NCBI GenBank assembly: GCA_001767525.1
Contig: MELF01000010.1
Coordinates: 9,224 to 42,212 of the forward strand
Reading direction: 5' to 3'
Source: Acidobacteria bacterium RIFCSPLOWO2_12_FULL_68_19
GTDB taxonomy: Bacteria > Acidobacteriota > Vicinamibacteria > Vicinamibacterales > UBA2999
DNA length: 32,989 nucleotides
Positions 1-32,989 of this stretch are shown here, piece by piece (the first letter of the stretch is position 1; each line of letters starts with the position of its first letter). Position numbers and translations under genes: made by a program. The notes under the pieces were generated by a model that was not told where the DNA came from, ran no database searches, and saw only the letters and a list, made by a program, of their open reading frames with translations.

Positions 1-101
1 ATGGTGCGGCGGCGGATGCTGGGAAGCGCAGAGGGATCGCTGTTCTGAATGGTTCCTGTGGAGTTCGACGCGAACCTGCGCCAGAGGCGAACGGACCGCG
101 G
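1..101. other. Window edge, no supported gene
   Basis: This is the stretch downstream of the yvcK-like gene. A plus-strand reading frame open from base 1 ends at TGA 46-48 and could be the last 15 codons of a gene lying outside the window, but nothing in it is recognisable. No hairpin or repeat stands out. Confidence 0.3.
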
Positions 102-1103
102 TTACGGCACGCTCGCTACGGCGTGAACCTCCGGCGTCTGCAGCAGGCGCTGGCTGAGCACGGCCCAGACGGCGAACGACAGCCGCCGGCGATCGTGGCG
201 GGCGATGGCGCTGCCCCAGAACCGGCCGAGCACCGGTTCGACGCCCCCATCGAGGTCTCCCAGTTCCAGCGGCGCCTTGTGTTCCGAGGCGTAGCGTGCG
301 ACCGCCTCGTCCGACGGGCGCCCGGTGTTGGCAATGACGACATCCACCGGGCGGTCGATGGCGCGCGACACCCAGCGCGCCGCATCCGCCGCGGTGAACC
401 CCTGCATCCCGCGCCCCTCGGTGAGCAGATTCGCGATCAGGATGACTGGGCCTCGCACCTGGGACAACGCCTCCCGAACGCCGCGTACCAGGAGCGGCGG
501 CATCAGGCTGGTGAAGAAGCTGCCTGGGCCGATGACGACGGCATCGAAGCCGCGCATGGCGTCGGCGACGGCGGGGTGCATCGAGACCGCCGGCTCGAGC
601 CAGACGCGCTTCACCTGGCGGCCGCGCGTCTGCCCCGCGTCCACTTCCACCTCGCCCCGCGTCTCGGTGCCGTCGCCGTACTCGACGCAGATGGAGGCGG
701 GTTCGATGCTGACCGGCCATACACGCCCGCGGCATCCGAGCAGGGCGCGCAGCCCGTCGACGGCGGCGATGAAGTCGCCGCTGTACTGCTCCATCATCGA
801 CAGCAGCAGATTGCCGCCGGTGTGCCCAGCCAGCCGCGCGTGATGCTCGAGTGTCGGCAGCCGCGACAGCAGCACGCGACGCGCCTCCCCTTCGTTGCGC
901 GCCAGCGCGAGCGCGCACTTGAGCACGTCGCCCGGCGGCAACACGCCAAGCTCATCGCGCAGCTGGCCGGAACTGCCGCCGCTGTCGAACATCGTGACGA
1001 CGGCGTTGACCCTCAGCCAGGGATTGGATTTCAGGCCGCCCAGCAGGCTCGGCAGGCCCGTGCCGCCGCCAACGCATCCGATGTCGAGCTCGCGCAACTG
1101 CAT
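102..1103 (-). CDS. yvcK: YvcK/CofD-like protein (gluconeogenesis factor family)
   Basis: The product belongs to the UPF0052/CofD-like family. YvcK is a cytoplasmic protein required for growth on gluconeogenic carbon sources and for cell-envelope morphology in Bacillus; it binds UDP-sugars and is related to 2-phospho-L-lactate transferase CofD. Visible family motifs are the N-terminal glycine loop GGGTGLPSLLGGLK, the DSGGSSGQLRDELG stretch, PPGDVLKC, GHTGGNLLL and IGPGSFFTSL. Length (333 aa) is normal. Two starts are possible: GTG at 1109 and ATG at 1103. I prefer ATG 1103 because a TAGAAT -10 box (1117-1112 on the minus strand) lies 8 nt upstream, which suits a leaderless mRNA beginning at this ATG. 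The gene is divergent from the operon at 1798, across a repeat-rich spacer. The exact substrate cannot be read from sequence. Confidence 0.88.
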   Translation of the reverse strand: MQLRELDIGCVGGGTGLPSLLGGLKSNPWLRVNAVVTMFDSGGSSGQLRDELGVLPPGDVLKCALALARNEGEARRVLLSRLPTLEHHARLAGHTGGNLLLSMMEQYSGDFIAAVDGLRALLGCRGRVWPVSIEPASICVEYGDGTETRGEVEVDAGQTRGRQVKRVWLEPAVSMHPAVADAMRGFDAVVIGPGSFFTSLMPPLLVRGVREALSQVRGPVILIANLLTEGRGMQGFTAADAARWVSRAIDRPVDVVIANTGRPSDEAVARYASEHKAPLELGDLDGGVEPVLGRFWGSAIARHDRRRLSFAVWAVLSQRLLQTPEVHAVASVP

Positions 1104-1111
1104 CGCCACTC

Positions 1112-1117
1112 ATTCTA
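1112..1117 (-). promoter_or_regulatory. Candidate -10 box TAGAAT for yvcK (leaderless)
   Basis: TAGAAT read on the minus strand is separated by 8 nt from ATG 1103. Its first two bases are shared with the edge of the heptad array beginning at 1116. No clear -35 is visible because that region is array sequence. Confidence 0.45.
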
Positions 1118-1164
1118 GCCGGTAGCCGGTAGGTGGTAGCCGGTACGTGGTTGGTGGTTGGTAG
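1116..1164 (+). repeat. Heptad array 1 (TAGCCGG type)
   Basis: Seven consecutive heptamers: TAGCCGG twice, TAGGTGG, TAGCCGG, TACGTGG, TTGGTGG, TTGGTAG. The array begins at a CTAG tetramer (1115-1118) directly upstream of the yvcK -10 box and is cut off by the left end of the IS66-like remnant at 1168. Array 2 continues the same kind of repeat on the far side of the insertion, so the element probably landed inside a once continuous array. Confidence 0.85.
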
Positions 1165-1180
1165 GTCTCTGTTTAGCGGG

Positions 1181-1588
1181 TCAGTGTAGCGCAGGCACTG
1201 ACTGAAAGGCGTCGAGAACAGCGGGCCTCGGCGCCTGTAGCGCGGTGACGAGGACCGCCGTCGTGTCGAGGCCGCGCTGGTGGGCGGTGCGGAGGAGCGA
1301 GGCGAGGATTTGCTGACTCTGGGCGTCGCGCGTGGTGCGGTTGCCGCCGCCGCAGGCCTTGCGGGTAACGACCGCTGGTCGGAGGGCGTGCTCGGCGCGC
1401 CAGTTCGTGGCGTCGAGGGTGGGGTCGAAGAGGAAGCTGAAGACGGCGTCGATTTCGGTGGTGAGGTGTGTGGCAAAGCGCCGCGCGTCGGCGAGACGGC
1501 TGGGGCGATGGTCGAGCAGCGAGGCGAGCCGGTTGACGTAGGCGCCGAGGCACGCGCCAGTCATGCCAGACTCACCGGCACAGTACAA
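1181..1588 (-). pseudogene. IS66-family transposase, C-terminal fragment
   Basis: The 135-residue frame carries the typical IS66 C-terminal signature. A helix around GAYVNRLASLLD is followed by NWRAEHALRPAVVTRKACGG, matching the family pattern N-x-AERALRP-x-V-x-RK-x-x-GG, and then by SQQILASLLRTAHQRG. The stop codon (1181-1183) lies inside the left terminal repeat, as expected for a gene running to the end of its element. A full IS66 transposase has about 500 residues, so most of the protein, including the upstream catalytic residues, is missing. An ATG at 1588 exists but is probably only an internal codon of the ancestor. It is not expected to be functional. Confidence 0.75.
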
Positions 1589-1595
1589 GAGAAGT

Positions 1596-1619
1596 CCTCA
1601 GTGTCTCGGTGTCTCTGTG
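1596..1619 (-). repeat. Octamer tandem repeat inside the IS remnant
   Basis: On the minus strand three octamers follow each other: CACAGAGA, CACCGAGA, CACTGAGG. They sit between the transposase fragment and the right inverted repeat, where the missing part of the transposase would be. This may be sequence that replaced the deleted portion. Confidence 0.6.
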
Positions 1620-1680
1620 GTACGCGATCAGAGGAAGCGGCGGGCCGGCGTGGTACTGACCCGCTAAACAGATACGTTGG

Positions 1681-1715
1681 TAGTCGGTAGTTGGGGGTTG
1701 GTAGTTGGGGGTTGC
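1681..1715 (+). repeat. Heptad array 2, continuation beyond the IS remnant
   Basis: Five heptamers in register: TAGTCGG, TAGTTGG, GGGTTGG, TAGTTGG, GGGTTGC. The orientation is the same as array 1. The array lies immediately outside the right end of the IS66-like element and stops before the hairpin at 1729-1750. Confidence 0.75.
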
Positions 1716-1728
1716 TCGACCTGACCAG

Positions 1729-1750
1729 GTCGGCAGCTACAGCTGCCGAC
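1729..1750. repeat. Perfect 10-bp hairpin between two heptad arrays
   Basis: GTCGGCAGCT (1729-1738), a two-base AC spacer and AGCTGCCGAC (1741-1750) form a perfect inverted repeat. It sits exactly where the plus-oriented array 2 gives way to the minus-oriented array 3, so it marks the centre of an inverted arrangement. There is no T-tract after it, so a classical intrinsic terminator is not supported. Confidence 0.7.
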
Positions 1751-1787
1751 TACCACCTACCGGCTACCGGCTACCACCTACCGGCTA
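1746..1787 (-). repeat. Heptad array 3 (minus orientation)
   Basis: Read on the minus strand from 1787: TAGCCGG, TAGGTGG, TAGCCGG, TAGCCGG, TAGGTGG, TAGTCGG. Its edge is again CTAG (1785-1788, palindromic), fused to the TAGAAT -10 box of the operon starting at 1798. Arrays 1 and 3 therefore face each other across the spacer, each abutting the promoter of its neighbouring gene. Confidence 0.85.
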
Positions 1788-1791
1788 GAAT
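1786..1791 (+). promoter_or_regulatory. Candidate -10 box TAGAAT, leaderless start of the 1798 operon
   Basis: TAGAAT is followed by six bases and then ATG at 1798, the geometry expected for leaderless transcription. No Shine-Dalgarno sequence precedes this ATG. The first three bases of the box overlap the CTAG edge of array 3. Confidence 0.5.
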
Positions 1792-1797
1792 TGTCAC

Positions 1798-2505
1798 ATG
1801 CACTCGTGGCGACGCGCGGCTTCTGTGCTCGTCGCAGATCTGACCCACATCTTCGCCGGCCGTCTCAGGTCCGTCGTCGCCTACGGTTCGCGCCTCGACG
1901 GCGACGACGAGGCGCCGCTTACCTGCCTGGCGCTGGTCGAGTCGTTCGGCATGAGCGATCTCGAGGCGTGCGCCCGCCTGTCGTCGCACTGGCGGCGCCA
2001 GCGCGTGGCGACGCCTCTCATCCTGCCGGACCGCGAATTCCGGCGGTCGCTCGACGCGTTCCCGCTCGAGTACGGCGAGATCCTTCGCGCGCACGAACGT
2101 GTGTTCGGCGCCGATCCGTTCGATCAGGCGACGGTCGCCCGGGACGATCTGCGGCGCGCGTGCGAAACGCAGATCAAGAGCCACCTGCTCCATCTGCGCG
2201 AGGGATACATCGAGTCGGCGGGCCGGCCGCGGGACGTGGCCGATCTGGTCGCTGCCTCGGCGCCGGCCTTCGCGGCGCTGCTGCGGAACGTCGCGCGCCT
2301 CGGCGGCGCCCTGACCTCCGATCGCACCGCGGCCACGCTCGAGGGCGCGCGCGCCGCCGGACTGCCGGATGGTATCGTGAACGACCTGCTGGCGCTCGAG
2401 CGCCGGCCGGCCGTGCCGACCACCGACGCCGCGCGCCTCTTTCCTGGCTATCTCGCCGCCGTGGAGCAACTGGCGCGCGCGGTCGACCTCTGGCGAACCG
2501 CCTGA
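1798..2505 (+). CDS. Nucleotidyltransferase-like protein of unknown function
   Basis: This is a 235-residue soluble protein with no signal peptide. The segment VVAYGSRLDGDDEAPLTCLALVE near residue 30 resembles the G-S-x-x-x-G-x-D region of nucleotidyltransferase-fold proteins, with a beta strand before and after. The second acidic metal ligand of active enzymes is not evident, so activity is doubtful. The C-terminal half is mainly alpha-helical. It is the first gene of a same-strand group with TPM, LemA and DinB proteins, probably starting at the leaderless promoter at 1786. The order suggests an envelope-related role, but that is context only. The family resemblance is weak, and it could equally be an unrelated conserved hypothetical. 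Confidence 0.7.
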   Translation: MHSWRRAASVLVADLTHIFAGRLRSVVAYGSRLDGDDEAPLTCLALVESFGMSDLEACARLSSHWRRQRVATPLILPDREFRRSLDAFPLEYGEILRAHERVFGADPFDQATVARDDLRRACETQIKSHLLHLREGYIESAGRPRDVADLVAASAPAFAALLRNVARLGGALTSDRTAATLEGARAAGLPDGIVNDLLALERRPAVPTTDAARLFPGYLAAVEQLARAVDLWRTA

Positions 2506-2523
2506 GTCACGGGCGCACCGACA

Positions 2524-3399
2524 TTGGCCGCAAGGGACATCACGATCACGAAGAACCGTTCGCCCGCGACCTGCGGCGCAGGATGCACGCGGGAAGCGCC
2601 GGGCGAACGACATGGCGCATTCGGGTTCCGTGGCCTCGGTTTCTTCTGTGTCGTGTTCCTCTCTGTGCTCCTCACAGGCACGCCCGGACGGGCACAGGCG
2701 CCGCCCGAACTGACCGTACCTGTCAATGACTTCGCCGACGTCATCGACGCCTCGAGCGAGACGGCGATGGATGCCCTGATCCGATCGCTCCAGCGCGCCA
2801 GCGGCGACGTTGTCGTCGTCGCAGCCGTCGAGACCATCGCCCCGTATGCGGATATCCGCGAGTACGCGGTCGAGATGTTCGAGAACCGCGGCCGCGGCAT
2901 CGGGCAGCGCGGCCGCGACAACGGCCTGCTCGTGGTGCTGGCGGTCCGGGACCGGCAGGTCTGGATCGAGGTGGGGTACGACCTCGAGGAGTTCATCCCC
3001 GACGGGTTCGCCGGCGAGACGAGCCGGCAACAGATGGCTCCCGCATTCCGCCGCGGCGACTACGGCGCGGGGCTTCTCGCCGGCGTGACGCGCATCATCA
3101 CCCGCATCGCCGAGCGGCGGAACGTGGTGCTCCAGGACGTGCCGCGCGACGCCATATCGAGCGCGCCCGAGGTCGGGTCGGCCGAAGCGCTGATCGCGGC
3201 ACTGTTCGTGCTGCTGCTCGTCCTGAACGCGCTGGCGGCCCGGGTGCACGGGCGCCGGCGCTGGGGAGGGCCTGCCGGCGGTTGGCACAGCGGGGTGGGA
3301 CCGTTCGGCGGCGGCTTCGGCAGAGGCGGCTTCGGCGGCGGCTTCGGCGGGTTTGGCGGCGGCCGGAGCGGCGGCGGAGGCGGCGGAGCGCGCTGGTAA
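2524..3399 (+). CDS. TPM-domain (YgcG-like) exported membrane protein
   Basis: The protein has a hydrophobic export segment near residues 33-55 (GFFCVVFLSVLLTG, followed by an AQA-type cleavage site). A TPM domain of about 130 residues comes next, from VNDFADVIDASSETAMD through DNGLLVVLAVRDRQVWIEVGYDLE to FRRGDYGAGLLAGVTRI. A second membrane segment (ALIAALFVLLLVLNAL) and a Gly-rich tail ending GGGGGARW complete it. TPM proteins such as YgcG are usually paired with LemA, as here (gene at 3429), and are associated with the cell envelope; some act as phosphatases in plants. No ATG fits: TTG 2524 is the first in-frame start after the previous stop (2503-2505, same frame) and leaves an unusually long N-region before the signal. 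GTG 2653 would give a very short signal. The start is therefore uncertain. Confidence 0.85.
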   Translation: MAARDITITKNRSPATCGAGCTREAPGERHGAFGFRGLGFFCVVFLSVLLTGTPGRAQAPPELTVPVNDFADVIDASSETAMDALIRSLQRASGDVVVVAAVETIAPYADIREYAVEMFENRGRGIGQRGRDNGLLVVLAVRDRQVWIEVGYDLEEFIPDGFAGETSRQQMAPAFRRGDYGAGLLAGVTRIITRIAERRNVVLQDVPRDAISSAPEVGSAEALIAALFVLLLVLNALAARVHGRRRWGGPAGGWHSGVGPFGGGFGRGGFGGGFGGFGGGRSGGGGGGARW

Positions 3400-3428
3400 T
3401 GCACAATAGACAGGATTCGAGGTGACCC

Positions 3429-4007
3429 GTGAGTCGACAGCTTCGACGCGTGGGAGCGCTCATCGCGCTGACTCTGGTCGCGGCCACCGCGCCCGGCTGT
3501 TCCTACAACCGGTTCGTGGCGCAGGAAGAGGCAATCCGGACGCAGTGGGCGCAGGTCGAGAACCAGCTCCAGCGCCGTAACGATCTCGTGCCCAATCTCG
3601 TCGAGACCACCAAGGGCGTGGCGCAGCAGGAGCGCGACGTGTTCGGCCAGATCGCCGAATCACGCGCCAGGTTGTCCGGCGCGCAGACGCCCGCGCAGGT
3701 GATGCAGGCGGCCAACGCGCAGAGCGCGGCGCTGGCGCGTCTGCTCGTCATTGTCGAGAACTACCCGCAACTGCGGTCGAGCGAGACGTTCAACCGGCTG
3801 ATGGACGAGCTGGCGGGAACCGAGAACCGGCTCGCCGTCGAGCGCATGCGCTACAACGAACGGGTGCAGGAGTACAACACGCTGCGCCGGCAGTTTCCGT
3901 CGAACATCACCGCCGGCATCTTCGGGTTCCGCGAGTATCCGGTGTTCAACGCGCCGCCGGAGGCCGAGCGCGTCCCGCGCGTCGACTTCAGCCGCCCCTC
4001 GTCCTAG
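3429..4007 (+). CDS. lemA: LemA family lipoprotein
   Basis: This 192-residue LemA-family protein is predicted to be attached to the membrane by an N-terminal lipid: the signal segment ends in APGC (Cys24). The family core follows: YNRFVAQEEAIRTQWAQVEN, QRRNDLVPNLVETTKG, then long helices with NRLMDELAGTENRLAVERMR and YNERVQEYNTLRRQFPSNI, ending in FGFREYPVF. Length and motif order are normal. It starts with GTG at 3429, preceded by GAGGTGA (3419-3425), a strong Shine-Dalgarno sequence. LemA and TPM proteins are typical partners and may form an envelope complex; the function is not well defined. The TPM gene ends 29 bp upstream and a DinB gene follows 15 bp downstream, consistent with one transcript. 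Confidence 0.93.
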   Translation: MSRQLRRVGALIALTLVAATAPGCSYNRFVAQEEAIRTQWAQVENQLQRRNDLVPNLVETTKGVAQQERDVFGQIAESRARLSGAQTPAQVMQAANAQSAALARLLVIVENYPQLRSSETFNRLMDELAGTENRLAVERMRYNERVQEYNTLRRQFPSNITAGIFGFREYPVFNAPPEAERVPRVDFSRPSS

Positions 4008-4022
4008 GAGAGATCCTGCCCC

Positions 4023-4523
4023 ATGGCGCTCGTCGATGCGTTGCTGCCGGAGTTCGACCACGAGATGGCGACCACTCGCGCGGTGCTCGAGCGCGTGCCG
4101 GAGGAGAAGTTCGACTGGACACCTCACGTCCGGTCGTTCTCGCTCGGCGCGCTCGCGGCACACCTGGCCGCTCTGCCGATGTGGGGCGTGGAGACGCTCT
4201 CGCGCAGCGAGTTCGACATCGGCGCCACCCCGCAGCCGCCGGCGGCGCTGCTGTCGCGGCAGGAGGTGCTCTCGACCTTCGACAGGCACGTCGCCGATGC
4301 GCGCGCGGCGCTCGCCGGCAAGACGGACGCGGAGCTGATGGCGGTCTGGTCGCTCACACGCAGCGGCCGCATCGTCTTCTCGATGCCGAGGACGGCCGTG
4401 CTGCGATCGTTCGTCCTGAATCATCTCGTTCACCACCGTGGGCAACTGACCGTGTACCTTCGCCTGCTCGACGTGCCGGTGCCGTCGGTCTACGGCCCGA
4501 GCGCCGACGAACCGGCCTTCTGA
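4023..4523 (+). CDS. DinB-like putative metal-dependent four-helix protein
   Basis: DinB/YfiT-like proteins are four-helix bundles holding a metal with three histidines; several act as thiol transferases or are damage-inducible with unknown role. The 166 residues have the expected pattern: EFDHEMATTRAVLERVPEEKFDWTPH at the N-terminus, HLAALPMWG in helix 2, and LNHLVHHRGQLTVYLRLLDVPVPSVYGPSADE at the end, a signature of this subgroup. The candidate metal ligands are the His in helix 2 and the HxxHH group in helix 4. An AGGAGAG Shine-Dalgarno sequence overlaps the lemA stop. It is translationally close to lemA and to the membrane protein downstream. The substrate is unknown. Confidence 0.88.
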   Translation: MALVDALLPEFDHEMATTRAVLERVPEEKFDWTPHVRSFSLGALAAHLAALPMWGVETLSRSEFDIGATPQPPAALLSRQEVLSTFDRHVADARAALAGKTDAELMAVWSLTRSGRIVFSMPRTAVLRSFVLNHLVHHRGQLTVYLRLLDVPVPSVYGPSADEPAF

Positions 4524-4534
4524 CCGGTCGCGCA

Positions 4535-6016
4535 TTGCCCGAGGCCGCTGCCGCCCGCATTCTGTCGTTCACGGTTGGTGGAGCCCTCTTCGTGGTGCTG
4601 GCGACCGCGAACGGCGCGGGGTACCGGTACGGCGTCTCCGATCAGGCCTTCTACATTCCGGCCGTGACCAGGGCGCTCGACGCGGCGCTCTTCCCCCGAG
4701 ACGGCCTCCTCATCGACGCCGAAGGACGCCTGATGGTGACAGACGAGATCCTCGCCGCGCTCGTCGGCGCCACCGGCATCCCTCTCGAGACTCTCTTCTT
4801 CGCCGGCTACCTGGTCTCGCTCGGGCTGCTCTTTGCCGGAATGGCGCTCATCGGGACGCGCGTGTCCAGCAACCCGTGGGTGGCCGCGGCCATCGCAGTC
4901 GCCTTCACCATGCGGCACCGCATCCCGCGAACGAGCGCCAACTCATTCGAGCCCTACTTCCACCCGCGCGTCCTCGCATTCGGTCTGGGCACCCTTGCCG
5001 TCGCGGCGCTCCTGCGGCGCCATCCCCGTACGGCCATGGCGCTCCTCGGCGCGGGCGCGCTCGTGCACGTCAGCACCGCGCTCTGGTTCGCCGTCCTCGT
5101 CGGCGCCGCGCTGGCCGTGCTCGATCGCCGCTGGTGGCGGCTGGTTGGCGCCGGCGCACTGACCGCGCTGGTCGCGCTGGCCGCTGCGATCGCCGTCGGG
5201 CCGCTGCGAGGCAGCCTCGTCACAATGGACGACGTGTGGCTGCAGGCGGTGTCGGGCAAGGACTCGCTCTTTGCCACAGAGTGGCCCGTGTGGGCCTGGG
5301 TCGCCAACCTTGGCCTGCTCGGAATCGTCTGGTTCGCCCACCGCGTGCGCGTAGGGCGGGGCACGGCAACGGAAGAAGACACCGCGGTCGTCTGGGGCGC
5401 CACGGCACTGGTGGGGCTGTTCCTCCTGACCCTGCCGCTTGTCGCCGCGGGCGTGTCGCTGGCGGTCGAGTTCCAGTTCCCGCGGGTGTTCTGGCTCGTC
5501 GATCTCGTGGCGCTCGTCTACGTGCTCGCCGCCCTCGTCGAGACGCGTCCCCGGAGGGTTGCGCTCGGCGCGGCGGTCCTGCTGCTGGCGGTCGCGGCGG
5601 GACGGGGCGCCTACATCATGCTGGTCGAGCAGCCCGAGCGGGCGCTCTTCGACCTCCGCATGCCCGACTCGCCGTGGCACGACGCGATGCGCTGGATGGC
5701 CGCCACACCACGGGACGTGCACGTGCTGGCCGATCCCGGCCACGCGTGGAAGTACGGCACCAGCGTGCGGGTCGCCGCCGAGCGCGACGTGCTCGTCGAG
5801 GAGGTGAAGGATTCGGCGGTGGCGATCTACTCGCGCGAGGTGGCGGCCAGGTTCGTCGATCGCGTCGGCGCCATCGGCGACTTTCCGGCGCTGACCGCCG
5901 ACGGCGCGCGCACGCTCGCGCGTCGCTACGGCCTCGACTATCTGGTCACGGACGCCGATCTGCCGCTGCCCGAGGTTTATCGCAACGCCCGGTTCCGGAT
6001 CTACGCGCTGCGGTAG
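4535..6016 (+). CDS. Polytopic membrane protein, possibly GT-C-like
   Basis: A protein of about 493 residues has roughly ten hydrophobic segments. Examples are RILSFTVGGALFVVLATANG at the start, ETLFFAGYLVSLGLLFAGMA, WVAAAIAVAFTM, LVGAGALTALVALAAAIAVG and VALGAAVLLLAVAAGRGAY. A soluble C-terminal domain of about 130 residues contains SPWHDAMRWMAATP and YGLDYLVTDADLPLP. Many membrane helices followed by a C-terminal domain with a DAMRWM-type helix recalls GT-C-fold glycosyltransferases, but I see no clear Asp-Asp/Asp-Glu catalytic loop, so enzyme function is not claimed. The likely start is TTG 4535, 11 bp after the DinB stop. The frame stays open upstream within the DinB gene, but that part is an out-of-frame shadow. 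It ends the operon and is followed by a heptad array. Confidence 0.75.
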   Translation: MPEAAAARILSFTVGGALFVVLATANGAGYRYGVSDQAFYIPAVTRALDAALFPRDGLLIDAEGRLMVTDEILAALVGATGIPLETLFFAGYLVSLGLLFAGMALIGTRVSSNPWVAAAIAVAFTMRHRIPRTSANSFEPYFHPRVLAFGLGTLAVAALLRRHPRTAMALLGAGALVHVSTALWFAVLVGAALAVLDRRWWRLVGAGALTALVALAAAIAVGPLRGSLVTMDDVWLQAVSGKDSLFATEWPVWAWVANLGLLGIVWFAHRVRVGRGTATEEDTAVVWGATALVGLFLLTLPLVAAGVSLAVEFQFPRVFWLVDLVALVYVLAALVETRPRRVALGAAVLLLAVAAGRGAYIMLVEQPERALFDLRMPDSPWHDAMRWMAATPRDVHVLADPGHAWKYGTSVRVAAERDVLVEEVKDSAVAIYSREVAARFVDRVGAIGDFPALTADGARTLARRYGLDYLVTDADLPLPEVYRNARFRIYALR

Positions 6017-6020
6017 CGAC

Positions 6021-6076
6021 AGGCCCACCGCCTACCGGCTATCGGCTACCGGCTACCGGCCACCGGCTACCGGCTA
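6021..6076 (-). repeat. Heptad array 4 (minus orientation)
   Basis: Read on the minus strand from 6076: TAGCCGG twice, TGGCCGG, TAGCCGG, TAGCCGA, TAGCCGG, TAGGCGG, TGGGCCT. Unlike the other main arrays it is not anchored at a CTAG and is not in phase with a stop codon; it lies a few bases after the plus-strand stop at 6014-6016 but in the opposite orientation. On its own strand the nearest upstream gene is the DinB gene that stops at 6318. Confidence 0.82.
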
Positions 6077-6090
6077 CCGGCCAGCCACTG

Positions 6091-6312
6091 GATGATTCAC
6101 GAACGCGTCGTTCACACTGCTGGGTGCTCCCTTCTCCGTTCGTGTTCCGGTTCGGTGCAGCCGTTCGTCGGCCCCCGTCGAGCCGGGTCGAGGTGTTCCG
6201 GCGAGGACGAGCCCGAGACCTCCGAACCTTGAACCGCGAACCCGCGAACCGAACATGAACACGAACCGAGCACCACGCACCGAGAAGCGTGAACGACTGA
6301 TTCATGAATGGT
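6091..6312. repeat. Long imperfect inverted repeat in a gene-free stretch
   Basis: The left arm (about 6091-6154) and the reverse complement of the right arm (about 6249-6312) align over about 60 bp. In the best 49 bp, starting at the shared GTCGTTCAC, I count 38 identities by eye. The loop is about 95 bp and contains a short GAACC-type tandem repeat (6224-6269). No open frame in the region looks like a gene. It could be a MITE-like element, a structured RNA or a decayed repeat pair. Confidence 0.55.
6224..6269 (+). repeat. GAACC-type short tandem repeat
   Basis: Successive units GAACCTT, GAACCGC, GAACCCGC, GAACC, GAACAT, GAACAC and GAACC form a degenerate 5-8 nt tandem repeat. It lies in the loop and right arm of the surrounding inverted repeat. 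It is a different repeat class from the TAGCCGG heptads. Confidence 0.55.
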
Positions 6313-6317
6313 GCGGG

Positions 6318-6821
6318 CTATCGACTCGCCTGCTTCACCCAGAGGTCGTCGAACGCGCCCGGGTGCAGCAGCTTCGTGATCCAGACAATCTGTCCCATGT
6401 GAGCCGCGTTGTGATGCGTCACATGGAGCAGAACTTGTGCGTAGGTCGTGGGCGTGCCGCTGCGATCGGTCGTCCGAGCCAGCTGCGACGGCTGAATGGT
6501 GTCGAGCACGCGCTCGGCGGCACGCCGCGCTTGCTCCCAGGCATCCACGAGCTGCGTCTTCGAGCAGCCGCCGCGCACGGCGAACTCCGCAGCGCGATCG
6601 CGACCGACATCGCCGCCGGCGATGACCTGCTCGAGGTAGTAGCGATTGGATCCCACCAGATGCAGGACGAGGTTGGCCACCGCGTTCGCCTGCTCGTGGG
6701 GACGCCACCAGATCTCCTCGTCCGAGAGCACCTCGAGGCACGCGGCGATCTGGGCGGGGTAATCCCGCAGCAGCCGCGTGCGCGTGACGTGCAGCAGCGT
6801 CGAGAACAGGTCGGGCTCCAT
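6318..6821 (-). CDS. DinB-superfamily protein (DUF1572/YfiT-like)
   Basis: This 167-residue four-helix protein is related to, but distinct from, the DinB gene at 4023. Motifs are EIWWRPHEQANAVANLVLHL with the first metal-binding His, GSNRYYLEQVI, and LLHVTHHNAAHMGQIVWITK with the second and third His in an HHxxxH arrangement. WWRPHEQANAVANLVLHL is typical of the DUF1572-like branch. It is predicted to be cytosolic and to bind one divalent metal; the substrate is unknown. It is divergent from the YheT-like gene, with only 30 bp between start codons. TACCAT (6834-6829 on the minus strand), 7 nt before the ATG, is a possible -10 for a leaderless message. A long inverted repeat lies just downstream. 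Confidence 0.88.
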   Translation of the reverse strand: MEPDLFSTLLHVTRTRLLRDYPAQIAACLEVLSDEEIWWRPHEQANAVANLVLHLVGSNRYYLEQVIAGGDVGRDRAAEFAVRGGCSKTQLVDAWEQARRAAERVLDTIQPSQLARTTDRSGTPTTYAQVLLHVTHHNAAHMGQIVWITKLLHPGAFDDLWVKQASR

Positions 6822-6851
6822 GGCCGCGATGGTAAGCTGAAAACGCGCGCC

Positions 6852-7895
6852 ATGTCATTTCGACCGTCCGCGTATCGTCCGCTGTTCGGGGGCGGCCATC
6901 GACAGACGCTGTACGCGTGGGCGCGTCAGCGTCGGTTCCCGCGTCTGCCCGACCCGGCGGCGCGCTACTTCGACACCGCCGCCGACGCGCGCGTGCTGGC
7001 GCATTGCCACTGGCACCCGAAGCCGGCGAATCATCCGACGATCCTGCTCCTGCACGGGCTCGAGGGCTCCAGCCTCACCCACTACATGTGCGGAATCTCC
7101 GATAAGGCCTGGGCGCTCGGCTGGAACATCGTCCGTCTGAATCAACGAAACTGCGGCGGCACGGAGCACCTGTCGCGGGGCCTCTACCACTCGGGCCTGA
7201 CCCAGGATGCGCTGGTCGTCATCCGGGAGCTCCTCGAACGCGACGGCCTGCAGGCCATTGCCGTGGCGGGCTACTCGCTGGGCGGCAATCTGGCGCTCAA
7301 ACTCGCCGGCGAACTGGGCAGCGGCGCCCCGGCGGCGCTCCGGGCGGTCTGCGCCGTTTCGCCGACGATGGATCTGGCGCGCTCGGTCGATGCGCTCGAG
7401 CGCCGATCCAACGCCGTCTACGAGTGGCACTTCCTGCGGAACCTGAAGGCGCGCATGCGGAGGAAAACGGCGCTGTTTCCGGGGGCGTTTCGGCTCGAGC
7501 CGCTCGGCCGCATCAGGTCGATCCGCCGCTTCGACGACGTCTACACGGCGCCGCACCACGGGTTCCGCGACTCGGCCGACTACTACTACCGCGTCAGCGC
7601 CATGCGCGTCGTCGATCGGATCCGCGTGCCGACACTCATCATGACCGCCGAGGACGACCCGTTCGTACCGCCGGCGCCCGTCCGGCATCCCTCGGTCACC
7701 TCCAACCCTGACATCACCGTGGCGATGACGCCGCAGGGCGGACACTGCGCGTTCCTGGAGCGGGCGACCGGGCACGACGACGGCTACTGGGCGGAGCGCG
7801 AGATCATGCGCTTCGCGTCGGCGCACCTCGGCGATCGAGACACTGCATCAGCAGACGACCGAATTCAGGCCCCTTCCCCGACGCTTCGTGCTTGA
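6852..7895 (+). CDS. YheT-family alpha/beta hydrolase
   Basis: This 347-residue cytosolic alpha/beta hydrolase belongs to the YheT/ABHD1-3 branch, whose members are esterases or lipases of mostly unknown substrate. It begins with the family hallmark FGGGHRQTLYAWARQR. Next come the oxyanion region LLLHGLEGSS, LNQRNCGGTEHLSRGLYHSG, the nucleophile elbow AGYSLGGN (Ser142), the acid in MTAEDDPFVPP and the catalytic His in GGHCAFLE. All catalytic residues are present. ATG 6852 is the natural start; the frame is open further upstream only as a shadow. The C-terminal 20 or so residues after the usual end (SAHLGD) are read through sequence antisense to the DUF72 pseudogene, with a 92-bp convergent overlap, so the tail is probably an acquired extension. 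Confidence 0.92.
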   Translation: MSFRPSAYRPLFGGGHRQTLYAWARQRRFPRLPDPAARYFDTAADARVLAHCHWHPKPANHPTILLLHGLEGSSLTHYMCGISDKAWALGWNIVRLNQRNCGGTEHLSRGLYHSGLTQDALVVIRELLERDGLQAIAVAGYSLGGNLALKLAGELGSGAPAALRAVCAVSPTMDLARSVDALERRSNAVYEWHFLRNLKARMRRKTALFPGAFRLEPLGRIRSIRRFDDVYTAPHHGFRDSADYYYRVSAMRVVDRIRVPTLIMTAEDDPFVPPAPVRHPSVTSNPDITVAMTPQGGHCAFLERATGHDDGYWAEREIMRFASAHLGDRDTASADDRIQAPSPTLRA

Positions 7896-8158
7896 AATAG
7901 ACGAAGACGTCGCCGCAGTGCGCCGTGTCGCCGCCAATGATCTGGGCCCAGCGTTCGACGTCGGAGGGCGCGTATCCCTCGTCCCGAAGCCTGAAGTAGG
8001 CGTAGTCGGCGGTCATCGCGACCGGCGTCGACAGGCGCTCACGGTCGGCCACGCAGAGCGCCAGATTGCGCGCCCGCAGGCGTGCATAGATCTCCTCGTC
8101 GAACCACGATGGATGGCGGATCCGGATAGTTGTAGCCGGAGGTGCCGACCCAGATCAT
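7804..8158 (-). pseudogene. DUF72 protein, internally deleted and frameshifted
   Basis: Both ends of a DUF72 (YecE-like) protein are visible, but the middle is gone. The minus-strand ATG at 8158 starts MIWVGTSGYNYP, the classic DUF72 N-terminus. A few bases later, in another frame, the sequence resumes as RHPSWFDEEIYARLRARN and continues with RLSTPVAMTADYAYFRLR and GDVFVYFKHEASGKGPEF, the usual C-terminal third. Family members have about 240-280 residues; here about 110 codons remain, so roughly 130-150 central codons have been lost and a frameshift sits at the junction near 8120-8135. The C-terminal frame alone (7804-8052) is open. It is convergent with and overlaps the YheT-like gene. Confidence 0.78.
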
Positions 8159-8162
8159 CTGC

Positions 8163-8168
8163 TAGAGT
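8163..8168 (+). promoter_or_regulatory. Candidate -10 box TAGAGT for the SCO gene
   Basis: TAGAGT lies 7 nt before ATG 8176, matching the leaderless arrangement seen at other genes in this window. No Shine-Dalgarno sequence precedes the ATG. It overlaps none of the pseudogene's remaining codons. Confidence 0.4.
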
Positions 8169-8175
8169 TAAGCAC

Positions 8176-9030
8176 ATGTGGCGGCTGGGGGCGCTCATCG
8201 TTGCCGTCGGTGTCGCCGGCGCATGCGGCCGCGCGCCAGAGGTACGGCAGTACGAAGTGCGGGGACAGATTCTCCGTATCGATCGCGACAGAAGCGAAGT
8301 GCTCGTCGATCACGAGGACATCAAGGGCTTCATGCCCGCGATGACCATGCCGTACACGGTGAACGATCCGGCACTGCTCGACGGGAAGAGTCCCGGCGAC
8401 CTGATTACGGCGACGCTCGTCGTCGAAGACGTGAACGCGTACCTCTCGACGATCACCGCCACCGGGCACGCGCCCGTGAAGGCGGCGGCCGGTTCCCTCC
8501 TCACGGCGTCCGATGTGCTGCAGAACGGCGACCTCGTGCCGGATCACGCGCTCGTCGATCAGCACGGCATGGCGCGCCCGCTCAGCGCCCTGCGCGGGCA
8601 CCGCGTGGCGCTCACATTCATGTACACGCGTTGTCCGCTGCCGGACTTCTGCCCGCTCATGGACAGACACTTCGCCGCCGTGCAGGACGACGTCCGGCGC
8701 TCACGCAGTCTGAACGACGTGCGGCTCGTATCGGTCACGCTCGACCCGGATTACGACGTGCCGGCGGTCCTCGAGCGTCATGCCGCGACGCTGGGCGCGG
8801 AGGATGGGCGCTGGTACTTCCTGACGGGCACGCCGGACGAGGTGCTGGCGTTCGCGAAGCGCTTCGGCGTCACGGCGGAACGGGGCGATCCGGATATCGG
8901 GCTGGTGCACAACCTGCGCACCGCCGTCATCGACGCGCAAGGGCGCCTCCTGACCGCCTACTCCGGCAACGGGTGGACGCCGGCGGAACTCGTTGCCGAC
9001 CTCGAAAAGGCTTCCGCTCCCGCGCGCTGA
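8176..9030 (+). CDS. CusF-like/SCO fusion copper lipoprotein
   Basis: A 284-residue exported lipoprotein (signal ending in GAC, Cys17) joins two copper modules. Residues about 25-105 resemble CusF/copper-binding secondary-carrier domains: GQILRIDRDRSEVLVDHEDI, then GFMPAMTMPYTV with the Met ligands. Residues about 115-284 are a SCO1/SenC thioredoxin fold: PDHALVDQHG, then FMYTRCPLPDFCPLMD with two Cys, LVSVTLDPDYDVP, and the conserved His in GLVHNLRTAVID. SCO proteins deliver copper to the CuA site of cytochrome oxidase or act as thiol reductants. The Cys pair here is spaced C-x5-C rather than the classical C-x3-C. A start at ATG 8176 fits the TAGAGT box. It overlaps the next gene, suggesting co-translation. 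Role in CuA assembly is inference, but a CuA-like protein is encoded at 20817. Confidence 0.9.
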   Translation: MWRLGALIVAVGVAGACGRAPEVRQYEVRGQILRIDRDRSEVLVDHEDIKGFMPAMTMPYTVNDPALLDGKSPGDLITATLVVEDVNAYLSTITATGHAPVKAAAGSLLTASDVLQNGDLVPDHALVDQHGMARPLSALRGHRVALTFMYTRCPLPDFCPLMDRHFAAVQDDVRRSRSLNDVRLVSVTLDPDYDVPAVLERHAATLGAEDGRWYFLTGTPDEVLAFAKRFGVTAERGDPDIGLVHNLRTAVIDAQGRLLTAYSGNGWTPAELVADLEKASAPAR

Positions 9031-9703
9031 TCCGGTCGATCCGCCGGATCTGCCGTTCACCCCCGCGGAACGGCGGCTCGTCGCGCGCCTCCGCACGCCC
9101 GGCGCCGTGCAGCGGTGGTTGAATGCGCTTCCGTACAACATGGAGCGCGGCGGCGAAACGCTGCGCAGCTTCCGCGGCGTGGCGCGGAAGGGCACGGCGC
9201 ACTGCTTCGAGGCGGCCATGGCGGCGGCTGTCATCCTCGAGCAGCACCGCTATCGGCCGCTCGTCCTCAGCTTCGAGTCGGTCGACCTGCTCGATCACGT
9301 GATCTTCGTCTACCGCGGACCGCGGGGGTGGGGGTCGGTGGCGCGCTCGCGCGACCCGGGACTGCACGGGCGCAAGCCGGTGTTTGCGACGCCGCGCGCG
9401 CTGGCGCTCAGCTACTTCGACGGGTACGTCGATTTCACCGGCCGCATCAAGGCGTACGCGGTGGTCGATCTCCGCGTGCTTGGCAGGTACGATTGGCGAC
9501 TCGCCGAGACGAACATCTGGAAGGCGGAGCGGCTGCTGCTGGAGTGGCCACACCGGCCGATCGTGTCGTCGGAGGGGCGCGTCGGGCGGCTGCGGCAGCG
9601 GTATCGCGCCTTCCACCAGGCGCATGGATACAAGCCGTGGAAGTACTACCGCGGCCGCGAGCGCTGGACGGAACTCCCGCGGGAGTTTCGAGCCCGCGGC
9701 TAG
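8993..9703 (+). CDS. Transglutaminase-like (papain-fold) protein of unknown function
   Basis: A soluble protein of about 236 residues has a Cys-His-Asp arrangement typical of transglutaminase-like folds: GTAHCFEAAMAAAVILEQ (nucleophile Cys at the start of a helix), LLDHVIFVYRGPRGWGSV (His), then ARSRDPGLHGRKPVF (Asp). No signal peptide is seen. The TTG start at 8993 overlaps the SCO gene by 38 bp; a CTG at about 9050 is the main alternative, and I see no clear Shine-Dalgarno sequence for either. The overlap suggests translational coupling with the SCO gene. Convergent with the gene at 9700-10002, it shares a CTAG stop with it. Substrate and role are unknown. Confidence 0.75.
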   Translation: MPTSKRLPLPRADPVDPPDLPFTPAERRLVARLRTPGAVQRWLNALPYNMERGGETLRSFRGVARKGTAHCFEAAMAAAVILEQHRYRPLVLSFESVDLLDHVIFVYRGPRGWGSVARSRDPGLHGRKPVFATPRALALSYFDGYVDFTGRIKAYAVVDLRVLGRYDWRLAETNIWKAERLLLEWPHRPIVSSEGRVGRLRQRYRAFHQAHGYKPWKYYRGRERWTELPREFRARG

Positions 9704-10002
9704 TCGAGATCGAAGTCGCGGGTCGGCTTGGTGACCGGCTCCTTGCTCGCCTGCCGCAACGCTTCCTCGAACCGGCGCGTGAGGGCGTCGTCGCGCGACT
9801 TCTCGGCTTCGACCGACTGCTGGAAGCGGGCCTCCCGGCGCGCCGCCTCCTCCGCCAGGATTCTCGAGGCCTCGTCGAGCTCAGGCTTGTCCGCACGCTC
9901 CGGCTCGCGGTGGGACACGACACGACGCAGGTTCGTGTCGACCACGAGCGTGGATCGACAGCACGGACAGGTGATTTCGAGCTCGCTCTTCAGCTTCGCC
10001 AT
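9700..10002 (-). CDS. Small protein with N-terminal CPCC motif and coiled coil
   Basis: This is a 100-residue unrecognised protein. The N-terminal 30 residues (LEITCPCCRSTLVVDTNLRRV) look like half of a zinc ribbon: one CPCC knuckle on a beta hairpin, with no second Cys pair, so metal binding would need dimerisation. Residues about 40-90 are highly charged and predicted to form a coiled coil (EASRILAEEAARREARFQQS). ATG 10002 lies 6 nt after a TAGAAT -10 box (minus strand), so it is probably leaderless. Its stop overlaps that of the convergent transglutaminase-like gene at a palindromic CTAG. Function unknown. Confidence 0.72.
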   Translation of the reverse strand: MAKLKSELEITCPCCRSTLVVDTNLRRVVSHREPERADKPELDEASRILAEEAARREARFQQSVEAEKSRDDALTRRFEEALRQASKEPVTKPTRDFDLD

Positions 10003-10008
10003 GGCACT

Positions 10009-10014
10009 ATTCTA
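10009..10014 (-). promoter_or_regulatory. Candidate -10 box TAGAAT for the CPCC protein gene
   Basis: TAGAAT on the minus strand is followed by six bases and ATG 10002. As at 1112 and 1786, the first bases of the box coincide with the CTAG edge of a heptad array. Confidence 0.5.
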
Positions 10015-10075
10015 GTTGGTAGCCGGTAGCCGGTAGCCGGTAGCCGGTGGCCGGTCGCCGGTCGCCGGTCGCCGG
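10013..10075 (+). repeat. Heptad array 5 (TAGCCGG type)
   Basis: Nine heptamers in perfect register: TAGTTGG, TAGCCGG four times, TGGCCGG, TCGCCGG three times. The drift from TAG to TGG to TCG along the array suggests stepwise mutation with local duplication. It starts at CTAG (10012-10015), directly upstream of the minus-strand promoter, and ends 32 bp before the EEP gene. Confidence 0.88.
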
Positions 10076-10107
10076 CGAGCGCCTCCCGACTGCCGCGGAC
10101 CAGCCCG

Positions 10108-10824
10108 ATGACCACTCTGCGCGTCGCCACCTACAATGTGCACCGGTGCCGCGGCCTCGACGGCCGGACCAGTCTGGCGCGGATTGCGGAGGTCATCCGC
10201 CGCATCCACCCCGACATCATCGCGCTGCAGGAGGTGATCGGCGCCGGACCCCACTCGACGGGGCACGCCGAGCAACTCGGCGCGCAGCTCGGCATGGGCT
10301 GGGTGATGGCGCCGACGCGGCATGTGCGCCGGGCGCTGTTCGGCAACGTGGTGCTCAGCCATCTGCCGATCCAGCACCACGCGCACTACGACCTGTCGTG
10401 GAAGACGTGCGAGCCGCGCTGCTGCCAGCGCGTCGACATCGCCGTCGGCCACCATACGCTGCACCTGTACAACGTCCATCTGGGCACGGCCTACCTCGAG
10501 CGGCGGTACCAGGCGGAGCGGCTGAGCGCGATTGTCCACGACCGCCGCCTCGGGCAGCCGAAAATCGTCCTCGGGGACTTCAACGAGTGGATGCGCGGCC
10601 TGGCCACCGACATGCTGAGCGAACGGCTCAGTAGCGTCGACCTACGCACACACCTCCGCCGACGCCGGACGTACCCGGGCGTGTTTCCCGTGCTGCACCT
10701 GGATCACATCTATTACGACGGGCGGGTCGAGGTCACGAAGGTGGAGCTGCCGCGGACGCGCCTGTCGCTCATGGCGTCCGACCACCTGCCGCTGGTGGCG
10801 GAGCTGAGCGTACAGTTCTCGTAG
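10108..10824 (+). CDS. Endonuclease/exonuclease/phosphatase family protein
   Basis: A 238-residue protein of the DNase I/ExoIII-like EEP fold. All family motifs are in order: RVATYNVHRC at the N-terminus (Asn), IIALQEV (metal-binding Glu), LYNVHLGT, VLGDFNEW (Asp/Asn), HLDHIYYD (Asp) and SDHLPLVAEL (catalytic His). It is a compact version without signal peptide, so cytosolic. Members act on DNA, on phosphoinositide-like substrates or on other phosphodiesters; the substrate here cannot be decided. ATG 10108 follows array 5 by 32 bp and no Shine-Dalgarno sequence is obvious. It is convergent with the small gene at 10827. Confidence 0.92.
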   Translation: MTTLRVATYNVHRCRGLDGRTSLARIAEVIRRIHPDIIALQEVIGAGPHSTGHAEQLGAQLGMGWVMAPTRHVRRALFGNVVLSHLPIQHHAHYDLSWKTCEPRCCQRVDIAVGHHTLHLYNVHLGTAYLERRYQAERLSAIVHDRRLGQPKIVLGDFNEWMRGLATDMLSERLSSVDLRTHLRRRRTYPGVFPVLHLDHIYYDGRVEVTKVELPRTRLSLMASDHLPLVAELSVQFS

Positions 10825-10826
10825 GC

Positions 10827-11048
10827 TCAGCCTTCTTCGTATTCTTCTTCTTCGAGCGGGAGGAACCGGGTCGGAGGCCGGAGCGCCTCGCGGAAGTCGT
10901 AGACGGGAAGGTCCCGGACGTGAAGCGACATCACGCAGTGCGCGCCCTTCACCTCGATGACCACCGTCACCGGGCTCCCCTCGACGCCTTCCCGGAAGCC
11001 GAGGCGGCACCCGCAGGCGAGCCGGGCGTGCGTGAACCCCTTCAACAT
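10827..11048 (-). CDS. Small conserved-looking protein of unknown function
   Basis: A 73-residue protein with alternating beta-strand character: HARLACGCRLGFREG with a CGC pair, then SPVTVVIEVKGAHCVMSLHV, and a very acidic tail (LEEEEYEEG). The three Cys and nearby His could bind metal, but no known knuckle is recognisable. The start is well supported: TATGAT on the minus strand lies exactly 6 nt before ATG 11048. Its stop lies 2 bp beyond the end of the convergent EEP gene. Confidence 0.65.
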   Translation of the reverse strand: MLKGFTHARLACGCRLGFREGVEGSPVTVVIEVKGAHCVMSLHVRDLPVYDFREALRPPTRFLPLEEEEYEEG

Positions 11049-11054
11049 AGCCGA

Positions 11055-11060
11055 ATCATA
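11055..11060 (-). promoter_or_regulatory. Candidate -10 box TATGAT (leaderless)
   Basis: TATGAT on the minus strand, six bases, then ATG 11048. A near-consensus -10 hexamer in the same position as for other genes in this window. Confidence 0.5.
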
Positions 11061-11101
11061 CTACGTATGCGCTGTCTACCGGAACGCCTTGGCGGCATGC
11101 C

Positions 11102-11719
11102 TCAGAGCAGTGACTTGATCTCGTGCTCGAACTGCTCCTTCGACGCGATGCCCGAATGCTTCTTGTAGATCACTCCATCGCGTGTCACGAACACCGTCAC
11201 CGGAATGCCGTAGAAGGGACCGAACGCATCCTGAAAGTCCTGCCGGCCGTTGCCAACGAGCAGCGGATAGTTGATCCGCATGTCCTTCGCGTAGGGCTTC
11301 AGCTTCTCCGCCGTATCGTCGACCGACACCCCGAGCACCACGAGATCGTCTGGGTACTGCGTCTGCAGCTCGATGAGGTACGGAATCTCGATGCGGCACG
11401 GCCCGCACCAGGTCGCCCAGAAATTGAGCAGAATCACCTTGCCCTTGAACGACTCGAGCTTGACGTCGATGCCGTTCATGTCCTTGAGCGTGAACGTCAG
11501 ATTGGCCGGCGCGCCGGAGGCGGCGGCATCCCCGCCGCCTCCCGTCGTGCCTCCGTCCGCCGCCGGGGGCGGCGCCTCGGAATCGAACCCGTCTGGCCGC
11601 GACAGCAGCGTGAGCAGGGTGAGCGCGACGACCACCGCGCCCATGCCGAGCCAGGCGCGCGTGCGCCGGCCGAGGCGGGGCTGGGCAGGCTCGGGGGGTG
11701 AATCGACTGGCGCATCCAT
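11102..11719 (-). CDS. TlpA-like membrane-anchored thioredoxin-fold reductase
   Basis: This 205-residue protein has a cytoplasmic Pro-rich N-terminus, one membrane anchor (residues about 22-40, WLGMGAVVVALTLLTLLS), a flexible Ala/Gly-rich linker, and a TlpA/ResA-type thioredoxin domain facing the periplasm. The active site is NFWATWCGPCRIEIPYL (Cys105, Cys108), followed by VVLGVSVDDTAEKLKPY and the cis-Pro loop YGIPVTVFV. Such proteins reduce disulfides of apocytochromes c or copper-binding oxidase subunits. The frame is open to 11821, but ATG 11719 is preferred because GATAAT lies exactly 6 nt upstream. It could serve the c-type cytochromes at 21229 and 28104, which is inference. It is divergent from the gene at 11957. 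Confidence 0.92.
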   Translation of the reverse strand: MDAPVDSPPEPAQPRLGRRTRAWLGMGAVVVALTLLTLLSRPDGFDSEAPPPAADGGTTGGGGDAAASGAPANLTFTLKDMNGIDVKLESFKGKVILLNFWATWCGPCRIEIPYLIELQTQYPDDLVVLGVSVDDTAEKLKPYAKDMRINYPLLVGNGRQDFQDAFGPFYGIPVTVFVTRDGVIYKKHSGIASKEQFEHEIKSLL

Positions 11720-11725
11720 CGCTTC

Positions 11726-11731
11726 ATTATC
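11726..11731 (-). promoter_or_regulatory. Candidate -10 box GATAAT for the TlpA-like gene
   Basis: GATAAT on the minus strand, six bases, then ATG 11719. This site decides the start of the TlpA-like gene against the longer open frame. Confidence 0.5.
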
Positions 11732-11956
11732 TCTCAGGTCGCGCCGTCCTACGACAGGCCGGCCGGTGGACGTTTCACGCAGCGGGACGCCAAATCCGCC
11801 GCTTCTGTCGCCAGACCGCATCGGTACGTCCTTTGCTCGCCGCCGCGGTCATAATAGGACGGCGGGCGGGGGCCCGGAGGCGTGTGTGGCCGGTAGTAAG
11901 ATGGCTCGCGCGGCAACCGACGTCCGACAGCCTGGATCTGCGAGGAGAGAACTTCC

Positions 11957-14900
11957 ATGAGCCGGACCCTTCCGAGCGTCGCTGTGATCGCGGTCGTCGC
12001 GGCGGTCGTGCTGGCGCCCCCCGTGGCGGCGCAAACGCCGTTCATCCCCTACTACGGCAAGAATCAGATCCGCTACGACAACTTCCGGTGGCAGATCTAC
12101 ACGACCGACCACTTCGAGATCTTCTACTACCCCGAGATCGAGCAGCACCTGGAACGCATGGCGGCCTACGCCGAGAGCGCCTACCAGCACATCAGCTCGG
12201 AGCTGAAGTACGACCTCGCTTTCAAGATTTCGCTGATCCTGTTCAAGACGAGCAGCGAGTTCCAGCAGCAGAACGTCATCCCGGGCGCCGCCCAGGAAGG
12301 CGTCGGCGCCTTTGCCGAGCCGACGCGGTACCGGATCGTCATGCCGCTCGACGAGCCGCCGGATCTCCTCTATCGCCTGATTGTCCATGAGCTGACGCAC
12401 CAGTTCGAGTTCGACATCATCCCGACTTCCCTCATCCGCCGCAGCGTGCCGCTGTGGGTGAACGAAGGGCTGTCGGACTACATGACCGGCATCTGGCGGC
12501 CGATCGACCTGATGACGGTGCGCGACGCCGCGGTCGCCGACATCATCCCGAAGATGACGAACCTCGAGGGGTACACGGCCACCGGCAGCGTCCGGATGAT
12601 CTACAACCTCGGGCACGCGGTATTCGAGTTCATCGAATCGCGTTGGGGCAAGGAAGGCATCCGGCAGTATCTGTTCTCGCTGCGCAAGTCGGTCATCGGC
12701 GGCGGTGAGGACACGTACCAGGAGGCGTTCCGGCTGACGCCGGAGGAGTTCGACCAGGAGTTCGACAAGTACCTCAAGGATCGCTTCAAGCCGTTCCGCG
12801 ACAAGGAGCGTCCGGCCGACTACGGCCGCAACCTCGCGCCCGATCCGGAGAAGACGCCGTTTGTCGGCGCCGTGTCGATCGAGCCGTCCCCCTCGGGCGA
12901 CCTCATTGCGATGGTCACCGGCAACCGACGCGACCGGGAGATGGACGTCGTCCTCGTGTCCGCCCGCGACGGGTCGATCATCCGCAACCTGACCAACGAG
13001 TTCGATCAGGATCGCGGGTTCGAGTTCATCATCCAGCCGGGAATGCGATTCAACACCGTTCCGTGGCTGTCATGGGCCCCGTCGGGGGACCGGATCGCGT
13101 ATTTCGTCCGTCGCGAGAAGTGGCGCACGCTCATCATCCAGAACGTACTGACCCGGGACATCGAAGATCGGGTCGAGCTGCGTACAATCGACGATCCGGA
13201 GTCGCCCGACATCTCACCCGACGGCGCCAGGGTGGCGTTCGCGGCGCTGCAGGGCGGCGTCGGCGACATCTTCGTGGTCGACCTGCGGACGCGGGAGATC
13301 ACGAACCTGACCAAGGACGCCTTCGCCGACTCGGGCCCGACGTGGTCGCCCGACGGCCGCGCGCTCGTCTACGTGGCCCGCGTCAGCGGCAACGAGAAGC
13401 TGTTCCGGCTCGATCTGGCGACGGGACAGAAGACGCAGCTCACCTTCGGCACGCACGACGACTCGGCGGCCCAGTTCCTCGACGGCGACACGCTGGTCTT
13501 CTCGTCCACCGCGACCGATCCGGACCAGTCGATCGAACCGGCCGTGGCCCGCAACGGCGCCATCTACAACCTGTGGACGCTCGGCCTGAAGACCGGCGAG
13601 CTGCGGCAGTTCACCGACGCGCTCGGCGGCAATACGTCGGCCGTCGTGCTGCGCGCCGGCGAGAAGCAGGAGCCGCGAATCGCCTTCGTCAGCTACTACA
13701 AAGGCGAGTACGAGCTCCACGTCCTCGACCGGCGGGAGCCGGTCGCGACGGCGGCGACCGCGGACTTCGGCGCGCCCGGCCCGATCATCGACTTCCAGTC
13801 GCCGCTCTCCCACACCCTCATCGCGGACAACCAGCGCCGCAAGGGCCCGTTCGAGAAGATGTTCATCGACGGGCGGCCGCCGGTGAACGTCGGCGTCACC
13901 AGCAGCGGCGACGTGTTCGGCGGCTCCGCCGTCACCTTCAGCGACGTGCTCGGTGACAAGCAGTTCAGCCTGTACGCCGCCTCGATCTCGCAGTACCGCA
14001 CGCTCGCCTTCTCGTTCTTCAACGCGGCGCGGCGGTTCAACTTCTCGGTGCAGGGGTTCTCGCAGACGCAGTTCTTCTACGGCGCGCTCGAAGGCGTGTT
14101 CTACGACCCGATCTTCTCGAGCCTGATTGCCGCCGATCGCGACCTCGCGGTGGCGACGCGAACGGTCCGGGGCGGCACCGCGTTCGGCATCTGGCCGATC
14201 GACCGGTACCGCCGGGTCGAGCTGTTCGGCGGCGTGCTGCAGTACCGCGAGGAGTTCAACGATCCGAGCCTCGAAGCCTACTCGCAGGAGTTCCAGCAGC
14301 AGCAGTTCGGGCGCGAGCTCTTCAGACGCGGCACCTACATCCCGCTCGGCGTCAACTTCGTCCAGGAGACGACCGTCTTCCGGGAGTTCGGGCCGCTGGC
14401 GGGCAACACGATGCGGCTGTCGTACGAAGTCTCACCCAACATCGGCAACACGCTCGGCCGCCAGACGGCGGACATCGACGCCCGCTACTATCTCCGGATG
14501 GGCGGCACGGGCCTGCTGGCGCTTCGAGCGCGCAGCTTCAAGAGCTGGGGCGACGCCCCGGACTTCCTGTACTTCGGCGGCAACTCGGAAATGCGCGGCT
14601 ACGAGTACCTGGAGTTCATCGGCTCCGAGGCCACGTTCCTCAACGCCGAGCTCCGGTTCCCGTTCATCGAAGCGATGTTGACCCCGCTCGGCGTGCTGGG
14701 CGGCGTGCGCGGCGTGCTCTTCGCCGACATGGGCGGCGCACGCTTCGAAGGACAGCCGTTCAAGTGGCTCTCGAACAGCTCGGAGATGTACACGCCGGTC
14801 GTCGGCGTCAACCAGTCGTTCCTCGGGCAGTTGACGCCCGTGTTCGGGCCGCCGACGCGCGTCGAGGGCCTGCGGCTCGTCGACGCCCGCGCTTCCTACG

Positions 14901-15064
14901 GCATCGGGCTGGAAACCTTCGCCCTGGGCTTCCCCATCCATTTCGACTGGGCATGGCGCACGCTCTTCAACAAGGAGTGGGAGGATCTCCGCTTCGCCAC
15001 CATCGGCGGCAGCTCCGCGTTCCGCAAGGCCCGGTTCGCCATGTGGATCGGATATGACTTCTAG
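11957..15064 (+). CDS. Secreted metallopeptidase / TolB propeller / BamA-like barrel fusion
   Basis: A 1035-residue exported protein with a signal peptide (cleavage after about residue 25, VAAQ). Residues about 40-290 are a peptidase MA-like domain with the zinc site HELTH (His144, Glu145, His148) and a downstream WVNEGLSDYMTG that supplies the third ligand. Residues about 295-600 are a TolB-type beta propeller, seen as repeated SPDG-like strands (DISPDGARVAF, TWSPDGRALVY). Residues about 640-1035 are an outer-membrane barrel of the BamA/surface-antigen type, with YFGGNSEMRGYEYLEF and a C-terminal aromatic residue (GYDF) as in BAM substrates. So the peptidase and propeller are probably tethered to the outer membrane. 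GAGGAGAG (11941-11948) is a good Shine-Dalgarno sequence for ATG 11957. The stop TAG is the first heptamer of array 6. Confidence 0.9.
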   Translation: MSRTLPSVAVIAVVAAVVLAPPVAAQTPFIPYYGKNQIRYDNFRWQIYTTDHFEIFYYPEIEQHLERMAAYAESAYQHISSELKYDLAFKISLILFKTSSEFQQQNVIPGAAQEGVGAFAEPTRYRIVMPLDEPPDLLYRLIVHELTHQFEFDIIPTSLIRRSVPLWVNEGLSDYMTGIWRPIDLMTVRDAAVADIIPKMTNLEGYTATGSVRMIYNLGHAVFEFIESRWGKEGIRQYLFSLRKSVIGGGEDTYQEAFRLTPEEFDQEFDKYLKDRFKPFRDKERPADYGRNLAPDPEKTPFVGAVSIEPSPSGDLIAMVTGNRRDREMDVVLVSARDGSIIRNLTNEFDQDRGFEFIIQPGMRFNTVPWLSWAPSGDRIAYFVRREKWRTLIIQNVLTRDIEDRVELRTIDDPESPDISPDGARVAFAALQGGVGDIFVVDLRTREITNLTKDAFADSGPTWSPDGRALVYVARVSGNEKLFRLDLATGQKTQLTFGTHDDSAAQFLDGDTLVFSSTATDPDQSIEPAVARNGAIYNLWTLGLKTGELRQFTDALGGNTSAVVLRAGEKQEPRIAFVSYYKGEYELHVLDRREPVATAATADFGAPGPIIDFQSPLSHTLIADNQRRKGPFEKMFIDGRPPVNVGVTSSGDVFGGSAVTFSDVLGDKQFSLYAASISQYRTLAFSFFNAARRFNFSVQGFSQTQFFYGALEGVFYDPIFSSLIAADRDLAVATRTVRGGTAFGIWPIDRYRRVELFGGVLQYREEFNDPSLEAYSQEFQQQQFGRELFRRGTYIPLGVNFVQETTVFREFGPLAGNTMRLSYEVSPNIGNTLGRQTADIDARYYLRMGGTGLLALRARSFKSWGDAPDFLYFGGNSEMRGYEYLEFIGSEATFLNAELRFPFIEAMLTPLGVLGGVRGVLFADMGGARFEGQPFKWLSNSSEMYTPVVGVNQSFLGQLTPVFGPPTRVEGLRLVDARASYGIGLETFALGFPIHFDWAWRTLFNKEWEDLRFATIGGSSAFRKARFAMWIGYDF

Positions 15065-15140
15065 CCGGTAGCCGGTAGCCGGTAGCCGGTAGTTGGGAGC
15101 CGGTAGTTGGGAGCCCGGCAGTTGGGAGCCCGGCAGTTGG
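15062..15140 (+). repeat. Heptad array 6, beginning at a stop codon
   Basis: The TAG stop of the preceding gene is the first three bases of the first heptamer. Units: TAGCCGG four times, TAGTTGG, GAGCCGG, TAGTTGG, then 15-mers made of GAGCCCGG plus CAGTTGG, twice. The array starts at CTAG (15061-15064). The later part shows a 7-mer expanding to 8 by one extra C, and then a higher-order duplication. Confidence 0.9.
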
Positions 15141-15156
15141 TGGTCGTCGCTCCCAC

Positions 15157-16716
15157 TTATCGGCTGCCAGCCACTGACGCGGACCCGCCGAACCGCTCCA
15201 GCCGGAGCTGGCCGCGTGCCATGTCCATCGCCACGCGGTACCCGCTCAAGAACCGATGGCCGACGATGCCGCCGACCTGGAAGCCGAGCAGGACGCTCGG
15301 CGCGCGCAGGTTGAGCACCGCAAGCCCGACGTTGCGGAACTCGATGTCGTCGAAATCGACGTTGACGCCGGGCAGCAGATAGGCGTGCTCGTCGATCCCC
15401 GACATGCCGTACACGCGCAGCGGAATCCGGCGGGGCGGGTTCATCGAGAGCGCATCGGCCGTTTCGGCGCTGATCGAGATCAGCTCGCCGCCGGTGTCCA
15501 CCACGAAGTACGCCGGGTGGGTCGAGTTGAGCAGCCCGCGCACCATCGGCAGCCGGTTCATCCGCATCGGGAGCACGAAATCGGCGTCGCTCTCGGGGAG
15601 CGTCCGCGCGAACGTCACCTCCCGGCGCTCGTAATCGACCACGACGGAGAGGCCGAGCGCGAGCGGCGAGAAACTTTCGTTCTGCCACCGGGGCAGCGCG
15701 TTGCGGATCGCACGCCTGATGGCCACCGGCACGTTGCGAATCCGCAGCGTGCCGATCTCGAGTTCGTCGGCGCGCCCCATGTCGAGCCGCCGCAGCGCCG
15801 CGATGCCGACGCCCGCGGTGAGCGTTGACGTGATCGTGCCGATCCCGGCGCGGCGCGCCGTGGCGTCCGAGATGCCGGTCCGCTCGGAGCCGGTATCGAG
15901 AACGAACTCCACCGGCAGCCGGTTGACGCGGCCGCGCATGACGATCTTCCTGTTCACCAGCCGGAACGGCACGCGGTGGAGGCGGTCGGCGGCGCCGGAA
16001 TCCATCTGCAGGGGCACGCGGCCGTGAAAGCTCCGCAGCAGGCGCACCTTGCTCTCGAACACCGCCATCATGCTCGATTGCCGATCCTCGCGACCATGCG
16101 GCTCGGGGAGGAGCGCGAGATAGCGTTCAAACGCCTCGGCGGACTCCTCGAACCTGTTCACCCGCTCGTAGACCATGCCGACAAGCGCGTGGACTTCCGG
16201 ATCCTGCGGCGACTCCCCTGCCGCCGCGAGCGCCTCGCCGAGCGCCTCGTCGAGCCGGTTGCGGGTCGCAAGCGATCGCGCCAGACCGAACCGGGCGCGC
16301 GAGTTCCCCGGCGCATCGTCCAGCGCACGCCGGTAGGCGAGGTCCGATTCGTCGAAGCGTCCCATGGCCCACAGCGCGTCGCCGAGCAGCGTCCGCGCCT
16401 CCGCGTCGGAGCTCGTCCCGTCGTTGAGCAGCCCGGCCTCGCGCCACGCCAGTTCGAACTCGGCAATCCGGAGGGCGGCGCGAATGCGTCCCTTCCTGGC
16501 ACGAGCGACGAGCGCCGGGTCGTCGCTGCGGGTGGCCACCTCGTAGGCGGCGAGCGCCTCGCGGTAGCGCGCGGTGTTGTACAACGACGCCGCCAACTGA
16601 TACTGAGCCGCCGGATCGGCCGATTCCTGGAGGGCCTGACCACCGACACGCGGAACGATCGTGAGGAGGGCAGCAGCCACCGCGCAGGGAAGCACGAGAG
16701 CACGGACAGCGGGCAT
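15157..16716 (-). CDS. Exported TPR protein with two retropepsin-like aspartic protease domains
   Basis: This 519-residue protein has a signal peptide (residues about 1-26, PCAVAAALLTIVPRVGGQA). TPR-like helical repeats follow (residues about 35-190, e.g. YNTARYREALAAYEVA, LGDALWAMGRFDESDLAYRRAL). Two retropepsin-like units come next, each with its own catalytic motif: FVLDTGSERTGIS and FVVDTGGELISIS. The second Asp-Thr-Gly may allow an intramolecular pseudo-dimer, as in pepsin-like enzymes. The start is decided by AAGGAGG (16731-16725, minus strand), 8 nt before ATG 16716; an ATG at 16767 lacks such a site. Substrates are unknown; the TPR part may recruit them. The ferredoxin gene upstream on the same strand ends 52 bp away. 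Confidence 0.9.
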   Translation of the reverse strand: MPAVRALVLPCAVAAALLTIVPRVGGQALQESADPAAQYQLAASLYNTARYREALAAYEVATRSDDPALVARARKGRIRAALRIAEFELAWREAGLLNDGTSSDAEARTLLGDALWAMGRFDESDLAYRRALDDAPGNSRARFGLARSLATRNRLDEALGEALAAAGESPQDPEVHALVGMVYERVNRFEESAEAFERYLALLPEPHGREDRQSSMMAVFESKVRLLRSFHGRVPLQMDSGAADRLHRVPFRLVNRKIVMRGRVNRLPVEFVLDTGSERTGISDATARRAGIGTITSTLTAGVGIAALRRLDMGRADELEIGTLRIRNVPVAIRRAIRNALPRWQNESFSPLALGLSVVVDYERREVTFARTLPESDADFVLPMRMNRLPMVRGLLNSTHPAYFVVDTGGELISISAETADALSMNPPRRIPLRVYGMSGIDEHAYLLPGVNVDFDDIEFRNVGLAVLNLRAPSVLLGFQVGGIVGHRFLSGYRVAMDMARGQLRLERFGGSASVAGSR

Positions 16717-16768
16717 GTTCGACGCCTCCTTCTGGCCGTCGCCCAGCGACGGCGCGAACATGTTCACG

Positions 16769-17029
16769 TTACTTCTGGTAGTACGTCGCGTTCACCGCGA
16801 TGAAGCTCTGCCACTTCTCCGGCGTCTCCTCCAGCGCGAAGATCGCCTCAACCGGACATGCCGGCACGCACGCGCCGCAGTCGATGCATTCGTCCGGGTG
16901 AATGTAGAGCATCTCCATCGATTGAAAGCCCGGCTCGTCCTTGCGGGGATGAATGCAGTCGACGGGACAGACGTCGACGCAGGCCGCATCCTTGGTGCCG
17001 ATGCACGGTTCGCAGATGATATACGCCAC
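16769..17029 (-). CDS. fdxA: 7Fe/8Fe-type ferredoxin
   Basis: An 86-residue ferredoxin with the typical start AYIICEPCIGTKDAACVDVCP, carrying the N-terminal cluster ligands, and the second cluster CIDCGACVPACPVEAIF. The sequence after the first knuckle (PVDCIHPRKDEP) is that of the seven-iron ([3Fe-4S][4Fe-4S]) ferredoxins of aerobes, though the exact cluster type cannot be proved. It is a small soluble electron carrier. The frame is open to 17233, but GTG 17029 with AGGAG six bases upstream gives the family-standard N-terminus. The -10 box TATACT on the minus strand (17058-17053) overlaps that of the divergent gene at 17073. Confidence 0.95.
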   Translation of the reverse strand: MAYIICEPCIGTKDAACVDVCPVDCIHPRKDEPGFQSMEMLYIHPDECIDCGACVPACPVEAIFALEETPEKWQSFIAVNATYYQK

Positions 17030-17052
17030 GCAGGTCTCCTGACAGACGGGGA

Positions 17053-17060
17053 AGTATAAC
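17053..17060. promoter_or_regulatory. Overlapping divergent -10 boxes between fdxA and the 17073 gene
   Basis: The octamer AGTATAAC contains TATAAC reading right (17055-17060) and TATACT reading left (17058-17053). Each lies at a suitable distance from its gene: 12 nt before TTG 17073 with GGAGG between, and about 23 nt before GTG 17029 with AGGAG between. This resembles symmetric bidirectional promoters with shared -10 bases, a known promoter class. Confidence 0.5.
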
Positions 17061-17072
17061 TCGGAGGGTCGA

Positions 17073-17513
17073 TTGCGCTGGATACCGGTCGTGCTGCTCG
17101 TCGCGGCGGCCGCGCTCGTCGCCCAGCCCGGAGGGACATGGCGCGCGGCGCCGGAGTTCCTGCCGCTATTCGCGCCCGCAGGCCCTCGCGCCGAGGCGTA
17201 CCTGGCGTACGTGTCGCCCTTCGATCTCGACACCGTCCTCGGGGAGATCGCCGCCGACCCGGCGCTCGTCCGGGTTCCGGGCGCCTGGCGGCCGCGGCCG
17301 CTGCCGCCGTCGGATGCCTTCGGCCAGACCGGCCGCTACGATCGGGGACGGCTGCTGCGCCTCTACGGCCCGACGCGCGCCCGCGTCGCCCGCGGCGCAC
17401 GGCTCGAGGACGGGCGCGTGAGGGAGGCCTGGACGCTCATCTCGCCGTATCCCCGCGCCGATCTGGCGCGGCTGGACGACGGGACGCTGCTGCTCGTCCT
17501 GCGGCTGCCGTAG
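17073..17513 (+). CDS. Small exported protein of unknown function
   Basis: A 146-residue protein with a clear N-terminal signal segment (RWIPVVLLVAAAALVAQPGG). The mature part of about 125 residues has beta-rich, charged sequence (SPFDLDTVLGEIAADPALVR; GRYDRGRLLRLYGPTRARVA). No known domain is recognised. TTG 17073 is the start, supported by GGAGG at 17063-17067. It lies 32 bp before the histidine kinase gene on the same strand and could be co-transcribed with it, so a role near the sensor is possible but unproven. Confidence 0.68.
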   Translation: MRWIPVVLLVAAAALVAQPGGTWRAAPEFLPLFAPAGPRAEAYLAYVSPFDLDTVLGEIAADPALVRVPGAWRPRPLPPSDAFGQTGRYDRGRLLRLYGPTRARVARGARLEDGRVREAWTLISPYPRADLARLDDGTLLLVLRLP

Positions 17514-17545
17514 CCCGGGACTGCGCTACGATTGCCCACGCAGGG

Positions 17546-19323
17546 ATGCGACTCACTGCCTCGCTGACCAATCGCGTCTTCCTCGCCTGCACGCTCCTGG
17601 CCACGCTCTCGCTCGGCGTCGCGTTCTACTTCGTCGACGAGCGAGCGTCGGCGGCAGCCGAAGCGGAGCTGCGGCGCGGGCTCGTCGACGCCGGGACGCT
17701 CGTCGACAGGCATGCCGCTACTCGCACCGACCAGTTCACCCGCCTGGCGCGGGTGGTGGCCGACCTTCCGAAGCTGAAAGCGGCCGTCGAGACAGGCGAT
17801 CCGCCCACCGTGCAGCCGCTCGCCGACCAGTACCGTGCCGAGATCAACGCCGACCTCCTCGTCCTCACCGGCAAGGGGGGCCGGCTGCTCGGGCGGGCGG
17901 GCGACGTCGCGGCCGACGTCCCGCCAACCTTGCGCGACGCCCAGCTGACCGAGGAGATCTCCGCCTTCCAGCCGCACGGCCGGGGCGTACTGGAGCTGGT
18001 GAGCGTCCCAATCTTCCTCGAAGGCGCGGTGCCGGACATGCTCGGCCGCCTCACGGTCGGATTCTTCCTGGACGATCGGCTGGCAGCCGAGTTCAGGGAT
18101 CTCACGGGGAGCGAGATTGCGTTCGGGGCGGAAGGGCGCATTCTCGCCTCGACGCTGCCCGCCGCGTCGCGCTCCTCGCTCGCGCCGGCGATGCACGCGG
18201 CGTCGGTCGCCTCGGTCACCCTCGGCAGCGAGGAGTACCTCGTGCTGGCGCGCCCGCTGGCGGGCGGCGGCCCGGCGGCATCGGGTGGACCCGTCGCGTT
18301 GATCCTGAGATCGCGCACCGAGCGGCTGCAGTTCCTCGACGCGATCCGCGCCGGTCTGGTCGGCGTGCTCATCGTCGCGCTGCTGCTGGCGACGCTCCTC
18401 AGCTACGGAGTGGCCCGAACGATGACGCGGCCGCTGTCGGCGATCACGACGGCGATGCGCGATGTCGCGGCCACAGGGGACCTCAGCCGGAAGGTGACGC
18501 TCGAGAGCCATGCCTGGGACGACGAGGACGCACGCACGCTGGCGGCAGCGTTCAACACGCTGACCGAGTCGATCGCCCGCTTCCAGCGCGAGGCGGCGCA
18601 GAAGGAGCGCCTCTCGTCGCTCGGCCGGCTGTCCACCGTGATCGCGCACGAGGTCCGCAACCCGCTGATGATCATTCGCGCGTCGCTTTCGACGCTGCGT
18701 CGCGAGCGCGTCTCGTCGTCGGAGCTGCGCGAGGCGGTGGCCGATATCGACGAGGAAACGACGCGGCTCAACCGGATCGTGTCGGACGTGCTCGACTTCG
18801 CGCGGCCGATCCGCTTCGAGCTCGCCGACACGGACGTGAACGAGATCTGCCGCGCCTCGGTGGAAGCGGCGTGGGCCGGCGATCGCTCGTCGGCGGTGGC
18901 GCTCGATCTCGATCCGGCCATGCCGGTCGTGATCACCGATGCCGAGCGGCTCCGTACCGCGCTGGTGAACATGCTCACGAACGCACGCCACGCCGTCAGC
19001 GCGGTCGTGCGCGCGGGCACCGGAACCGACGGCCGTACGGCGGTCGGAGACGCGGCGGCTCCGCTGGTGCGGCTTCGGACCCGCGTGCTCAACGGCCGCG
19101 TGATCATTACGATCCAGGATCACGGCGTCGGCATCGCGCCCGCGGACATGCCGCACATCTTCGACCCGTACTTCACGACGCGGCGGGCCGGCACCGGCCT
19201 TGGTCTGCCAATCGCCAGAAACATCGTCGAAGGGCTCGGCGGCACGCTCCAGGTCTCGAGCCGGCCGGGTGAGGGCACCGAAGTCCGCCTCGATCTCCCG
19301 CGATCCGCCGCACCACCCCAGGC

Positions 19324-19327
<4 letters not shown>
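17546..19327 (+). CDS. Membrane sensor histidine kinase (NtrB-like class)
   Basis: This 593-residue kinase has TM1 at residues about 8-28 and an extracytoplasmic sensor of roughly 230 residues (Cache-like; GKGGRLLGRAG and GRILASTLP suggest two PAS-like lobes). TM2 is at about 269-290 (AGLVGVLIVALLLATLLSYG), HAMP at 291-345, and the HisKA helix reads LGRLSTVIAHEVRNPLMII with phosphoacceptor near His368. The HATPase carries N-box MLTNARHAV, DHGVGIAPADMPHIFDPY and TGLGLPIARNIVEG. All kinase motifs are intact. ATG 17546 follows a possible TACGAT -10 (17527-17532) and GCAGGG. Its stop overlaps the regulator's start by 4 bp (ATGA, 19324-19327), so the two are a translationally coupled pair. The ligand is unknown. 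Confidence 0.94.
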
Positions 19328-20691
<1,364 letters not shown>

Positions 20692-20816
20692 TCTCGCCTC
20701 TTTCGCTTCGCGTTCGCACTTACCAATCCGGTAACGAGATCGCCATTCGATCGTCCGGGTTGCGCTCTTTTTCCTCTTGTTTCAGAGGGCATCCTCCTTG
20801 CTCGGCTGACGCCCGG

Positions 20817-21215
20817 ATGCGTGCACTCGTCACCCCCAGGAGACGCTGGGCCGCCTCGGTGATCCTCGGTGCGTGCGTGCCGGCCACCGGCGCGCCCTCA
20901 GCCCTTCAGTCGCCGGAACTACGCGAGATCCAGGTAGTTGCAAAGCGGTATGCGTTCGAGCCGCCCGAGATCGAGGTCACCCAAGGCGAACGGGTCCGGC
21001 TCCTGGTTCGGTCGGGCGACGGCTTGCACGGCCTCGAGATCGAGCGGTTCCGGGTATCACAGGAGATTCCACGCGGGGGTGAGCCGGTCGTCATCGAGTT
21101 CACCGCGGACGAGGCTGGACGCTATCCGATTCTGTGCTCCGTGTACTGCAGGGATGGCCATGAGGAGATGAAGGGAGCGCTCGTGGTCACCGCGCGCGCG
21201 TCTGCACAACCATAG
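20817..21215 (+). CDS. CuA-type cupredoxin lipoprotein
   Basis: This 132-residue protein has an N-terminal lipoprotein signal (VILGAC, Cys20) and a single cupredoxin domain. CuA ligands are complete as in cytochrome oxidase subunit II: His71 (GDGLHGLEI), then Cys107, Cys111, His115 and Met118 in CSVYCRDGHEEMKG, i.e. C-x3-C-x3-H-x2-M. It lacks the transmembrane hairpin of subunit II, so it is a free, lipid-anchored CuA protein. It probably accepts and passes single electrons outside the cytoplasmic membrane. ATG 20817 is the start; the upstream open frame is a shadow of the regulator gene. The cytochrome lipoprotein gene follows 13 bp downstream with a Shine-Dalgarno sequence overlapping this stop. 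Confidence 0.87.
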   Translation: MRALVTPRRRWAASVILGACVPATGAPSALQSPELREIQVVAKRYAFEPPEIEVTQGERVRLLVRSGDGLHGLEIERFRVSQEIPRGGEPVVIEFTADEAGRYPILCSVYCRDGHEEMKGALVVTARASAQP

Positions 21216-21228
21216 GAGGACACACCTT

Positions 21229-21678
21229 GTGACGACACGTCTGGGCGCCGCCCTGATTGTGGCGGCCGCATGCGCCGCCGGATGCGACGAACAGCTGGCC
21301 GACGTCGCCGGACCGACGCCGAATCTCACGCCGACGTTCTCGAGCATTCAGCGCGAGATCTTCCTGACGACCGACTCGGCCGGGCGAGCCGCGTGCGCAA
21401 ACTGCCACAATCCCAACGGCAGCGCGTTCCGCCAGGTGGGACTGGACTTGTCATCCGAGGCTGCCTACGGCCTGCTCGTCGGTGTCCCCTCGCGCGAGCG
21501 GCCGGAACTGCTGCGCGTGGCGCCTGGCGATCCCGACAACAGCTATCTCGTTCACAAGATCGAAGGCCTGGCGGGCATCGTTGGCTTGCGGATGCCCCGA
21601 AGCGGCCCGTCTTTCCTGACGAGCGGCCAGATACAGATCATCCGGCGCTGGATCGAGCGCGGTGCGCCGCGAGACTGA
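21229..21678 (+). CDS. Single-heme c-type cytochrome lipoprotein
   Basis: A 149-residue lipoprotein (signal ending CAAGC, Cys19) with one heme-c site CANCH (Cys56, Cys59, His60) and a likely distal ligand Met122 (GLRMPRSG). The pattern around it (SQREIFLTTD-like start, PGDPDNSYLVHKIEG, IRRWIERGAP end) is that of Planctomycete-type c cytochrome domains. It is predicted to be anchored outside the cytoplasmic membrane. GTG 21229 is preceded by TAGGAGGA, a strong Shine-Dalgarno sequence overlapping the upstream stop. It is part of the copper/heme/barrel cluster; together they could form an electron path to or through the outer membrane, which is inference. Confidence 0.86.
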   Translation: MTTRLGAALIVAAACAAGCDEQLADVAGPTPNLTPTFSSIQREIFLTTDSAGRAACANCHNPNGSAFRQVGLDLSSEAAYGLLVGVPSRERPELLRVAPGDPDNSYLVHKIEGLAGIVGLRMPRSGPSFLTSGQIQIIRRWIERGAPRD

Positions 21679-21692
21679 GGAGTCATACGACC

Positions 21693-22517
21693 ATGATTCG
21701 ACCGACGACGCTTGTTGCATTGATCCTCGCATGTGGTCTCGCCGCACCGCCCGCCTTCGCGCAGGCGCCGCAGGATGACCCCGATCTCGACCTCAGCTTC
21801 GAGCAGCCCGACTTCACGCTCGTCAATCTGCCCACGACGCTGCGGCTTCCCAGGTTCAAGAGCGCCTTCCGCGTCACGCACCGGTTCGGTCGGCCGCTCG
21901 GCCAGGGGGACTTCGGCGACCTGGTGGAAGACCTGTTCGGCCTCGACTCCGGCGCGCAGATCGGCCTGGAGTACCGCTTCGGCCTGATGCGCGGCCTGCA
22001 GGCGGGCATCTACCGCACCAGTGACAAGACGATCGAATTCTTCAGCCAGTACAACCTGCTGCAGCAGACCAGCGCCTCGCCGGTCGGCGTCGGCGTGCTG
22101 GCGTCGATCGACGGCACGAACAATTTTCGCGACAGCTACTCCCCGGCTCTTGGCGTGGCGATCTCGCGGACGCTTCCGCGCGTCGCGGCGCTCTACGTCC
22201 ACCCCATCTGGGTGAACAACAGCAACCCGCGCCCCTCTGAGCTGGTCGACGACAACGACACGTTCCTCCTGGGCCTTGGCGCGCGGGCTCGGATCCGGCC
22301 AACGGTCTACCTCGTTGGCGAGGTCATTCCACGCGTTGCCGGATACGACCCCGGCGTCACGCACGGCACCGTCGGCATCGAGAAGCGCGCCGGCGGCCAC
22401 ATGTTCCAGCTGAACTTCTCCAACAGCTTCGGGTCGACCATCGGTCAGCTGGCACGCGGCGGCCTCGACAACGACGACTGGTATCTGGGGTTCAATATCT
22501 CGAGGAAGTTCTTCTGA
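21693..22517 (+). CDS. DUF5777-like outer-membrane beta-barrel protein
   Basis: This 274-residue exported protein has a signal peptide (LVALILACGLAAPPAFAQA). The mature part is a series of amphipathic beta strands: SAFRVTHRFGRPLGQ, AQIGLEYRFGLMRGLQAGIYRT, KTIEFFSQYNLLQQ, LGVAISRTLPRVAALYVHP, MFQLNFSNSFGSTIGQ. It ends in Phe (ISRKFF), as expected for barrel assembly. The motif FRVTHRFGRPLGQGDFGDLVEDLFGLDSG matches the DUF5777 family as I know it. No heme or metal motif is present. ATG 21693 has GAGGAG upstream. The next start overlaps its stop by one base (TGATG), so the two are coupled. By position it would be the pore of the cluster. Confidence 0.82.
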   Translation: MIRPTTLVALILACGLAAPPAFAQAPQDDPDLDLSFEQPDFTLVNLPTTLRLPRFKSAFRVTHRFGRPLGQGDFGDLVEDLFGLDSGAQIGLEYRFGLMRGLQAGIYRTSDKTIEFFSQYNLLQQTSASPVGVGVLASIDGTNNFRDSYSPALGVAISRTLPRVAALYVHPIWVNNSNPRPSELVDDNDTFLLGLGARARIRPTVYLVGEVIPRVAGYDPGVTHGTVGIEKRAGGHMFQLNFSNSFGSTIGQLARGGLDNDDWYLGFNISRKFF

Positions 22518-22963
22518 TGCTCAGCCATTCAGGTACGGCAATGTCTGTCTTCCGCGCACCGGCACTCATGGTGGTGGCTGCCGCGTTGACCCTGGCTGCC
22601 GCGAGCTGCGGCAGGATGCGTGACGACGATGCGTACGGCGGCGGCACGCCGACCTCTCCCACGCCCGGTTCCTCGTCGAGCGCCGCCACGATCACGATCA
22701 CGTCGAGCGGCGCGTCGCCGCGTGCGGTCACCGTCTCGGTGGGATCGCGCGTGACGTTCGTGAACGACGATAGCCGCAACCACGATATGGTCTCGGATCC
22801 ACACCCAGAACATTCCGACTGCCCCCCGATCAACGACGTTGGCTTCTTGCGGCCTGGACAGAGCAAACAAACAGGCAACCTGAACACGCGGCGCACGTGC
22901 GGCTATCACGATCACGATCGGGACACGGACAGGTCGCTGCAGGGGACGATCACGATTCAGTAA
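22517..22963 (+). CDS. Plastocyanin-like cupredoxin lipoprotein
   Basis: This 148-residue lipoprotein (signal ending LAAASC, Cys31) has a Gly/Ser/Pro linker and one cupredoxin domain (residues about 57-148). Type 1 copper ligands are His89 (RNHDM) and Cys128 with His131 or His133 (RTCGYHDHD). No Met axial ligand follows. Extra His/Cys (HPEHSDC) are near the site. ATG 22517 overlaps the barrel's stop; ATG 22541 is an alternative that gives a more usual signal length. It is the last gene of the copper/heme/barrel cluster, convergent with the UPF0173 gene. A role in passing electrons with the CuA and heme lipoproteins is an inference from context. Confidence 0.82.
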   Translation: MLSHSGTAMSVFRAPALMVVAAALTLAAASCGRMRDDDAYGGGTPTSPTPGSSSSAATITITSSGASPRAVTVSVGSRVTFVNDDSRNHDMVSDPHPEHSDCPPINDVGFLRPGQSKQTGNLNTRRTCGYHDHDRDTDRSLQGTITIQ

Positions 22964-22967
22964 GGTG

Positions 22968-23669
22968 TCATTCGGACGTCTCGCCGGGCCGCAGATCCAG
23001 CACCTGCACGCCGGTCGGCGCCACGAGCCGCCTGAACTCCCCGGGCGTCCCGGTGAGCATCGGAAACGTGCCCCAGTGCATCGGCACCGCCTGCCGCACG
23101 CCGAGCAGCTCGCAGGCCTTTGCGGCGGCGGCCGGTCCCATCGTGAAGCGGTCGCCGATCGGCAGGAACGCGATGTCGGGCCGGTACAGCTCGCCAATCA
23201 GGCGCATGTCGCCGAAGAGCGCCGTGTCACCGGCGAAATAGATGGTCGCGCCGTCCTCGAGCCGAATCACGTAGCCGGCCGGCTCGCCGAGGTACACCAT
23301 CTGCCCGCCCTCGAGGCAGCTGCTGCTGTGCCGCGCGTCGGTCATGACGACGAGCAGGCCGGCGACCATCTGCGAGCCGCCCTTGTTCATCGGCGAGACG
23401 CTGGCGACGCCCTTCCGCCGCAACCAGTCGCACAGCTCGAAGATGCCCACGATCGGCGCGCCGCTGTCGCGGGCGACGGCCAGCAGGTCGCCTGCGTGAT
23501 CGGCGTGGCCGTGCGAGACGAGCACGAGATCCGCCTTTGGCGGCTTCTTGAGCGCCGCCGGACACGCGGGATTGTCGGTGAACCAGGGATCGAACAGCAC
23601 CTGCCTGTCGCCGGGCGTCTGCAGGAGAAATGTGCTGTGCCCGTACCAGGTGATCCGCAGCTTCTGCAT
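22968..23669 (-). CDS. UPF0173 metallo-beta-lactamase-fold hydrolase
   Basis: A 233-residue soluble metal-dependent hydrolase of the UPF0173 (YtkL-like) group. It starts MQKLRITWYGHSTFLL and has HGHADHAGD, the core metal motif HxHxDH, then YFAGDTALFGDM (Asp ligand) and the final His in AVPMHWGTFPML. All metal ligands are present; the physiological substrate of the family is not established. ATG 23669 gives the family-like N-terminus; ATG 23678 and TTG 23693 are alternatives. It is divergent from lipA. The stop lies 4 bp after the convergent cupredoxin gene. Confidence 0.92.
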   Translation of the reverse strand: MQKLRITWYGHSTFLLQTPGDRQVLFDPWFTDNPACPAALKKPPKADLVLVSHGHADHAGDLLAVARDSGAPIVGIFELCDWLRRKGVASVSPMNKGGSQMVAGLLVVMTDARHSSSCLEGGQMVYLGEPAGYVIRLEDGATIYFAGDTALFGDMRLIGELYRPDIAFLPIGDRFTMGPAAAAKACELLGVRQAVPMHWGTFPMLTGTPGEFRRLVAPTGVQVLDLRPGETSE

Positions 23670-23698
23670 CTGACCCATCCGTTCCGAGACCAATACAG

Positions 23699-23704
23699 GA
23701 TAAT
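23699..23704 (+). promoter_or_regulatory. Candidate -10 box GATAAT for lipA
   Basis: GATAAT is followed by 8 nt, including GAGGA, and then ATG 23713. The initiation point would leave a leader of zero to two bases. Confidence 0.45.
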
Positions 23705-23712
23705 TGAGGACG

Positions 23713-24618
23713 ATGGCGATCGAGGCCCCTCTGGAATTCGTGCGGCCGCAGAGGAAACCCGAGTGGCTGAAGGTGCGCGCGCCCGGGTCGGCGAACTACC
23801 TCCGCCTCAAGGATCTGATGCGCACGCTTCGGCTCCACACCGTGTGCGAAGAAGCCCGCTGCCCGAACGTCGGCGAGTGCTGGCACCACGGAACGGCGAC
23901 GTTCATGATCCTCGGCGTCGTCTGCACGCGCGCCTGCGCCTACTGCGCCGTCGCGCACGGACGACCGCAGGCGCTCGACCCGGCGGAGCCGGAGCGCGTC
24001 GCCGACGCCATCGAGGCGATGGGCCTGCGGCACGCGGTCGTCACCTCGGTCGACCGCGACGATCTCCCCGACGGCGGCGCGGCGATGTTCGCCGAGACGA
24101 TCCGCCTGGCGCGCGCGCGCGCGCCGGGCTGCCGAATCGAGGTCCTCGTCCCGGACTTCCGGGGCGTCGAGCGTTCCTTGCGAACCGTACTCGACGCCGG
24201 GCCCGACGTGCTCAACCACAACGTCGAGACGGTGCCGCGCCTGTACCGGATGGCGCGCTCCGGCGGCCGGTATCCACGGTCGCTGGAGCTGCTCGATCGC
24301 TCCCGCCGTTACCGGCCGCAGATCCCGACGAAGACCGGCATCATGGTCGGGCTCGGAGAAGCACTCGAGGAGGTCGCGGCCGTGTTCGACGATCTCCGGG
24401 GCGTAGGCGTCTCGATCCTGACCATCGGGCAGTACCTCCGTCCGAGCCCGCAGCACGCACCGATGGTCCGCTACTATCATCCCGACGAGTTCGCCGATCT
24501 CGAGCGCATGGCGCTCGCCCGCGGCTTCGTCCACGTCGAGTCGGGTCCGCTCGTTCGCAGCTCCTATCACGCCAGCGAGCAGGCGGACGCGTTCGAGACG
24601 CGTGCGGCCCGCGGTTGA
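23713..24618 (+). CDS. lipA: Lipoyl synthase
   Basis: LipA is the radical-SAM enzyme that inserts two sulfurs into octanoyl-lipoyl domains, making the cofactor of pyruvate and 2-oxoglutarate dehydrogenases. The 301-residue protein has the auxiliary cluster motif CEEARCPNVGEC and the radical-SAM motif CTRACAYC. Further family segments are DRDDLPDGGA, LNHNVETVPRLY, KTGIMVGLGE and LTIGQYLRPS. The serine ligand of the auxiliary cluster is in the C-terminal VRSSYHA. Length is normal. It starts at ATG 23713; a TTG at 23704 is less likely. It probably has its own promoter (23699), with no lipB in the window. Confidence 0.97.
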   Translation: MAIEAPLEFVRPQRKPEWLKVRAPGSANYLRLKDLMRTLRLHTVCEEARCPNVGECWHHGTATFMILGVVCTRACAYCAVAHGRPQALDPAEPERVADAIEAMGLRHAVVTSVDRDDLPDGGAAMFAETIRLARARAPGCRIEVLVPDFRGVERSLRTVLDAGPDVLNHNVETVPRLYRMARSGGRYPRSLELLDRSRRYRPQIPTKTGIMVGLGEALEEVAAVFDDLRGVGVSILTIGQYLRPSPQHAPMVRYYHPDEFADLERMALARGFVHVESGPLVRSSYHASEQADAFETRAARG

Positions 24619-24632
24619 CGCAGAAGAGGCCT

Positions 24633-24643
24633 CCCCTGAGGGG
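24633..24643. terminator. Possible weak bidirectional hairpin between lipA and sdhB
   Basis: CCCC-TGA-GGGG is a short GC hairpin located between the two convergent stop codons. There is no T-tract, so termination activity is doubtful. Confidence 0.2.
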
Positions 24644-24645
24644 CG

Positions 24646-25389
24646 CTACCGGAACACGCGCAGGAGCCTCGTCACCGGATCGTAGTAGCGGCTGACGACG
24701 CGCTCCTTGAGCGGAATGATGGCGTTGTCAGTGATGTGGATGTGCTCGGGGCACACCTTCGTGCAGCACTTCGTGATGTTGCAGTAGCCGATGCCGTGCC
24801 GCTCCTTGATCTCCGGCACCCGATCCTGCGCGTCGATCGGGTTCATCTCGAGGTTCGCGGTGTAGACGAAGAAGCGCGGGCCGATGAACTCGTCGTGCTT
24901 GTGGTGTTCGCGCAGCACGTGGCAGACGTCCTGGCACAGGAAGCACTCGATGCACTTCCGAAACTCCTGGACACGATCGACGTCGCGCTGGGCCATCCGC
25001 CACGTGCCGTCCGGCGCGTCGGCGGGGCGCGGGGTGAACTTCGTGATCCCCTGCTTCACCCGGAAGTTCCACGACACGTCGGTCACCAGGTCCTTGATCG
25101 ACGGAAACGTCCGCATCGGCTCCACCGTGACCGGCTCCATCAGGTTCAGCTCGTTGAGCCTGGTCATGCACATCAGCCTGGGATTGCCGTTGATCTCCGC
25201 CGAGCACGATCCGCACTTGCCCGCCTTGCAGTTCCACCGGACCGCCAGGTCCGGCGCCTGTTCGGCCTGGATGCGGTGGATGACGTCGAGCACGACCATC
25301 CCTTCGGACACGTTCGTGTGGAACGTCTGGAACGTGCCGCCGCCCTCCGGATGCGTGCGCCAGACCTTGAACGTCGCGTTCTCGATCAC
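24646..25389 (-). CDS. sdhB: Succinate dehydrogenase iron-sulfur subunit
   Basis: A 247-residue subunit that carries electrons from FAD to quinone. The N-terminal [2Fe-2S] domain has Cys54, Cys59, Cys62 (CKAGKCGSC) and Cys74. The C-terminal domain has CIECFLCQDVC for the [4Fe-4S] cluster and CNITKCCTKVCPEHI for the [3Fe-4S] and [4Fe-4S] clusters. The start is GTG 25389, whose bases overlap the sdhA stop (GTGA, 25386-25389), a normal coupling; the longer open frame upstream is a shadow of sdhA. Sequence style and gene order (membrane subunit, A, B) resemble the mycobacterial Sdh1 set rather than the proteobacterial sdhCDAB. Confidence 0.95.
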   Translation of the reverse strand: MIENATFKVWRTHPEGGGTFQTFHTNVSEGMVVLDVIHRIQAEQAPDLAVRWNCKAGKCGSCSAEINGNPRLMCMTRLNELNLMEPVTVEPMRTFPSIKDLVTDVSWNFRVKQGITKFTPRPADAPDGTWRMAQRDVDRVQEFRKCIECFLCQDVCHVLREHHKHDEFIGPRFFVYTANLEMNPIDAQDRVPEIKERHGIGYCNITKCCTKVCPEHIHITDNAIIPLKERVVSRYYDPVTRLLRVFR

Positions 25390-27200
25390 GACTTCTGCTC
25401 CTCGATCACCTGCTTCAGCTCGTCCGGCATCGGCGGAATCGGGACCCGCGACACCTGCATGGCGCCGGCCACCTGCTTCACCATGACGTTCACCGTCGAC
25501 ATCTCCTCGGCTCGCTGCGGATAGTCGTCTCGGAAGTGGCCGCCGCGGCTCTCGCGCCGCTCGAGCGCCGACCGCGCAATCGCCTCGGACACCGTGAGCA
25601 GGTTCCTCAGATCGAGGGCCGTGTGCCAGCCGGCGTGATATTCGCGGCGGCCGGCGACGCCGACGCGGGCGGCGCGCAGCTTGTACTGTTCGAGGTGTTC
25701 GAGCGCCTGCCGCATTTCCGCTTCGTTGCGCACGATTCCGACCAGATTCTGCATCGTCTCCTGCAGGTCGCGCTGCACGCGGTACGGGTTCTCGCCCTGA
25801 TCGCCGCGCTCGAACGGCTCGAGGGCGGCTCGCTCCGCCCTCGCCACCGCGGCCTCGTCGATCCGCGGCGGCCGCGGCTGCTGGCGCGCCCACACCGAGG
25901 CGTATTCCCCGGCGCGCTTCCCGAACACGACCAAATCGGAGAGCGAGTTCCCGCCGAGGCGGTTGGCGCCGTTGATCCCGGACGCGCATTCGCCGGCGGC
26001 GAACAAACCGGGCACGCTCGACATCTGCGAGTCGCCGTCGGCGCGGATCCCGCCCATGATGTAGTGCGTCGTCGGACCGACTTCCATCGGCTCCTGTGTG
26101 ATGTCGAGGTCCGCCAGCATCTTGAACTGGTGGTACATGCTGGGCAGCTTGCGTGTGATGTGCTCGTCGGCGTTCGGCAGCTTCTCTTTGATCCACGCGA
26201 TGTCGAGGAACACGCCGCCGTGCGGCGAGCCGCGCCCCTGCTTCACCTCGCGAACGATGCAGCGGGCGACGTGGTCGCGGGTGAGCAGCTCAGGCGGACG
26301 GCGCGCCGACTTGTCCCCCTGCGTGTAGCGCCACCCCTCTTCCGGGTCGGCGGCGGTCTGCGGCTTGTAGTTGTCGGGGATGTCGTCGAACATGAAGCGG
26401 CGGCCCTCGCTGTTCTTGAGGATCCCGCCTTCGCCGCGCACCCCCTCGGTCACCAGGATCCCCTGCACGCTCGGCGGCCACACCATGCCGGTCGGATGGA
26501 ACTGCACGAACTCCATGTCGATGAGCTCGGCGCCCGCCCGGTAGGCGAGCGCGTGGCCGTCGCCGGTGCCTTCCCAGCTGTTGCTGGTGACCTTGTAGGC
26601 GCGCCCGACGCCGCCGGTGGCCAGGATCACCGCCTTGGCCGCGAACACGTGGAACCGCCCGCGCTCCCGGTCGTAGACGAGCGCGCCGGCGGCGCGCCCC
26701 TCGTCGAGGAGCAGATCGATGACCGTATGCTCCATGTGCACGGTCACGCCGAGGTGGATCGTGTGGTCCTGGAGCGTGCGAATCAGCTCGAGGCCGGTGC
26801 GATCCCCGACGTGCGCGAGCCGCGGATAGCGGTGGCCGCCGAAGTTCCGCTGGTTGATGCGGCCGTCCGACGTGCGATCGAACACCGCGCCCCACGCCTC
26901 CAGCTCGCGCACCCGGTCGGGGGCCTCCTTCGCATGGACCTCCGCCATCCGCCAGTTGTTCACGTACTGGCCGCCGCGCATCGTGTCGGCGAAGTGCACC
27001 TTCCAGTTGTCGCGGTCGTCGTTGTGCCCCATGGCGGCGGCCATGCCGCCTTCGGCCATGACGGTATGCGCCTTACCGAGCAGCGACTTGCAGATGAGGC
27101 CCACCGAGACGCCGGCGCTCGCGGCCTCGATCGCCGCGCGAAGCCCCGCGCCGCCCGCACCGATGATCAGGACGTCGTACGAGTAGGACGCTTCCGGCAT
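25386..27200 (-). CDS. sdhA: Succinate dehydrogenase/fumarate reductase flavoprotein subunit
   Basis: This 604-residue subunit oxidises succinate. It has the FAD-binding GAGGAGLRAAIEAA, the covalent-FAD histidine in KAHTVMAEGGMAAAMG, and FVQFHPTGM. The capping-domain segments RGEGGILKNSEGRRFM and THYIMGGIRADGD carry active-site residues, and SGINGANRLGGNSLSDL is also present. Length is typical. ATG 27200 overlaps the stop of the membrane subunit by one base, and the stop overlaps the sdhB start, so all three are coupled. The frame open to 27791 is a shadow. The complex would be located at the inner face of the cytoplasmic membrane. Confidence 0.96.
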   Translation of the reverse strand: MPEASYSYDVLIIGAGGAGLRAAIEAASAGVSVGLICKSLLGKAHTVMAEGGMAAAMGHNDDRDNWKVHFADTMRGGQYVNNWRMAEVHAKEAPDRVRELEAWGAVFDRTSDGRINQRNFGGHRYPRLAHVGDRTGLELIRTLQDHTIHLGVTVHMEHTVIDLLLDEGRAAGALVYDRERGRFHVFAAKAVILATGGVGRAYKVTSNSWEGTGDGHALAYRAGAELIDMEFVQFHPTGMVWPPSVQGILVTEGVRGEGGILKNSEGRRFMFDDIPDNYKPQTAADPEEGWRYTQGDKSARRPPELLTRDHVARCIVREVKQGRGSPHGGVFLDIAWIKEKLPNADEHITRKLPSMYHQFKMLADLDITQEPMEVGPTTHYIMGGIRADGDSQMSSVPGLFAAGECASGINGANRLGGNSLSDLVVFGKRAGEYASVWARQQPRPPRIDEAAVARAERAALEPFERGDQGENPYRVQRDLQETMQNLVGIVRNEAEMRQALEHLEQYKLRAARVGVAGRREYHAGWHTALDLRNLLTVSEAIARSALERRESRGGHFRDDYPQRAEEMSTVNVMVKQVAGAMQVSRVPIPPMPDELKQVIEEQKS

Positions 27201-28003
27201 CAGAGAATCCTCAGGTCCGTCCAGATCCCCATCGAGCAGAGACGAACGTAGATGTCGGCCAGCGCCACCGACGAAAGACTGAGCCAGGCGAACAACTGGT
27301 GCCGGTGGTTCAGCGTGGTCGAACACGCGTACGCGCGGTCGCAGGAGGGATGCTTCGAGACCTCGTCGTGCCTCCCGCCGGCCAGGTGGCGCATCACGTG
27401 GCACCCGAGCGTGTAGCAGCTCAGCAGCACCACGTTCACCGCCAGCACGATCGTGCCGAGCCCGATGCCGAACTCGGCGGCGCCGGTCGCGGGGTCGCGG
27501 AACCAGAGCGCGAGCCAGACGTCGTACGACAGGATGAACAGGAAGAGCACGGCGACGTACATGAAGTAGCGATGGGCGTTCTGCAGGACCAGCGGAAACC
27601 ACTGCTCGCCCCGGTAGCCGCTGCGCGGCTCGCCGACGGCGCACGCCGGCGGATCGCCCCAGAACGACTTGTAGTACGCACCGCGGTAGTAGTAGCAGGT
27701 GAACCGGAACAGACCCGGGAACGGGAGGATCAGCAGCGCCGGCGAGAAGGGCACCCATGCCGGAATCCACACCGGCTTGGGCCCGAACCACGCGTGCGGC
27801 GAATCACCGAACAGCTCCGGCGAGTAGAACGGAGAGAGATACGGCCCGTAGGTGTAATGCGCGTTCTGCAGGGCCGCCCATGTGGCGTACACGATGAACA
27901 GCGACAGGCCGATGAAGATCGCCAGCGGGGTCGCCCACCACACGTCGCGCCGAGAGGTGGACCCGAAACCGCTCGGCGCGATTCGTACTGGAGTCACTTC
28001 CAT
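27200..28003 (-). CDS. sdhC: Succinate dehydrogenase membrane subunit, Sdh1-like
   Basis: A 267-residue membrane protein with five predicted helices: WWATPLAIFIGLSLFIVYAT, SPALLILPFPGLFRFT, HRYFMYVAVLFLFILSYD, IGLGTIVLAVNVVLLSCYTL and HQLFAWLSLSSVALADIYV. It is the single membrane anchor of the downstream sdhAB. It ends DIYVRLCSMG and has the Cys/His-rich stretch CYTLGCHVMRH plus HPSCDRAYAC before the last helix. This pattern recalls the actinobacterial Sdh1 anchor, reported to hold a Rieske-type cluster in mycobacteria; I cannot verify ligand equivalence. ATG 28003 is preferred to GTG 28009 because GGAG lies 8 nt upstream. A heptad array separates it from the cytochrome gene upstream. Confidence 0.85.
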   Translation of the reverse strand: MEVTPVRIAPSGFGSTSRRDVWWATPLAIFIGLSLFIVYATWAALQNAHYTYGPYLSPFYSPELFGDSPHAWFGPKPVWIPAWVPFSPALLILPFPGLFRFTCYYYRGAYYKSFWGDPPACAVGEPRSGYRGEQWFPLVLQNAHRYFMYVAVLFLFILSYDVWLALWFRDPATGAAEFGIGLGTIVLAVNVVLLSCYTLGCHVMRHLAGGRHDEVSKHPSCDRAYACSTTLNHRHQLFAWLSLSSVALADIYVRLCSMGIWTDLRIL

Positions 28004-28022
28004 GCACACGTCTCCGCAGGTT

Positions 28023-28073
28023 GGCGGCTGGTGGATGGTGCCTGGTGGCCCGGACGCCCGCCCACCAGCCGCC
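28023..28073. repeat. 12-bp perfect inverted repeat
   Basis: GGCGGCTGGTGG (28023-28034) and CCACCAGCCGCC (28062-28073) are perfect reverse complements with a 27-nt spacer. It overlaps array 7 and lies between the cytochrome stop and the sdhC start on the same strand. It could form a stem in the transcript; there is no T-tract. Confidence 0.5.
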
Positions 28074-28106
28074 GCCCGCTAGCCACGAACCACCAGCCAC
28101 CCACTA
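28058..28106 (-). repeat. Heptad array 7, beginning at a stop codon
   Basis: On the minus strand the TAG stop of the cytochrome gene (28106-28104) starts the array: TAGTGGG, TGGCTGG, TGGTTCG, TGGCTAG, CGGGCGG, CGGCTGG, TGGGCGG. The units are more degenerate than in other arrays but keep the 7-nt register and the GG end. The edge is CTAG. Confidence 0.7.
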
Positions 28107-28550
28107 GTTCTTGGGCGGGTCGATCTTGATCGGCTGCAGGGCTTCGGCCTTCGACGGCAGATCGGTCTTGCCGGCGGGATACTTCGAGGCGCTGAGCATG
28201 AACGCGAGGAGGTCGGCCGTCTGCTCCGGCGTGAGCGAACCCGGGCTGAGCGCAGGCATCGTCATCTGGATCTTGTCGAACAAATCGCCGAGCGATTTCC
28301 CCTGCCAGTTGCTCGTGAACGTCTGGCCCGCAAGGCCGGGAATGATGTCGTTGCCTCGGAGATCGTCGCCGTGACAGGCGGCGCACTGCTCCTTGTAGAG
28401 GGGCATCCCCCGTTTCGCCTGCGCGTCGGTATAGACGCCGGCGCCGGTGGACGCCGCCTGCGCCCGCAGCACGGCGCTGGCCCCCGCCACGCCTGCCAGC
28501 ACGGCGGCTGCAGCCGTCAGAATGGTGACTGTCTTCCACATGTCGCTCAA
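28104..28550 (-). CDS. Class I cytochrome c, exported
   Basis: A 148-residue cytochrome with an N-terminal hydrophobic signal or anchor (TVTILTAAAAVLAGVAGASAV) and a single heme site CAACH (Cys56, Cys59, His60) after GMPLYKEQ. The distal Met is in the segment IQMTMPALSPGSLTPEQTADLLAFML, typical of small periplasmic cytochromes c. Start: TTG 28550 has GGAGAGG 5 nt upstream; ATG 28541 is the alternative. TACAAC further upstream may be its -10. It is in the same direction as the sdh operon, 100 bp upstream with array 7 between, so co-transcription is possible. A role as electron carrier to a terminal oxidase is inferred from its class. Confidence 0.9.
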   Translation of the reverse strand: MSDMWKTVTILTAAAAVLAGVAGASAVLRAQAASTGAGVYTDAQAKRGMPLYKEQCAACHGDDLRGNDIIPGLAGQTFTSNWQGKSLGDLFDKIQMTMPALSPGSLTPEQTADLLAFMLSASKYPAGKTDLPSKAEALQPIKIDPPKN

Positions 28551-28653
28551 GTCTACCTCTCCTTGCGATTCCAGTTGTAGACGGGCGTGCTCGACCCGAT
28601 GAGGCTGTGCGCCGGATGCGTCCCATCGCCGCCGCAGCCAACCTGGTATTTTA

Positions 28654-28659
28654 CTATCC
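28654..28659 (+). promoter_or_regulatory. Candidate -10 box TACTAT for udgB
   Basis: TACTAT lies in the AT-rich patch GGTATTTTACTATCC, 9-10 nt before ATG 28669. It would give a leader of only a few bases. Confidence 0.4.
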
Positions 28660-28668
28660 GTCGATCCG

Positions 28669-29409
28669 ATGGGGGAACCGCGTTCGTCCGGACTCCGGAA
28701 CCCGTCGCCGCGCTCGGCGCCGGCGGTGCCACTCGCACTCGCGGCCGTGCACGCGTCGATCGTCTCGTGCGAAGGGTGCCCGCGGCTGCGCGCCTACTGC
28801 CGGCGCGTCGCGGCGGAGAAGAAGCGGGCGCACCGCGACGACGTCTACTGGGGCCGTCCCGTGCCCGGCTTCGGCGATCCCGGCGCGCGGCTGCTGCTCG
28901 TCGGCCTCGCGCCCGCCGCGCACGGCGCGAACCGCACGGGACGTCCCTTCACCGGCGACGGCTCCGGCGACTTCCTGATGTCGGCGCTCCATCGAACCGG
29001 CTTTGCCACGATCCCGACGTCGCGCCGTGCCGACGACGGGCTGCGGCTCGTCGATGCCTACATCCTGTCGGCGGTGCGCTGCGCGCCGCCGGACAACAAG
29101 CCGTTGCCCGAGGAGATCGCACGCTGCCTGGACCACCTCGAAGCCGAGATCGCCGAGCTGCCGCGCGTGCGCGTGGTGGTCGCGCTCGGGAAGATCGGGT
29201 TCGACGCGTGGCTGCAGTTGCTTCGACGGCGGAGCGTGGCGCCTTCGCCGCGACCGCAGTTCGCGCACGGGTGCGTCGTAGGGATGCCTCCCCCGCTGCC
29301 GACGCTCGTCGGCTGCTACCATCCGAGCCGCCAGAACACCAATACCGGCACACTGACGGCCCGGATGATGGAGAGCGTCTTCAGGAACGCACGGCGGATG
29401 ATCGGCTAG
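28669..29409 (+). CDS. udgb: Type 5 uracil-DNA glycosylase (UdgB)
   Basis: UdgB-type enzymes remove uracil and other deaminated bases from DNA. The 246-residue protein has the family 5 motif GLAPAAHGANRTGRPFTGDG (motif 1, substrate pocket) and SCEGCPRLRAYC, with Cys residues for the [4Fe-4S] cluster. AYILSAVRCAPPDNKPLP and the motif 2 region LVGCYHPSRQNTNTG follow. All hallmarks are in order. It is a cytosolic repair enzyme. ATG 28669 follows TACTAT (28654-28659) by about 10 nt; the first 20 residues are probably disordered. It is divergent from the cytochrome gene and convergent with the dehydratase. Confidence 0.95.
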   Translation: MGEPRSSGLRNPSPRSAPAVPLALAAVHASIVSCEGCPRLRAYCRRVAAEKKRAHRDDVYWGRPVPGFGDPGARLLLVGLAPAAHGANRTGRPFTGDGSGDFLMSALHRTGFATIPTSRRADDGLRLVDAYILSAVRCAPPDNKPLPEEIARCLDHLEAEIAELPRVRVVVALGKIGFDAWLQLLRRRSVAPSPRPQFAHGCVVGMPPPLPTLVGCYHPSRQNTNTGTLTARMMESVFRNARRMIG

Positions 29410-29440
29410 CATCCGCGCATCGGAGCAGCCCGCGCCGACG

Positions 29441-29477
29441 CACCCTCGCACCCTCGCACCGTCGCACCGTCGCACCA
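29441..29477 (-). repeat. 9-mer tandem repeat (GGTGCGASG)
   Basis: On the minus strand GGTGCGACG occurs twice and GGTGCGAGG twice in tandem. It lies between the convergent stops of udgB and the dehydratase, downstream of both. It is a separate class from the TAGCCGG heptads. Confidence 0.65.
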
Positions 29478-29488
29478 GCGTGTTCACA

Positions 29489-30454
29489 TCACCCCCCCTC
29501 CACCACGCGGCGCAGCGTGGCGAGGTCGATGTTGCCGCCGGTCATCACGCAGACGATCGTCCGGCCGGCCAGGCGCGGTCCCCAGTGCCGCGCCGCGGCG
29601 AGCGGGGCGGCGCCGGCGCCCTCGGCCAGGTTGTGCGTCAGGGGCAGCGCGGCCCGGACGCCTTCCCGCAGCTCCTCTTCCGTGAGCGTGATCACATCGT
29701 CGAGCTGCGCTTTCAGAATCGAGAAGGTCAGGTCGTAGGTCGTTCGTGTCGCCATTCCCTCGGCGAACGTGGCGACGCGGTCGCCGTCGACGCGCTCGGG
29801 GCCGCGCCAGGAACGCGCGAACGCGTCGGCGCCGGAGGCCTGTACGCCGATGATCCGTGCAGGTGCCCGTCTGCCGGTGCGGGCGATGCAGCAGCCGGCC
29901 GCGCCGCTGCCGCCGCCGACCGGCACGAACACATAGTCGGCCTCCGGCAGCTCGTCGAAGATCTCCAGGGCGTAGGTGCCGACACCGGCAATGAGGTCGG
30001 GCTCGTTAGCCGAATGCACGTATCGCCAGCCCTGCTGCGGCGCGAGCGCCTCGACGCGCTCCCGCGCCTCGTCGAAATCGCGGCCGTACTCGACGACAGT
30101 GGCGCCGAGCGCACGCATGGCGGCGTTCTTGTCGGGATTGTTGTGGAGCGGCACGAAGATGCGGCACGGGACCCCGTGGACGCGGCAGGCAAAGGCCATC
30201 GACTGGCCGTGGTTGCCGGTGCTCGCGCTGACGACGCCCCGGCGCCGCTCGTCGGCGGTGAGCTGCGCCACCAGGTTGAGACCGCCGCGGATCTTGAACG
30301 CGCCCGTCGGGTTGTGGTTCTCGTGCTTCACCCAGACCGCGCAGCCGAGCCACTGGTCGAGCAGCGGATGCCGGAGGAGCGGCGTGGGCCGGAGATGGGC
30401 GTAGACGCGCGCCCGCGCGGCTTCGAGGTCCTGCAGGGAAGGGGGGCTCATCAT
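29489..30454 (-). CDS. Threonine/serine dehydratase (PLP-dependent)
   Basis: This 321-residue fold-type II PLP enzyme probably deaminates threonine or serine to 2-oxoacids. The PLP lysine is in NPTGAFKIRGG; the substrate loop is SASTGNHGQSMA, the phosphate-binding glycines are PVGGGSGAAG, and the C-terminal MTGGNID is also present. It lacks the C-terminal ACT-like regulatory domain of biosynthetic IlvA, so it is a catabolic or short type. A threonine/serine racemase or 3-hydroxyaspartate dehydratase remains possible. Two ATGs are adjacent (30454 and 30451). The GDPD gene upstream on the same strand ends 4 bp away, suggesting one transcript. Confidence 0.9.
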   Translation of the reverse strand: MMSPPSLQDLEAARARVYAHLRPTPLLRHPLLDQWLGCAVWVKHENHNPTGAFKIRGGLNLVAQLTADERRRGVVSASTGNHGQSMAFACRVHGVPCRIFVPLHNNPDKNAAMRALGATVVEYGRDFDEARERVEALAPQQGWRYVHSANEPDLIAGVGTYALEIFDELPEADYVFVPVGGGSGAAGCCIARTGRRAPARIIGVQASGADAFARSWRGPERVDGDRVATFAEGMATRTTYDLTFSILKAQLDDVITLTEEELREGVRAALPLTHNLAEGAGAAPLAAARHWGPRLAGRTIVCVMTGGNIDLATLRRVVEGG

Positions 30455-30458
30455 GACG

Positions 30459-31244
30459 TCACCAGGTGAACGAATCTCTCACGTGGACGGCCACGTCCGG
30501 ATGGTTGCTGATCAGGCCATCGACGCCCCACGCGAGCAGCCGCCGCATGTCGTCCTCCAGGTCCACCGTCCACACCTGCACCTTGAGCGCGGCCCGATGG
30601 GCGTACCTGACGAAACGCGGCGAGACGATCCGCATGACGCCGCTCCGCTCGGGGACCTGGTAGCCACCGTACGACGCGCGGCGCACGGGCCAGCGCGCCC
30701 ACGCACGGTAGACCGCGAGCCGCACTTCCGCATGACAGGCGCTCGACGCCATTTCCGGCAGCGCCGCACGGGCCGCGGCGGCGCTCCGCGCGCCATAGCC
30801 GGCGACGCAGACCCGCTCGGCCGCACCTGCGCGACCGACATCGCGTGCCACCGCGGCGCCCATCTCGCCGGAGTCCACCTTCATCTCCACGATCAGGCGC
30901 AGGTCGGGATACCGGTGCAGTACCTCCGCCAGCGTCGGAATCCCGACGCCCTGACCGCGGAACGGAAACGTGCCGCCCCCGGCGAACCGGCACCCGGCGT
31001 CGACCTGCGCGAGCTCGGCGGCGGTACGGGCCGCCAGCGGCCCGCAGGCCGACGTGGTCCGATCGAGCGTCGAATCGTGGTGAACGACGGCGACCCCGTC
31101 CGCCGACAGGTGCACGTCGAGCTCGAGCCCGTCGGCGCCGGCGGCGAGGCCACGGTCGAAGGCCGCCAGCGTGTTCTCCGGACCGAGCGCGCAGCCGCCG
31201 CGGTGCGCGAAGACGAGCGGGCGGGAATGCTCAAAGAAAGGCAC
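30459..31244 (-). CDS. Glycerophosphodiester phosphodiesterase
   Basis: A 261-residue TIM-barrel enzyme of the GDPD family, which cuts glycerophosphodiesters to glycerol 3-phosphate and an alcohol. Motifs: FAHRGGCALGPENTLAAF (catalytic His and Glu), GLELDVHLSADGVAVVHHDS (metal Glu/Asp and second His), TLAEVLHRYP, LIVEMK, VQVWTVDLEDD and WGVDGLISNHPD. No signal peptide, so cytosolic. The likely start is GTG 31244, next to the first strand; the long open frame upstream is a shadow of the ATPase gene. It is transcriptionally linked with the dehydratase downstream. The upstream region consists of degenerate ATTC-type heptamers. Confidence 0.92.
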   Translation of the reverse strand: MPFFEHSRPLVFAHRGGCALGPENTLAAFDRGLAAGADGLELDVHLSADGVAVVHHDSTLDRTTSACGPLAARTAAELAQVDAGCRFAGGGTFPFRGQGVGIPTLAEVLHRYPDLRLIVEMKVDSGEMGAAVARDVGRAGAAERVCVAGYGARSAAAARAALPEMASSACHAEVRLAVYRAWARWPVRRASYGGYQVPERSGVMRIVSPRFVRYAHRAALKVQVWTVDLEDDMRRLLAWGVDGLISNHPDVAVHVRDSFTW

Positions 31245-31296
31245 GAGGCAGAAGGCCGCAGGGTGATTCAGGGCACATTGTTGACGTCGTACGACT

Positions 31297-31349
31297 GGAT
31301 ACCATTCTGCCCCGAGTTCCGCCTTGTGCATTCGGCCTTCAGCATTGAG
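31297..31349 (+). repeat. Degenerate ATTCNGC-type short tandem repeat
   Basis: Units resembling ATTCTGC, TTCCGCC, ATTCGGC, CTTCAGC and ATTGAG follow one another at 6-7 nt spacing between the GDPD gene and the ATPase gene. The register is imperfect. It ends at the TAGAAT promoter box of the ATPase gene, as the TAGCCGG arrays do elsewhere. Confidence 0.4.
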
Positions 31350-31355
31350 TAGAAT
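31350..31355 (+). promoter_or_regulatory. Candidate -10 box TAGAAT for the ATPase gene (leaderless)
   Basis: TAGAAT, six bases, ATG 31362. Same spacing and hexamer as at 1786 and 10009. No Shine-Dalgarno sequence is present. Confidence 0.5.
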
Positions 31356-31361
31356 CCGATC

Positions 31362-32876
31362 ATGCAAGCAACGGCGATCACGACGCTCGGTGAACTCCGG
31401 CACGCGATCGAGACCGCCGCGGTCCCGCGGCGCAGCGTGCACGAAGAGGCCCGGCAGAACCTGATCGGCAAGCTTCGTGCCGGCGAGGCCCTCTTTCCCG
31501 GCATTGTCGGCTACGACGACACCGTCGTGCCTCAGCTCGTCAACGCGCTGCTGTCGCGGCACAACTTCATCCTGCTCGGGCTTCGCGGGCAGGCGAAGAC
31601 GCGTCTGCTGCGCGCCCTTGTCACGCTGCTGGACGAGGCGATCCCGGTGATGCCGGGGTGCGAGATCAACGACGATCCGCTCGCGCCGATCTGCGCCGCG
31701 TGCCGCACGCGCATCGCCACCGAAGGCGATCGCACGCCGGTGGCGTGGCTCGGGCGCGACGCCCGGTACGTCGAGAAGCTGGCGACCCCAGACGTGACGA
31801 TCGCCGACATGGTCGGCGACATCGATCCGATCAAGGCGGCCCGGTCGGGGTTGCAGCTCTCGAGCGAGCTGACCATGCACTACGGGCTGCTGCCGAGGGC
31901 GAACCGCGGCATCTTCGCGGTCAACGAGCTGCCGGATCTGGCCGCCAAGATTCAGGTCGGGCTGTTCAACATCCTCCAGGAAGGCGACGTCCAGATAAAG
32001 GGGTACCCCGTCCGCCTGCCGCTGGACGTGCTGATGGCGTTCACCGCCAATCCGGAGGACTATACCGCCCGCGGCAAGATCATCACGCCGCTCAAGGATC
32101 GCATCGGCTCGGAAATCCGAACCCACTACCCTGCCGGACGCGCCGACGGCATGAAGATCACCGCACAGGAGGCGTGGCTCGCGCGCGACGGCTCGGGCCT
32201 ACGCACCGAGGTGCCGGCCTTCGTCGCCGAGGTCGTCGAGGAGATCGCGTTTCAGGCGCGGCAGGACCGGCGCATCGACAAGCGCTCCGGCGTGAGCCAG
32301 CGACTCCCGATCTCGGCGATGGAGAACGTCCTGTCGAATGCGGAGCGCCGGGCGCTCCTCAACGCGGAACCGATCGCCGTCCCGCGCGTGACCGATGTCT
32401 ACGCCGCCCTGCCGTCGATCACCGGCAAGTTCGAGCTGGAATACGAGGGCGAGATCAAGGGCGCCGAAACCATCGGGCGGGAGCTCATCCGCGCCGCGGT
32501 CGCCACGGTCGCCGACGGATACCTGGCCCACCTGGAGACGCGGCGGGTCGTCGAATGGTTCGACCTGGGCGGGAGCCTCCAACTGTCGGACTCGACGAGC
32601 GCCGAGCAATTGCTGGCGCGGGCGCGCGAGGTCCAGGGACTGCTGGAGCTCGCGCACGCCGCGGGCGTGCCGGCAAAGGCGTCGGCGCCGCTGCTGGCGT
32701 CGGGAGTCGATTTCGTACTCGAAGGGCTCTGCGCGCTCAAGAAGATCAGCCGCAGCGAGGAACGCGGCTACCACGCGGCCGAGACGCCGGTACGGCGACC
32801 CACGCCGCGAGACACGCCGTTCAACGTCGACGCGCCGATCCCGACTGGGAGTGGGAAGAAGAAGTACTACAACTAG
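31362..32876 (+). CDS. ChlI/MoxR-like AAA+ ATPase
   Basis: A 504-residue cytosolic AAA+ ATPase of the magnesium-chelatase-like type. It has a Walker A variant [11 protein letters not shown], Walker [13 protein letters not shown] (Asn-Glu), and [50 protein letters not shown] is the sensor/arginine-finger region. A cysteine group ([21 protein letters not shown]) after the first strand may bind zinc; it is common in this branch. The remaining C-terminal part is helical with a Lys-rich end. Such ATPases normally work with a von Willebrand factor A protein, often encoded next door, which would be beyond the window. The metal substrate, if any, is unknown; it is not necessarily a chlorophyll enzyme. 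The TAG stop (32874-32876) is the first heptamer of array 8. Confidence 0.93.
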
Positions 32877-32978
32877 CCGGTAGGTGGTAGCCGGTAGGTG
32901 GTAGGTGGTAGCCGGTAGGTGGTGGGTGGTAGCCGGTAGGTGGTGGGTGGTAGCCGGTAGGTGGTGGGTGGTAGCAGG
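32874..32978 (+). repeat. Heptad array 8, beginning at a stop codon, with 21-bp higher-order units
   Basis: The TAG stop of the ATPase gene starts 14 perfect heptamers in register (32874-32971) plus one variant (TAGCAGG, 32972-32978). The order is TAGCCGG, TAGGTGG; TAGCCGG, TAGGTGG, TAGGTGG; then a 21-bp unit of TAGCCGG, TAGGTGG, TGGGTGG three times (32909-32971). The edge is CTAG (32873-32876). This is the longest and cleanest array in the window. Confidence 0.93.
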
Positions 32979-32989
32979 AAAAGAACCCA

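Follow-up and report, generated by a model that had tools for sequence, protein, structure and literature searches.

The stretch of DNA analysed here (the window, 32,989 nt) comes from a soil/groundwater acidobacterium and carries a tight cluster of four genes, denoted A, B, C and D, which are listed in Table 1 together with the regulatory features upstream. Gene calls are our own choices among the open reading frames. The layout proposed in an earlier sequence-only reading was confirmed: all four genes lie on the same strand, with successive spacings of 13 bp, 14 bp and a 1-bp overlap.

Table 1. Features of the cluster and its upstream region. Positions are those of the window.
Feature	Position	Strand	Remarks
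Sensor histidine kinase (dCache_3-HAMP-HisKA-HATPase)	17543..19327	+	Domains from Pfam; start approximate, set where homology begins
NtrC-type response regulator (receiver, sigma54-activating ATPase, HTH)	19324..20691	+	
Candidate sigma54 -24/-12 promoter GGGCATCCTCCTTGCT	20787..20802	+	
Gene A, small secreted CuA-domain protein (H + CxxxCxxxHxxM ligands)	20817..21215	+	Lipid anchor uncertain
Gene B, monoheme c-type cytochrome lipoprotein (CxxCH, Met ligand), FoxE-related	21229..21678	+	
Gene C, DUF5777 12-strand outer-membrane beta barrel	21693..22517	+	PF19089 E 4.5e-30; strand count predicted in L113
Gene D, plastocyanin-fold lipoprotein, conserved H, C, CxxHDH	22517..22963	+	

The protein encoded by gene A is matched by Cupredoxin_1 above its cut-off (42.2 bits) and is closest to the CuA domains of Thermus ba3 oxidase and NosZ, the Thermus ba3 domains being its best relatives in the PDB (E ~2e-12). 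Among curated models the best names for A come from CoxB and from NosZ models at their CuA ends, and all scored far below their cut-offs because A consists of a CuA domain only. Its ligand set is complete, a CuA fold is seen in the model of a fused relative, and the ligands His, Cys, Cys, His and Met are kept in 43, 43, 42, 42 and 43 of 44 aligned A domains, respectively. Two more specific assignments were rejected. A is not an oxidase subunit, as it scored 11.6 vs 22 bits for COX2 and 33.8 vs 147.7 bits for CoxB, is small and has no adjacent cox genes; nor is it NosZ, as it has 132 aa, is matched by NosZ models at their CuA end only and carries no CuZ propeller. The sequence-only reading had described three lipid-anchored carriers, a description that holds for B and D and fails for A. 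A lipobox was found in only 7 of 43 A homologues and most of the others resemble ordinary Sec signal peptides. The anchor of A is thereby doubtful, and the CuA protein is probably not a lipoprotein in general.

Protein B has a single CxxCH and an MP motif for the distal ligand, and is matched by an NCBIfam SO2930-type cytochrome domain (E 7e-9). In the alignment of its family the CxxCH is kept in 57 of 57 sequences and the Met in 59 of 60. The lipobox Cys is conserved in at least 90% of the alignment and is directly followed by Asp-Glu. Under the Lol rule of E. coli, an Asp after the lipid Cys leads to retention in the inner membrane. The same would apply to B, although a rule established in E. 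coli may not hold in this phylum. The B family profile (A5) found only FoxE (5mab) in the PDB, with E 4.8e-11 and in two stretches that correspond to both heme halves. FoxE takes electrons from Fe(II) (PMC10654088). We read the relation as homology, from which iron oxidation does not follow, and the sole match may simply reflect that no other member of this large cytochrome family has been solved.

Protein D is less readily classified. By sequence it stays below the Cupredoxin_1 cut-off (17.7 vs 27 bits), while its AlphaFold model has a core pLDDT of ~97 and ranks plastocyanins first in a structure search. The cupredoxin fold and the conserved H, C and CxxH of a plastocyanin are all present; the axial Met is not (HDH follows the Cys), and the curated plastocyanin model scored 12.3 vs 87.85 bits. 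The Cys and His are kept in 54 of 54 domains, the first His in 51 of 56 and the lipid Cys in 55 of 56. An invariant HxxC lies near these ligands and, together with the missing axial Met, it indicates that the site is not a standard plastocyanin site. In loci L041, L053, L054 and L173 a CHRD-domain lipoprotein takes the place of D beside the barrel. Another copper protein, denoted K, adjoins the cluster in many relatives. It consists of a type-1 copper domain and CarboxypepD_reg, with the ligands H, C, H and M (37/37).

Protein C passes the gathering cut-off of PF19089 (DUF5777) with 105.1 vs 23.1 bits over residues 43-273. No published function of DUF5777/PF19089 was found in the literature searched, and comparison of the barrel profile with PDB sequences gave no credible match. 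The window protein itself has no heme motif, heme and CuA being encoded by the neighbouring genes. A model was made of L113, a CuA fusion close to the window barrel (79% barrel identity), using 82 aligned sequences (mean pLDDT 92.7, pTM 0.75). In the model a CuA domain is followed by 12 strands, which are joined by long loops at one end of the barrel and by short turns at the opposite end, and both termini as well as the N-terminal CuA domain lie on the short-turn, periplasmic side. At this pTM the placement of the CuA domain at the periplasmic end is tentative. The CuA part matches Thermus CuA with Z 16, and the barrel part matches KdgM, NanC, FapF and COG4313 channels (4rl8 among them) with Z 17-18. 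The matched proteins are small channels; a common fold does not show function. Residues invariant in 26 diverse barrels are HRF, D65, R88, E190, H216, GFN and R251; by strand order several of them fall on strands 11, 12 and 1, where they form a possible docking site. A 12-strand pore would be narrow, and its N-terminal segment may plug it.

The cluster appears to be under the control of the two-component pair listed in Table 1. The kinase is directly upstream of the NtrC regulator in homologous loci as well, and the regulator precedes A/B/C in 47 of the 70 window-clade loci with sufficient flanking sequence. A sigma54 element scoring at least 13/15 was found in 37 of 51 gaps between regulator and operon, compared to 1.9% of random windows, and nearly all of these elements are 84-159 bp past the regulator stop codon. 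Such a conserved element supports a single regulated operon. Few bases separate the promoter-like element from the ATG of A (20787-20817), similarly to several relatives, and the message may be nearly leaderless. An inverted repeat, TTACC-AATCC-GGTAA (20720-20734), lies ~55 bp upstream of the sigma54 element and is a possible binding site for the regulator.

Conservation was assessed on ~80 neighbourhoods and on another 74 loci taken from GTDB, the latter mainly from MAGs of Vicinamibacterales. Almost all of the genomes used are MAGs whose labels are absent or unreliable; the public titles of L114, L140 and L172 (Acidimicrobiia, Bifidobacterium breve and Cyanobacteria) clash with their clearly acidobacterial content. 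Of 396 genomes sampled evenly across the phylum of the window, 117 contain PF19089. The sequence-only reading had made its case depend on a conserved neighbourhood, and the order is indeed kept across homologous loci. The A/B/C/D set persists across Vicinamibacteria, often with gene loss: in the 70 well-flanked loci A, B or D adjoins C in 61, at least two of them do so in 35, and all four genes are found in 9. As homologues stand in the same order in many genomes, the cluster is not due to chance. At its most complete the locus reads P (porin-like), K, kinase, NtrC regulator, A, B, C, D. The window locus has neither P nor K, and a search of the window genome with the P protein of L124 found no P homologue. 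A K homologue (52% identity) is located beside a porin-like ORF on another contig of the same genome (G000:C5:28941-29543, L227), and the P-K pair may be a separable module. A small secreted protein upstream of the kinase (17073-17513) resembles the protein upstream of P-K in L049, a likeness which suggests that P and K were lost at the window locus. Several loci keep C alone, C and D, or C and a CHRD lipoprotein.

When barrel ORFs were read back to their starts, a redox domain was found N-terminally within the same protein in many lineages. CuA-barrel fusions occur in 14 non-redundant loci of well-separated clades and heme-c-barrel fusions, B-like or other, in ~25 loci. On the barrel tree the CuA label changes 6 times and the heme label 7 times, and well-supported (starred) branches force at least two origins of each. 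The fused heme domains are of unrelated types, namely cbb3-type CCC (L074, Pfam above cut-off), B-like (L089), CATCH...GGGPRNAFGKAF (as in L069) and CxxCH with choice-of-anchor V (L071). Barrel-fused cytochrome domains in L078, L081, L086, L087 and L103 have CxxxxCH instead of CxxCH. The fusions of CuA or heme to the barrel point to a functional tie between barrel and redox centre, and give good reason to think that A and C work together where they are separate proteins. The accompanying expectation of retained ligands was borne out by the A and B alignments given above, and not by two fused CuA domains outside Vicinamibacteria (L062 and L093), in which the ligands are degenerate. These two, together with the loci that keep only the barrel, suggest that the barrel may have functions beyond CuA.

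In order to put a number on the association, 77 acidobacterial barrels were drawn evenly. Heme-c or CuA is fused or adjacent in 62 of them, compared to 13 of 350 control genes further away (3.7%); the barrel count also takes A/B homologues within 1.8 kb and its definition thus differs from that of the control, and the gap is still large. Most of the other 15 barrels have D or a CHRD lipoprotein. In L065, L070 and L079, which belong to one acidobacterial family, a protein with 14 to 22 hemes is encoded in the vicinity of the barrel, and the barrel is followed by a membrane protein whose C-terminus weakly resembles cytochrome P460.

An alternative is that the barrel serves to export or display the lipoproteins in the manner of SLAM or FapF, with redox being incidental. 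FapF, a polypeptide transporter, is among the top structure matches, including part of the N-terminal segment (Z 18), and the partner folds vary, both of which such a platform would explain. However, the varying partners have redox activity in common, and the fusions place redox domains in cis at the N-terminus of the barrel, on its periplasmic side. Moreover, cytochromes and CuA proteins acquire their mature, folded form in the periplasm, and they are too large for a 12-strand pore. We judge this explanation highly improbable.

The second phylum searched, Bacteroidota (that of L183, titled Bacteroidia), has the barrel in 98 of 247 genomes, and there its neighbours are a monoheme cytochrome and YceI. 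In 40 sampled loci the cytochrome is within 3 genes in 32 and YceI is likewise found in 32, while 4 loci have proteins of a further family, of which the member tested (L217) is a Rieske protein. A paper on iron limitation in Riemerella gave no link to the YceI context. Since YceI is an isoprenoid/lipid-binding family, the barrel might admit or deliver a quinone, isoprenoid or aromatic compound for periplasmic oxidation or reduction by the redox proteins, with no mineral or metal respiration involved. DOMON, Reeler/choice-of-anchor and CHRD proteins also occur near barrels, and the COG4313 channel 4rl8 among the structure matches is compatible with such traffic. On the other hand, YceI was not noticed in a survey of the families that recur at acidobacterial loci, and the constant element there is a carrier of single electrons; neither a ligand-binding protein nor a catalytic domain is constant. 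We consider a small-molecule role unlikely, if worth keeping in mind.

Partner exchange also bears on copper. If the barrel were a copper porin, A, D and the linked type-1 copper protein K could bind, oxidise or hand over copper. This would account for two copper proteins in the cluster, the third adjoining it in many relatives, and the histidine-rich sequence of D. But heme or Fe-S partners take their place in Bacteroidota and in many loci of other acidobacterial classes, and no copper ATPase, CopC or CusCBA was noticed among the recurrent neighbours. The earlier suggestion of dedicated copper acquisition is weakened accordingly: outside Vicinamibacteria the partner is usually heme c and occasionally Rieske Fe-S, and at most of these loci no copper protein was seen. 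Copper handling as the role of the cluster thus seems to us distinctly unlikely.

The gene set suggests an undescribed way to pass electrons at the cell surface. Our preferred interpretation, to which we assign a probability of slightly less than one half (about 0.48), is that the cluster is a Cyc2-like outer-membrane electron gateway whose redox centre, CuA or heme, resides mostly on separate proteins. C would form a narrow barrel of 12 strands whose two termini lie on the periplasmic side. At its periplasmic mouth a one-electron centre of high potential would dock, this being the CuA protein A in the window and fused heme-c or CuA elsewhere. A small soluble redox partner, such as a metal ion in dissolved or chelated form or a small shuttle, would enter the pore and exchange an electron with the centre. 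Heme lipoprotein B and cupredoxin D could then relay electrons to periplasmic carriers and on to inner-membrane heme-copper oxidases, and the kinase/NtrC pair would turn the operon on from the sigma54 promoter. Docking, pore permeability, substrate and inward direction are the parts of this scheme that we infer. The potentials of CuA, Met-His heme and blue copper usually exceed +200 mV. These potentials and the homology of B to FoxE are our arguments for inward flow, as electron uptake toward oxygen fits them better than reduction of iron minerals does. The potential of Cyc2 has been measured at 208 mV (PMC8406198). CoxB homologues are present in the window genome and could receive the electrons. 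The YceI, DOMON, CHRD and Reeler-like partners found elsewhere fit organic redox chemistry too.

To our knowledge, the known bacterial outer-membrane electron routes are all heme-based, being either large multiheme conduits or Cyc2. We tentatively propose, with less assurance than the gateway at this locus, that DUF5777 proteins are widespread outer-membrane electron gateways, in Acidobacteriota and Bacteroidota at least, with an interchangeable centre at the pore mouth (heme c of unrelated folds, CuA, possibly Rieske), and that they include the first outer-membrane barrel with CuA. If this is true, a common uncharacterised family would gain a function, outer-membrane electron transfer would come to include copper, and an unsuspected extracellular redox metabolism would be suggested for bacteria that are abundant in soil and water. 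The natural CuA-barrel fusions make the gateway idea directly testable with one protein.

Among known systems, FoxE shares homologous heme domains with B; it is diheme, with two hemes per chain, whereas B is a monoheme lipoprotein within a barrel operon. The CuA domains of cytochrome ba3 and nitrous-oxide reductase have their fold and full ligand set in common with A, but the CuA linked to DUF5777 is free-standing or fused to a barrel and has no oxidase or NosZ catalytic domain. As to MtrAB/MtoAB, with which the sequence-only reading had compared the cluster, the combination of a barrel with outer-membrane electron carriers is similar. The MtrAB barrel has 26 strands (PMC8406198). The likeness proved weak: the cluster has one CxxCH and no multiheme genes, its barrel has 12 predicted strands, which leaves no room for an inserted carrier. 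Membership of the MtrAB/MtoAB group was therefore rejected. The Cytochrome_C554 multiheme family had no match in the window genome. A wire of the MtrAB kind, in which a carrier sits inside the barrel and electrons cross via protein-bound centres, would explain why a barrel and a cytochrome are found together, but given the strand number and partners with single centres only in the cluster we find it scarcely credible. The Cyc2/rus chain (Cyc2, rusticyanin, AcoP, c4, aa3) is a better parallel. In the model of Cyc2 a single heme sits where the porin opens to the periplasm, so that dissolved Fe2+ must enter the pore (PMC8406198), and in A. ferrooxidans its electrons pass to rusticyanin, cytochrome c and AcoP and then to the aa3 oxidase (PMC4059628, PMC10654088). 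C is not itself a member of Cyc2, which is a 16-strand porin, as it has 12 strands by the L113 prediction and, in the window, no fused CxxCH, although heme fusions occur in other DUF5777 proteins. The heme of Cyc2 is fused N-terminally, whereas here its role falls to CuA or to a heme domain of unrelated type, usually encoded by a separate gene, in an operon without cox genes. What the two systems would have in common is one redox centre at the periplasmic end of a barrel, with a cupredoxin and a cytochrome as partners.
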